From Deltaproteobacteria bacterium (lineage in GTDB: Bacteria > Myxococcota > Myxococcia > Myxococcales > 40CM-4-68-19): a stretch of 52,275 nucleotides of DNA. Positions 1-52,275 of this stretch are shown here, piece by piece. The notes under the pieces are model-generated. The model saw only the letters and a list, made by a program, of their open reading frames with translations. It was not told where the DNA came from and did not search any database. Position 1 is the first letter of the stretch, and every line of letters starts with the position of its first letter. The stretch lies in assembly GCA_025358085.1 (NCBI GenBank), contig JANYKT010000113.1, positions 1 through 52,275 of the forward strand. The letters are read 5' to 3'. Position numbers and translations under genes: made by a program.

Positions 1-2
1 TG

Positions 3-434
3 GGGGACACCTGCGAGCCGTTCGGCACCTTCCCTCGCGGGGAAGTGACCGGCATCGCGGTGACGGTCGGCCTCTTCTTTCTGGTGGTGCCGGGGCTGGT
101 CCTGGCATTCCTGTTCGCCTACGCCGCGCCGGTCGTGATGCTCGAGAACAAGGGTGGGGTCGCGGCGCTGAAGCGGTCGCTCTCTCTGGTGATCGCGAAC
201 CTCGTCCCGACCTTCGTCATGCTGCTCGTGATGGTGCTGCTGGCGATTGTCGCGAGCGTCCTCGTCTGGCTCGTCATTCCCCAGGGATGGGGGTTCGCGC
301 ACACGCTCGTGCAAGCTCTGCTGTCGGTGGTCATCTTCCCGCTGCCGGTCATCGGCCTCGTGCTGGTCTATCGCAACGCGCGCCAGCCGAACGCGCCGCC
401 GATGCTAGCCCAGCCGCTGGCGGTGCAGCCCTGA
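3..434 (+). CDS. C-terminal part of an integral membrane protein (start lies before the window)
   Basis: The frame is open from the first bases, so the gene starts upstream; an in-frame GTG at 45 is internal. Two or three long hydrophobic segments are visible (about residues 20-40, 62-95 and 105-120 of the visible part). Between them lies a segment reading ENKGGVAALKRSLSLV, which is typical of the repeated amphipathic motif in membrane proteins of the YciC / glycerophosphodiesterase-membrane-domain type. The tail is a short Pro/Ala-rich cytoplasmic end. No catalytic motif is visible. The family placement rests on that motif alone and the function is unknown. Confidence 0.6.
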   Translation, partial: GDTCEPFGTFPRGEVTGIAVTVGLFFLVVPGLVLAFLFAYAAPVVMLENKGGVAALKRSLSLVIANLVPTFVMLLVMVLLAIVASVLVWLVIPQGWGFAHTLVQALLSVVIFPLPVIGLVLVYRNARQPNAPPMLAQPLAVQP

Positions 435-497
435 GATTGGTTGTCGTCGCCTGGCCCGCGGAAGGTTGATTCCGCGGCCTCGATCCGTCGCAACGAG

Positions 498-1040
498 CTA
501 CGGCGCGTCCTCCGCATCCATTTCGCGCATGTACGGGTCGAGCTCGACCTCGTGCGCTTTGACGAACGCTACTTGCGCGTCGCTGGCAGGGAACGCCTTG
601 CGCAGCTCAGCCGAGGACTCCCCGAGCTTTTTGGACACAATATACGCCGCCGCCAACGCGCGCCCGCCGACGACGTAATCGCGCGCGGTGACCTTGTTGG
701 CGCGCAGGATCGCCGCCATCTTCGGATTGCTCTGAAGAATCTTTTCCCGATCGCTCTGGCCCTCCCCAAGGGCCGCGTCGCTCTCCATGAACGCCTTGAA
801 CGACGGGTCTGCCGCCGCCAGCTTCTGCAGGAACCGCACAGCCGCGAAGTAGCGCTTGAGGCCCGCCATCGTCAGCGGGTACGCGGCGACGGCAGCGTCG
901 TCGGCCGCCGCGATCGACGCCGCCCCGGCGTGTGCCGCCCGGGGAGCCCCCGCACACAGCGCGAGCGCGATCGACAACGCCCCCGACACGCGCTTCCCGT
1001 TTGCGGAGATCATTCGCGCCATCATCAGCAGGCCGCTCAT
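498..1040 (-). CDS. Small secreted protein of unknown function
   Basis: The ATG at 1040 is chosen because an AGGAC-like ribosome site lies just upstream and a good signal peptide follows: basic MMARMISANGKR, a hydrophobic stretch, and a cleavage site near AAHA-G. Upstream in-frame starts would bury the signal sequence. The mature part (about 140 residues) is mainly helical and Ala-rich, with YPLTMAGLKRYF near its start and no cysteines, so a periplasmic helical protein is likely. It is the last gene of a minus-strand run of envelope genes, 221 bp after the lipoprotein gene, so it may have its own promoter. I do not recognise the family. Confidence 0.65.
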   Translation of the reverse strand: MSGLLMMARMISANGKRVSGALSIALALCAGAPRAAHAGAASIAAADDAAVAAYPLTMAGLKRYFAAVRFLQKLAAADPSFKAFMESDAALGEGQSDREKILQSNPKMAAILRANKVTARDYVVGGRALAAAYIVSKKLGESSAELRKAFPASDAQVAFVKAHEVELDPYMREMDAEDAP

Positions 1041-1261
1041 CGCGGAGTCCTGCGCCCGACTGATGCTGCCGGCTGTTCCGGATAGCGCCCGGCGAGAAGA
1101 GTCCGTTCGGCAAAGCGTCGCTGGTTCGTCATGAGTGAAACCTCCTGCAGTCCCTGCGGGCATTCATCGATTCTCATTCGCCCTAATCGTTTCGGCGGCG
1201 TAACGGTGATTGGGTCGGTGGGGAGAAGCAGTGACGCTGCCTCTGCGGCAGCTGCCAGGTC

Positions 1262-1981
1262 TCAGAGCTTCTCCATGAGCTTGGTCGCGAGCGCCACGGC
1301 CATCGCCCGCTCCTTCGCTTCCAGCGGGGTTCCCTGCTTCTTGCTCATTGCGCCAATGGTGGTGACGGCGCCCTTCATGGCGTTCGAGTCCCCGAGGCCG
1401 GCCTGCATCGGATCTGGAGTGCCCTGCTGGTTCTTGACCAGCTCCTGCATCAGCCTGGCCTTGTCCTCTATGGGCGCGGCCATAACCTTCTCCATCGCGT
1501 GCGCCGAGGCCGCGACTCCGAGGTTCGGCGGCACTATGGTGGCAAAGGCATTCCCCTTGCGGACATAGAGGAACGACATGGCGCCGAAGAAGGCCTCGTC
1601 GCCCAGCCCCGGCACGTTCTCCGCCGTGCCGCCGAGGAATCCGGTGGCGGTATGCGCCCCCTTCATCGATTGGACGCCAAATCCGTCTTCGTCGCGCTCC
1701 TCCAGCTCGATCTTCGTCTCGATGTAGAGATCGCCGGTCTTGTACGTGAGGTTCGTCCCTGTTCCTTCGATGGACGTAACCGGCACGCCGATGATGGCGC
1801 CCACCTCTTCTTTGGTGAGGATCGGGGCCGCGTTGTCCCTGGTCACCCGCGAACGGGTAGGCGGCGGCCGGCCGCTCCCCTCCGCCCTGGGAGGAGCGCC
1901 CGGGTCGGGCTTCTTGCACCCCTGGACAAAAGACAAAGGGCAAATCGAAATCACGAGCGCAAACACACATTTTTTCAACAT
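1262..1981 (-). CDS. Putative lipoprotein, full-length member of a two-copy family
   Basis: The ATG at 1981 has an AGGGGA ribosome site six bases upstream. The N-terminus is a lipoprotein signal (MLKKCVFALVISICPLSF) ending at a lipobox-like VQGC, followed by CKKPD and a Pro/Gly/Arg-rich linker. The mature domain (about residues 50-239) has no motif I recognise; it includes GLGDEAFFGAMSFLYVRKGN and an Ala-rich C-terminus. The gene at 5663-6040 is a paralogue that lacks about 100 internal residues of this protein. It sits in the envelope run between the DUF4412 gene and the 181-aa secreted-protein gene. Outer- or inner-membrane anchoring through the lipid is inferred; function unknown. Confidence 0.75.
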   Translation of the reverse strand: MLKKCVFALVISICPLSFVQGCKKPDPGAPPRAEGSGRPPPTRSRVTRDNAAPILTKEEVGAIIGVPVTSIEGTGTNLTYKTGDLYIETKIELEERDEDGFGVQSMKGAHTATGFLGGTAENVPGLGDEAFFGAMSFLYVRKGNAFATIVPPNLGVAASAHAMEKVMAAPIEDKARLMQELVKNQQGTPDPMQAGLGDSNAMKGAVTTIGAMSKKQGTPLEAKERAMAVALATKLMEKL

Positions 1982-2059
1982 TGGATTTCCCCTATTCTTG
2001 CGAGGCCGTATGCCGCTCCCGCAGCAACGCAGCGAGCGGTAACCAACGTTTCCGTCCGA

Positions 2060-2851
2060 TTAGCGGCGATGAGAGCGGCCGCGATCTTCGAATGCCTTCA
2101 TCATGGGATTCTCGACCTTCGTGTAGTCGGCCGGGACCTCCCAGGTGGACGCCGGGATCGAGCTGTGCCGGATCTCGGTCACTTCGGTGTCAATCGTCGT
2201 CTTGTTCCCCATTACTTCGGACACCATCGAGGTCGCGACCGGGAACCCCTTGATGACCTTCAACTTCTCCTCCCGATCCTTCATCCCCTTCGTCGCCGAC
2301 CCGATCATGGGGCTCATCGCCTTCCTCATGCTCTCGCCGTAACCCTTGAAAGCGTCATAAGCCCGGGCGGGGTATTCCAGCTTGGTGGTCACGCACTCCT
2401 TCATGGTGCTGAACTCGTTTTCCTTGACCAACCACTCCTCGCAATGAAAGCCGGCGACCTCCCGCGTCTGCCCCGTCTTCTGCACCACCACCTCGTACTC
2501 CGCCATCGCTTTGGCCATGCCGGAGATCATCGCCATGCCCTGCTTCATTTTCGGATCGTTCATCTTCTCCGCCATCTTGGCCGCGTACTGGTCGAGGTCC
2601 GCCTTGGTAGTCGTGTAATAGGTCTTCTCCTTGTTATCGAGCTGCGTCATCGTCCCGGTCTTCGCTTCCATGATCATTACTTTGCCCCCATCCCTGTCCA
2701 TGCGCGTGTGGTCTTTGCCCAGGTAGTAGGTGGACGGATCAGCCGGTTTGCCGTTGAGGTTGTTTTTGTAGACGACGGTCAGGTCGTCCGAAGCGGAAGC
2801 CGCGCGGGCGGCGCAAAGAAGAGCGGCGAACACAAGAGTCGTCAATCGCAT
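2060..2851 (-). CDS. Secreted DUF4412-domain protein
   Basis: The start at 2851 is supported by GGAGG seven bases upstream and by a clean signal peptide (about 20 residues, ending ARAASAS-D). The mature protein has the order seen in DUF4412 proteins: an N-terminal strand region with YYLGKDHTRMDRDGGKVMIM, then TGTMTQLDNKEKTYY, a Met/Lys-rich helical segment at about residues 85-120, and a C-terminal beta part with FHCEEWLV and STWEVPADY. DUF4412 proteins are periplasmic or outer-membrane associated and have no established activity. The gene lies 44 bp after the OmpA-type gene and probably shares its transcript. Length (263 aa) is normal for the family. Confidence 0.75.
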   Translation of the reverse strand: MRLTTLVFAALLCAARAASASDDLTVVYKNNLNGKPADPSTYYLGKDHTRMDRDGGKVMIMEAKTGTMTQLDNKEKTYYTTTKADLDQYAAKMAEKMNDPKMKQGMAMISGMAKAMAEYEVVVQKTGQTREVAGFHCEEWLVKENEFSTMKECVTTKLEYPARAYDAFKGYGESMRKAMSPMIGSATKGMKDREEKLKVIKGFPVATSMVSEVMGNKTTIDTEVTEIRHSSIPASTWEVPADYTKVENPMMKAFEDRGRSHRR

Positions 2852-2895
2852 GAGGGTTCCTCCAGGGAAAAAAGCGTTTGCATTGTGGTTTGAAA

Positions 2896-3984
2896 TTATT
2901 GGCGGGTCAGCTCGACGCGCCGGTTCCGCGCGCGTCCGGCGAGGGTCTTGTTCGTCTCCTTGGGGTTCGAGGCACCGTGGCCCGAGGTGTCCAGGTGGTC
3001 CGCCGGAACACCGCGCTCGACCAGCGCGGCCTTCACCGCCGCCGCCCGGGCGGCCGAGAGTTCCTGGTTCCTGGCATTGCCGCCGATATTGTCGGTATGT
3101 CCTTCGACCGTGAGGATCCAGTCGGGATCCTTCTTCATCACCTCGACGATGGTGCGCAGCACCTTTTCCGAGCGGGGCTTGATTACAGCGCTGTTGAAGT
3201 CAAAGTAGATCCCATAGACCGTCGCGCGCTTCTTCTCGGAGAGCGTCTGCTCAAGGGACTGCGCCTCGTTCTCGGCGGGGAACTCGATGCGGACGGTCTC
3301 GCCCCCGTCCTTCCCGAAGGCGGTCCCCAACGAGAGTGGATTGTCCGGATCGTCGAGGATGGACCAGCCGACGTTGACGGCCTCATCCCCCTCGCCGAAG
3401 CGGCCCTTGAGGTGCCAGGCGGGCAGGGACACGACCGCGTTGTTCACGATCACTTTGAAGGGCACGGGCTTCGGCTCCGCCAGCTTCACGATGCCAAGCG
3501 CCGTCAGATACCCTTTTGATGCTTTACCGCCCTGGGCGGCCTGCATCATGGCGAGCGCCCCGCCCATCATGTCCGCGATGCCCCCCACCTCCCCGTCGAT
3601 CTTGACCGAGGCTTCTCCCTTCGAGCGAATGTCTGCGAACACGGCGGCGGAAATCACCACCGACGTGCTCCCGGGATATTCCTCCTCGCCAGCGTTGGAA
3701 TACATGTACTTGAAGGTTCGGGCGGTCTTCATATCTGCCGCCCGCACTGTCCGCGTCACCTCGAGGTGGGTGGGCTTCCCTCCCGCGGGATCCGGGATGT
3801 CCGCCTCGGTCAAGAGATGAAGGCTGCCATCCGCATCGATTGAATCGACGGTCAGGTAAGATTCGTAATCGCCCTGCCGCTCGCTGACGGCGCTGTACAG
3901 GGTCAGGCCCTTTATTAGCGGGATCTTCGTCGCGGGAACATTCGTCGCGGCCGCGGCAACCGCCATCAATATCAAGGCGTTCAT
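2896..3984 (-). CDS. OmpA-family peptidoglycan-binding envelope protein
   Basis: The start at 3984 overlaps the stop of the upstream gene (ATGA), and a short signal peptide (MNALILMAVAAAATNVPA) follows; a start six codons earlier is also possible. The C-terminal 115 residues are an OmpA-like domain: YFDFNSAVIKPRSEKVL, then VEGHTDNIGG, LSAARAAAVKAAL and GRARNRRVEL. These carry the Asp and Arg positions that bind meso-diaminopimelate in peptidoglycan. The N-terminal 240 residues are a beta-rich domain I do not recognise, with a Met/Gly-rich stretch near the middle. The protein most likely tethers the envelope to the cell wall, and translational coupling suggests it works with the 561-aa protein upstream. 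Confidence 0.85.
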   Translation of the reverse strand: MNALILMAVAAAATNVPATKIPLIKGLTLYSAVSERQGDYESYLTVDSIDADGSLHLLTEADIPDPAGGKPTHLEVTRTVRAADMKTARTFKYMYSNAGEEEYPGSTSVVISAAVFADIRSKGEASVKIDGEVGGIADMMGGALAMMQAAQGGKASKGYLTALGIVKLAEPKPVPFKVIVNNAVVSLPAWHLKGRFGEGDEAVNVGWSILDDPDNPLSLGTAFGKDGGETVRIEFPAENEAQSLEQTLSEKKRATVYGIYFDFNSAVIKPRSEKVLRTIVEVMKKDPDWILTVEGHTDNIGGNARNQELSAARAAAVKAALVERGVPADHLDTSGHGASNPKETNKTLAGRARNRRVELTRQ

Positions 3985-5666
3985 TTGCAGCCCGGGTTGC
4001 ATGCTTTAATGCTGAGCGTGTAGTCGACGACGTTGCCTTCCGCGGGACGCTTCCGCGTGAAGGCCTTTGCCAGCGTCATCGTTTTGGTAGTCACCTGGAC
4101 CGGAATCTCGACGGGCCCGTCGCTCATGGCGCGGAAGAGAAGCTTGTGCGCCTTGGTGAACGGCAGGTCGTACTTGACGATGATGGGCGCCAGGATCATC
4201 GGGCCAATCAGCACGTAGGTGACATGCGCTTCGACCGCGTCGCTGATGTCGGACCGGGCGTCCCCCAGCGTGAGCGTCAGCTTGTCGGCGACGATGTCGC
4301 CTTCCACCGCCACGTTGAAGGCATTCGGGGACGACGCCCCGACGGTCTTGCCTTCCACGTCCGAGTAGGGGAACCCCGGTGGGACGACCAGCTTGCGCAA
4401 AAGAGTGCTGGTTTTCTTGGTCACCGGATAGAGGACCGCGAGCGCGTCCTCCCAGACAGCGAGCTTGGTCGCCGAGCCGAGGAACTCGCCGCTGACGTGC
4501 ACCGCTGCGCCGGGCGCCATGCCCTTGGCGTAGCGAAGGACCAGCTTTCCCTCGAGCGTGATGTCGTACGTCCACCACTCGGCATCCTCTTGCTTGAAGA
4601 CCGCGTGCATGGTGGCTTTCATCGGTCCCTCGATCTTTTCGCAGTACTTGGCGAAGTTCTGCTCCTGCACGAAGCCCGAGCAATCCACCACCAGGCCGAT
4701 GATCGCGGTCGCCCAGGCGACCGGACCGAGCGCGACGCTCCCGGCCACCTTGGACACTTCCTTGACGGCGAAAACGGCGGCAGCGTTGTCTGCGAGAGAC
4801 TTCGGCAGCGTGAAGGCGGGAATGCTGTCGCTGGCAACGTCCAGGCCGAACGCCTGGACCACTTCCTTGAGCCCGCTCTGGACGAAGTTGAGCGCAGCCG
4901 AGACGACCTTGAGCCCCTCGATGATTTGGTCGAGCTTTTCGCAGGTCGCGTTCGCCGCGCGGCTGCGGGCGAGTTCCTGATCGATCCTCGCCTGCTCCTC
5001 CTTGTTCTTGCCGACGACGTCGGTGAGCTTCTGGAGCCGGGCGTGGAGCAGCGGCGCGGTCTCGGGGAACTTCCTGGGAAGCTCCGTGAATTTGTCGGTG
5101 GCGGCCTTGAGCGTCTTTACCTGCTCGGCCCACTCCTTCATCTTCGTCTCGACCTTGCCCAGCTTTTCCTCAGCCTGGAGCCGCGCTGGGTTGGCAGGGA
5201 TGCCGGCGAGCTGCGTTCTCAGGCTCTCGATCATCTTCTGCAGCCCCTCCCCAAGCTTGACGACGCTCTTCTCGACTTCGTCCGGGATCTCCGGGGGGTC
5301 GAGCAGAATGAAGAGGGTGTGTGCCGTCCCCTTGCCATCGGGGGCTGTGACGTTGACGTTGTATTGACCCTGGGCCTCCATCCGAATCGTCGCGGAGTAA
5401 TCGCCTTTCGCATTCACCTTTGCCGTCCCCGCGATGGTGGGGGCCTTGTCGGCGTGCTCGGCGCCGGGATCGATGACGAACTCGATCTTGACAGTGGGGT
5501 CGGCGCCCAGGGCCGTGGTCTTGCCAGACACCTTCACATCCGCCCAGGGGATCGCGACCACCGGATCGACCTCCACGGTGATGCCCAGCTTGTCGTTCTC
5601 GTCTTCGGCCTTCGCGGCCCCGCTCGACCAGACTGCGACGAGCGCGACAAGGGTCAGGGGCCTCAT
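3981..5666 (-). CDS. Large secreted protein with central coiled coil, function unknown
   Basis: The ATG at 5666 overlaps the TGA of the upstream lipoprotein gene (ATGA), and MRPLTLVALVAVWSSGAAKA-E is a standard signal peptide. The mature protein (about 540 aa) begins with an Ig-like beta domain (residues 25-120, ending with GTAHTLFILLDPPE). A Lys/Glu/Leu-rich coiled coil follows (about 125-240). Next is a Gly/Ala hydrophobic stretch near 305-330 (VALGPVAWATAIIGLVVDC) that could insert in a membrane. The C-terminal half is beta-rich and ends in NPGCK. Gene overlaps on both sides show it is translated together with the lipoprotein and the OmpA-type protein, so a shared envelope structure is likely. 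I recognise no family for the whole protein. Confidence 0.7.
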   Translation of the reverse strand: MRPLTLVALVAVWSSGAAKAEDENDKLGITVEVDPVVAIPWADVKVSGKTTALGADPTVKIEFVIDPGAEHADKAPTIAGTAKVNAKGDYSATIRMEAQGQYNVNVTAPDGKGTAHTLFILLDPPEIPDEVEKSVVKLGEGLQKMIESLRTQLAGIPANPARLQAEEKLGKVETKMKEWAEQVKTLKAATDKFTELPRKFPETAPLLHARLQKLTDVVGKNKEEQARIDQELARSRAANATCEKLDQIIEGLKVVSAALNFVQSGLKEVVQAFGLDVASDSIPAFTLPKSLADNAAAVFAVKEVSKVAGSVALGPVAWATAIIGLVVDCSGFVQEQNFAKYCEKIEGPMKATMHAVFKQEDAEWWTYDITLEGKLVLRYAKGMAPGAAVHVSGEFLGSATKLAVWEDALAVLYPVTKKTSTLLRKLVVPPGFPYSDVEGKTVGASSPNAFNVAVEGDIVADKLTLTLGDARSDISDAVEAHVTYVLIGPMILAPIIVKYDLPFTKAHKLLFRAMSDGPVEIPVQVTTKTMTLAKAFTRKRPAEGNVVDYTLSIKACNPGCK

Positions 5667-6040
5667 AGCTTCCCCAGCAGCTTGTTCGCCAGAGCCACCG
5701 CCATCGCCCGCCCCTTGGTCTCGTAGACGGTCCCCGTGTGCTTCGTCGCTTTGAGGTAGCCGAGAGCGCCCTGCATGTCGTTCCCGTTGGCGGACTGAAT
5801 CGGATCGCCCTTCGCCTTCCTCCTGCCGGCCCCCGCGGTGTTGATCTTCGCCACGGCCTGCGCCTGCGCCAGCCATCGCAGGTTCGGCGGCACGATGCGG
5901 ATGAAGACGTTTTTCCCCTCACGCACGTAGAGGGTGGACATCATCCCGAAGAAGGCCTCGTCGCCTAAGTCAGGCTTCTTGCACCCCTCGCCAAAGGACA
6001 GAGGGCAGAGCGATAGCGCGAGCGCCTTTGTCTTCGACAT
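5663..6040 (-). CDS. Shortened lipoprotein paralogue with a large internal deletion
   Basis: The start at 6040 follows a GGAAGG ribosome site. The signal region (SLCPLSFGEGC) and CKKPD match the lipoprotein at 1262-1981, but CKKPD is then joined directly to LGDEAFFGMMSTLYVREG. Relative to the longer paralogue, about 100 residues between these points are missing, in frame. The C-terminal portion (VPPNL, then RAMAVALANKLLGKL) again matches the paralogue. The sequence is open and has a good ribosome site, so it is probably expressed. It is the first gene of the envelope run and overlaps the next gene by ATGA. It may be a functional short form or a decaying duplicate kept for translational coupling. 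Confidence 0.7.
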   Translation of the reverse strand: MSKTKALALSLCPLSFGEGCKKPDLGDEAFFGMMSTLYVREGKNVFIRIVPPNLRWLAQAQAVAKINTAGAGRRKAKGDPIQSANGNDMQGALGYLKATKHTGTVYETKGRAMAVALANKLLGKL

Positions 6041-6154
6041 TGGTTTCCCTTCCGAGAGAGCGGCCAGGACGTGCAGAGGCCGCCTCGAGACTTCGCACCA
6101 CCAACGAGAAGTGGAGCGAGCGGCCCGGCTATTCCACCGGGCGACCAAAATTCG

Positions 6155-6835
6155 TCATTCGGCGGCCGTCGGCACACCAGCGCGGAATGAGAAGTCAATT
6201 CCCTGGAGCTTCAGTGTGTATTCCCCAGGGCGGAGAACCTTGGCGGGCAGGCTGATGGCGATGACGTCGGCAGAGGTCGGCTGGAGAGATTCGGTGTGCC
6301 AGACAATCGTTCCGCTGCCGTCGCTCAAGGTTGCGCTGGCTGTCTTGACGCCTGAGAGATCGAGTTGCAGCAGCAGAATCAACCATTGACCAGGCGGGGG
6401 GATGTTGACGGCTGTGCTCTCACCGCCGCCGCCCCGGGTCTGATTCAAAACGTACGCCGCCGGCGCGGAGATTTCAGCGTTCAGGACGGTGGCCAGGGCC
6501 CGCCGGCTTCCCTCGAGCTGACCGCGGGTTCGCGCGAGCTCCCGGTAAAGAAAAGCGCTCGGTGCGAGCGCAAACGCCACCGAGGCGGCCGCCGCGAACC
6601 CCGCCCACCGGGGCCTCCGCACGCGTGGCCGCTCGACCGGAACGACCGGCAGACTCGGTGCGATCTTGGCGCCAAGGCGGAGCGCCTCTTTGAGCCGGTG
6701 CGCGCTCTCGAGTTGCTCCAGGCACCGCTCGCAGTCCACGAAGTGTTCCTCGAATGCGCCGCGTTGCTCCGCCGGCAACGTCCCTTGGACGTAGCGGTCG
6801 ATGAGGCTGGCCTGGTCGATGTCCGGATGTTCCAT
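6155..6835 (-). CDS. Zinc-finger anti-sigma factor, single transmembrane segment
   Basis: Residues 1-45 form an anti-sigma zinc-finger domain of the ZAS type: H31, C35 and C38 in HFVDCERC, preceded by the helix IDRYVQGTLPAEQRGAFEEH. A Pro/Arg-rich linker leads to one transmembrane helix (about residues 77-97). The extracytoplasmic part (about 130 residues) begins with a short helix (RELARTRGQLEGSRRAL) and continues as a beta domain ending in LRPGEYTLKLQGIDFSFRAG. It lies 69 bp after the ECF sigma gene in the same direction, so the two form a sigma/anti-sigma pair. How the signal reaches the outer domain is not shown, but the TPR-CHAT protease gene in the same run is a candidate. Confidence 0.85.
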   Translation of the reverse strand: MEHPDIDQASLIDRYVQGTLPAEQRGAFEEHFVDCERCLEQLESAHRLKEALRLGAKIAPSLPVVPVERPRVRRPRWAGFAAAASVAFALAPSAFLYRELARTRGQLEGSRRALATVLNAEISAPAAYVLNQTRGGGGESTAVNIPPPGQWLILLLQLDLSGVKTASATLSDGSGTIVWHTESLQPTSADVIAISLPAKVLRPGEYTLKLQGIDFSFRAGVPTAAE

Positions 6836-6904
6836 GTCAAATCAAGGCAGCGGGCCGTGCCTCTGAAGGTGTCGTCCAACCCGATTCTATTCCACCCGCT
6901 GCGC

Positions 6905-7477
6905 TCACTCTTCGGCCTCCAGGGCTTCGAATAACTTCCGAAAGCGCTCGCGGGCACGGAACAGGATCTGATTGAAGTGAAGACTGCTCACGCCGAGCGA
7001 CTCGCAGATGTCGTCCTTGGTGTCGTCCGCGACGTAGAAACGCTGGAGGATTTGGCGATCCCTCTCGGAGGGCAGCTCCGCCAGAACGCGGTGCGCGAAC
7101 GCCGCCTGTTCCCGCCGGACCAACTCATCGAGGGCAGACGGTTCGGCTGGGTCGCCCTCTGCTTCCTGGCTGGAGGCGTTCCGAGCCAACTGCAGTTTCC
7201 TCCGGCCGAAATGGTTGGCCGACAAATTTCGAGCCAGCCCGCACATGAACCCGGACAGTCGCGCGGGGTCCCGCACCTCTCCAGCCCGAATTTTCTCGAG
7301 CGCGAGCCGGAAGGTTTCCTGGAACAGGTCGTCGCTCGCGGTGCGGTCGGACACCGACCGGCCGAGCAGAAAACGAATGCCCCGCCGATAGCGTGAAACC
7401 AGCTCTTCTTCCGCGGCGCGCGAGCCGGCGCGAATCTGGTCCACCAATCCAGAGGGACTGGCGCTTGCTATTTCCAT
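6905..7477 (-). CDS. ECF-type RNA polymerase sigma factor
   Basis: The ATG at 7477 is chosen because it gives a 190-aa protein, the usual ECF length, with an AAGG ribosome site upstream. It overlaps the end of the CHAT gene by ten bases, which suggests coupled translation. Region 2 covers about residues 20-85 (ASDDLFQETFRLALEKI, then LSGFMCGLARNLSANHF). Region 4 covers about 130-185 (LPSERDRQILQRFYVADDTKDDICESLG, then FNQILFRARERFRKLFE), with the helix-turn-helix. No extra C-terminal domain is present. The next gene encodes the membrane anti-sigma factor that would hold it inactive. Confidence 0.88.
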   Translation of the reverse strand: MEIASASPSGLVDQIRAGSRAAEEELVSRYRRGIRFLLGRSVSDRTASDDLFQETFRLALEKIRAGEVRDPARLSGFMCGLARNLSANHFGRRKLQLARNASSQEAEGDPAEPSALDELVRREQAAFAHRVLAELPSERDRQILQRFYVADDTKDDICESLGVSSLHFNQILFRARERFRKLFEALEAEE

Positions 7478-10400
7478 TCGCCTTGGAGGGTGAATGCGGC
7501 CCAAAAGTAAGGACGCGCCCAACGGCGCTCCTTCCAGATCGAGATCTGGGCTTGGCGGAGTGCGGCCGCCGGGCGCAGATTTTTCACCAGCATCGCTTGA
7601 TAGAAGCGCGTCATCAACTCGGCCGTAGAAACGTCGGGAACCGTCCACAAGCTGGCGACAACGCCCTGCGCGCCAGCGTACATGAACGCGCGGGTCAGTC
7701 CCACCAAGCCCTCGCCACGAACCTCTTCGCCGAGAGCCGTCTCGCAGGCGCTCAACACCACCAGATCGGCGTTCAGCTTGAGGTCGTAAACGTCGGTAGT
7801 TTGCAGGAACCCATCCTGGACTTCGCCTTCGGCATTCACCAGCGAGAGCACCACCGCCGAAAGCTCGGGGTGCAGCGAATTGAGCAGCCCGTGCGAGGCG
7901 ATGTGGACGAAGCGGTATGCGCTCAAGGCTTCGCTGGTGACGAGCCTGCGGTTCGCGTCGAAGTCGAGGGCGGAGAGACTTGTCCCCTTCGAAACCAGCG
8001 AGAGAATGTCGAGCGCCTCGCGCCGCGTGGACGGTAGTCGGGAAAACGTCGCGCGTCCGAAGCCGGACGCCGACCGCTCTGCGTCGAGCATGCGCACGGG
8101 AGTCGGTGCGGACGAGCGGACGCTGCGCAGCCGCGGGTCGTCGGCGCTGAACACAGGATCGGCGATCACCGCCACGGACTTGGCCGGACGCGCCCGCTTC
8201 GAGGCCTGCCGGCGAATGAACGCGAGCGTCGAAGCCGAGGGCAAGCTCACGATTTCGTGACTGACAATCAGTGGCTCGTCCGCGTGCGCAGGCGCAGCCA
8301 ATGCAGCGAACGGCACGAACTGAAGCGCTCCATCCGTCACGATCAGCAAGCGCTTGGTACCCAGCTCCGTCGCGACCGGGCCGATCAACGCGGCGCTCAG
8401 CTCGCGGCGGGCTTTGTTCGAATCCGGGGTGGCGTCCCGCGCGCTCATTCCGGTGTACGCCCGCCGCGCCAGGCCTTCCAGCACCGAGCGCTTGGGCAGC
8501 TCATAGGCCTTGAACGTGGTCGGGGTCACCGCCCAAACGAAGCTTCGATCCGGCCCCGACGCATATTCCAGAAGCACAGTGTCGGCGTCCAGCAGCTGGC
8601 TCTGGATCTCTGGCAGCGACAATGGCTTTGAGTCGGCGAACTCCGCGTACCGTGGAGTGGCTGCGAGCACGGTCGCTTTCAGGTCGCGATACTGCGTGGT
8701 CAGGGCACGGATCTCCGCCTCGACCTCCGCAGCGCGCGTTTCGTCCTTCTTCGACAGCAGCTGGATTTGTCGCTCTGTTTTGGAATGGAGCTGCGCGACG
8801 AGCACCCGCTCGCGGTCAAACAGCACCCGCCCGGCGCCTTGATGACCGGTCGCTCCCACGGCGCCGAGGAGGTCGAGCAGACTGCGTGCCCGCGCGCCTT
8901 CGCTGACCTCGAAAGCCTCGGCGTCGAAGCCGTGGCCCGGTTGGTCCGCATTCAGGTGCATCAGCACATCCACCAACAGCTCGTATTGATCGAGCACCGT
9001 CGCGAAGTACGACGAGCGCAGCTCCCAGCCGACGATCGCGGCGCGCGCTTCTTCGTCGATTCGAAGCGCGTTTTTCAAGTGCACGCGTGCCTGCGCCCAG
9101 TCCCGCCGACCCTCGTCGAGGCGAGCCATGGAGGCGAGCGCCTTGCCTTGCTGAAGCCGGTCGCCGCTGGCCTGTATCAAGGTCAATCCGTCGCGCAGAC
9201 AATCCGATGCCCGCGGCCAATCCTCGAGCGCAACGTGAGCTGCGCCGAGGTTGATGAGAGCGATTCCCTGCCGGTGCCGGTCGTCGATCTCCTTGGCCAG
9301 CGCGAGCGCGCGCTCACAGTCCGGCAGGGCTGCGCGGGGATCGCCCCGTTTGAGCAACGCGGAGGCAATGTCGCCCAACAGATCCGACTCCGCCGCGCGG
9401 TCTCCCGCTGCACGGACGATCGGCAGAGCCTGTTGGTAGGTGTCCAGCGCTTTCTGGGAGTCGCCTTGGTAGGCATGAATGGAGCCCAAAAGCCTGAGCG
9501 TGCTCGCCTCGCCTTTCTTGTCGGTGAGTTGGCGTTGAATCTCGAGCGCCTGGGTGCCGAAGTCGAGGGCGCTCGGGATCGCGCCCAGCATCAGGTACGC
9601 GTGCGCCATGTTGTTGAGCACCGACTCCTCGAGGTGGCGATCCTTGAGCTGGTGGGACAAGGGCAGCGCGCCCTGCAGGGTGTGGAGCGCGTCTTGAGGC
9701 GTGCCGAGCGCGAACTCGGCCACCGCCATGTTCGAAAGCGTTCGCGCTTCTCCGCGTTGGTCCCCTGCCGCGCGCATCAGAGGCAAGCATTCGCGAAACA
9801 AGGTCAACGCGCGGTCTGGCTCGCCGAGCTGCGTGTAACACCAGCCCAGGTAGTGGAGGGCGTATGCCTCTCCCCGCTGATCGTGAAGCTTTCGCCGGGC
9901 AGCCAGCACCTCCTCAAAGGCTTCGATCGCAGGATGGATGTCCCCCAGTGCCGCTTTCGCGGTTCCCACATTGGCGAGCATGAGCAGAGCGCCTTTGTGG
10001 TCATGCCCCGCGCGGCGAAGCTCCAAGGCCCGGCTGGCGTTCTCCAGCGCTTTGCGAGGGTCGCCGATCAGCATGTAGACCGAGCCCACGTTTCCCAGCG
10101 TGGTCGCTTCGAGGCCTTTGTCGTTCGCGGCGCGACTCAACTTCAAAGAGGCCTCGAAATACTCGAGCGCCTTTCGCGGCTCGCGGAAGGAGACGCTGAT
10201 GCCTTGGTTGCTCAGCGCACTGGCCTCGCCGCTGGGGTCTCCCGCCGCCTTCGAAACCGCGAGCGCCTGCGCGAAGAAGTCACTCGCCTTGGCAGGCTGG
10301 TTCTGGGCCCACCAGGCGTCACCGATCGCGTCGAGCGTCCGGCCTTCGTCCGTCTTGTCCGACAGGCCGCGCCATAAAGGTAGCGCCGACTGCAGCTTCT

Positions 10401-10866
10401 CGATGCCTTGCGCGAGGGACTCCGGGCCTCCCTGCCTGACCAGTTCTTTACCCGCTTCCGTTGTTCTCTCCGCGAGGGTGCGAGCGCTGTCGTCGCGTTG
10501 GGGCGCGCGCAGATCGACCAGCGCGATCTGGTAGGTGATTTCCGGCACCTCCGGGTCAGTTGGTTCGACGCGCAACTGATACTCCCCCGACTCGGCCGAA
10601 ACCCCAGACAGGGGAAGCGCGCGTTGATCGCTGACACTGTTGCCCACGGTCGCAACTTCGGAGCCGGAGGGCGCGACCAGCCGCGCCCTGAGCGGGCTGC
10701 CTTCGGGTTCGAGCAGAATGCGAAAATATTGCCCGGTGGCGGCCCGCCAGCAGAACACGTGGGCGCCAACAACTTGCACGCGCTTGGGACGACCCAACTG
10801 CAACTCGTCGGCCGCATTGGGCCTGGCCTGGGAGGACGCGACCCAGAGGATCGTAAGGATCGACAT
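7468..10866 (-). CDS. Secreted TPR-CHAT caspase-like protease
   Basis: From the ATG at 10866 the protein has 1132 residues, with a probable signal peptide (MSILTILWVASSQARPNA). A GTG at 10920 would add 18 residues in front. After a beta domain (about 20-130) comes a long array of about ten to twelve TPR repeats (about 150-620). A helical linker follows, then the C-terminal CHAT domain (about 760-1130). The CHAT His/Cys pair is intact: H992 in VHIASHGLLN and C1041 in LSACETALG, followed by GEGLVGLTRAFMYAGAQGVVASLW. CHAT domains are clan-CD cysteine peptidases. The gene overlaps an ECF sigma gene, which is followed by its anti-sigma gene. I infer a role in releasing the sigma factor, possibly from the periplasmic side, but the substrate is not evident. 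Confidence 0.88.
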   Translation of the reverse strand: MSILTILWVASSQARPNAADELQLGRPKRVQVVGAHVFCWRAATGQYFRILLEPEGSPLRARLVAPSGSEVATVGNSVSDQRALPLSGVSAESGEYQLRVEPTDPEVPEITYQIALVDLRAPQRDDSARTLAERTTEAGKELVRQGGPESLAQGIEKLQSALPLWRGLSDKTDEGRTLDAIGDAWWAQNQPAKASDFFAQALAVSKAAGDPSGEASALSNQGISVSFREPRKALEYFEASLKLSRAANDKGLEATTLGNVGSVYMLIGDPRKALENASRALELRRAGHDHKGALLMLANVGTAKAALGDIHPAIEAFEEVLAARRKLHDQRGEAYALHYLGWCYTQLGEPDRALTLFRECLPLMRAAGDQRGEARTLSNMAVAEFALGTPQDALHTLQGALPLSHQLKDRHLEESVLNNMAHAYLMLGAIPSALDFGTQALEIQRQLTDKKGEASTLRLLGSIHAYQGDSQKALDTYQQALPIVRAAGDRAAESDLLGDIASALLKRGDPRAALPDCERALALAKEIDDRHRQGIALINLGAAHVALEDWPRASDCLRDGLTLIQASGDRLQQGKALASMARLDEGRRDWAQARVHLKNALRIDEEARAAIVGWELRSSYFATVLDQYELLVDVLMHLNADQPGHGFDAEAFEVSEGARARSLLDLLGAVGATGHQGAGRVLFDRERVLVAQLHSKTERQIQLLSKKDETRAAEVEAEIRALTTQYRDLKATVLAATPRYAEFADSKPLSLPEIQSQLLDADTVLLEYASGPDRSFVWAVTPTTFKAYELPKRSVLEGLARRAYTGMSARDATPDSNKARRELSAALIGPVATELGTKRLLIVTDGALQFVPFAALAAPAHADEPLIVSHEIVSLPSASTLAFIRRQASKRARPAKSVAVIADPVFSADDPRLRSVRSSAPTPVRMLDAERSASGFGRATFSRLPSTRREALDILSLVSKGTSLSALDFDANRRLVTSEALSAYRFVHIASHGLLNSLHPELSAVVLSLVNAEGEVQDGFLQTTDVYDLKLNADLVVLSACETALGEEVRGEGLVGLTRAFMYAGAQGVVASLWTVPDVSTAELMTRFYQAMLVKNLRPAAALRQAQISIWKERRWARPYFWAAFTLQGEWK

Positions 10867-11004
10867 TCGCACGAGGTCGTCGGCTCCTTGTAGGTGTGGC
10901 CAAACCTTGGCTCTTGCCACGCTATACGATATTATGTGGACTGAGTGCGTCTGCGGCAGGACGCTTTATCCGGGTGCGCTGCCTGTCGCGGGTCAGGCGT
11001 GCGG

Positions 11005-11210
11005 CACGCCAGCCTGCTCGCCGGGTTCTTTCGTGAGGTCAGGGTGGCTTCCGATGACGAGAGCGTGTTTGCACTTGCAATGGAGTATCGACCCGACGCG
11101 GTGTTCATGAACATCGGGTTTGCCGGGGGTGGACGGCCATGAGGTTGCACGGCGTCTGCGCCTGCTCCCGGACCTCGAGGAGATGGTGCTCGCGGGAACA
11201 AACAATTGCT
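11005..11210 (+). pseudogene. Fragment of a response-regulator receiver domain, frameshifted
   Basis: The plus strand encodes a receiver-like stretch: EVRVASDDESVFALAMEYRPDAVFMNIGFAG. Removing one G from the five-G run at 11125-11129 continues it as VDGHEVARRLRLLPDLEEMVLAGTN. This matches receiver helix 2 to strand 4. The N-terminal acidic pocket is absent, and the phospho-acceptor Asp position reads Asn (VFMNIG). Nothing downstream continues as an effector domain. It is a dead fragment between the CHAT gene and a small secreted-protein gene, on the opposite strand from the CHAT gene. Confidence 0.65.
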
Positions 11211-11316
11211 CATTCGCGAGCGCGTGCTGTCGAGCCAGAGCTGGCGACTCCGACGCGTGATGTTTCGGCGATATGTGGAATTGTCGCAGCGGCTTCGCAT
11301 TCGCATATTCCGCTGC

Positions 11317-11667
11317 ATGAAAATCCAACGGATGAGACTGGTCGGTCTGTCGATGTTGCCTGCAGTCATTCTTTTCACCTCGGCGGCTGCGCGCGCGAAG
11401 GATGCCCCGAAGGAAGAGGTGGCGACGCACGCGACTCCCTCCGGGGCGCCCAATGTGAAAATCGCGCCGGCGCGGCCAGCGCCCGGTTCCGCCGTGACGT
11501 TGAATCCACAGCCCATCCCGCCCGGCAAGTCCGCGGCCGCGCCGGCCGCGCCGGCTGCGCCGGCTGCCAATAGTAACGGCGACAAGGCCATCATCTTCGT
11601 CGGCGGCAAGGGCTCGAAGCTGCAGACCGCCCCCGGCGCGGCCCCGGCAGCTGAAAAAGTCCGCTGA
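11317..11667 (+). CDS. Small secreted Pro/Ala-rich protein
   Basis: From the ATG at 11317 (a second ATG five codons later is also possible) the product is about 116 residues with a signal peptide (MRLVGLSMLPAVILFTSAAARA-K). The mature part is low in complexity. It contains TLNPQPIPPGK, an Ala/Pro run made of repeated PAAPAA units, and the hydrophobic IIFVGGKGSK near the end. No catalytic or binding motif is visible. The opposite strand is also open here, but it lacks a signal sequence and reads as low-complexity shadow. Function is unknown. Confidence 0.5.
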   Translation: MKIQRMRLVGLSMLPAVILFTSAAARAKDAPKEEVATHATPSGAPNVKIAPARPAPGSAVTLNPQPIPPGKSAAAPAAPAAPAANSNGDKAIIFVGGKGSKLQTAPGAAPAAEKVR

Positions 11668-11674
11668 GCCAGCC

Positions 11675-11709
11675 CGCGAACGACTCCCGCTTCTGGAGTC
11701 CGCGTCGCG
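11675..11709. terminator. Hairpin between converging genes, possible two-way terminator
   Basis: GACTCC (11682-11687) and GGAGTC (11695-11700) form a perfect six-base stem with a seven-base loop. Outer arms CGCGA (11675-11679) and TCGCG (11705-11709) can extend it. It sits in the 57-bp gap between the ends of two converging genes. There is no T run, so termination efficiency is uncertain. Confidence 0.4.
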
Positions 11710-11724
11710 AAGTGCGCCGCCTGT

Positions 11725-12756
11725 TCAGCGCGCGTCCATCATCTGCGCCGCGAAAGTCGCGAGCCAGTGCTCACCCTCATAGCTGCCGCTCGCGATGTGC
11801 GGCAGCGTCGCGCGCGCGTGGATGTCGCCCAGAGCGACCAACCGCGGGTCGCCGAGCGCCGCGGCGATGGTGTAGAGCGCGCGGGCGCGGCTCAGGTTGA
11901 GTCCGTCGAGGTGGACGATCTTCGGATCGGTCCGGTCCGTCACCACCGCCGGCGCGAGCTTGCCGGTCTTGAGCAGCGCAGGCAGAAAGCCATGCACCCA
12001 GGTGCCGTACTCCTTGCGCGGCAAGACCTTCGTCATCAGCGCAGCCTCCTCCAGCGACGGCGAGAAAAAGTCCTCGCCGCCCGGCTCCCAACTCATCGGC
12101 GCGTCGCGGTCCCCGCCGAAGTAATAGCGCGCACGCTCGTCCACCAGCGCCGCAAGCTTTCCGTCCTTCGCTGCACGCGCATAGTCTCGAATCAAGGAAA
12201 GACTGAAAGCAGTATTCGGGTGAACGCCGGTGCGGATCGCGTAACTCTGCTTGGGCAGGAAGACGTGCAGCGCTTCAATGATGGTATCGGCAAGCGGCTG
12301 CAGGTCTTTGTCCCAGCGCTGCGCGTCGGCACCGGACGCGCTCTTGAGCTCGGCCGACAGCGCCAGAAGCCAGGCCCAGCCATAGGTGCGCTCGAAGCTC
12401 TTGCGGTTCGGCTTCTTCCAATAGGCCACCTCGACGGCGATGTTGGCGGGCTTCAGGTTCTCGTCGAGCGCAGCGCGGATGAGCGCCGCCTCGGGCAGCG
12501 CGGGAAACCGTTGCAGCAGCCGCACCATCATCCAATGCCCGTGCACGGATGAGTGCCAATCAAAGCAGCCATAGAATGAAGGATGCAATGCCTTGGGCGA
12601 TTGCACCTCGCCTGCATCATTCATGACGTGATCAAGCTTGTTCGGATACTCCCGCTGCACGCACTTGAGCGCGAGCTGGACGAAGCGGCTGGCGGCCGCC
12701 GCGTCGAGGGTGAGGTCCGTCGCGGAAAGCGTCACTGCGAGCACCGCTGCGATCAC
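11725..12756 (-). CDS. Secreted DUF2891 family protein
   Basis: The GTG at 12756 overlaps the stop of the upstream gene (GTGA) and starts a short signal-like stretch (MIAAVLAVTLSATD). The DUF2891 hallmark HPSFYGCFDWHSSVHGHW lies at about residues 58-75. Further typical segments are ERTYGWAWLLALSAEL near 125, TGVHPNTAFSLSL near 175 and an (alpha/alpha)-barrel-like helical pattern throughout. The conserved His, Asp and Trp residues suggest an enzyme acting on sugars or peptidoglycan, but no activity is established for the family. It is coupled to the chalcone-isomerase-like gene, so the two probably act together in the periplasm. Confidence 0.8.
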   Translation of the reverse strand: MIAAVLAVTLSATDLTLDAAAASRFVQLALKCVQREYPNKLDHVMNDAGEVQSPKALHPSFYGCFDWHSSVHGHWMMVRLLQRFPALPEAALIRAALDENLKPANIAVEVAYWKKPNRKSFERTYGWAWLLALSAELKSASGADAQRWDKDLQPLADTIIEALHVFLPKQSYAIRTGVHPNTAFSLSLIRDYARAAKDGKLAALVDERARYYFGGDRDAPMSWEPGGEDFFSPSLEEAALMTKVLPRKEYGTWVHGFLPALLKTGKLAPAVVTDRTDPKIVHLDGLNLSRARALYTIAAALGDPRLVALGDIHARATLPHIASGSYEGEHWLATFAAQMMDAR

Positions 12757-13301
12757 TTGTTGTTGCTCAGCATCTCGCCCTTGAGATCATCGTCCACCGG
12801 GTGATTGCCCAGCCAGACCGAGAAGAGAGCATCGGCGAAGTCCTTGCCAGCAAGCGTGATCTCCTCGCCATTGCCGGCCTTGATCAAGGTCCCGCGCGAG
12901 GGATAATAGGTAATGACGATGGTCTGTCCCGATTTCAAATCAGGGATGCTCTTGAGGAAGGCGTTGAGCCGCTCCTGCAGTCGGGGCATCTCGGGCGCCG
13001 AGTTCTTCTCAAAGCCTTCCTGCACCGCCTCGACGATCTTCCCGCGTTCGAGGTCGCGCAGCATATTCATCTGCACCCGCTTGATCTGGTCGGATTTCAG
13101 CAGCTGCGGCGCATCTTCGATTGGATTCTCGACATAGAGACTCGCCAGATACACCTTGAAGACGAACTTCTTCCGCAGGCCGAGACCCATCAGGTGCAGT
13201 GTCTTGCTGGCGACTTGAATGGTGGGCTGTGCCACGATCCCTTCCCGTTCCTTGGCGACAGCGGGGATGGCGAGCAGTGCGACCAGCAGGGCGATACGCA
13301 T
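12753..13301 (-). CDS. Periplasmic chalcone-isomerase-like protein
   Basis: The ATG at 13301 gives a signal peptide (MRIALLVALLAIPAVA-K) and a 182-aa product. The mature part follows the bacterial chalcone-isomerase-like fold: LHLMGLGLRKKFVFKVYLASLYVE, then helices with KRVQMNMLRDLERGKIVEAVQEGF, YYPSRGTLI and a final helix DFADALFSVWLGNHPVDDDLKGEML. Bacterial members of this group are generally fatty-acid-binding or structural and do not isomerise chalcones. The gene is followed without a gap by the DUF2891 gene. There is a 217-bp stretch upstream before the peroxiredoxin gene end, where a promoter could lie. Confidence 0.78.
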   Translation of the reverse strand: MRIALLVALLAIPAVAKEREGIVAQPTIQVASKTLHLMGLGLRKKFVFKVYLASLYVENPIEDAPQLLKSDQIKRVQMNMLRDLERGKIVEAVQEGFEKNSAPEMPRLQERLNAFLKSIPDLKSGQTIVITYYPSRGTLIKAGNGEEITLAGKDFADALFSVWLGNHPVDDDLKGEMLSNNK

Positions 13302-13518
13302 GGTAAAAACCTCATTTGAGCGGAAGCGCTTCCATACCCGGTCCCCTCGCAAACGAAAAGACCTTCGCCTCGCGTCTGCACGAGCACCAACATTCAATCA
13401 ATCAGCGCGGCGCGATGCCGGGTTCCCGAACCAGTCTTCGGGCCGGTAGACAACCCCCAAATCCGCGCCGCACCAGGCCCCGCTGCCTGGCACGCAGGAC
13501 CCGCGGAGGCGCAAACCG

Positions 13519-14031
13519 TCAGCGCTTGCTGAGCGCGGCCAGCATGGGCTCCGCGCCGCTGACCTCGAACTTTGGTCCTTGCTCCACGTTGACCAGCTGC
13601 ACGACGCCATCCTCGACCAGCATCGAATAGCGCTGCGAGCGAACGCCCATGCCGCGCGCGATCAGATCCAACTCGAGCCCGAGCGCCTTGGTGAAGATAC
13701 CGCTGCCGTCGGCCATCATCCGAACCTTGCGATTTGCATTCTGCATCTCGCCCCAGGCGCCCATGACGAAAGCGTCATTGACTGCTACGCACCAGATTTC
13801 GTCCACACCCGCGGCCTTGAGCGCCTCGTAGCCGGAGACGTAGCTGGGCACGTGCTGCGCGGAACAAGTGGGCGTGAATGCGCCCGGCACCCCGAAGATG
13901 ATGACGCGCTTTCCCTTCGCCAGCTGCGCGACCTCGAACTTGTTCGGGCCAACCGCGCAGCCGGGCTGCTCGTCGTGGATGAACTCCATCAGGGAGGCGT
14001 CGGGCAGCTTGTCACCGGGCTTGATCGTCAT
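13519..14031 (-). CDS. Prx5-type peroxiredoxin
   Basis: The ATG at 14031 opens MTIKPGDKLPDASL, the normal start for this family; 170 residues is full length. The peroxidatic cysteine is C56 in FGVPGAFTPTCSAQHVP. Thr and the conserved Arg (R124 region, MGVRSQRYSML) complete the active site. C81 could act as resolving thiol, or the enzyme may use glutathione or glutaredoxin, as known for 1-Cys Prx5 proteins. It reduces hydrogen peroxide and organic hydroperoxides in the cytoplasm. It is divergent from the flavin disulphide reductase gene at 14477, which makes a shared redox-stress context plausible. Confidence 0.9.
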   Translation of the reverse strand: MTIKPGDKLPDASLMEFIHDEQPGCAVGPNKFEVAQLAKGKRVIIFGVPGAFTPTCSAQHVPSYVSGYEALKAAGVDEIWCVAVNDAFVMGAWGEMQNANRKVRMMADGSGIFTKALGLELDLIARGMGVRSQRYSMLVEDGVVQLVNVEQGPKFEVSGAEPMLAALSKR

Positions 14032-14476
14032 GGCTGGTGCTCCTGGAAAACCGAGTGCGATGCGGCGCGGGCTGATTCGCTTCAGCGCCCGCGCCATGCG
14101 GCTAGCATGTGAGCAGCGTTCTCGTCCACGCTTAGCACCAATGCCACTTAGTTAAGGAGGCCTCTCCTCTGGGCAACGAACGCCGCAGGAGGAGCGTGGG
14201 CGCAGTGCGCGAAGATACGGTCAGGCCGGCGCGGCACAGTGCCACCACGAGCGCCGTCTTTGCCGCTCCCCACCGCGCCACCGCTACCGACGGCAATGAC
14301 GCGCGCGCGGAGTCGTCCCGGCGCAGCGGCGCGCGGCCATCTTGAAATCGACCCGCCGACATGAATCGACGCCAATCCAACGCTTTTCGGGTCGGGAAGA
14401 ACCGGCGGAAGAACTTCGTGCGCATATTGACGGCAACACCCCGGGGCCGCGCAGGCCCCTTCGCGGGAGCTCAACC
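14032..14476. other. Divergent intergenic region, no gene recognised
   Basis: This 445-bp gap separates the divergent peroxiredoxin and flavoenzyme genes and should hold both promoters. Several open frames cross it on both strands, but none has a recognisable product or a sensible start. I see no clear sigma-70 boxes, palindrome or structured RNA. Confidence 0.4.
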
Positions 14477-15841
14477 ATGCACGCGGACTTCGTCGTCATC
14501 GGAAGCGGCCAGGCCGGAGTTCCGCTCGCGACCCGCCTCGCGGCAACCGGAAAGACGGTGCTGCTGGCCGAGCGCGGCGATCTTGGCGGCACTTGCGTCA
14601 ATGTCGGCTGCACGCCCACGAAGACGATGATGGCGAGCGCTCGCGCCGCGCATGTCGCCCGCACCGCGGGGCGGCTCGGTGTGCAGACGGGCGAGGTTCA
14701 CGTGGACCTCGATGCCGTGGTGGACCGTAAGGACGCCATCGTCAAGCAGTGGCGCGAGGGCGTCGGGAAGCGACTCAAGGCCGATCGGCTCACGCTCGTC
14801 CGGGGGCACGCGCGCTTCGTCGGCGAGCGAAAGATAGAAATCGGCGGCGAAATCCACACCGCCGAGAGAATCATTGTCAATGTCGGCGCGCGCGCGGTGG
14901 TGCCGGCGATCGACGGGCTCTCCGCGGTTCCCTTCCTCGACAATACTTCAATCATGCACCTACGCGAGATACCGGCGCATCTGCTGGTGCTGGGCGGAGG
15001 GTATATCGGCTGCGAATTCGGCCAGATGTTTCGCCGCTTCGGTGCGCGGGTGACGGTGATCGATCACAACCGGAATCTGATGTCGCGCGAGGACCCTGAG
15101 ATCTCGGCCGCGCTGGAAGGAGCTTTTCGCGCGGACGGCATTGGCCTCGAGTTGGGCGTCACGGTCGCTTCGATTTCCGGGGCCCCGGGCGCGCTGCGCG
15201 TGCGGCTCGAGGGAGGCCGCGAGTTGCACGGCTCCCATGTATTGGTCGCGACGGGGCGCCGGCCCAACACGGACGACCTCGGCTGCGAGAAGGCCGGTAT
15301 AGCGCTCGACGACAAGGGCTCTATCAAGGTGAATGATCGATATGAGACCAGCGCCGACAAGGTCTATGCAGTGGCCGACGTCCTCGGCGGCCCGCAGTTC
15401 ACGCACACCAGCTGGGACGATCACCGGCTACTGTTTGACCTGCTCCTGGGCCGCGGAACGCGGGGCCGCGCCGGCCGCCATATCCCCTACACCGCGTTCA
15501 CCGACCCGCAGGTCGCGGGTGTCGGCCTCACGGAGAAGGAAGCGCGCAAACAGGGCATCGCTTACGAGGCGGCGAGCATGCCCTTTGGCAACATCGCGCG
15601 CGCCATCGAGCTGGACGAAACAGCGGGGGTGATGAAGGTGCTGATCGATCCGGCGACCGAGCGAATCCTGGGCGCGGCCATCACCGGCGCGGAGGCGGGC
15701 GAACTGATTCATATCTTTGTTGCGCTGATGCAGGCGGGGGCATCCGTGCGCGCCATCGTTGACGCGCAGATGGTGCACCCGACCTTCGCCGAAGGAGTTC
15801 AGTCTCTGGTAATGAGACTCGACCGCTTCAAGCTGCAATAG
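14477..15841 (+). CDS. FAD-dependent disulphide reductase, mercuric-reductase-like
   Basis: From the ATG at 14477 the product is 454 residues. It has an N-terminal FAD motif (VVIGSGQAG, residues 6-14) and the redox-active pair C40/C45 in [13 protein letters not shown]. The NAD(P)H motif [14 protein letters not shown] lies near 175, the second FAD motif [10 protein letters not shown] near 298, and the dimerisation domain ends in [11 protein letters not shown] with the catalytic His/Glu. It belongs to the group with dihydrolipoamide dehydrogenase and MerA. It lacks the N-terminal metal-binding domain and the C-terminal cysteine pair of true mercuric reductases, and no mer genes are nearby, so the substrate is uncertain. 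A general thiol or quinone reductase role fits the neighbouring peroxiredoxin. Confidence 0.85.
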
Positions 15842-16131
15842 GCGACCGCGCGCTGCCCGCATTCGTCGCGCAGCACCTTGCCGCCGTCGAACTTGCGCTC
15901 ATCGCCATAGTGAGCGAGGTCGCGCTCGACTTCGGCAGTCAATGCGTTATCGCCCAGCGGACCCTGGCGCACGAGCAGCCTGTGGCGGGCGGCAGGTATT
16001 GGGACATAGCGCTTCAGCGTTGAAAGGCGCTGATTAAAGAGCCGCGCAGGTGCCCACCGCGCCCCGATCGACAGAGCCGCGTGGCATCCTGCGAGGACTG
16101 CAGTGCGCGCGCCGGACAGAGCAGGTGCAAG
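15799..16131 (-). pseudogene. Possible remnant coding stretch without a usable start
   Basis: The minus strand is open for 110 codons between TGA at 16134-16132 and TGA at 15801-15799. It overlaps the 3' end of the flavoenzyme gene. Third codon positions are almost all G or C, as in the real genes here. The product contains [17 protein letters not shown] and [18 protein letters not shown], which read like folded protein. No ATG or early GTG start is in frame and I recognise no family. It may be the C-terminal remnant of a lost gene, or chance in a GC-rich strand. Confidence 0.3.
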
Positions 16132-16269
16132 TCAGGCACGCCATTACATTAAAGGGAAATGGCGCACCTCTACCTTCCTGCGCCCCGCCCAGCCTCGAAT
16201 AACTTAATTGCGACAAGCGTTTCGATGTCTCTAGAGTGCAAGTGTAGTGCGGGCCGATCTGGGGATTCA

Positions 16270-18105
16270 TTGTCTTTCCGATCAAAGATGTTCCTGGTCC
16301 TCGGGGCCGTGGGGCTGGTGCCATTGCTGGTGCTCGGCTTGCTGTCGTTCTCCATTAATCGCGCCGAGATTGAAAAGACGGTCGGGCGCGCCCAGGAAGC
16401 CACCGCTCTCGCCGCCGCGCGCGCCTGCGAGCGCTGGGTCGCGCAGTCCATCGAGGAGCTGCAACTTTCGCTGACGGCGATCCCCTTCGACCAGCTCAGC
16501 GCGGCCGAGACCGCCACCGTGCTCCGCATCCCGTACCGGCAGGTCGAGGCCATCGACGTCATCGCGCTCCTCGACGAGAAGGGGAACGCGCTGGCGCCGC
16601 CGCTGGTGGAGGCAAAGCGGGTCGGACTTTTGCCGCCCGAGGCGGACCTGGACGAGTTCGCGCGCCACATCCCGCTCGACTATGCGGTCGCGGCGGGCAC
16701 GGCGATCGGCCCACCCTGGACCAGTCAAGGAAGGCCGGGGCGACTGGCCATCGCGCTTCGCATCGGCACGCCGGGCTCTGCGCCGAAAGTAGTCGCGGCG
16801 CAGCTTTCGCTGGCCCAGCTCGACCGGGAGCTGCACGAGCTGGAGCAAGACGGAACCGTGGCCTGGCTGGTGGACCGCGGCGGCCTCACCATCGCGGGGC
16901 AGGCGGGCGTCGCAACGAGTGCTGGTGAGCGCGCGCTGATCGCGGAAGGAGCTGCCTCGCGGCGCACGCTCGCGCGAATCCTGCGTCGCGCCGACGGCAA
17001 GGAGTGGCTGGCGGCGTTCGCGCCGGTGGGTGAATTGGGCTGGGGCGTCGTCGTGGCGCAGCCGGCCGCGCTGGCGCTGCACGCGGCGGACCGCGTCGGC
17101 GTGTACACGCTCTTCTGGGCGGCGGTGACCCTGGTGTTGGTAGCGTTGCTGGGCGCGCTCTTGTCGCGGAGCCTGTCGGCGCCGATCAAGTCGCTTTCGG
17201 TGGCGGCGACCGCGCTCACCGAAGGGCGCTACGACCAGCGGGCGGAAGTCGAGAGCAAGGACGAGCTGGGCAAGTTTGCCGAGGCCTTCAATCACATGGC
17301 GCGCGAGGTGCGCCGCCGCGACGAGGAGATCCGCGGCTGGAACGCAGAGCTCCAGGCCCGCGTGGAAAGCAAGACCGCCGAGCTGAAGGCGGCGCAGGAC
17401 CAGATCCTGAGAACGCGCAGGTTGGCGGCGCTGGGCTCGATGGGCGCAGGCCTCGCGCACGAGCTGAACAACCCGCTCACGGCGATCGGCGGGATCGCGT
17501 CGCTCCTGCACCAACAGCTCGGCGCCGACTCGCCGTACGGCGGAATGCTGCAGCTGCTGGATGAGCAGGTGAAACGCGTCGCGCGCATCGGCGCCGGCCT
17601 GCGCCAGTTCGCCGAGCAGGAGCGCGCAACCGCGGGACGCAGATTCGCGCTGCAGGCGCCAGTGCTCGCCGCGCTCGACGCCTGCAAGACTGAGCTGGTT
17701 GCCCACGGGATCGCGCTCACCACCGACGTGCGCGCGCCGCTGCCTGAGGCCCAGGGCGACCCCGCGCAGATCCAGCAGCTGGTCGGCCACCTGATCACCA
17801 ACGCCATCCAGGCGATGCCAGGAGGCGGCAAGCTCACCGTCACCGTCGCGGACGTCGGCGGCGAGGCGCTCAAGCTCAGCGTCAGCGACACCGGCCGCGG
17901 CATCCCCGAGAACATTCGGGAGCGCATCTTCGACCCGTTCTTCACCACCAAGCCCCAGGCCTCGGGCGTCGGGCTCGGCCTCTCCATCGCGCACACCGTC
18001 GTGCTCGCGCACCACGGCAAGATCGTGGTCGACAGCGCTGAAGGCCAGGGCGCGACCTTCACCATTCTTCTCCCTGCGGCCGGCGCCGCAGCGCATCTCA
18101 GCTAG
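16270..18105 (+). CDS. Membrane sensor histidine kinase (sensor, HAMP, HisKA, HATPase)
   Basis: I prefer the TTG at 16270 (product starting MSFRSKMFLVLGAVGLVPLL, 611 aa), because GGGGA lies just upstream and the first membrane helix follows at once. The longer ATG start at 16159 adds a poor 37-residue leader. Order: TM1 (7-30), an extracytoplasmic sensor of about 245 residues, TM2 (277-300), HAMP (300-350), a coiled coil (AELQARVESKTAELKAAQDQI), HisKA with H397 in LAHELNNPL, and the ATPase domain (NAIQAMPGG, DTGRGIPENIRERIFDPFFTTK, GVGLGLSIAHTVV). It is the first gene of a close-packed plus-strand unit, followed after 7 bp by a second kinase. The response regulator at 29138 is the likely partner. 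Confidence 0.88.
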   Translation: MSFRSKMFLVLGAVGLVPLLVLGLLSFSINRAEIEKTVGRAQEATALAAARACERWVAQSIEELQLSLTAIPFDQLSAAETATVLRIPYRQVEAIDVIALLDEKGNALAPPLVEAKRVGLLPPEADLDEFARHIPLDYAVAAGTAIGPPWTSQGRPGRLAIALRIGTPGSAPKVVAAQLSLAQLDRELHELEQDGTVAWLVDRGGLTIAGQAGVATSAGERALIAEGAASRRTLARILRRADGKEWLAAFAPVGELGWGVVVAQPAALALHAADRVGVYTLFWAAVTLVLVALLGALLSRSLSAPIKSLSVAATALTEGRYDQRAEVESKDELGKFAEAFNHMAREVRRRDEEIRGWNAELQARVESKTAELKAAQDQILRTRRLAALGSMGAGLAHELNNPLTAIGGIASLLHQQLGADSPYGGMLQLLDEQVKRVARIGAGLRQFAEQERATAGRRFALQAPVLAALDACKTELVAHGIALTTDVRAPLPEAQGDPAQIQQLVGHLITNAIQAMPGGGKLTVTVADVGGEALKLSVSDTGRGIPENIRERIFDPFFTTKPQASGVGLGLSIAHTVVLAHHGKIVVDSAEGQGATFTILLPAAGAAAHLS

Positions 18106-18112
18106 GAGCCGC

Positions 18113-18832
18113 GTGAGCGAACTGGACGAACAGCACCCGGCGGAAGAGGCGAGCCTGCTCGCGCCTGGGCTCATCCATGAGCTGCGCAGCCCGCTCCTCG
18201 GCATCAAGGGCGGGCTCGAGCTGCTCGGGCGGCGTCTCGGCGAGCCCGTCACCTCGAGCGAGGAGTGGAGGCTCGTGGCCGCGCAGCTCCAGCGCATCGA
18301 AGAGCTTTTGCGCAGCTACCAGAATCTGCTCTCGCCCGCGCGCGCGCAGGTGTTGCCCTTCGCGGTGGACGAGGTGGTCGACCACGCGGTCGAGCTGCTC
18401 TCGTTCCGCCTGCGCCGGCTGGGGCCTCGCTTCAGCTGGAGCCCGCCGGAGGCGCAAATCGCGGCAGTGGGCGCGCCCAATGCGCTCCTGCACGCGATCA
18501 CGAACCTGCTGCTCAACGCGGTGGACGCGGTCGAGGAGACCGGCATCGCGGGCGCCCGGGTAGAGCTGAGGGTGCTGCGCGCGATCGAGAACAGGGTCGA
18601 GGTGCGCGTGAGCGACGAGGGGAGCGGCATCAAGCCCGAGGCCCGCGCGCGCCTGTTCGAGCCGCGCTTCACCACCAAAGCCGAGGGGCGGGGCACCGGG
18701 CTCGGGCTGCACATCGCGCGGACCATGATGCGCAATCACGGAGGCGCGGTGAGGCTGGTTGCCGACGACGATCCGTCGCGGCTGTCGTGGGCCCGCACCG
18801 AGTTCACCGTCGAGCTCCCGGCGAGTCGCTGA
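18113..18832 (+). CDS. Soluble histidine kinase, second kinase of the unit
   Basis: The GTG at 18113 follows TAGGAG, seven bases after the stop of the first kinase. The product (239 aa) has no membrane segment. It is a bare kinase core: HisKA with H22 in LIHELRSPLLGIKGGLELL, the N box ITNLLLNAVDAVEE, SDEGSGIKPEARARLFEPRFTTK, and GTGLGLHIARTMMRNHGG. A sensor domain is missing, so it may receive its signal from the membrane kinase or act with it on a shared regulator. Two kinases side by side, with a single receiver protein at the end of the unit, is unusual. The intact catalytic boxes suggest that it is active. Confidence 0.85.
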   Translation: MSELDEQHPAEEASLLAPGLIHELRSPLLGIKGGLELLGRRLGEPVTSSEEWRLVAAQLQRIEELLRSYQNLLSPARAQVLPFAVDEVVDHAVELLSFRLRRLGPRFSWSPPEAQIAAVGAPNALLHAITNLLLNAVDAVEETGIAGARVELRVLRAIENRVEVRVSDEGSGIKPEARARLFEPRFTTKAEGRGTGLGLHIARTMMRNHGGAVRLVADDDPSRLSWARTEFTVELPASR

Positions 18833-18839
18833 AGTTTTC

Positions 18840-19802
18840 ATGGCCAAATCAAAGTCCAGGTTGCGCAGCGTGCTCGAGGTGGCGATTCCCGCCCTCCTGG
18901 TGCTCGCGTGCGCGCTGGTCGTCTTCCGCCGCTCGGTCTACGAGCCGCCGGCGGCGGCGCCGCAAGTCACCGCCCTGCCCGCCTTGCCGGCCAGTCCGGC
19001 CGTTCGCGCCGACGCCCCCGAGGAGGCGGTGGTCCTCTCCGTGACCGGTCCGGTCCAGCGCGCGCACGCGAACGGAGCCTGGGCGAAGCTGCTTGCCGGC
19101 GAGCGCCTCAAGGCGGACGAATCGATCCGGACCGGCAAGGGCGGCAGCACCGATCTGCGCATCGGTGACAAGTCGCGCCTCTCGGTGACGGACTCTACGC
19201 AGGTCACCATCCGCGAGCTGACCCACGCGGTGCACCGCTTCAAGCTCGATCGCGGCCGCCTCGCGGTGGACTACAAGCCGGACGGCGAGCGGGTCCTCAA
19301 GATCGAGAGCGAAGGCAGCGACGCCGTCGCCGAGACCACGGGCGCGCGCTTCAGCGTGCTCAGCTCCGGCTCGACCATCGCGGTGGCCACCGAGACCGGC
19401 TCGGTCAACCTGCGCGCGGCCGGGCAGGTGGTCGCCATCGGCGAAGGGCGCCAGGCCGTCGCGCGCAAGGACGAGGCCCCGGGAGCTGCCTTGGCAGTCC
19501 TTCCCGTCAAGCTGCTGCTCAAGGTCGCCGGCGCGGACACGCAGGACCTCTGCGCCAGCGTCTCGGGCCAGGCGGACCCGGGCTCGGAGGTGCTGGTCGA
19601 CGGCGTGCCTGCACAGGTCGACAAGGCCGGACACTTCGAGGTCAAAGTGCCGCGCCGGCCGGCCGAGAAGAAGAACGTGCTGGTGGCGATGCGCGACCCG
19701 CTCGGGCGCGAGGAAACCCGCACCATCCCCTGCGGCGCGCTGGGAGACGGCAACGTCGATGACCTCGCCATCCGCTGGAAGAAGCGGTTGGTCGCGCAAT
19801 GA
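18840..19802 (+). CDS. FecR-domain membrane-anchored protein
   Basis: The ATG at 18840 gives 320 residues. A short basic N-terminus (MAKSKSRLRS) is followed by one membrane helix (about 12-30) and an Ala/Pro linker. The FecR domain spans about 65-220: VTGPVQRAHANGAWAKLLAGERLKADESIRTG, then RIGDKSRLSVTDSTQVTI and ATETGSVNLRAAGQVVAIGEG. The C-terminal 90 residues form an Ig-like domain (CASVSGQADPGSEVLVDGVPAQVDKAGHFEVKV). FecR domains sense or bind envelope partners. Here there is no ECF sigma factor next door, so the iron-transport scheme does not apply. It overlaps the next gene by ATGA and lies 7 bp after the kinase gene. Confidence 0.82.
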   Translation: MAKSKSRLRSVLEVAIPALLVLACALVVFRRSVYEPPAAAPQVTALPALPASPAVRADAPEEAVVLSVTGPVQRAHANGAWAKLLAGERLKADESIRTGKGGSTDLRIGDKSRLSVTDSTQVTIRELTHAVHRFKLDRGRLAVDYKPDGERVLKIESEGSDAVAETTGARFSVLSSGSTIAVATETGSVNLRAAGQVVAIGEGRQAVARKDEAPGAALAVLPVKLLLKVAGADTQDLCASVSGQADPGSEVLVDGVPAQVDKAGHFEVKVPRRPAEKKNVLVAMRDPLGREETRTIPCGALGDGNVDDLAIRWKKRLVAQ

Positions 19803-21631
19803 TCTGCGGGCTTCTCCTCACTGCAGCGGCGCTGGGTTCTGCGGTGACGGTCACACCGGGCCTTGAGGTGAAACCCACGCTCCTGGTGCTCGGCGAGGAG
19901 CCGTCGCGCGCCACGCTCTTCATCACGGCCGCCCAAAAGCCGCAGCTCTCGGCGAGCGTGGGGCGCATCGAGAATCTGCGCCCGTCCGGGCCCTCGTCCT
20001 GGCTCGCTGACTACCTGCCTCCCGAGGAGACCATCCCGCGCGTCGCGCTGATCGCCGCGCTCGACGGCGCCGAGCTGTCGTGGATCGCGCTTCCGCTCTG
20101 GGGCCAGGGCGACGCCATCGTGCAGACGCGGCGGCATGCGCGCATCAGCGTCGACATTGGCTCGCGCTCGTTCGGTCCCGTCGAGGCGGATGCGAACGGC
20201 GAGGCAGTGGTGCCGGTGGTGGTGCCGCCCGGTGTACGCGAGGCCAGGCAGAAGGGGCGTGCCATCGATCTGCACGTCCCCGCCACGCAGCTCGTACATG
20301 CGGTGCTGCTGCAGGCCAGTGCCCGCGCCGACCAGGCCTCGGCCATCGAGGTGCGCGTGCTTGCCGTCTCCGCGGAAGGCCAGCCGCGAAGCGGCGCACA
20401 GCTCCTCTTCCGCGCGACGCGCGGCACGGTCGGCGAAGTTCATGAGCGCGCGCCCGGCGAGCTGTCCGCGGTGTGGACACTGCCGCCGGGCGCGGCGACG
20501 ATCGCGCACCTCGAAGTTGCGCTCAAGGAAGCGCCGCGGCTCTTCGCAACCCTCGCGCTCGCGCTCGAAGCCGGGCCTGCGGCGAGTCTCGAGCTCAGCG
20601 CCGATCGCGCGCAGCTGGTCGCTGGTGAGCCCGCGCCGCTCGTGCTGCGGGTGGTGGGCCGTGATGCAGCGGGCAATCTCTCGCCCGAGCCACTCGAGAT
20701 CGAGAGTGCCGCGAGGGTGGGCGATCACTTCGAACTGCGTGCGCCCGAGCAGCTGGTCGGTCGCGCGCTCGAAGTCGTGGCGCACCCGCGCGGCCGGGCA
20801 CAGCCCCACGCAAGCCTGCTGGTAAAGCTCCTCCCCGCCGCCGCCGCCGCCGTGGTGCTCGACCCACCCGCCGCCTGGGTGGAGACCGGCTCGCGCCTGC
20901 AGCTTCGCGCGCGCAGGATCGACCGCTTCGGCAACGCCGTTCCCGCGCAAGCCGCGCCCGTGGTCTTCACCGCCGAGGGCAGCCTGGTCGCGGTGAGGGC
21001 CCAGGCGGACGGCGCCTGGCTCGCGACCTACCTGCCCCCCAAGCGCTGGACCCGCCCCGAGACAGAGGTCGAAGTCCGCTGGGGGCCTTCGGCAGCGCGC
21101 AGCCGCATCTCGATCCTCCCGCGGGACACGCTCTTCGCGCTCAGCCCCAAGCTGGGCCTGCTCAGCAACTTTGCGCGGCTCACCTCGCCGCTCGCCGCCA
21201 TCGAGGCCTCGCTGCGCAGCGATCGCTTCGGCCCCGAGCTGGGACTTGCCGCCGAGGTCTCGTGGGCGTTCGCGACCCGCAACGACGCGGCGGGCGGCGG
21301 CGTGGTGCACCTCAAGGACGATTTTTTCGCGCTCTCGACGCAGTTGTCGCTGCGCCGGCGCGTCGGCATCCGCGCCCTGCTCTTCGTCGGCGCGGGGCCC
21401 TCGCTGACGCTGGCGCAAAACCATCTCGGCTTCGGCAACAATCCGTGGCTCACCGAGCGCGCGCTCGTCGCTGGCGCGCTGGTGTCCACCGGCATGGAGC
21501 TGCGTTTCCCGCGGCTGATTCCGTTCGCGGAGCTGCGCTGGTCGTGGCACGCCGACCCGCATTTCGCCACCGTTTCGGGCGCGCAAGGCGCTTTTTCTCT
21601 CGCTCTGGGATCGCGCTTTGAGCTTCATTAG
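19799..21631 (+). CDS. Secreted Ig-like protein with C-terminal beta barrel, probably outer membrane
   Basis: The ATG at 19799 overlaps the FecR gene (ATGA). A signal peptide (MICGLLLTAAALGSA-V) begins a 610-residue protein. Residues 20-420 look like four or five Ig-like or invasin-type beta domains (for example SADRAQLVAGEPAPLVLRVVGRDAAGNLS and TGSRLQLRARRIDRFGNAVPA). The last 180 residues alternate in the way of a small outer-membrane barrel, starting with FALSPKLGLLSNFARLTSPLAAIEASL and ending SLALGSRFELH. It is probably an outer-membrane anchor or pore for the giant lipoprotein encoded by the next gene, whose start lies inside this one. Confidence 0.7.
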   Translation: MICGLLLTAAALGSAVTVTPGLEVKPTLLVLGEEPSRATLFITAAQKPQLSASVGRIENLRPSGPSSWLADYLPPEETIPRVALIAALDGAELSWIALPLWGQGDAIVQTRRHARISVDIGSRSFGPVEADANGEAVVPVVVPPGVREARQKGRAIDLHVPATQLVHAVLLQASARADQASAIEVRVLAVSAEGQPRSGAQLLFRATRGTVGEVHERAPGELSAVWTLPPGAATIAHLEVALKEAPRLFATLALALEAGPAASLELSADRAQLVAGEPAPLVLRVVGRDAAGNLSPEPLEIESAARVGDHFELRAPEQLVGRALEVVAHPRGRAQPHASLLVKLLPAAAAAVVLDPPAAWVETGSRLQLRARRIDRFGNAVPAQAAPVVFTAEGSLVAVRAQADGAWLATYLPPKRWTRPETEVEVRWGPSAARSRISILPRDTLFALSPKLGLLSNFARLTSPLAAIEASLRSDRFGPELGLAAEVSWAFATRNDAAGGGVVHLKDDFFALSTQLSLRRRVGIRALLFVGAGPSLTLAQNHLGFGNNPWLTERALVAGALVSTGMELRFPRLIPFAELRWSWHADPHFATVSGAQGAFSLALGSRFELH

Positions 21632-24600
21632 ACGCCGCCTCGCCGTACTTTTTCTCCTGGCCGCGGCAGCCTGCCAGCGTGGCGCGTCGCCTGCGTCCGC
21701 GCCGTTCATCCACGACGTGCAGCCGATGGGCGGGCTGCGGTCGGTGGCAGCACAGATGCGCATCCACGGCGGCAACTTCTTTGTGCGGGCCGGCGATTCG
21801 CTCGGCGGCGGCGGCGCCAGCGCCGACGGCCAATTCACCGCGACGCTCGGCGACGTGCCCATCGCGGTCGAGCGGCTGGAGGACGGCGAGCTGCGGGCGA
21901 GCATTCCCGCCGGCCTCCCGGCAGGCATCTACGACCTGACCGTGACCTCTCCGTTCGGTCTCACAGCGGGCCTCCGAGGCGCCTGGACCGCCTCCGACTT
22001 CACACCGGCCCAGCTCGGGGGGGTGGCCACGGTGGTCTCGACGGTGAGCACCGGACAGGCTTTCGATCTGACGCTGGCCGTGCGCAACAGCGGCGGCACC
22101 AGCGCGCTCGCAGTCTCGGCGGGTGGACCCGGCGCGAGTTGCACCGGTGCCACAGCGACGCAGGCGATCAGCGGCGGCGCGAGCGGCAACTTCGTCTGGC
22201 ACTGCGTGGCGGGAGAGCCGGGCGTCCTCGAGGTGACCTTCGCCGTCAGTGGAACGGACGCAGTCTCGGGACAGCCGATTGCCCCGGCCGAGGCCATCCT
22301 CGCGCGCTGGCAGATCGTGCAGCGGAGCTCGCTCGCCGCGGCGCCTCTCGCGCCTCCCGCCACCGCAGAGACCGGGCAGCTGCTGTCATTCGCGCTCGCG
22401 GTCACCAACACCGGCCGCGCGACGGCCAGGGCAGTCACCTTCCCGACGCCCACCTCCAGCGGAACGGCCACGCTCGAGCTCGTCTCGGCTCCCGGCGCAG
22501 AGGACGTTCCCGGCAGCGCCCAGCGCGACTTCATCTGGACCTTACGCGCCACCGCCGCCGGATCGATCGCGCTGGTCGCCTCGGGCGGAGCAGGCACCGA
22601 CGAGAACGACGGCCTCCCCGTCGCGGTCCCGCGATCCTCGTGGCCCGTGGAATTGGTGGTGACGCCGGCGCAACTCCAGGCAGAGGCGGTGGCGTCGCGC
22701 GCGCAGGTGAGTGTCGGGCAGCGCCTCGAGGTCCGGGTCCGGGTCGCGAACGCGGGGCTCGAGGACGCTTCCGCGGTTTCGGTCGCGCTGCAGCAGAGCG
22801 GCGTCGCTACGCTTGCCATCGAAGTTGCGCCGCAGGTCGCGACCGTCGCCGGAGGTGCAGCGGTCGATTTCGTCTTCGGATTGCGCGCGGTCAGTGCCGG
22901 CGGGGTGGCGCTGTCTTTCTCTGCTTCCGGCCAAGACGCGCTCAGCCTGGCAGCGGTGCTTGCGTCCGCCTCCAGCGCGCTCGTCATCCAGACGCCGCCA
23001 GCGCTTTCGGAAACGGCCACGGCCAGTCCCGCGCAGGTCAGCACCGGCCAGACAATCACGCTGCGTCTCGACGTCACGAATGCGGGCGAAGCCACTGCCG
23101 CATCGGTGCTGCCCGTCGCGACCGGCGCACGCCTCGTGCAGACGCCCCCGGCGCAGGAGCTGCCCGGCGGCGCGACCCGCACCTTCTTCTGGTCCGCCGT
23201 CGCCGATGCATCGGGTCCCGTTACCTTCTCGCTGACCGGCGCCGGCACCGACGTAAACTCCGGAGCGGCCGCGCAGCTTCCTGCGCTCGCCTCCAACACC
23301 ATCGCCGCGACCACTCCCGCCGCGCTCTCGACCACCGCCGCGCTCGACCACGCACAGGTCAGCGTCGGCGAGCCATTCGTGTTGCAGGTCACGGTGCACA
23401 ATGGCGGTGGAGGCGCAGCCACCGGAGTTCGCTGCGCCACGCCCTCGACCACCGGCGCGGGCACGGTTTCACTCCAGGCGTCTCCAGCCCCGCAGGACAT
23501 CGCTGCCAATGGCAGCGCGACCTTCCTCTGGAGCTACACCGCGACCGGCAAAGGCGCGCTCGACTTGGCAACCATCGCGACCGGCACGGATGCGAACAGC
23601 GGAGTCCAGATCCAGTCCGCTGCCGCGACACCCGCGAGTTTGACCGTTCAAACGCAAGCTGTGCTCAGCGGAACGGCGGCGCTGGTGCCGGCGCGCGCCA
23701 GCAAAGGCCAACTGGTCGCGCTGCAACTCGACGTGACCAACGGCGGCGACGCGACCGCCACGGCCGTGACGCCAGGCGCGGCGACCGTCACCACAGGAAC
23801 GGCGTCGCAGCAGACGGCGCCCGCCGCGCAGGACATCGCGGGCCATGCAAAAGCACGATTCACCTGGACCTTCGTCGCCGGCGCGACGGGCTCCCTGCAG
23901 ATCTCGACCTCGGCCTCCGGCACCGACGGCAACAGCGCGCTGGCAGTGAGCACCGGAGCGGTGCTGGCGAACGCCTCGGTGCAGTCCGCGCCTGCACTCT
24001 CGGGTGCCGCGCGGCTGTCTCTCGTGCAGGCGAGCATCGGCCAGACCCTGACGCTCTTCCTCGACGTGACCAACGCAGGCGAAGCGACGGCGGTCGCCTT
24101 CACGCCGGCGGCGCCCGGCGCCAGCAGTGGAGCGGCCCAGGTGACGGCGTCTCCCGCCGCCGCCGACGTTCCGGGCAAGTCCACCGTGACTTTCCAATGG
24201 ACCATCGCCGCGCAGGTCTCGGGCGCGGTGGACTTCAGCCTGTCCGGCACCGGCACTGATGGGAACGGCGCCGGCCCGGTCGCGCTGACCTCGATCATCA
24301 GCCCATCGCTCCTGGTGCAGCGGCCGGCGCAGCTCTCGGCAAGCGCGCGACTCTCCACCTCGTCGGCCGACGTCGGTCAGGATTTCCAGCTCTTGCTCGA
24401 TGTCACCAATGCAGGCGAGGCCACGGCCACCAACGTGGTCCCCTCCGTGCCGGTCGCGACCGGCACCGCGGTCGGAACGCTCTCGGCGCAGCCGACCAGC
24501 CAGACGGTATTGGGCAACAACACCACGGTCACCTTCAGCTGGACCTTCCACTCAACCGGCGCGGGCACCGCAGGCTTCAGCGCCGGCGCTACCGGCAGCG

Positions 24601-27600
24601 ATGCGAATTCAGGCCTGCGCGTCGACACCGGCACCGCAACAAGCCCATCCATCGACGTGGTCGTGCCGGCCTCGCTCTCGGCGACGCTTTCGGCGGGGCC
24701 CTCGCCCATCAATCACAGCGGCGCCATCACCGTTACCCTCAACGTGACCAACACTGGCGGCGCCGCGGCGAAGGACGTGCTGCCGACCCTGACGATCACT
24801 GGCGGCGCGACGCTGGTGAACCCGGCGCAGCAATCGGTCCAGGTCATCGGCGCCGGCAAGACCGGTTCGTTCAGCTGGACCTACCGCGGCGACACCCTCG
24901 GCACAGCGACCTTCGCCGCGACAGTCGCGGGCACCGACACGAACACCAGCGCGCCCCTCTCGGCCAACGCCGGTTCCGCGGCAGTCATTGTGCAGCGGCG
25001 CGCGGCGCTGGCGGGCGTCTTTTCGCTTCCGGCCGCGGTCGATCAAGGTCAGGACTTCACCGTCACGCTCAAGGTCTCCAATGCCGGAGACTCAGCCGCC
25101 AATGCGGTCACGCCGCTCTCGCCGGCGCTGTCCGGAAGCGGATCGATTCTGCTGCTCGCCACCCCGGCGCTGTCGAGCGCGACCATCGCCGGCGGCTCCA
25201 GCGCCGCTTTCAGCTGGCAGTACCGCGCGACTTCGCTCGGCACAGTGACCTTGTCCGGCGGCGCATCCGGCACCGACGCGGTGGACAGCGGCTCCGTCTC
25301 GACCCCGGCCGTCACCTCAGTGCCGCTGCAGATCCAGGCACCCGCCGCGCTCAGCGCGAGCGCGTCCGTCTCGCTGGCGCAGCTGAACGTCGGCCAGACT
25401 GCCGTCTTCACGCTGCACGTCGCCAACACGGGCGGAGCGCAGGCAAACGCGGTCACCGGCACAGTTCCTGTGCTCGGGGGTGCCGGCACCCTTTCGCTCG
25501 TCTCGAGTCCGGTCCCACAGGCGATCGGTGCCGGCGCCTCGTTCGACTTCGTCTGGACGTACCAAGCCACCGCTGCCGGCTCGGTCACGCTCAGCGCCGG
25601 CGCGAGCGGCACCGACGACAACACCGGCAGCGCCGTCGTCGCGGCCTCGGCCCAGGCTTCGCTCCTGGTGCAGACGGCTGCGCTGCTCTCGGCTTCGCTC
25701 ACTGCGCCGTCGACGGCCAATCAAGGCGACACCATCACCATTTCGTTCGCGGTGATCAACTCGGGCGGGGCGACGGCGCTGGGAGTGAAGCCCGCCGCGC
25801 TCTCGTCCGGCGGCGTCGGCGCGACCCTGCTCAGCGGACCGCTGCCGGCAAGCGCGGACGTTCCTGGGGGCGCCACACAAATTTTCGCCTGGACCTACGG
25901 AGTCCCAACCAAGGGGAGCGTGACCTTCTCGGGCAGCGCGGCCGGCACCGACGCCAACAGCCGGGCTGCGGTCCCCGCCAGCGCAGGTCCCATCCAGGTA
26001 GTAGTGCAAGCTGGCGCGGCGCTGGCCGCCGTTTGTTCCGCACCCGCCTCGGCAAACCAGGGTCAGAACTTCACTGTCACGCTCACGGTCACGAACAGCG
26101 GCGTGTCTGCGGCCCTTACCGTCGCTCCTTCCGCGCTCACGCTCGCGGGTCTCGGCTCGGCCACGCTGGTCTCGGGACCCTCGCCCGCCACTGCCACCAT
26201 CACCGGCGGAAACGCTGTCGCCTTCACCTGGCAATTCACCGGCGGGGTCCAGGGCCCGGTCACCTTCACCGGCGCGGCCACGGGGGTCGATGCGGTGGAC
26301 CAGCGCGCGGTCTCGGCCCCGAGCGCGACCTCCGGAGCCGTTCAGATCCAGGCGGCCGCGGTGCTGGTGGCCACCGCCGCAACTTCGCTGGCCAGCGTTG
26401 ATGTCGGCCAAACCTTCACTTTCACGCTCCACGTCACCAACACCGGAGGGGGCGACGCCAAGAGTGTCACGCCGTCCGCTCCACTGCTCACCGGCACAGC
26501 GTCCGTCTCGCTCACTACCAGTCCGGGGAAGCATGACATCGCGGGCGGGGCCTCGTTCGACTTCGTCTGGACCTTTACGGCGACCGGCCCAGGCACACTG
26601 ACCCTGAACGCCGGCGCCAGCGCTACCGACCCGAATAGCGGCAACTCCATCAGCGTGCCCCCGGCCTCGGCCTCGCTACTGGTGCAGACGCCGGCCGCGC
26701 TCGCAGCTGTCACCTCCGCGCCGGCGGTCGCCAATCAGGGCGACGCCATCACGCTCTCCCTGACGGTCAGCAATACAGGCGGCTCCACCGCGCAGTCGGT
26801 GAAGCCCGCCGCGCCGGTGGTCGGCGGCGCCGGCGCGACCTTGCTCAGCGGGCCTCTCCCGGCGAGCGCCAACATCGCCGGTGCGGCCGCGCAGACCTTC
26901 AGCTGGACCTTCCGCGCCGCAACGCTCGGCACGGTGACCTTCTCGGGCACTGCTTCCGGTACGGACGCCAACACCGCGGCCGCCGTCTCGGCGACGAGCC
27001 CGGCGGCGAACATGCGGGTGCAGTTGCCCGCGACTCTTGGACTCTCGCTCACGGTGCCGGTTGTCGCGGTCAACGTAGGCCAGTCGTTCACGGTCACCCT
27101 CGTCGCTTCGAATGCGGGCGCCTCGAACGCAAACGCCGTCACGCCGTCTGCGCTTCTGGTCTCCGGCGCCGGCAGCGCGAGCGCCCCCGCGCCCGCCTCC
27201 GCCGTGGTCGCGGGACAAGGGTCGCAGAGCTTCGCCTACCAATGCACCGGCACGGCCGCGGGCAAGCTGGGCTTCTCCGGCACCGCTGCCGGCTCCGACG
27301 CCGTGAATGGCTCGGCGCTCTCGGCCAGCGTCACCTCCACCCAGGTGACGGTACAGACGCCGTCTGCTCTCACCGCCTCGCTCGTCATCCCGCTCGGCAT
27401 CGCTCTCGCCGACGTCTTCACGGCCGCCCTCACCGTCACGAACACGGGCGACGCCGCCGCGCAGGCGCTCGTTCCCACTATCGCAGCCAGCGGCACCGCC
27501 ACTGTCACGCAGGCCTCCGGCCCTTTGCCTGCCGCGCCTTTCATGCTCGCCGGCCACTCTTCGCAAACTTTCGCCTGGACCTTCACCGCCACCGGCGAGG

Positions 27601-29060
27601 GCAGCCTGCAGCTCTCGGCGCAAGCCTCGGCAGTCGACGCCACCGACGGTACCGCGCGCACCGCCACCGCGACCTCTGCCGCCGCGCCCGTCGCGGAGGT
27701 GGTCCAGGTGGCCTCCAATCCATTTGGAGACGGGACGCCCTTCTCGTTCCTCTTCGAGTACACGGGCCAACTTTGGCTCGGCCCCAGCCAGAGCGGCGCC
27801 GGCGCGGTCAGCATGAATGCCGACGGCAGCGGCGCGCAGACCGTGCCCTGGCAGCTCGAGCACGACGCGGGCGCGAGTAACAGTTTCTATGCGGGCAAGC
27901 CGTCGCGCACCATCGGCGCCAGAGGCTGCGCGGCCAACACGGCCTCCTGCGGTCCCGACAACGAGAGCGGCCGCGCGCTCTTTTTCAGCGGCGTCGTCGC
28001 CGGCACCGAGTGGCTCGGCGTCGCGGGCGCGCACACCAACGGCGGCACCGACTACGCGCGTTTTGTCTACTTCTCCAGCCCGGGCTTTCCGCTCGCCGCG
28101 GGAGCCATCGACCTCGCCTACTCCGATCTCGTGAGCAGCCCGTACCTCTCCCAGAGCACCCGCGGCGCCACCGCGGCGGCGGTCTTCCACGACCGGGTCT
28201 ACCTGGGTTTCCAGGACGCGGGCGGCGCGCTGGTCGAGGCGCTGGGCGCGCTGCCGACGCTGCCGGGAACGCAGGCCAAAAACGGCAGCGACCTGAACGA
28301 TATGGGCGCGCGCAACATGACCGGCGTCGGCGGCGGCAGCGGCATCGACAGCATGACCGTGTTCGGCGCCCCGGCCAGCGACGCCATCTATCTGGCCAAC
28401 GGCAATGGCTTGACGCGCTCACTGAATTCGACCCCCACGCGCTGCGGCTGCGTGCTCTTTCTCTGCCTGACCTGCCCCGACTGGACGGACGCGACTCCGA
28501 GCGATTCGCGCTGGAGCAATCGCATCTCGATCACCACCGCGAAGACCTCCGACCTCGAGCCCGCCGATCGCGCGGTCGCGGCAATGGTGACTTTCAAAGG
28601 CAGGCTCTTCGCCGCGCGCAACACCACCAGTGGCCCGCAGCTCTGGTCGTGCGCGCCCACGCAGAGCGGCGGTCAGTGCGGTCCCGCCGATTGGTCCCTC
28701 GTCGCCGCGAACACCGTCGGCGATAACAAGGAGAGCCAATTCAATGACATCAACAATGCGGCCATGACGCTGCTCGCGGCCACCCCGCAACATCTTTACG
28801 TCGGTTTCAATAACCTCGTGCGCGGCCTGGTCGTCTACCGCACTGCCAACGCGATCCTCCCCGCGATGTCCGACTTCACCGGCCGGCTGGGCTGCGCGGC
28901 GTCGGCCAGCGGCTGCGCCGGCTTCGGTGGCGACGGCCTGGGCGCAGGGCTCACGCGCATCTATGACGGCAAGGCGCTCAGCTTCGGCGGCCGCGATTAC
29001 CTGTATGCCGCCGCAGGCACCGGCGTAGCGCCAGTCCGCGTCTTTCGCGCCGCGCAGTAG
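21618..29060 (+). CDS. Giant 2480-aa lipoprotein with 17 CARDB/DUF11-like repeats
   Basis: A TTG at 21618, inside the end of the barrel gene, starts MSFIRRRLAVLFLLAAAAC; the lipobox AAAC places a lipid at residue 19. An IPT/TIG-like domain follows (about 30-130; GLRSVAAQMRIHGGNFFVRAGD and GIYDLTVTSPFG). Then come 17 repeats of 107-117 residues with the consensus VGQTFTVTLxVTNTG, AxAVxP, FxWTF, SGTDANSG and a closing VQT. The last 450 residues form a non-repeated, propeller-like domain with several cysteines (TRCGCVLFLCLTCPDW) and blades such as VFHDRVYLGFQD, MVTFKGRLFAARN and HLYVGFNNLVRG. I take it to be a long surface rod carrying a binding head. Myxobacterial gliding-motility proteins such as AgmC would be worth comparing; I cannot confirm that link. 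Confidence 0.82.
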   Translation: MSFIRRRLAVLFLLAAAACQRGASPASAPFIHDVQPMGGLRSVAAQMRIHGGNFFVRAGDSLGGGGASADGQFTATLGDVPIAVERLEDGELRASIPAGLPAGIYDLTVTSPFGLTAGLRGAWTASDFTPAQLGGVATVVSTVSTGQAFDLTLAVRNSGGTSALAVSAGGPGASCTGATATQAISGGASGNFVWHCVAGEPGVLEVTFAVSGTDAVSGQPIAPAEAILARWQIVQRSSLAAAPLAPPATAETGQLLSFALAVTNTGRATARAVTFPTPTSSGTATLELVSAPGAEDVPGSAQRDFIWTLRATAAGSIALVASGGAGTDENDGLPVAVPRSSWPVELVVTPAQLQAEAVASRAQVSVGQRLEVRVRVANAGLEDASAVSVALQQSGVATLAIEVAPQVATVAGGAAVDFVFGLRAVSAGGVALSFSASGQDALSLAAVLASASSALVIQTPPALSETATASPAQVSTGQTITLRLDVTNAGEATAASVLPVATGARLVQTPPAQELPGGATRTFFWSAVADASGPVTFSLTGAGTDVNSGAAAQLPALASNTIAATTPAALSTTAALDHAQVSVGEPFVLQVTVHNGGGGAATGVRCATPSTTGAGTVSLQASPAPQDIAANGSATFLWSYTATGKGALDLATIATGTDANSGVQIQSAAATPASLTVQTQAVLSGTAALVPARASKGQLVALQLDVTNGGDATATAVTPGAATVTTGTASQQTAPAAQDIAGHAKARFTWTFVAGATGSLQISTSASGTDGNSALAVSTGAVLANASVQSAPALSGAARLSLVQASIGQTLTLFLDVTNAGEATAVAFTPAAPGASSGAAQVTASPAAADVPGKSTVTFQWTIAAQVSGAVDFSLSGTGTDGNGAGPVALTSIISPSLLVQRPAQLSASARLSTSSADVGQDFQLLLDVTNAGEATATNVVPSVPVATGTAVGTLSAQPTSQTVLGNNTTVTFSWTFHSTGAGTAGFSAGATGSDANSGLRVDTGTATSPSIDVVVPASLSATLSAGPSPINHSGAITVTLNVTNTGGAAAKDVLPTLTITGGATLVNPAQQSVQVIGAGKTGSFSWTYRGDTLGTATFAATVAGTDTNTSAPLSANAGSAAVIVQRRAALAGVFSLPAAVDQGQDFTVTLKVSNAGDSAANAVTPLSPALSGSGSILLLATPALSSATIAGGSSAAFSWQYRATSLGTVTLSGGASGTDAVDSGSVSTPAVTSVPLQIQAPAALSASASVSLAQLNVGQTAVFTLHVANTGGAQANAVTGTVPVLGGAGTLSLVSSPVPQAIGAGASFDFVWTYQATAAGSVTLSAGASGTDDNTGSAVVAASAQASLLVQTAALLSASLTAPSTANQGDTITISFAVINSGGATALGVKPAALSSGGVGATLLSGPLPASADVPGGATQIFAWTYGVPTKGSVTFSGSAAGTDANSRAAVPASAGPIQVVVQAGAALAAVCSAPASANQGQNFTVTLTVTNSGVSAALTVAPSALTLAGLGSATLVSGPSPATATITGGNAVAFTWQFTGGVQGPVTFTGAATGVDAVDQRAVSAPSATSGAVQIQAAAVLVATAATSLASVDVGQTFTFTLHVTNTGGGDAKSVTPSAPLLTGTASVSLTTSPGKHDIAGGASFDFVWTFTATGPGTLTLNAGASATDPNSGNSISVPPASASLLVQTPAALAAVTSAPAVANQGDAITLSLTVSNTGGSTAQSVKPAAPVVGGAGATLLSGPLPASANIAGAAAQTFSWTFRAATLGTVTFSGTASGTDANTAAAVSATSPAANMRVQLPATLGLSLTVPVVAVNVGQSFTVTLVASNAGASNANAVTPSALLVSGAGSASAPAPASAVVAGQGSQSFAYQCTGTAAGKLGFSGTAAGSDAVNGSALSASVTSTQVTVQTPSALTASLVIPLGIALADVFTAALTVTNTGDAAAQALVPTIAASGTATVTQASGPLPAAPFMLAGHSSQTFAWTFTATGEGSLQLSAQASAVDATDGTARTATATSAAAPVAEVVQVASNPFGDGTPFSFLFEYTGQLWLGPSQSGAGAVSMNADGSGAQTVPWQLEHDAGASNSFYAGKPSRTIGARGCAANTASCGPDNESGRALFFSGVVAGTEWLGVAGAHTNGGTDYARFVYFSSPGFPLAAGAIDLAYSDLVSSPYLSQSTRGATAAAVFHDRVYLGFQDAGGALVEALGALPTLPGTQAKNGSDLNDMGARNMTGVGGGSGIDSMTVFGAPASDAIYLANGNGLTRSLNSTPTRCGCVLFLCLTCPDWTDATPSDSRWSNRISITTAKTSDLEPADRAVAAMVTFKGRLFAARNTTSGPQLWSCAPTQSGGQCGPADWSLVAANTVGDNKESQFNDINNAAMTLLAATPQHLYVGFNNLVRGLVVYRTANAILPAMSDFTGRLGCAASASGCAGFGGDGLGAGLTRIYDGKALSFGGRDYLYAAAGTGVAPVRVFRAAQ
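22008..27708 (+). repeat. Seventeen-unit CARDB/DUF11-like protein repeat array
   Basis: Seventeen consecutive units of roughly 107-117 codons occupy residues 131-2030 of the giant lipoprotein. Each opens with a PAALxA strand, holds VGQ or NQG, then TLxVTNxG, a P-rich strand, an FxWTF strand and (S/A)GTDxNSG, and closes on VQT or VQx. Repeats diverge at most positions, except in the duplicated block described separately. Confidence 0.85.
24999..27026 (+). repeat. Three-repeat block duplicated in tandem (2 x 1014 bp)
   Basis: Residues 1128-1465 (24999-26012) and 1466-1803 (26013-27026) are each 338 residues and made of repeats of 114, 112 and 112 residues in the same order. Corresponding repeats resemble each other far more than their neighbours: units 10/13 share NQGQ or DQGQ with FTVTL and end QIQA; units 11/14 share GASFDFVWT and ASLLVQT; units 12/15 share NQGD, VKPA and GATLLSGPLPAS. 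There is no length change between copies. Confidence 0.85.
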
Positions 29061-29137
29061 GCACTGTCGCCGCGGTCGTATTCCCTGCGTAGCCGTTCAT
29101 AGGCAGCTCTTCCCGCTTTCTCGGTTAAGCTGCGTCC

Positions 29138-29860
29138 ATGGCGGGCTTCCCGAGCAAGGTCCTGGTCGTCGACGATGAATCCGTGATCCTGCAGATACTG
29201 CGGCAGACGTTCGAGGCCGCGGATCTGCCGGCGCAGTTTGTCTCGTCAGGAGAGGAAGGCGAGGAGGTCATGCAGACCACCCCCTTCGGCTGCCTGCTGG
29301 TGGACAAGAACTTGCGCGGCCTCAACGGCATCGACTTGATGCGGCGAGCGCGACTGCTTCAGCCGCATTGCGCGGCCATCGTCATGACCGGCTTTGCCTC
29401 GGTGGAATCGGCCATCGAGGCGCTGCGGCTTGGCGCCGTCGATTATGTCGAGAAGCCGTTTCCCAGCCTGGAAATCGTGACCAGCAAGGTGCAGCAGGCG
29501 CTCCGCAACGCGCAGGCGCGATTCGAGCGAGAGGCGCTGGTGGAGGAGCTGCTGCATTTCCAGGCTGAGCTATCGAGTCGCGACGACACGCTCGGTGAGC
29601 AGCTGACCGAGATTGAAATTCTCAATGCGCTGGTCGAAGGCCGCGTCGCGCAGGCGGTGCAGGACTTGAAAGATCGGCTGCAGATGATTTCCCGCCAGCT
29701 GGCCGAGAACAAGGGAGGCAACCGGGCCGCGCGCCTCTCGGCGGAGATGGTCCTGGATACGGCCCGCGCCCTCGAGCGGCGCCAGGACTCGGCGCCAGTG
29801 CGGGACGAGGTGGCGCGAATCGTCCGCCAGCTGGAAGACCATCTGACCGTGCTGCGCTGA
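29138..29860 (+). CDS. Response regulator: receiver domain plus C-terminal coiled coil
   Basis: The 240-residue product begins with a complete receiver domain: D12/D13 in LVVDDES, phospho-acceptor D56 in LLVDKNLRG, T84 in IVMTGF and K106 in YVEKPF. Instead of a DNA-binding domain, the C-terminal half is a long helical/coiled-coil segment (about 125-235; REALVEELLHFQAEL, then LTEIEILNALVEGRVAQAVQDLKDRL). Output through protein contact is therefore more likely than direct promoter binding. It lies 77 bp after the giant lipoprotein gene, at the end of the two-kinase unit, and is the only receiver protein there. Confidence 0.85.
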   Translation: MAGFPSKVLVVDDESVILQILRQTFEAADLPAQFVSSGEEGEEVMQTTPFGCLLVDKNLRGLNGIDLMRRARLLQPHCAAIVMTGFASVESAIEALRLGAVDYVEKPFPSLEIVTSKVQQALRNAQARFEREALVEELLHFQAELSSRDDTLGEQLTEIEILNALVEGRVAQAVQDLKDRLQMISRQLAENKGGNRAARLSAEMVLDTARALERRQDSAPVRDEVARIVRQLEDHLTVLR

Positions 29861-29884
29861 CGGGAAGTCCGGGAAGAGGTGGCA

Positions 29885-32056
29885 ATGGCCAATGCCGTCT
29901 TGATTGCTCGCGCAGCGTTGGTCGCGCGCGAGCTCTCCCTTCCGGCGGGCGCGGTGGACCGCACGCTGCAACTCCTCGACGGCGGGGCGACGGTGCCGTT
30001 CATTGCGCGCTATCGGAAGGAAGCGACGGAAGGGCTCGACGACGCGGCCATCCAGCGCGTCAGCGAGCACGCCAAAGTCGTCGATGCCCGCGAGGCGCGG
30101 CGCGCAAGCATCCTTGAATCAGTGCGCGAGCAAGGCGCGCTCACTCCCGCCCTGGAGCAGCAGCTGCGCACCGCCGCCACGCTCGCCCAGCTGGAAGATC
30201 TTTACCTGCCATTCAAGCCGCGCCGTCGTACCCGCGCGCAGGCAGCCAGGGAGAAAGGCCTCGAGCCGCTGGCACGGCTCATCCTCGCGCAGGCTCCGCA
30301 ATCGCCGGCGCGCGAGCAGCTGGGAAAGCCCTTCCTGAGCGCGGGCGCGGGCAGCCTGGACGAGATCTTTGCCGGCGCGCGCGACATCGTTGCCGAGCTG
30401 GTCGCGGAGAGGGCGGAGGTCCGCGCCGACGTGCGCCAGATGTTCTCCGCGCAGGGCGAGCTTCATGTCGAAATCGCGCGCGGTAAAAAGGAGGCGCCGG
30501 AACTCGCGCGCTACCAGGATCATGTCGGGCGCCGCGAGCGTGCCAGCCGCGCGCCTTCGCACCGGCTGCTCGCCGCCGAGCGCGGCGAAAAGGAAGGCGT
30601 GCTCAAAGTGACGGTCGAGCTGCCGCGCGAGCAGGTCTCGGCACAGGTGAAGCGGCGGATCGTCACTGGCCGCGCCGCCGCGCCGCTCGCGCGCGAGCTG
30701 GGCTTCGCGATTGAGGACGCCATCGACCGGCTGCTGCTGCCGTCGCTCGAGAGCGAATACCGGCGCGACCTCAAAGAGCGCGCCGACGAGGAGGCCATCC
30801 GCGTCTTCGCCCGCAACCTCGAGGCGCTCCTTCTCTCGGCACCCATCGGCGCGAAGGCCGTGCTCGCCGTCGATCCGGGGCTGCGCACCGGCTGCAAGGT
30901 GGTCGCTCTCGATGCCTCTGGCGAGGTCCTGGAGCACGCGACCATCTACCCGCACACCGGCCGCGAGCTGGAGGCCGGCAAGGCTTTTGTCGAGCTGGTC
31001 CGCAAGCACGCGCCCGCGGCCGTCGCCATCGGCAACGGGACTGCTGGCCGCGAAACGGAAGCCTTCGTCCGCAAGCTCGGCCTGCCAAAGGAACTCAAGA
31101 TCATCAGTGTCAGCGAGGCGGGCGCGTCGGTGTATTCGGCCTCCGGGCTGGCGCGCGAGGAGCTACCTGCGCTTGATGTCTCGATTCGCGGCGCGGTGTC
31201 CATCGGCCGCCGCCTGCAGGATCCGCTGGCGGAGCTGGTGAAGATCGATCCGCGCAGCATCGGTGTCGGGCAATACCAGCACGACGTCGATCAGCCCGCG
31301 CTGGCGGCGGGGCTCGATCGCGTGGTCGAGATGGTGGTCAATCGCGTTGGCGTGGATCTGAACACTGCCTCCCCGACCCTCTTGCGATCCGTTGCCGGGC
31401 TAGGCCCCGCGCTGGCCAAGGCGGTGGTGGCGCACCGGACCGATCGCGGTCCGTTTCGCACCCGCGCGGCGCTGCGCGAGGTGCCTCGGCTGGGCGCCCG
31501 CGCCTTCGAGCAGTGCGCGGGCTTCCTCCGCATCCGCGGCGGGGACGAGCCGCTCGACGGCAGCGCGGTACATCCCGAGCGCTACCCGCTGGTGGCGCGG
31601 ATGGCGCAGGACCTGGGCCTCCCGCGCGGCACGCTGGTGGGCGACGAGACGCAAGCGCGGCGCATCGAGACTTCACGTTACGTGGACGAGGCCGCGGGCA
31701 TCGGCCTTCCCACCCTGCAGGACATCGTGGCCGAACTGGGGAAGCCGGGTCGCGACCCGCGCGGCGACTTCACCGAGGCAGGCTTCGACGCCGCCATCAC
31801 CGAGCTCGCTCACGTCAAGCCCGGCATGACCCTCAATGGCGTCGTGACCAACGTGGCAGCCTTCGGCGCCTTCGTGGACCTGGGCGTGCACCAGGACGGG
31901 CTGGTGCACGTGAGCGAACTGGCCCACCGCTTCATCAGAGATCCGGCCGAGGTGGTGAAGGTCGGCGACCGCGTACGCGTCAAGGTGCTCGCGGTGGACT
32001 TGCCCCGCCGACGCATCGGCTTGTCGATCAAGGCGCTTCAAGAACCGCGCGACTGA
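29885..32056 (+). CDS. tex: Tex-family RNA-binding transcription accessory protein
   Basis: The ATG at 29885 has GAGG five bases upstream; a GTG two codons earlier is possible. The product (about 723 aa) is collinear with Tex/SPT6-like proteins. It has an N-terminal helical Tex domain (1-190, with VPFIARYRKEATEGLDDAAI), a YqgF/RNase-H-like domain (about 320-450; AVDPGLRTGCKVVALD, AIGNGTAGRETEAFV), a helix-hairpin-helix domain (about 490-555; VAGLGPALAKAVVAHR) and a C-terminal S1 domain (about 645-720; LNGVVTNVAAFGAFVDLGVHQDGLVHVSEL). Tex binds RNA polymerase and RNA in the cytoplasm. It is 24 bp after the response-regulator gene, so it may share its transcript, though the roles are probably unrelated. 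Confidence 0.95.
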   Translation: MANAVLIARAALVARELSLPAGAVDRTLQLLDGGATVPFIARYRKEATEGLDDAAIQRVSEHAKVVDAREARRASILESVREQGALTPALEQQLRTAATLAQLEDLYLPFKPRRRTRAQAAREKGLEPLARLILAQAPQSPAREQLGKPFLSAGAGSLDEIFAGARDIVAELVAERAEVRADVRQMFSAQGELHVEIARGKKEAPELARYQDHVGRRERASRAPSHRLLAAERGEKEGVLKVTVELPREQVSAQVKRRIVTGRAAAPLARELGFAIEDAIDRLLLPSLESEYRRDLKERADEEAIRVFARNLEALLLSAPIGAKAVLAVDPGLRTGCKVVALDASGEVLEHATIYPHTGRELEAGKAFVELVRKHAPAAVAIGNGTAGRETEAFVRKLGLPKELKIISVSEAGASVYSASGLAREELPALDVSIRGAVSIGRRLQDPLAELVKIDPRSIGVGQYQHDVDQPALAAGLDRVVEMVVNRVGVDLNTASPTLLRSVAGLGPALAKAVVAHRTDRGPFRTRAALREVPRLGARAFEQCAGFLRIRGGDEPLDGSAVHPERYPLVARMAQDLGLPRGTLVGDETQARRIETSRYVDEAAGIGLPTLQDIVAELGKPGRDPRGDFTEAGFDAAITELAHVKPGMTLNGVVTNVAAFGAFVDLGVHQDGLVHVSELAHRFIRDPAEVVKVGDRVRVKVLAVDLPRRRIGLSIKALQEPRD

Positions 32057-32092
32057 GGGCTCGCTTGCTTGGCCTGGATTCAACTTCTTGAG

Positions 32093-32122
32093 GAACTGGA
32101 CTGCCCGGTTCTAGACCAGTTC
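32093..32122 (+). terminator. Inverted repeat after tex
   Basis: GAACTGG (32093-32099) and CCAGTTC (32116-32122) can form a seven-base perfect stem with a 16-base loop, 37 bp after the tex stop. A T-rich stretch does not follow directly (TTTTG occurs further on). It is a weak candidate for the end of the tex transcript. Confidence 0.3.
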
Positions 32123-32265
32123 GCGGAACTCCCATCACTTTTGTAAGAAAAGTTTTGCCCCGCCTCCCACGCCCGTGAGGGAGCGTGCATTGGCAGCAAT
32201 GTTGCTCAATGGGTGTGCACGGACGGCTCGACGGGTCCGAGGGGCACTAGAGAGGGGCGGTCATC

Positions 32266-32487
32266 ATGGTTCGTTCGATTGCGGCAGCAGCGGCAGTTTT
32301 CGCAGTGGCATTAACGGCGCTTCAACGCACAAGTCAGATTGCATCCGGCCTCGGCGAGCCGGTGATCCTGGTTGGAATGGGTATCCTTTACATCGGCTTT
32401 TCAAAGCTTTTGCATCCGATCGCCGGATTGAGCGGCCACGGTCTCGGCGGCATCGTCTTGAATCACCCGACTGCAACGGCGGCCTAG
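32266..32487 (+). CDS. Small hydrophobic membrane protein
   Basis: The ATG at 32266 is preceded by a GAGGGG-like site. The 73-residue product has an Ala-rich N-terminal segment that could be a signal or a first membrane helix, and a second hydrophobic helix (EPVILVGMGILYIGFSKLLHP). No family is recognised. The size, the two hydrophobic stretches and the ribosome site support a real gene, but only weakly. Confidence 0.45.
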   Translation: MVRSIAAAAAVFAVALTALQRTSQIASGLGEPVILVGMGILYIGFSKLLHPIAGLSGHGLGGIVLNHPTATAA

Positions 32488-32494
32488 AAGCAGC

Positions 32495-32532
32495 ACGGCC
32501 GCTCACCCGCAGGCAAGGGGGAGCGCGGCCGT
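32495..32532 (+). terminator. GC-rich stem-loop between two plus-strand genes
   Basis: ACGGCCGCTC (32495-32504) can pair with GAGCGCGGCCGT (32521-32532), apart from a two-base bulge. It lies directly after the small membrane-protein gene and 60 bp before the lipoprotein gene. There is no T run, so termination is plausible but unproven. Confidence 0.4.
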
Positions 32533-32592
32533 CGCTCGCAGACAAATCAATCCATTCGCACATTCGCGCTCTTGCCTTTCAAGGAGTGCCGC

Positions 32593-33987
32593 ATGCGTCG
32601 CTGGAACCTTTGTGCCGGTCTGCTGCTCGCGATTGCATCCGCATGCTCGCCGGTCGATACGGGCTCGAGCTCAGTAGGCCCGGGCTCGGATGGCGGCCCC
32701 ATCTTTACCGGCGGCGACGGGACTGGCAACAGCGCGGATGCGGGTTCGACTGGCGGCGGCGCGACGCTGGACGCGGGCGGGGGACCTGCGCTCGACGCGG
32801 GCTCGACCGGTGGCAGGACCGACGGTGGCACGGCGGGCGACGGCGGGACTGGAGACGCCGGCTCGGGAGGAGGCGGTAGCGGCATCGATGCAGGGTCGGG
32901 CGGTGGTAGCGGCACCGATGCAGGGTCGGGCGGCGGCGGTGGCATCGATGCAGGCTCGGGCGGCGGCGCAAGCGACGGAGGCTCGACCGGCGGGGGAGTT
33001 GCGAGCGGCTGCGACGGAGTTCTGCCCACCAGCGCGCCAGCCGCGTCCACAGCCATCGTTCCGCACACCGCAGGACAGGCTTGCTACTACTTTACCAGTG
33101 ATCAGAAGGGAGACGTCGCCGCGGAAGCTCACTCCGGAGTCGACCCCGCCGAGACGCTCGGCAATACGCATTGGCAGGTGTATTCGCCCGCTGGAAGCCC
33201 GACTGGCCGCTTCAATGCTGGTGCTGATCTCTATGGGGAGCCGGACGGCTTCGAAGGCGGCTCGCGCGACGCGACCTCGACCTCCATCGTCAAGTGGTCC
33301 ATCACCGGCGCCGAAACGAAGCGAGTGCTGCTCGCTGGCGCGGACTGCACCGGCAGAGCTTTCCTGGCCGTCTACAATGGCGTGCTCGGGCTTGGCGGCT
33401 GCACCGACGGAGTTCTGACGGGCGTGATCTTTGACGCGACGGGGAGTGCGGTGTTGAGCCGCACCATCGTGAACCAACCGGTGGACGCGAGCGGCGTGAC
33501 GGACTTTCAGGGCCGCTCGGTCGTGGTACTCGCGGGAAGCACAGTCGGCGTAGCCGCGGCGTATGCAGCGCGATGGTTCGACAAGACGCTTTCGCCAATG
33601 ACTCCCTGGTTCGCCCTTCCAGGCTCGGGTCCGCACCCCTCGCTGCAGCCCCTCATCGGCGGTGGTGCTGCTTACAAAGTCGCCGACAACTGGGTAGCGA
33701 CCCTGGTCAGCGGGATCGCGGGAGCGTCAGCGCCTCCTGCATTCCTTGCGGGCCACACGAAGAACGACTTCCGCGTCGTTCGCAATGGCCGCGCCTATGC
33801 GCGCATCGCCCAATACGGGGCCGCTGAGCCCCGCAACAAGCTCGAGCTCTATGACGCCGCAAGTAATCATTGCGGAACAGGAACCTTCCCGGGCGAGGGC
33901 CTCACTGTCGGACACGACGGGACCGTCTTCGCGAGCGGCGGCGATGGCGGCTGCAACGTGTCCTGGTACTCTGGAGTCCTCCGCTGA
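32593..33987 (+). CDS. Gly/Ser/Asp-rich surface lipoprotein
   Basis: AAGGAG lies six bases before the ATG at 32593, which fixes the start. The signal peptide (MRRWNLCAGLLLAIASAC) has a lipobox ending at Cys18. Residues 20-135 are a low-complexity Gly/Ser/Asp/Ala linker built from DAGSGGG-type units, a style common in myxobacterial outer-membrane lipoproteins. The remaining 325 residues form a beta-rich domain with few, probably paired, cysteines (GADCTGRAF, LGGCTDGV, SNHCGTG, DGGCNVSW). Its repeated strands (FLAVYNGVLGL, RSVVVLAGSTVGVAA) suggest a propeller. It has no enzymatic motif. It is probably a surface-exposed binding protein; the ligand is unknown. Confidence 0.75.
   Translation: MRRWNLCAGLLLAIASACSPVDTGSSSVGPGSDGGPIFTGGDGTGNSADAGSTGGGATLDAGGGPALDAGSTGGRTDGGTAGDGGTGDAGSGGGGSGIDAGSGGGSGTDAGSGGGGGIDAGSGGGASDGGSTGGGVASGCDGVLPTSAPAASTAIVPHTAGQACYYFTSDQKGDVAAEAHSGVDPAETLGNTHWQVYSPAGSPTGRFNAGADLYGEPDGFEGGSRDATSTSIVKWSITGAETKRVLLAGADCTGRAFLAVYNGVLGLGGCTDGVLTGVIFDATGSAVLSRTIVNQPVDASGVTDFQGRSVVVLAGSTVGVAAAYAARWFDKTLSPMTPWFALPGSGPHPSLQPLIGGGAAYKVADNWVATLVSGIAGASAPPAFLAGHTKNDFRVVRNGRAYARIAQYGAAEPRNKLELYDAASNHCGTGTFPGEGLTVGHDGTVFASGGDGGCNVSWYSGVLR
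32881..32970 (+). repeat. Three 30-bp tandem repeats in the lipoprotein linker
   Basis: Units 32881-32910, 32911-32940 and 32941-32970 are nearly identical, each beginning GGCA(T/C)CGATGCAGG and encoding G(I/T)DAGSGGG plus one residue. Being a multiple of three, they can change in number without breaking the frame, so linker length may vary between strains. Confidence 0.75.
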
Positions 33988-34019
33988 AGTGAGGCAATCG
34001 GCCAGCTCGCCCTATCGCT

Positions 34020-35210
34020 TTACTGCCGCGGGGCGGTGCTCACCGAGCCGTCCTGCACGTCGGTCCAATAGACCGCGCGGCCGTCGAGCGCGAGCCCGAC
34101 CAGATCCTGCGCTCCGGAGATCAATTCCACGGGCGCGGCCGCGCCGGCGGGCAACAGCATCACGTGCCCGCCGAGCGAATTGACCCAGTACAGGCTACCC
34201 GCATCCACCAGCAGATCGCTCGGCTAAGTTCTGCCCCGCGGCCAGCGTCACCACCGCGCCGCCGGAGATCGGTGCCTTGCGCACCAGCCCGCCCTCGGTG
34301 GTCCAGTAGACGAACGTCCACCGCGATGGCCTGCGGCTGCGACTCGCGATGGTGGTGCCGGCGCCCCCCATCAAGGGCACCTTCCGCACCTCGCGCGGCT
34401 CTGCGGGGTCGGTGGCCTGGAATCCATTGGTCCAATAGACGCTGCTTGAATCCAGCGCGAGATCGAGCGGGCGCTGCCCGCTCGCCAGGACGATCAGGTT
34501 CGCGCCGTCGAGTCCGGCGCGGCGGACGGTCCCGTCCTGGTTCGTCCAGAAGACGCCGTCGTGGCTCGCCGCCAGCCGCAGCGGACTGCCGCCCTGCACC
34601 ACCGCCACCGGCGCGCCGCCGCTCACGGAGACTTTCATGATCCCCGCGCCCGCAACGTTCCCGCTCGCGTCCGGCGCGGTCCGCCCGGAGTTGCCCCAAA
34701 ACAAATAGCCATCGAGCAGCGCGAGATCGTACGGCGCGGCCTGACCGCTGGCGAGGGCGACGGCGGGCCCGCCGGCCTTGGCCGCTTTCATCACCGCTCC
34801 GTCGGCGAGGCGATTGCCGACATCGGTCCAATAGACAAAAGCATCGTCCACGACAACCGCAAAGGGATGCGCCTGTCCGTCCACCAGAACCGTGCCCTGA
34901 TATCGCGGCGCCGGCGCCGCGCACGCCGCCGCGGTGCAGAATTGATTGCCGCCGCAGGAGAAGCACGCCGCGCCGAGCAGACCGGCGAGATTGAATCGCA
35001 GACCGCGCAGGCGGCGCCGCCGGTGCCGCAGCCGGAGATGGCGGTGCCGGCGCGACAGGTGGGCCCGACGCAGCAGCCGTCGCAGTTTCCCGGATTGCAG
35101 GCGGCGCAGTCGGCGGCCGAGCCCGCGCACTTCACCTGCTCGCGCGCACAGCCGCAGAGAGCCGACGCGACCACGACGGACCAGACGCGCAGGGCGAGCG
35201 TTCCGGGCAT
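34020..35210 (-). pseudogene. Broken YWT-type beta-propeller lipoprotein gene
   Basis: The start at 35210 gives a lipoprotein signal (MPGTLALRVWSVVVASALCGC) and a Cys-rich head (CAGSAADCAACNPGNCDGCC). The frame is lost near 34970-35000 after CAVCDSISPVC and resumes in another frame as CFSCGGNQFC. Seven blade motifs then follow: FVYWTDVG, YLFWGNSG, GVFWTNQDG, SVYWTNGF, FVYWTTEGG, SLYWVNSLGG and AVYWTDVQDG. These suggest a seven-bladed propeller. A short out-of-frame stretch precedes the fifth blade, and a further one-base shift near 34225 separates the last two blades from the rest. Either this is a decayed gene or the assembly holds several indels. An intact version would be a secreted propeller lipoprotein of about 400 aa. 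Confidence 0.7.
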
Positions 35211-35892
35211 CGCAGCTGGATGGCCCGGACCGCGGCCCCGCGCAAGGAAAGGCGCTCTGCTTCTGTCGGATTGGTTAGAACTTCATCACCTGCGAGCCGA
35301 GCGGGTAAACGCCCTTGCGCGCGGGAGGCTGCGTTACACGACGCCATTACCATCTGGCCGCGAATGGTCGCGACGCGCCGAAGCGCATCACTGCGTCCGG
35401 CGCCCGCACCACCTCCCACGAGACCGCGGTTCCGCCAAATGGCTGGTCCTACGAAACCTTCAATGTAATGGTGCGCTACCGACTCAATTGGCCAGACGAC
35501 GAAGGTCCGGGAGCCGTTGAAGTCCGGCATGGATCTCTTGATCGACTGGGGCCGATGCCCAAGACATTGCTCGCACCTGCCTCGCAAGCTCTTTTGATTC
35601 CATCTGCCAGCGATGAGCTCAGGACCCGCGAGCGGACATCTTAAAGTGCTTATGACCCCGGACATTTATCGTGCTCGTGACAGGATGTTCTTTCTTCTGT
35701 TCTTTCTTCTTGACAGGATATCGGGCTCGCTTGAATTCCATCCTCAGATACCGCCAGGAAGGTCAGCTATTGAGTCCGTACTGCACGCTGCCGCGACATG
35801 GTGCCTGGCACCTTCGCGAGCCCGCCTGAAGCGATTGCGACCCCCTGCGGGCGGCTGTGAGAGCCGAAAAAAGCAATGCTATCAACTGATAG
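35211..35892. other. 682-bp region without a confirmed gene
   Basis: A plus-strand open stretch from about 35315 to 35644 encodes a run containing ITASGARTTSHETAVPPNGW and YETFNVMVRYRLNWPDDEG, which reads like the end of a beta-rich protein. It has only a TTG start and no clear ribosome site, so I treat it as a possible remnant. The second half (35640-35892) is more AT-rich than its surroundings. It contains a compact repeat cluster (35678-35719) and, just before the HNH gene, the short palindrome TATCA-AC-TGATA (35880-35891). Confidence 0.4.
35678..35719 (+). repeat. Nested direct repeats: 9 bp, two 12-bp units, 9 bp
   Basis: TGACAGGAT occurs at 35678-35686 and again at 35711-35719. The space between is filled exactly by two identical copies of GTTCTTTCTTCT (35687-35698 and 35699-35710). 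The cluster lies about 175 bp upstream of the HNH endonuclease gene. It could be a protein-binding array or the scar of a mobile element. Confidence 0.7.
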
Positions 35893-37026
35893 ATGATCGA
35901 CTCACTTAGTAATGAAGAGCTTCTCGCGGCCATTCGCGCGCTGGTCAAGAAGTCCGGCTGCATCGAGGCCGACTTGCTCGTTCATCTGGGCGAGTTCGAC
36001 GAGCGCAAGCTGTTTCTCGCCCAATCCTTTTCGTCGATGTTTTCTTATTGCGTTGACGAGCCAGGTTTCTCCGAGGACGCGACTTATAACCGTATCTTCG
36101 TGGCGCGCGCGGGGCGACGTCTCCCTGCGCTGATTGAGGTGGTACGCTCAGGGACAATACATCTGGCGGGCGTACGCCTCCTGGTCCCGCACCTGACCGA
36201 GGAAAATCATGGCGACTTACTGGCCAGAGCGGCTGGCAAGTCAAAGCGGAAGATCGAAGAGATGATCGTGATGCTTTTCCCCAAGCCTCCAGTGACCGCG
36301 ACGATCCGGAAATTTCCCAGGCGCTCCGCGCTCGCGGCCTCGTTGCCGCCTGAAGGCGCGCTTTGTGTGCCAACGGAACTCGAGCTCTCAGGGCCGGCCG
36401 CGCACACTGCGCCTCCACCTCCGCCCCCGAGTCGGGTTCAGCACCGACCAGCCATTGAGCCTCTTGCGGAAGACGCCTACAAGATTCAATTCACCGCCAG
36501 CCGGGCCTTTCGGGAAAAGCTCAAGCAGACACAAGACCTGCTTCGGCACCGTGTACCTGATGGTGATTTGGCAGCCATCTTCGAGACCGCGCTCGACTTG
36601 CTGATTCAGAAAGTGAAGAAGGAACGATTTGCCGTCTGCCGGAAGGCGAGGCCAGCTCCGCCGACAAACCCTATTGCGCCGGAAGTCGAGGGCCATCGAG
36701 CCACGCGGCACATCCCCGACTCCATCAAGCGCATTGTTTACGAACGCGACGGCGGGCGCTGCACCTTCGCTGACGAAGGAGGCCGCAGATGCAGCGAGAC
36801 CGGCACACTCGAGTTTGATCACCTCGACGGCTTCGCGCGTAGGCAAGTCCATTCCGTTGAACGAATCCGCCTCCTCTGCCGTCCGCACAACCAGTATACT
36901 GCGGAGCAACTGTATGGACGCACCTTCATGCAGCGCGCGCGGCTGTCGATACCAGTCACAGCGCGGTTGGACGGCACCAGTGATTCAACTTGTCCCGGGA
37001 CAAGTCCTCAGAGCCGGCTCCTCTAA
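35893..37026 (+). CDS. HNH endonuclease family protein
   Basis: The ATG at 35893 opens a 377-aa protein. The N-terminal 140 residues are helical and typical of the large myxobacterial HNH family (LLAAIRALVKKSGCIEADLLVHLGEFDERKL, then ATYNRIFVARAGRRLPALIEVV). A Pro-rich linker (TAPPPPPPS) is followed by a conserved helix pair (FREKLKQTQDLLRHRVPDGDLAAIFETALDLLI). The HNH domain is at about 274-345 (RHIPDSIKRIVYERDGGRC, TGTLEFDHLDGFARRQVHSVERIRLLCRPHNQY). The first motif residue pair reads DH where HH is common. Such proteins are numerous and partly mobile in myxobacteria. No ribosome site is obvious, and the palindrome at 35880 sits where one should be. Confidence 0.82.
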   Translation: MIDSLSNEELLAAIRALVKKSGCIEADLLVHLGEFDERKLFLAQSFSSMFSYCVDEPGFSEDATYNRIFVARAGRRLPALIEVVRSGTIHLAGVRLLVPHLTEENHGDLLARAAGKSKRKIEEMIVMLFPKPPVTATIRKFPRRSALAASLPPEGALCVPTELELSGPAAHTAPPPPPPSRVQHRPAIEPLAEDAYKIQFTASRAFREKLKQTQDLLRHRVPDGDLAAIFETALDLLIQKVKKERFAVCRKARPAPPTNPIAPEVEGHRATRHIPDSIKRIVYERDGGRCTFADEGGRRCSETGTLEFDHLDGFARRQVHSVERIRLLCRPHNQYTAEQLYGRTFMQRARLSIPVTARLDGTSDSTCPGTSPQSRLL

Positions 37027-37065
37027 TTTGAATAGGACCGCCAAATGACCGAGCGTTCCAGCTCC

Positions 37066-37105
37066 TGTTGAAGAGTGACCTTCTTGTTCTCGCTGAAAAG
37101 TGACC
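37066..37105 (+). repeat. Two GTGACC repeats resembling an IS21-family end
   Basis: TGTTGAAGAGTGACC (37066-37080) and GCTGAAAAGTGACC (37092-37105) are direct repeats with starts 26 bases apart. From memory, multiple GAAAAGTGACC-type repeats are seen at the ends of IS21-family elements. No transposase gene is present, so at most this is a terminal remnant. It lies between the HNH gene and its partial copy. Confidence 0.35.
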
Positions 37106-37152
37106 TCCGGGTTGGGGACCCTGTCGCGGTGTTACCGCGTCTGCGATCCGTC

Positions 37153-37314
37153 GCGCCCGAAGTCGAGGGCCATCGAGCCACACGGCACATCCCCGACCCC
37201 ATCAAGCGCATCGTTTACGAACGCGACGGCGGGCGCTGCACCTTCGCTGACGGAGACCCGCAGATGCAGCAAGACCGGCACACTCGAGTTTCATCGCCTC
37301 GACGACTTCGCGCG
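37153..37314 (+). pseudogene. Partial, frameshifted copy of the HNH domain
   Basis: This 162-bp stretch is nearly identical to 36676-36839 in the HNH gene, from GCGCC(G/C)GAAGTCGAGG through to CTTCGCGCG. It carries a net two-base loss around CTGACGGAGACC that breaks the frame after GGRCTFAD. It lacks the N-terminal helical part and the final cysteine/His motif. It is either an incomplete tandem duplication or the rest of a second HNH gene removed by a deletion, and lies 126 bp after the intact gene. Confidence 0.85.
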
Positions 37315-37325
37315 GACGATGGGGC

Positions 37326-37369
37326 CGACTAGACCGCGACTAGACCCATCGATTAGACCTCGATTAGGG
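37326..37369. repeat. Four short direct repeats CGAYTAGRS
   Basis: CGACTAGAC (37326-37334), CGACTAGAC (37337-37345), CGATTAGAC (37350-37358) and CGATTAGGG (37361-37369) are spaced 11, 13 and 11 bases apart, close to one helical turn. The array sits between the HNH remnant and the 3' end of the GH26-like gene. Binding sites for a protein, or the footprint of a mobile element, are both possible. Confidence 0.6.
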
Positions 37370-37386
37370 AGTACGCGAACAGGAAG

Positions 37387-38574
37387 TCATTTCAGCAGCG
37401 GAGTGTCGACCAGGACGCCGGCCTTCGGGCCAGTGAGCGCGGCGCGGAATGCGTCGGCCACCGGTAGGTTTTCCTGCACCAGCATGGCGCTGTCGTCCGC
37501 AGGGTTCGCGTCATTCTGCCAATGGTCATTCCACCAGGCGAACCCACGGATGTCGGGCCAGCGCCCGGCAAGCAGGTCGGTCAATGCTGCCTGCACCCAG
37601 GGCCCAGAGGGGCAGCCCGGGTTATAATCGGTGACTCCTACCTCGAAAAGAAAGAGCGGCTTGACTGCCGTGGCCGCTCGCAATTGCGGCAGCATATCGT
37701 CGGTCAGCTGCCGCAGGCTGGGACAGCGATGATCGGCAGGCCTCTCGGATCCATAGGTGGATATACCAACCCAATCGACCACGTCGTCGCCCGGGTAATA
37801 GGCTTCAGGGACATTGCGCGGGTCATCGGCGGGAAAGTTCTGGCCAGAGTAGTGAAGCGCCCAGGTGATATTGGCCGCTCCGCGTGCGCGCATCAAAAGA
37901 ACGATATGCCGGAAGGCCTGCTGGAACTTCGCAGGTCCAATATCGAGTCCGCCATTGTAGGGAGCGCTCCAGGGATTCCAGTCGCCGTTGATTTCGGTGC
38001 CGTATTCCACGATCAGCGGCGCGCCGTAGACTTTCGCCGCGTCCGCCCAGCTGGCGAGGTCGGCGTCGAACTCGCCAGCGAGGATGCGGTCAAGTGTGAA
38101 GACCGGGTCGGTTACCGCCGGCTTCCGTTGACTCCGCAGCATCAGTCGAATGAACGGCACCGCACCGTGCGCCTTGATCCAGCTGGTAGTTGCGGAGGGA
38201 AACGCGCGCGAGAACAACCACTCGTCGTCCATATAGATCCACGCGACCCTGCGGCCAACTGTCTCCTCGTAAGCCTGAAGATTCGTTCGCGAGACGTCGC
38301 TGTCGGGCTGGTCAATGCCGGCCGGGAAGACGCCATGATAGAGGCGACCCGCCTCGGGGTATTGCAGCTGCATCAGAAGCCCGGCGTCTGAGGCCCCGGC
38401 ATCGGCACGCCCAGCGTCAACAGCCCCAGCGTCCGGCGAGCCGGTGGGCGTCTGCCCAGCGTCCGGCGCAAAAGCGGGCGGAGGCGGCGCCACCTCATTC
38501 GTAGCGGCGCCACAGGCCGCGAGCAGCGCCAGAGCAAGCCAGGCAACTGGACGTGTTCGCCTCGCTGCCGACAT
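37387..38574 (-). CDS. Secreted GH26-like glycoside hydrolase lipoprotein
   Basis: The ATG at 38574 follows AAGGGA and starts a lipoprotein signal (MSAARRTRPVAWLALALLAAC). An Ala/Asp/Gly linker (DAGAVDAGRADAGASDAG) leads to a catalytic domain of about 320 residues. The two catalytic glutamates of a clan-A retaining hydrolase are visible: acid/base E194 in VEYGTEINGDWNPW and nucleophile E311 in LFLFEVGVTDY. Between them lie VDWVGISTYG and the aromatic LHYSG. GH26 enzymes cut beta-1,4-mannan, xylan or mixed glucan. The gene begins 64 bp after bcsC in the same direction, so it is probably the last gene of the cellulose operon and trims or remodels the exported glucan. The substrate is inferred from context only. 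Confidence 0.75.
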   Translation of the reverse strand: MSAARRTRPVAWLALALLAACGAATNEVAPPPPAFAPDAGQTPTGSPDAGAVDAGRADAGASDAGLLMQLQYPEAGRLYHGVFPAGIDQPDSDVSRTNLQAYEETVGRRVAWIYMDDEWLFSRAFPSATTSWIKAHGAVPFIRLMLRSQRKPAVTDPVFTLDRILAGEFDADLASWADAAKVYGAPLIVEYGTEINGDWNPWSAPYNGGLDIGPAKFQQAFRHIVLLMRARGAANITWALHYSGQNFPADDPRNVPEAYYPGDDVVDWVGISTYGSERPADHRCPSLRQLTDDMLPQLRAATAVKPLFLFEVGVTDYNPGCPSGPWVQAALTDLLAGRWPDIRGFAWWNDHWQNDANPADDSAMLVQENLPVADAFRAALTGPKAGVLVDTPLLK

Positions 38575-38638
38575 GATCGCGTCCCTTCTCAACCGAGGTG
38601 CGTCGAAAACGTTCAAAAAGCAGCAGGCATGAGAGCGC

Positions 38639-41600
38639 CTAATGCGAGCCGCCAAAACGCAGCACCAGCCCCGCCCGTAGCTCCTGAAACTCGGGCGCTC
38701 GCAAAACGCCTGCGTTGAGCCCCAGCTCCCAGACATCGCTGATCTGCCAGCCCAGCTGTGCGCGGCCGTTGAAAGAGACGCCGCTGCTGGAGCGACCCAG
38801 ATAAGGCGCGCCGCCCGCGCCGGGCGGCGAGAGCGGGAGGATCTCTGATTTCGCCTCGATATAGGCATCATATCCCGGCTCGGCGGCCGCCTCGAATGTG
38901 ACTGCGCCCGAATGCCTGACGGTCAATGCGAGCCCGCCATGTACAAAGCGCTGCGGGCTGAAGTATCCGCCCTGCCCGAAAGTAAAGAAGCGCAGATTGC
39001 GATCGAAGCCGAGCGCCGCCACCGAAGGCCCGATGTAAACGGCGCCGAGGTCTCCCTGGGCCAGCCGCAGCTCCAGGCCGCCACCGCCAGCGATGCGCCG
39101 GTTCTCGGCGACATTGAGGCCCACGACGCGGTGCAATTCACCATAGGCAAACACGCGCAAGTCGCCTCCCTGGTACGCAAGATCCAGGTGGCCGCCGTCC
39201 ATCACTACGCCGCCCCAGTTGCGGCCCGTGGCGGCGTCGTGCTCGCCTGCATAAGAAAGCAGGCTCTCGGCGATGCTCTTGCGCGACAGCTCGGCACCGA
39301 ACGAGACGGGCCCCAGGGCACCGCGCCCGCGCAACCCGCCCAGCACCGAGAGCGCGCGGAAACCGATGGGCGTGGCGCCGAAGAAGGCGTCGAGATGACG
39401 GCTTTCGATGGTCGCCAACAGCTCCGTCCCGATGGCCTGGCGTCTGCCGCTTGCCGCGACGCCAGTGCCGAAGCGCGGCGCCGCATAGGCTCCCATCGTG
39501 CCCCCGTCCAATTCAATCTCGGTGATATCGAGGCGCGCCCGGGCGCTATACCCGAGCGGCGTCTGCGCCCCGAAGGATTCGCGCAGCTCCCCAAGCTCGC
39601 TCAAGCCCGGCTCGCCGCCGCGCTGGCGCAGCGAAAACGCGCCGCCGAAGGAAGGACGGTGCCGGCTTCCCACACTCTGCATCTCGCGCAGGATATCTCC
39701 CCGCAGCGAAGTGTCAGGGAGCGCGGCGCGGCGCTGGGCACCGGCCATCAGCACCGCGGCTGACGAGCCGGGCCTGGCGCCGGAGAGATCGAAGTTGCGC
39801 GAGACCTGGGTCTCGGGGAGCAGCTCCAACGCGGCCGAAAGATCGCGCATGGCGGTGCTGTCGTCCTCCCGCACCAATGCGACGTGAGCCGCGCCCAAGA
39901 GCGCGCGCGGGTCGTCTGAATGAATCCGGATGTCCTCGTCCGAGAGCTTTTCCGCCTCGTCCACATCATTGACCGCGAGCGCGGTGTCGATGGCGCCCCG
40001 CGCGGCCGAGGCGTCAGTGGGCGCGGCCGCGAGCAGGCTCAGGTAGAGCGCATGCGCGCGCCGCGGGTCGGAGCGTTCCAGGAGCCGCGCCTGCGCCGCC
40101 ACCACGCGGAAATCGCGCGGATAGTCGCGAAGCACCGGGTCGAGCGTGGCGCGCGCCAGGATCTCGTCGCCGCTCTCGCGCTGGTGGTCCGCCAGCCGCA
40201 CCGCGCGCGCGATGCGCAATTCGCCGAGCGACTTGCGCTCGTCCGCCGAGAGCGACGCGTCGCGATCGAGTCCGTCGAGGATCTGCGCCATGGCTGCGTC
40301 GTCGCCCGCATCGAGCAGCGCGGAGGCAAGCTCCAGCCGCGCGCCACGCGTGCGCGCGGGCGCCTTGGCCATCGCGCTGCGCATCAGCGTGACCGCGCGT
40401 TCCCGCTCCCCCAGCTTCGACCAGGCGATCGCCACCTGCGCCGACAGCTCCGGATCAGCCGCGACCAGGGTCTGCAGCTGCTGCAGGCCGGCCAGGGCGG
40501 CGTCGCGATCGCCCGCCAGCAGCGCGGGGATCTGAACTCGCACCGAGAGCCTGCGTTGCAGCGTGAGCGTCGACGGCGCGAGCGGCGGCGGCAACGCAGC
40601 CAGCACCGCGAGCGCCTGGGCGTCCTCTCCCAGCGCGGCGAAGAGCCGGGCCTCGGTCACTTGCGCTTCGGGAAGCGCCGGTGCCAATTGCAGGAGCGCC
40701 GCGACGACCGGCTGCGCGGCTGCGGGGTCGCCGCTCTCGAGCAGAACGTTCGCGAGGTCGTGCAGCACCCAGACATTGCGCGGGTCGGCCTGTTGCGCGG
40801 CAATCAGCTCCCGGCGCGCGCGCGGCAGGTCCGTGGTCCGGCTGCGCGCGGCGTCCGCCCGCAGCGCCCCGGCCCGCAGCATCCCGGAGGCAAACGCTTT
40901 CTCCGGCGCAATGCGCTCGAGACGATCATTCACAGGCTGGGCCTCCGCGAAGCGCTCTTCATCCACCAGGATTGAAGTGAGCGCGCGCAGTGCGTCCGGC
41001 TGATTGGCCATCTGTGCCAATACCTCGCGATATCCATTCTCGGCAGTCTTGCGTTGCCCGCGCGCATTGGCCGCATCGGCGAGGGCGAGCTGCGCGTGCC
41101 AGCGATCGGCCGGGGCCGCGAGTTGCAGTGCCTCGGTCAGCATCGCCTCGTCTCCCCGCGCGTCCTTGAGCAGCCCCCAGAACTTCGCGCTGCGCAGCGG
41201 CGCCTCCCAGAGATCCTTGCGCTGGGGCGCGAGCTGCCTCGCGCGCTCGAGCAGGTCTGTCGCGTCGGCAAACTCTTCGCGCTGCTGCGCCGCGGTCGCA
41301 CGCCGCAGCGCTACCAGCGCAAGGCCGAGCCGCGCGTCCGCGTCGTTGCCGGAACCGCGGGCCGCGCTGTCGAAGAGCTGCTCGGCCTGCGCAAGCTCTC
41401 CGCGGTCGAGCGCGAGAAAGCCCTGCTTCTTCAACGCCGTGACGCGCCGGTTGCCAATCAGCGCCATTCCACGCCGCGCATCGGAGTTCTTGCCAGATTC
41501 CCTGAAGAGCTTTTCCGCCGCGCGCAGATCTCCCTTGTCCATCGCCGCATATCCCTGCTTGACCGTTCCCTGCTTCTGGCTGCGCTCAATGAGTGCGGGG

Positions 41601-42352
41601 ATCTCCGTATCTCCCGGATGGCTGCTTTGATAGGCACGCAACAGCGGTAGATCCTGCTGCGTTCCGGAGAGCCAGGAGAGCGCCTGTCGCCAGGCAGCGG
41701 CTGCTTCTTTAGCCACCGTTGGATCACGCGCCAGGGCCGCGAGCATCTCAATGCCTTCTCGCCGCGAGGGATCTCGATACGTGAGCAGCTTCGCCAGCGT
41801 CAGCCGGAATCGTGACTCGGCTGCGGCGCGCTTCACCAGCCGCCGCAGTCCGTCGCGCGCTTGCTCCCAGCCGTCCTTCGCGCCGCTGAGCGTCTGGTAA
41901 TATTCGAGCGCCAGATCACCAGGCGGGCCGGCCGGTCCAAACAGTTCGCGATACCTGGCCGCGCCCTCTTCAGCATGGCCTTCGTGCACCAGCTTGCGCG
42001 CCTGCGAAAGCAGCGGATTGAAGCGCGGCCCCAACTCAATGGCACGCCGCAGGACCGGCACGTCGGGATGTGACGGACTTAGCTTCTCCACTCGCGTCAG
42101 GGTATCGCGCGCCTGCTGCAGCCGGCCGGCGCGCGCGTGAAAGATACCAATGGCAGCGAGCGCCTGCGGATCATTGGGCGCAGCCTGCAGCACCTGCGCC
42201 CAGGCATCCTCCGCCTTGTCCGAACGCGCGCGCGCCTGCCAATACCAGGCATTGCGACTGAGACCAGCAGAGACGTCATCGGCGCGCGCAGGCTCCGCAA
42301 GCGTTGCCGCGGCACCGAGCGCGGCAATCAATGCCAGGATCATTGGCCGCAT
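38639..42352 (-). CDS. bcsC: BcsC-type cellulose export protein: TPR scaffold and outer-membrane barrel
   Basis: The ATG at 42352 has GGGAGG upstream and overlaps the preceding gene by 13 bases; an ATG three codons later forms an ATGA overlap. A signal peptide (MILALIAALGAAATLAEPARA) begins a 1237-residue protein, slightly longer than enterobacterial BcsC (about 1150). Residues 30-870 are TPR-type helical hairpins (for example WAQVLQAAPNDPQALAAIGIFHARAGRLQQA). The last 300 residues are the BCSC_C barrel, with the family signature FTFGQGGYFSPQRF and a C-terminal strand AGLVLRFGG. BcsC guides the glucan through periplasmic peptidoglycan and the outer membrane. It is coupled to bcsBZ and followed by the GH26-like gene. 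Confidence 0.93.
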   Translation of the reverse strand: MRPMILALIAALGAAATLAEPARADDVSAGLSRNAWYWQARARSDKAEDAWAQVLQAAPNDPQALAAIGIFHARAGRLQQARDTLTRVEKLSPSHPDVPVLRRAIELGPRFNPLLSQARKLVHEGHAEEGAARYRELFGPAGPPGDLALEYYQTLSGAKDGWEQARDGLRRLVKRAAAESRFRLTLAKLLTYRDPSRREGIEMLAALARDPTVAKEAAAAWRQALSWLSGTQQDLPLLRAYQSSHPGDTEIPALIERSQKQGTVKQGYAAMDKGDLRAAEKLFRESGKNSDARRGMALIGNRRVTALKKQGFLALDRGELAQAEQLFDSAARGSGNDADARLGLALVALRRATAAQQREEFADATDLLERARQLAPQRKDLWEAPLRSAKFWGLLKDARGDEAMLTEALQLAAPADRWHAQLALADAANARGQRKTAENGYREVLAQMANQPDALRALTSILVDEERFAEAQPVNDRLERIAPEKAFASGMLRAGALRADAARSRTTDLPRARRELIAAQQADPRNVWVLHDLANVLLESGDPAAAQPVVAALLQLAPALPEAQVTEARLFAALGEDAQALAVLAALPPPLAPSTLTLQRRLSVRVQIPALLAGDRDAALAGLQQLQTLVAADPELSAQVAIAWSKLGERERAVTLMRSAMAKAPARTRGARLELASALLDAGDDAAMAQILDGLDRDASLSADERKSLGELRIARAVRLADHQRESGDEILARATLDPVLRDYPRDFRVVAAQARLLERSDPRRAHALYLSLLAAAPTDASAARGAIDTALAVNDVDEAEKLSDEDIRIHSDDPRALLGAAHVALVREDDSTAMRDLSAALELLPETQVSRNFDLSGARPGSSAAVLMAGAQRRAALPDTSLRGDILREMQSVGSRHRPSFGGAFSLRQRGGEPGLSELGELRESFGAQTPLGYSARARLDITEIELDGGTMGAYAAPRFGTGVAASGRRQAIGTELLATIESRHLDAFFGATPIGFRALSVLGGLRGRGALGPVSFGAELSRKSIAESLLSYAGEHDAATGRNWGGVVMDGGHLDLAYQGGDLRVFAYGELHRVVGLNVAENRRIAGGGGLELRLAQGDLGAVYIGPSVAALGFDRNLRFFTFGQGGYFSPQRFVHGGLALTVRHSGAVTFEAAAEPGYDAYIEAKSEILPLSPPGAGGAPYLGRSSSGVSFNGRAQLGWQISDVWELGLNAGVLRAPEFQELRAGLVLRFGGSH

Positions 42353-45300
42353 CGGGCCTCCCAGGCGGGGACCAGCGAGCCGTCCTCCGCGAATCGATAG
42401 AGCCCGTCGACGAAGCCGCGGGCAAAGAGGATTAGATTCTGGTCGTAATAAGCAGGCGGGTCCCCATAGAGCCCGTCTTTCCCGGCGGCCTTGATGCGCT
42501 CTTCCAGCAGCCGCTCCGCCTGCGCGTCTCCGCGGGCGCGCGCGAGCGGCAACAACGCAGCATAGAAGCCGACCGGCGCTTTCCCATGCCCGCGCAGCGA
42601 GAGCACATCGATCCTTTCGGGCAGCGCGTTGCTCTGCGACAACAGCGCGGTCAATGTGCCGCCCAGCGATGCATCCGCGAGCATTCCCGCCCAGAGATAG
42701 GCGCGAATGGCGTCATAGCTCCCGGTTCGGCCATGCACGGTATCGGGCGCAAAGCCGTGACGAGGGCGATAGACGACCCAATCCGCCACGGCACCTTCGG
42801 GGGCCGTCTCGCGCAGCATCCGCAACGAACTCGTCAGCACCCCGGCCCACGGCCCCGGCGCACCGGTGGCGATAAAGCGACGCAGCAGCTGGGGCGGCTG
42901 GTAGCTGGGATTCAATCGGACCCCGCGGCCGTCAGGGAGAATGAAGCCGCGTGAACCAGGCAGCAGCATCGGGCCCAGCTCCGGAAAGCTGGCAGTCTCG
43001 TGCGAGGCAATGCTGGCAAGCAGCCGGCGCGAGAGCTCGCCATACCGAGGCTCTTTCCAGAGCCGCCCCGCTTCCAGCAAATCATAGGCAATCCAGAGAT
43101 CGGCGTCGCTCGCCGAGTTCTCGTCGAGCACGCCCCAGCTGCCGTCGCGGCGCAGGCCCCAGTTCCAGGACGGCAAGTTCTGCCCAAGATCGCCGCGAGC
43201 CAGGTTCTGCGTGGTCCAGCCCAGCAGCCGATCGAACTGCGCCCGGTCATTCGCGACCAAGGAAAAAAAGAGTGCATAAGACTGGCCTTCTGAAGTGGTC
43301 CGGTCGTGCTCGCCGCGGTCGAGCACGCGGCCGTCCTGGGAGATGAAGCGCTGGGCATAGCGCTGCAAAAGGGGCCAGCTCCCGCAGGGGTCGGCGCGGC
43401 TGGCAAAGGAAATACACAGCAGCGCCGCTGCGGCGCCCCTGGCGAGACGCGCGCGCATCTTCCTGTCGAGCAGCTGCCGCAGTTCGTTGGCGAGCAACAG
43501 CACGCCCAGCAACAGGACCGGAAGGAGCGCGAGCCAATGATTGGCAAGGAACCAGCGCAATGAAGTCCAGGAGCTCAAATGACCGTTTCCAAATGAGCTC
43601 CCGATGCGGAACATCGCGCGCTGCTCACCGGCGACCAGCAGCAGATCGCCGTCGCCGGCACGGCTTTCGGCGTAGCCGAGGAATTGGCTGAAGGGTGGCA
43701 ATACCCCGGTGCCGGTAATCAACACGGCGCTGCGGCCGGGGCTGAACGGAGACTCGATCGCCGCGATGGCGGCGACTTCGCGCGCCTGCGAAACCAGGTT
43801 TGATGCGCGCCTCTCGTCGATGATTGGACCGAGGCCACCCAGCAGGTCCAGCAGAAATCGGGCCGGGGTTGGCCGCTGGACGCGGGCGCGCGCGCCTTCG
43901 ATGCGCAGTGGCCATAAGTCTGCCCAGCGCCCAGCCAGCCGGTTGTCCTCGACTTTGCCAATCAGCAAGAGGTCCTTGCCTTTCAACTCGCCTTCTTGAT
44001 CGGTGGCAAACAGAGCGCGCGTCCCCACCCGGCCGGTGACTTGCGTGAGCAGTGCCATCACCGACAGCAGCGTCGACAATTCTTCTGGAGAAGGGCGCTC
44101 GGGCAAGACCACCGCGGTGTCACCCAGGTCGGGAACGCGGGTAAAGGGAAAGCCGTCGAAGGCAAACCTGGATACATCGGGAAGATTGGCGAAGTGGCTT
44201 GCTCCGCCAAGCAGCAGGGCTGAATTTCCCTCGATGGCGACCCGCGGTGGTGTCGCGCCGGCAACGGCAACACCGCACGGGTCGGTCTCCAGATAATGAA
44301 CGTGCATGAGCAGCTCATTGAATCCGCGCATATGCTCGCGCGGGATGCGCAGCCGGATTGAGTGGGTGCCGCCGCCGCGCTCGGGGAGCGTAGCGAGGTA
44401 GAAGCCATTCATTTCCACATCGAGCCGGGGTGGGACTGTCCCCGGTGGAATTCGCTCGGACCAATTGAGATCCAGCGCCACCAGCTCACTCGGCCAGATG
44501 AAGAGATCGGGCGCGACCCGGAAGCGCACCGAAAGCGTTGCCGGCGTACTGCCCTCGTGGGACGGCATTCCGCCTTCGGGATATTCAGAAAACGGGACCG
44601 CGCGATCCGAGGCGATCCAGCGGGGCGCCGAGTAGGGCCCGGCCGGCGGCTGCGCTGGCGCCGGAGGCAAGCGCACTTCCTGTCCCGCAAGCTTTTCCTT
44701 GCGCGCCACCAGGCTCTCGATTGCGGCACGCAGCTCATTGGCATCGCGGCCCCCAATCACGAGCAGCTTCACATTGGAGCTGGGAAAGCGCGGGTGGTCG
44801 ATCATTCGCACCGCCGGACCCGTGGGAGCCTCCAGCCCCAGCTGGGCCGCGTCAGCGGCGCCCGCCAGCAACACCACCGCGCGCGAGTCCGGCAGCGCGC
44901 CGACGTGTGCCTCGAAGCGCAGCGGGATCGGTGCGTCCAGGGCGAACCACTGCGCCACCAGTCCCGCCAGCCGCGCATCCGCGGGATTGGGAGTGCCGGC
45001 CAGGACCACGGCAATCGTCGCTGCGGCATCGTACCCGCGGTCGAAGAAGGGGATGGGCAGGAGCGCCAGCTCGTTGGGCAGCGGAACGGGGCTTGACCGA
45101 AGCGTCACGTCAATGGATTGCAGCGGGCGCCAGGCGTCCGGATGCGCGGCGCAGCGACCGTCCTTGTCGCGCAGGCGGACCGTCAATGAATTGCGGTCGG
45201 ATAGCAGCGTGCGTTTGATTTCGATTTCGCGCATGGCGCCCGGCAGCAGCTCACCTTCGGCGAAGATTGCCACGCGCTCCTCATTGACCAGCAGCTCCAG

Positions 45301-45504
45301 GGCAGGGGCCGCGGCCGCGCCCTGGGCTACGATCAATCGAACGCGGGCGCCGGTCAGCTCCTCGTCGGAGCGGGCGATGAAAGGAAACTCCAGCAGGGCT
45401 GCGCTCGAGTCGCGCTGGGCGCGGGTCGGACCCAACTCGACGAAGCGCTCACCGTCGGGATTGGGCGCGGCGACGGCAGCGAGCAGCAGCAGCGCGGTGA
45501 TCAT
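42340..45504 (-). CDS. bcsB/bcsZ: Fused BcsB (co-catalytic subunit) and BcsZ (GH8 endoglucanase)
   Basis: The ATG at 45504 overlaps the bcsA stop (ATGA) and starts a signal peptide (MITALLLLAAVAAP). Residues 1-682 are BcsB: two carbohydrate-binding/flavodoxin-like pairs, the signature FDGFPFTRVPDLGDT, and a C-terminal membrane helix (HWLALLPVLLLGVLLLANEL). Without a stop codon the frame passes through M683 into a complete BcsZ of 372 residues. This begins with its own signal-like segment (MRARLARGAAAALLCISFASRA), then has the GH8 acid E739 in TTSEGQSYALFFSL and SASDADLWIAYDLLEAG with D800. In enterobacteria these are separate genes. Either a two-helix fusion returns GH8 to the periplasm, or signal peptidase separates the parts, or BcsZ also starts at 43458 (AGGA lies close upstream). 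Confidence 0.9.
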   Translation of the reverse strand: MITALLLLAAVAAPNPDGERFVELGPTRAQRDSSAALLEFPFIARSDEELTGARVRLIVAQGAAAAPALELLVNEERVAIFAEGELLPGAMREIEIKRTLLSDRNSLTVRLRDKDGRCAAHPDAWRPLQSIDVTLRSSPVPLPNELALLPIPFFDRGYDAAATIAVVLAGTPNPADARLAGLVAQWFALDAPIPLRFEAHVGALPDSRAVVLLAGAADAAQLGLEAPTGPAVRMIDHPRFPSSNVKLLVIGGRDANELRAAIESLVARKEKLAGQEVRLPPAPAQPPAGPYSAPRWIASDRAVPFSEYPEGGMPSHEGSTPATLSVRFRVAPDLFIWPSELVALDLNWSERIPPGTVPPRLDVEMNGFYLATLPERGGGTHSIRLRIPREHMRGFNELLMHVHYLETDPCGVAVAGATPPRVAIEGNSALLLGGASHFANLPDVSRFAFDGFPFTRVPDLGDTAVVLPERPSPEELSTLLSVMALLTQVTGRVGTRALFATDQEGELKGKDLLLIGKVEDNRLAGRWADLWPLRIEGARARVQRPTPARFLLDLLGGLGPIIDERRASNLVSQAREVAAIAAIESPFSPGRSAVLITGTGVLPPFSQFLGYAESRAGDGDLLLVAGEQRAMFRIGSSFGNGHLSSWTSLRWFLANHWLALLPVLLLGVLLLANELRQLLDRKMRARLARGAAAALLCISFASRADPCGSWPLLQRYAQRFISQDGRVLDRGEHDRTTSEGQSYALFFSLVANDRAQFDRLLGWTTQNLARGDLGQNLPSWNWGLRRDGSWGVLDENSASDADLWIAYDLLEAGRLWKEPRYGELSRRLLASIASHETASFPELGPMLLPGSRGFILPDGRGVRLNPSYQPPQLLRRFIATGAPGPWAGVLTSSLRMLRETAPEGAVADWVVYRPRHGFAPDTVHGRTGSYDAIRAYLWAGMLADASLGGTLTALLSQSNALPERIDVLSLRGHGKAPVGFYAALLPLARARGDAQAERLLEERIKAAGKDGLYGDPPAYYDQNLILFARGFVDGLYRFAEDGSLVPAWEARCGQ

Positions 45505-47624
45505 CGCAAGCTCGCGGCGGGCCGGGGGTTGGGCGCGAGAGGGCGCGACCGCCGCAATGAAAGCGAGAGCGCCCGCCCCATTCCTGCGAAACCGTGGCGG
45601 GCAATGCTGGAAAGCGTGCGGAGCGGCTTGTCGCGCCGGTGCCCGTCGGTCCAGCCAATCCAGGCGTCGGCGCGAGAAAACAGGGCCTGCACCAACTGGG
45701 TCTCCTGTGCCAGATTGAGGGCCACGAATCGGACCCGGACCGCGCCGCCCTCCTGATCGATGACTTCGGCCGGCAGCGGCTGCTCTTCGCCAAAGCTGAA
45801 GAGCGAGACCCAGATGCGCTCGCGCTCCGACAGCTGGAAACCTTTTGCCAATTGGATGCCGGCGCCAGCCATCCCCAGGTCGACGGTCTCCCCGCGCAGG
45901 GTCCGCCCGTCCGAGAGGCGCACCATGGCCGGCAGCCGGAGGGGGACGCGGTTGCCGACCCGCACCTGCGGCCGCTCGCAGGCAGCGGCGACACAAGCCC
46001 CAAGCAGCATTAAATTGTAGAAGGCCCAGGTGACATTGATTGCCAGCGAGTCCAGATCGCCCCGCCCTGCCCGCAGCTTCCAGAAGCCGGCGGCAATGGC
46101 GGCGCAATTGACCAGGATCAGCACCAGATAGGGGCGCGCGATCCGTGCATCGAAGAAGGAGCGGTCGATGCGGCCGCCTTTCGCGGTGACGTTGAAGGTG
46201 CCTGCGCGCGGCGCGAAGAGCGCAACGGTGGTCGGTATGGCGGTGTAATAGGCGAGACAGGTCTCGTAGACGTCGGACCAGAACGAATGGCGGAAGCGAC
46301 CGTGGATGCGCGCATTGCAGGCGGTCGAATGAATCAGGTGCGGCAAGCCATACGCCACCGCCGCGAGCGGCAGCGCATTGAAGATATGCCGGCCAAAAAA
46401 GAGATAGGCGAGCGGCGCGAGGAGGAAGATCAGCCGCGGGATACCGGAGAAGAAGTGCAGCATCGCCGCGAGGTAACTGATGCGCTGCATGGGCTTGAGT
46501 CCGCGGCCAAAGAGCGGATTGTCGACGCGGAAGATTTGCGCCATTCCCCGCGCCCAGCGGATGCGTTGCCCGACATGCGCGGAGAGCGTCTCCGTGGAGA
46601 GGCCGGCGGCCTGCGGGACTTCCAGATAAGCCGTGCCCCAGCCGCGGCGGTGCATCTTCAGCGCGGTGTGCGCGTCCTCAGTGACCGTCTCGACGGCGAT
46701 GCCTCCGACGTCCTTGAGCGCGCTGCGGCGCAAGAGCGCGCAGGAGCCGCAGAAGAAGGTCGCGTTCCAGGTATCGATTCCGGGCTGGATCACGCCATAA
46801 AAGAGCTCGCTCTCGCCCGGAACGGAGAAGGTGCCCAGGTTCCGCGTAAAGGGATCGGGCGAATAGAAGTGATGCGGCGTCTGCACCAGCGCGAGCTTCG
46901 GGTCGCGCAAGAGCCAGCCCATGCAGACTTGCAGGAAGGACCGGGTCGGAACGTGGTCGCAATCGAAGATGGCGATGTATTCGCCGCTGGTCTGCTTCAT
47001 TGCATGATTGAGATTGCCCGCTTTCGCATGCTTGTTGTCGGGCCGCACGATGTAGCCCACGCCTGCTTCCGCTGCGAAATCGCGGAACGCATCGCGGCGG
47101 CCGTCGTCCAGGAGATAGACGCGAAGCCGATTCGCGGGCCAATCAATGCACGAAGCGGCGAGGACCGTCGCGCGGACGATCTCGAGCGGCTCGTTGTAGG
47201 TCGGAACATAGACATCTACAGTCGGCCAACTCGACAGGTCGTCCGGCATCGGTACGGGCTTCCTTCGCAGGCCCGCGACCGATTGGGCATAGGCGAGGAC
47301 GAGCATCGCGCACGAATACAGCTCGGCCGCGAGAAGCATGCCGCCCAACACTGCGTCCAGGGACCATTCGCCGCCGATGGTGGTTGAGAGCCGCCAGAAG
47401 AGATAGCGCGCGGTCGCGGTAATGGAGACGAGGATGAGTGCCAGTGTGGCCAGGCGGGTCTTGCTGCGGCCCAGCAGGAGCGCGACGGTGACCGTGCCGC
47501 CGGCCAGCGCGAACTGGGTGCGCAGATCGAGCGGCGTGACCACGAAGACGGCCAGACAGGCGAAGGCAAAGAGACCCGCTGCCCCCGTGAAGAGGGCGCG
47601 GCGCGTCGCGGTGGCGGCGCTCAC
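45501..47624 (-). CDS. bcsA: Cellulose synthase catalytic subunit BcsA
   Basis: The GTG at 47624 overlaps the bcsQ stop (GTGA). The 707-aa product has N-terminal membrane helices and then the GT2 domain with all processive motifs: DDG in YLLDDGRRD, DCD in IFDCDHVP, FFCGS, TED in TVTEDAHTALK, and QRIRW. Several more membrane helices follow. A C-terminal PilZ domain has R551/R555 in ERPQVRVGNR. The second PilZ motif, normally DxSxxG, reads DLGMAG (residues 582-587), so the usual Ser is Gly. BcsA polymerises UDP-glucose into beta-1,4-glucan at the inner membrane and extrudes it. The PilZ change could alter control by cyclic di-GMP. Length is shorter than the 872 aa of E. coli, mostly at the N-terminus. 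Confidence 0.95.
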   Translation of the reverse strand: MSAATATRRALFTGAAGLFAFACLAVFVVTPLDLRTQFALAGGTVTVALLLGRSKTRLATLALILVSITATARYLFWRLSTTIGGEWSLDAVLGGMLLAAELYSCAMLVLAYAQSVAGLRRKPVPMPDDLSSWPTVDVYVPTYNEPLEIVRATVLAASCIDWPANRLRVYLLDDGRRDAFRDFAAEAGVGYIVRPDNKHAKAGNLNHAMKQTSGEYIAIFDCDHVPTRSFLQVCMGWLLRDPKLALVQTPHHFYSPDPFTRNLGTFSVPGESELFYGVIQPGIDTWNATFFCGSCALLRRSALKDVGGIAVETVTEDAHTALKMHRRGWGTAYLEVPQAAGLSTETLSAHVGQRIRWARGMAQIFRVDNPLFGRGLKPMQRISYLAAMLHFFSGIPRLIFLLAPLAYLFFGRHIFNALPLAAVAYGLPHLIHSTACNARIHGRFRHSFWSDVYETCLAYYTAIPTTVALFAPRAGTFNVTAKGGRIDRSFFDARIARPYLVLILVNCAAIAAGFWKLRAGRGDLDSLAINVTWAFYNLMLLGACVAAACERPQVRVGNRVPLRLPAMVRLSDGRTLRGETVDLGMAGAGIQLAKGFQLSERERIWVSLFSFGEEQPLPAEVIDQEGGAVRVRFVALNLAQETQLVQALFSRADAWIGWTDGHRRDKPLRTLSSIARHGFAGMGRALSLSLRRSRPLAPNPRPAASLR

Positions 47625-48511
47625 GGGGCGAGCTCGCGCGCGACTGCCTGCAGGTCCGAGACAACCTGCGAGCCCGGCGCGAAGTCTTCGATGCAGCGCC
47701 CCTCCACGAGCGCCTCGGGCACCGCCGTGTCGTCCTGTATGGCGGTCGGGACGAGACGCGGTCCAAGCAGGTGACGCAGCTCAGCCAAAGCGACCCGGTC
47801 GGCAGGCCGCCGGCCGTCGAATCGATTGATCAGGTACCGAGCCCGCGTACGGCGCCAGGAGCGCATCCGATAGCGTGCGAGCAAGGCCTCTGTTGCGTGG
47901 ACTGCATTGACGTTCTCGCGATTGGGCCGCGCGACAATGATGACCTCGTCGGCTTCCGCAAGCGCCTGCTCGACCGCGTCGCTGGCTCCGGCAGCGGTAT
48001 CGAGCACCACCGCGTCGCAGTCCCAGGCCGCTTCGACGGTGCTGGCGTGATCAAGGACGAGCGGAACGAAGCCGACGTTGCGCTCGGGCCATTCGATCTC
48101 GGCTCCGCCAGCGCCTTGCTGGACGGCCTGGATTGAGCCGCCCGCTGGGTCGACGCCGCCCGACAAGTCGCCTTTGACGCCGTGGTGGAAAGCGGTCGCA
48201 AGGCGCGGACGGACTTCCATTGGGGAACGGGTGAGAGCATCGAGACGCTCGCGGAAGTGCGCCCGCAGATCGGCGCGGGGATCGAGGTCGACTGCTGCCG
48301 CGCGCAGCCCGCGTCGCCCCAGCGTCGTAGTGAGGTTCGCAGCCAGCGTGGTCCGGCCGACGCCGCGCACCAATGAAACGAGCGCGAAGATATTGAGTCC
48401 GGCCCGCGCTGGACGCTCGTGGGCGCGCCTCGCTGGCCGCGCATGCGCGTCCCGGTAGCGGAAATCAGGCACGCTTAAATACTTCAACAGGCTGGCAACG
48501 TCCGGTGTCAT
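47621..48511 (-). CDS. bcsQ: BcsQ-type MinD-like ATPase with BcsR-like N-terminal segment
   Basis: The ATG at 48511 is chosen because AGGA lies directly upstream (inside a hairpin) and the N-terminus then fits the family. The 296-residue protein is MinD/ParA-like: a degenerate P-loop VRGVGRTTLAANL at residues 48-60 (Arg replaces the usual Lys, as enterobacterial BcsQ also deviates), VDLDPRAD, VVLDTAAGASD, and LINRFDGRR. Residues 4-21 (DVASLLKYLSVPDFRYRD) resemble the conserved part of BcsR, which is normally a separate small partner of BcsQ. BcsRQ controls cellulose secretion at the cell pole or membrane in enterobacteria. It is the first gene of the bcs unit and overlaps bcsA by GTGA. Confidence 0.85.
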   Translation of the reverse strand: MTPDVASLLKYLSVPDFRYRDAHARPARRAHERPARAGLNIFALVSLVRGVGRTTLAANLTTTLGRRGLRAAAVDLDPRADLRAHFRERLDALTRSPMEVRPRLATAFHHGVKGDLSGGVDPAGGSIQAVQQGAGGAEIEWPERNVGFVPLVLDHASTVEAAWDCDAVVLDTAAGASDAVEQALAEADEVIIVARPNRENVNAVHATEALLARYRMRSWRRTRARYLINRFDGRRPADRVALAELRHLLGPRLVPTAIQDDTAVPEALVEGRCIEDFAPGSQVVSDLQAVARELAP

Positions 48512-48526
48512 GGTCCTCGCAGGACC
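48512..48526 (-). promoter_or_regulatory. SD-sequestering hairpin at the bcsQ start
   Basis: Read on the minus strand, GGTCCT, loop GCG, then AGGACC directly precede the bcsQ ATG. The six-base stem is perfect, and its 3' arm contains the AGGA ribosome site that serves bcsQ. Folding would hide the site, so first-gene translation may depend on unfolding by a ribosome, a protein, a small RNA or temperature. A chance palindrome is possible. Confidence 0.55.
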
Positions 48527-48606
48527 GTAGATTGTGGACGCAAGGCCACGATTAAAAGGCTCGCTCGTCCCGGCGGCGAGCGAGCGCTTTTGCAGGAAGA
48601 GAGCCC

Positions 48607-49968
48607 TCAGCGACTGTCGAGGTCGATGATTCGCTCGATGGCGGAGCGGCACGCGGCGCAGAACGGCACGTCATCGCGGGTAAACATCTTGCAATCGGTC
48701 TGCGCGCGGTAATAGCCCTTCGATTCGTAATTGGCGCCTTCGAAAGCGCCCACCACGCGCGCATATTTTTCGCCGAGCAATTGCTTCATGTCGGCTGCTT
48801 GCTCTTCCTTGAAGAGCGCGTCCATCTCCGACTCGGGGCGGCGGCTGGAACGTATCTGGCGCCGCCTCGCCTGGATCCCCTTCTCGTACTCAATGAAGCC
48901 CTGTTCATTCCAGGGCGTCGGAAGCGGAACGCCGGGCGCGGTCGCCCACTTGGGGTGCTGCGGATTGGCGGTGACGTTGGGCTCCCATGGCTCGAGTCGC
49001 TCGGAGTCGCTTTGATAGGAAACGTCCGAGGTGAAGTATTCATCGGCGAGGCCGGCAATGTGGTGCCCGAACTCGTGGACGAAGACATACGGCGCCCAGA
49101 GCGAGTCGGCGGCCACCGTGCTGTACAGGTTGAAGATACCGCCGCCGCCATAGGTCTGGCCATTGACCAGGATCTCGACGAGTTCATACGGAGCCTGCGA
49201 GGCGGCCTCCCGGAAAGCACGGTTCTCAAAGGTCAAGACATAGCGCTCGGACCCAAAGGCATCATAGGTGGCGCCGAGCGGCGTGCGCTTGTGGACGCCG
49301 GTCGATGGCCGGGAGATGCCGGCCTCCGGGGAAGGCGGGCAGAGGCCCCAGACATTGAAATCGTCTCTCCGCTCCTTGAAAGGAGAGTTTTGGAAGAGCA
49401 TCTCCACCAGGCGGCGCGCGTCGCTTTCGAACTTGCCGCGCTGCTGGGCGGTATAGCCATCGCCGAGGATGAGCAGATCAACATGCGTCGCGGGGTCACC
49501 CTTGTCCTGCAGCTTGAGCAGCGGACCCGCTGGCGGAGGACTCGAGTCGTCGATGAACGGGTCTTTCGGATCCACGAGCAACGACCACACCTCGCGAAAG
49601 GCATTGGTGCGCGGGTCGCGCTTCTTCAAGAGCACCTGGACGGGGGTGGCGGGCGCGGGAAACCGCAGCGACTCGGAGAAGGTGCGGGCGATCTCCTTTG
49701 CTTCGGCGGTGGTTTGCCACTCACCATAGATGGAAGAAAAGCCGCGCGAATATTGCAGCCGGTTGGTCGCGCGCTCGCGGATTTCGAAAAGGTATTTACC
49801 GCTGTTGGTCTCGTCGATTGGCTTGCCCGGATTGCCGGGCCAGGGCAGCGGCTCGAGCACTTTCCTGTCGAGCGAGAATTGCTCGCCCGCGGCGGTGCCG
49901 GTGTGGAAGTAATCGATGCGGAAGGTCCGCGGCGCAGTGACGGAGAGGACGAGGCACAGGAGGATCAT
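48607..49968 (-). CDS. Secreted M64-family metallopeptidase
   Basis: The 453-residue product starts at 49968 with a signal peptide (MILLCLVLSVTAP). An N-terminal beta domain of about 130 residues, typical of M64 proteins, leads to the catalytic domain: VDLLILGDGYTAQQRGKFESDA near 165, DDFNVWGLCPPSPEAGI, and the zinc site HEFGHHIAGLADEY with H298, E299, H302 and D309. The later WEPNVT, EGANYESKGYYRAQTDCKM and FCAACRSAIERI complete the family pattern. M64 enzymes include IgA peptidase and secreted bacterial proteases. It lies 95 bp upstream of bcsQ in the same direction. Whether it acts on the envelope or on cellulose-operon products is not evident. Confidence 0.88.
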   Translation of the reverse strand: MILLCLVLSVTAPRTFRIDYFHTGTAAGEQFSLDRKVLEPLPWPGNPGKPIDETNSGKYLFEIRERATNRLQYSRGFSSIYGEWQTTAEAKEIARTFSESLRFPAPATPVQVLLKKRDPRTNAFREVWSLLVDPKDPFIDDSSPPPAGPLLKLQDKGDPATHVDLLILGDGYTAQQRGKFESDARRLVEMLFQNSPFKERRDDFNVWGLCPPSPEAGISRPSTGVHKRTPLGATYDAFGSERYVLTFENRAFREAASQAPYELVEILVNGQTYGGGGIFNLYSTVAADSLWAPYVFVHEFGHHIAGLADEYFTSDVSYQSDSERLEPWEPNVTANPQHPKWATAPGVPLPTPWNEQGFIEYEKGIQARRRQIRSSRRPESEMDALFKEEQAADMKQLLGEKYARVVGAFEGANYESKGYYRAQTDCKMFTRDDVPFCAACRSAIERIIDLDSR

Positions 49969-50276
49969 GCGCGCTGTGTATCGCTACTACGCCGCGCGCA
50001 CCAGAGGGGGAGTGTTCGAGTTGCATCTCTTGTTGCTGGCTGTCGGCAGAATCCGGCCCGGCTTCTTCTTGCCCTCAGCGATAGCACCAAAAGCGTCAGT
50101 CGGCGCCGCAACAGGGTTTTTAGCCCTTTACCAGTATCTCCCTCGAGTAGTGGCGCGCCGTGCTCCCGGCCGCGAGCTGGACCCTATGCGCTTGTCGACC
50201 CTTCGCGCAGAAAACCGACGCTCCCATCCATTACGATGCCCCATGGTGGCGCTAACAGACGACTCCAGGGGAGGGC
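49969..50276. other. 308-bp gap between the M64 peptidase and the Rhs-associated genes
   Basis: No open stretch here has a recognisable product or ribosome site on either strand. It should carry the promoter of the peptidase gene on the minus strand. I see no clear hairpin, repeat or promoter boxes. Confidence 0.4.
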
Positions 50277-50504
50277 CTACTTTGGGCCGTCTACTGGAGG
50301 GGCGGCAAGCTTGAAGAAGTGGTTCGGCTGCGGCCGGAACTCTAGCCGACCGAACTCGTCATACGTGGCTGATAGCTTGTTGTTTTTAGTCTCGGTGATG
50401 CCCAGCCGATTTCTCATCTGGACGGTCGCCGCGTGCCGCGCGATCGCTTTGCCATCGGGGGCAATCACCGCGTTGCTTGTAGTTTCCAGAATTCGGCACT
50501 TCAT
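50277..50504 (-). CDS. Small 75-aa protein following the Rhs-associated gene
   Basis: The ATG at 50504 comes straight after the stop codon of the preceding gene (TGAATGA), so re-initiation is likely. The product has no signal peptide or membrane segment. It contains NNKLSATYDEFGRLEFRPQPNHFFKL, in which YDEFGRL recalls RHS/YD repeat wording, but there is only one copy. It could be an immunity protein for the neighbouring toxin tip or another displaced tip fragment. The sequence alone does not decide. Confidence 0.5.
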   Translation of the reverse strand: MKCRILETTSNAVIAPDGKAIARHAATVQMRNRLGITETKNNKLSATYDEFGRLEFRPQPNHFFKLAAPPVDGPK

Positions 50505-51236
50505 TCACTTCGGTTTGGCTTGCAGAGAGAAAAGACTCTCAGTCTCGGATAATAAGTTATCCAAATCGGCGAGCCTGACGCCTTTCTCCTCCTGCCTGCT
50601 ATCAACAAGCGCCACGATCGCGCGCGCGGTACTCACAAGAGCATTCATTCGAGGGCCCAGACCGGGGGTACGGGTCATCCCAGACCTGTAACCGTCAGCA
50701 GTTCTGGCCGACGCGAAATGCATCACCTCGGTTGGGCCGTGAAAAAGCAGACCGACCTCATCACCCTCCGGCAAAGGAGGATTCCGGACCTCTTGCAATG
50801 CTTTGTCCCATAGACGGTAGAGACGATTGCAATAGCCGTCCGGGACTTCCATCTGCCGGTGCACTACTTCCGGTGCCGGAGGAGAAGCGTCCAGAGAAAC
50901 AGAACCTGGGCGCAACGTATGGTGACGCTGAGCAAGAGCAGCGCGGGCATTGCGGTTAGCACGAGCTGTTTCTAAAATACATTGAGGCCTCTCTTCAATC
51001 GAGGCCTCGATGTACAACGCTTCTTCCGGTTTCACACTCGGCAGCAATACGTATTCCAGTGACCTGTTTCCCTTCGGAAGAAGAAGTTCCGCTACCACCT
51101 CTTCGTAGGCGATCTGGCTCGTAGTGTACTGACCAAAGCTACCCGGCTCGGCCCAAAGATGATCTGGCCGCGTAACAGTTGGTCTGGGATTACGCGCATC
51201 TTGTGCTACTCCGAATAAAAGAATGAACGCAAGCAT
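50505..51236 (-). CDS. Secreted protein next to a toxin tip, possible immunity protein
   Basis: The ATG at 51236 has AGGGGG seven bases upstream, the best ribosome site in the area, and begins MLAFILLFGVAQDARNP, a short signal-like segment. The mature part (about 225 aa) is mixed alpha/beta with two possible disulphide cysteines (PQCILETARAN, GYCNRLYRLWDKA) and no known motif. The upstream toxin frame runs into this gene without a stop, in the same phase, so a fused product is also possible. Its place directly after the toxin is where immunity genes usually lie, but an exported immunity protein to a nuclease would be odd. A protein unrelated to the toxin is equally possible. Confidence 0.55.
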   Translation of the reverse strand: MLAFILLFGVAQDARNPRPTVTRPDHLWAEPGSFGQYTTSQIAYEEVVAELLLPKGNRSLEYVLLPSVKPEEALYIEASIEERPQCILETARANRNARAALAQRHHTLRPGSVSLDASPPAPEVVHRQMEVPDGYCNRLYRLWDKALQEVRNPPLPEGDEVGLLFHGPTEVMHFASARTADGYRSGMTRTPGLGPRMNALVSTARAIVALVDSRQEEKGVRLADLDNLLSETESLFSLQAKPK

Positions 51237-52188
51237 TAATGTTCCCCCTGCATCACGTGCGTCCATTAGTGGTTTGGTAAGGTAAGTGGAAGATCTCACG
51301 TAGAGATCGACTCGAGAAGACTTCTGATTGGCGAAGTCTATATAATCCCTGATCTGCTGAGTCAAGCTCTGCGACTTTACGTTTTTCACCTCGCTGAGAA
51401 CACCGGGCAGTAGTCCGTCAGCGATGCGTGTGCGGCCATTGATCTGGAAGGAACCTTTCGGACCTATGTCTTCGGCCGCGCGAATTGCGGCCTCGCCAAC
51501 CTGCCCCGCGCGCACCGGCGTCGCCCCTCCACGAATGTTCGAGATGCCTTCGGCAGCCTCCACCGCTTGTACTACCGAGGCCGTCCGACTTTCCGCAGCG
51601 ATCTCGGACAAGAAAGGGAAGATTATACCGGCGGTGCTTAAGAGAGACAGGCTGCGGTCGGTCCAGTCCAGCTTTTGACCTGTGAAGGCGTCCACGCCCG
51701 TAATGAATTCACCCGGCCCGTGCAACCAGCCAAAAGCGACCCGAGCAGCAACTGGGTACCCTGTTGTTGCCGGATCACTGCCGTGGACTCGGGTAGCGCT
51801 TTCGGCTTCCCCCTAGCTCTCCTCCTCCTTTTGCGTCAGCGCCAGAAGATCGGCCAATATCTGCGGCGCCCTTTACGTCGGTCAGCGGTGCTTTTAAAGA
51901 GAATGTTCCCAGGTCTGTCCTCGACCCGTTCTTCTCGTTCACCCCGAGATGTACGGCTCCGGCCGCTGGCCCGCTCTGCTTGATCGCTCCAGACAACGGA
52001 CCGATCGTCTCTGCTCCGCAAACATGTGACCCGGTTTGCGTTACACACTCGGTTTGATAGCCGGTCGGGTCTACCCCGCTCAGCGGATTGGGCCCGCGAT
52101 CGATCTTATTGCAGTTAAATCGCACGGAGCGGTGACGCAGTAGTGTTAACCCATGAGGCAGAAATCTCTTTTGAAAAGCCGTCACCAA
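51237..52188 (-). pseudogene. Orphan Rhs C-terminal toxin tip with restriction-endonuclease-fold domain, frameshifted
   Basis: The coding starts with an Rhs core end (NPLSGVDPTGY, near 52100); the core itself is missing upstream. A variable linker follows to GGGELGG. There the frame breaks: dropping one G from the five-G run at 51809-51813 continues it as ESATRVHGSDPATTGYPVAARVAFGW. Next comes a pretoxin segment (FITGVDAFTGQKLDWTDRSLS). The toxin domain is of the Tox-REase-7 type (RTRIADGLLPGVLSEVKNVKS, then LTQQIRDYIDFANQK and RVDLYVRSSTYLTKPLMDARDAGG), with E and K of the nuclease site in SEVKNV. It has no stop of its own and runs in frame into the next gene. It is likely an inactive displaced tip or a recombination donor. 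Confidence 0.7.
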
Positions 52189-52247
52189 ACTCGATTGTGT
52201 ACACTCGAGAGCCTAGAGCGACGATCGGGCTGAATCCTCTATAAGAC

Positions 52248-52271
52248 CGATCCCTTGCGTGCAGGGGATCG
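52248..52271. repeat. Inverted repeat at the window edge
   Basis: CGATCCC (52248-52254) and GGGATCG (52265-52271) form a seven-base stem with a ten-base loop. It lies upstream of the orphan Rhs tip and close to the end of the window. Its role (terminator or recombination scar) cannot be judged here. Confidence 0.35.
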
Positions 52272-52275
52272 ACGG

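Follow-up and report, generated by a model that had tools for sequence, protein, structure and literature searches.

In a soil bacterium (G000), bcsB, which encodes a subunit of cellulose synthase, and bcsZ, which encodes the periplasmic cellulase that assists the exit of cellulose from the cell, constitute a single gene of 1054 codons, whose translated frame contains no internal stop. The fusion is real; fusions among bcs genes are known, but the join between BcsB and BcsZ appears to be new. An earlier report of a BcsBZ fusion was not found in the open-access literature, and a prior description elsewhere is possible. The features of the join suggest that BcsB and BcsZ are probably made at 1:1 as one precursor with an internal signal peptide, which signal peptidase I would cut to release BcsZ.

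Within the window, i.e. the whole stretch of 52,275 nucleotides that was analysed, the fused coding sequence (P0001, 1054 aa) occupies positions 42340..45504 of the minus strand, beginning with an ATG at 45504 and ending with a TGA at 42342-42340. The earlier note had listed 42340-45504 without stating the strand; a plus-strand translation of this interval contains many stops. Its claim that a complete BcsB runs without a stop into a complete GH8 BcsZ was confirmed by the frame, by Pfam and by the NCBIfam model NF008305, with 682 residues preceding Met683 and 372 residues from Met683 on. The BcsB domain (PF03170, residues 40-596, 43717..45387, minus strand) was assigned by Pfam with an E-value of 1.3e-101 and passes the gathering score with 341 bits as compared to 21; the C-terminal membrane helix is present as well. 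Against the NCBIfam BcsB equivalogs, the best score was 329 bits and thus below the cut-off of 750; these models look lineage-specific. For the BcsZ part, the Pfam match to Glyco_hydro_8 spans residues 694-992 (E 2e-54), and NF008305 scored 426.7 bits (430.7 in the whole-genome search) at a cut-off of 299. The GH8 endoglucanase domain, as delimited by Pfam, NCBIfam, structure alignment and AF2, comprises residues 709-1054 (42343..43380, minus strand); it was aligned with E. coli BcsZ (3QXF/3QXQ) at an E-value of 1e-80, and AF2 modeled it with a pLDDT of about 90. In this alignment, the catalytic residues Glu739 (motif TTSEGQ, 43290-43288, minus strand) and Asp931 (GSYDAIR, 42714-42712, minus strand) correspond to Glu55 and Asp243, which are named as the catalytic residues of E. 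coli BcsZ (PMC11379886). BcsZ is usually encoded by a gene of its own and begins with a cleavable signal peptide, a layout that the enzyme family does not strictly demand; here, the BcsZ part is in frame with bcsB and its putative signal peptide is internal. Whole-genome searches of G000 found one BcsB/BcsZ locus and no second bcsZ.

The genes are adjacent and co-directional in the order bcsQ-like, bcsA, bcsBZ, bcsC. The cellulose synthase gene bcsA, which encodes a PilZ domain (45501..47624, minus strand), overlaps the bcsB start by ATGA, and its own start is overlapped by GTGA with the gene of a bcsQ-like ParA/MinD-family ATPase (47621..48652, minus strand). TIGR03371 matched the latter in two pieces with 116.7 bits, which is below the cut-off of 157.85. 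The gene bcsC, encoding TPRs and an outer-membrane C-terminal domain (38639..42352, minus strand), starts at 42352 or 42343; with the second choice, it would overlap the stop of bcsBZ by ATGA. All other junctions of the operon are four-base stop/start overlaps, and the one between bcsBZ and bcsC is such an overlap only if bcsC starts at 42343. Three further minus-strand ORFs were noted in the surroundings. A GH26-like ORF (37387-38871; PF02156, E 3e-7) overlaps the end of bcsC and was not seen beside the related bcs loci, an M64 IgA-peptidase-like metallopeptidase (48607-49968) lies immediately upstream of the bcsQ-like gene, and a polymorphic-toxin-like ORF (50505-51725) contains Tox-REase-7 and pre-toxin TG domains.

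The absence of a stop is by itself weak evidence for a fusion, because in this G+C-rich DNA both alternative frames are open across the join as well. What goes beyond chance is the shared frame of BcsB and BcsZ, together with the recurrence of this uninterrupted frame in two further family genomes. Twelve family genomes were searched, and single proteins carrying BcsB and GH8, for which the earlier note had proposed a search across Myxococcota, were found in G006 and G007 besides G000. These two possess the same uninterrupted frame without stops, at about 60% identity, so that the fused frame is represented by three genomes from two genus groups. Glu739 and Asp931 are invariant across the three fusions, and the alignment places the join at the same position in all of them, with RARL, in the basic tail, running into the following hydrophobic region without a gap. 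An indel introduced by sequencing or assembly might have merged two overlapping genes; in line with this, the G000 assembly is fragmented into 217 contigs and relatives hold bcsB and bcsZ in different frames. However, the G+C content at codon positions is coding-like throughout the join, and given the same fused frame and join in G006 and G007 together with the single bcs locus in G000, such an artefact is very improbable. An artefact confined to one genome was rejected due to the repetition of the fused frame in G006 and G007. Note that the three fusions may have one origin and are then not independent tests.

Among the unfused relatives, bcsB and bcsZ lie in different frames and overlap by ATGA in G005, G010 and G009b, and by TGATG in G023, which belongs to another family; G009a is another unfused copy. 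The C-termini of BcsB in these relatives consist of the same kind of tail as in the fusions. The join is damaged in DP_13/G004, whereas a contig end truncates it in G011. A tree computed from concatenated BcsA, BcsB, BcsC and BcsZ groups G006 with G007 (100/100) and G005 with DP_13 (100/100) but does not resolve the placement of G000. Parsimony on this tree requires two changes of state, but the AU test did not reject a single fused clade (p 0.138). Since the join is identical, one origin followed by a split in the line of G005 is favoured; two origins would be the possible alternative. The wider census comprised 195 genomes of the phylum, and one contig scan returned solely DP_13, a MAG of the same family that was already included. 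On plasmids, the annotated full-length matches among those listed carry bcsB and bcsZ as separate genes; in an unannotated Caballeronia match, which was checked, the two genes are likewise separate, and in a Photobacterium match, for which the BcsB frame was inspected, this frame terminates by itself.

Several loci of the family deviate in other ways. In the MAG DP_13 (L017, VBKQ01000475.1), bcsZ is devoid of the signal peptide and of the initial residues of GH8, and a frameshift apparently affects bcsB; this locus appears decayed or misassembled. G009 possesses a second cellulose locus (C37, L037:2623-7020), where a single frame of 1465 aa encodes both BcsA and BcsB and is followed by an ATGA-overlapped bcsZ, i.e. 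a different bcs fusion within the same family. In the other locus of G009 (C13, L038:8792-10147), hydrophobic stretches, FAGC and PSGC, occur early in the BcsZ frame; this BcsZ might be a lipoprotein and thus a membrane-anchored cellulase, the start codon being uncertain.

According to the earlier note, the BcsZ part keeps its own Met at 43458. The comparison with relatives contradicts this: the Met683 codon (43456..43458, minus strand) is conserved in BcsB tails and is not a conserved bcsZ start. Met683 aligns with a Met in the BcsB tails of the unfused relatives G005, where BcsB ends with RRMRARLTVGEAA before the stop, and G023, where it ends with ERMQARLAPGGGRP; in both, bcsZ begins later and in another frame. 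The fused protein of G006 has a Thr at this position, and a retained bcsZ start at 43458 was consequently ruled out. A related possibility is that ribosomes also start at this ATG, so that a BcsZ precursor of its own is made, either alongside the fusion or instead of it. In G000, the codon is in frame and an AGGA is located close upstream (ACAGGAAGATG), but the spacing to the ATG is merely 2 nt and Met683 is part of the conserved BcsB tail. Moreover, G007 lacks an AGGA-type motif, and in G006, a TTG in the BcsB helix is followed by no further ATG, GTG or TTG until a GTG that already lies inside GH8. In G006, a BcsZ with a signal peptide can hardly arise otherwise than as part of the fusion, judging from these codons. 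Use of the internal start is therefore improbable as a general explanation; slight internal initiation is possible in G000, which would not be conserved.

The join consists of four elements, all on the minus strand. The C-terminal membrane helix of BcsB (residues 655-673, core LALLPVLLLGVLLLA, 43486..43542) was assigned from sequence, hydrophobicity and AF2. It is followed by a basic stretch, predicted to be cytoplasmic, which aligns with the tails of unfused BcsB proteins (ELRQLLDRKMRARLARG, residues 674-690, 43435..43485), by the h-region AAAALLCISFA of the putative internal signal peptide (691-701, 43402..43434), as deduced from 19-mer hydrophobicity, and by a putative signal peptidase I site S-R-A|D (43390..43401), which homologous sites suggest to be cut after Ala704. 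The second hydrophobic segment has a length of 11-14 residues. On the Hessa scale, with windows of 19 residues, its best sums were +7.1 to +8.6 kcal/mol in the fusions; the BcsB helix gave -0.5 to +1.5 kcal/mol, and the signal peptides of unfused BcsZ proteins gave +3 to +9 kcal/mol. As a membrane span of 19 residues, the second segment is thus as poor as the signal peptides of unfused BcsZ. Each of the three fusions has an [AS]xA motif after the h-region, namely SRA|D in G000, AQA|R in G007 and ARA|D in G006. The -3/-1 rule is easily satisfied by Ala-rich sequence, and because 8 of 32 hydrophobic segments from BcsA and BcsB (25%), which served as the background, possess such a motif, it supports cleavage only moderately. 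Alignments with the solved BcsZ chains begin at residue 709 (at 705 with 5CD2), and therefore almost no linker precedes GH8. AF2 proposed a long BcsB helix (657-693) and no confident second helix for residues 689-706 (pLDDT <50).

The earlier note had read these elements as a hairpin, in which the helix of the former signal is retained without cleavage and crosses the membrane a second time, so that each BcsB bears a GH8 cellulase on the periplasmic face and cellulase is fixed to synthase at 1:1. The single frame without a stop, the match of an in-out hairpin to the charge pattern and the retention of the fusion over about 40% divergence speak for such a stable tether. The basic stretch between two hydrophobic segments and the 1:1 synthesis are indeed supported. 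In contrast, the second segment resembles a signal peptide rather than a return anchor, being too short and too weakly hydrophobic for a usual anchor, the signal-peptidase-type site is kept in three of three fusions, and few residues remain ahead of GH8, all of which argues against permanent tethering. Furthermore, E. coli needs BcsZ for its enzymatic activity: catalytic mutants fail, a free and even an unrelated cellulase suffices, and no direct contact between BcsZ and BcsC was detected (PMC11379886). We thus consider the stable tether possible, but less likely than cleavage. If it existed, each BcsB of a possible multimer would hold a cellulase where the glucan emerges; this arrangement, which we regard as rather unlikely, would be a new architecture to clear or trim nascent cellulose.

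A precursor that is cleaved is favoured over a leash because of the signal-peptide-like segment, the [AS]xA site, the near absence of a linker and the lack of confident AF2 structure for residues 689-706. The fused gene would be translated as one precursor, whose BcsB C-terminal helix inserts such that the basic tail stays cytoplasmic. The former BcsZ signal peptide would use this BcsB tail as its n-region, export of the GH8 part would proceed through the Sec translocon, and signal peptidase I would cut after Ala704, giving free periplasmic BcsZ and a BcsB with a short additional hydrophobic hairpin. Through the fusion, translational coupling by a stop/start overlap (ATGA) would have been replaced by strict 1:1 synthesis, and the cellulase would not necessarily be leashed. 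A free BcsZ would fit the findings in E. coli. Since the internal signal lies near the preceding membrane helix, processing may be inefficient and some product may be tethered.

The need of cellulose synthases for a cellulase still awaits an explanation. A BcsB-BcsZ fusion that occurs in nature couples the dose of cellulase to that of BcsB and makes it possible to test directly whether the enzyme has to be freed by a cut at an internal signal peptide or is able to work when bound to the synthase; for this, family members with separate genes offer a matched comparison. In addition, BcsBZ is a candidate for a bacterial precursor that is split at an internal signal peptide. The cytochrome b-c1 precursor FbcH of Bradyrhizobium is such a case, as it contains a membrane and a periplasmic subunit in one frame and is split at an internal signal peptide. 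BcsBZ likewise joins two proteins in one frame via a signal-peptide-like segment; however, the proteins are others, and cleavage, which is established for FbcH, is a prediction for BcsBZ. The E. coli-type bcs operon contains the same core genes and the same catalytic Glu and Asp of BcsZ as found here, whereas its bcsB and bcsZ are separate genes (PMC11379886). In E. coli, BcsB is a hexamer and BcsZ a tetramer (PMC11379886), so that a need for equal synthesis is not evident. BcsAB fusions are common and occur in Zymomonas spp., in Acidobacteriales and in others (PMC7112194, PMC9693552). As in bcsBZ, adjacent genes of the bcs operon have merged there in one frame, but BcsA and BcsB are stable partners, whereas bcsBZ joins BcsB to the soluble periplasmic enzyme BcsZ. 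A BcsZC fusion also exists in Zymomonas spp. (PMC7112194). Like bcsBZ, it involves BcsZ and does not allow for independent dosing of the cellulase; in contrast, it places BcsZ on the outer-membrane protein BcsC, whereas bcsBZ joins it to an inner-membrane subunit through a putative internal signal peptide.
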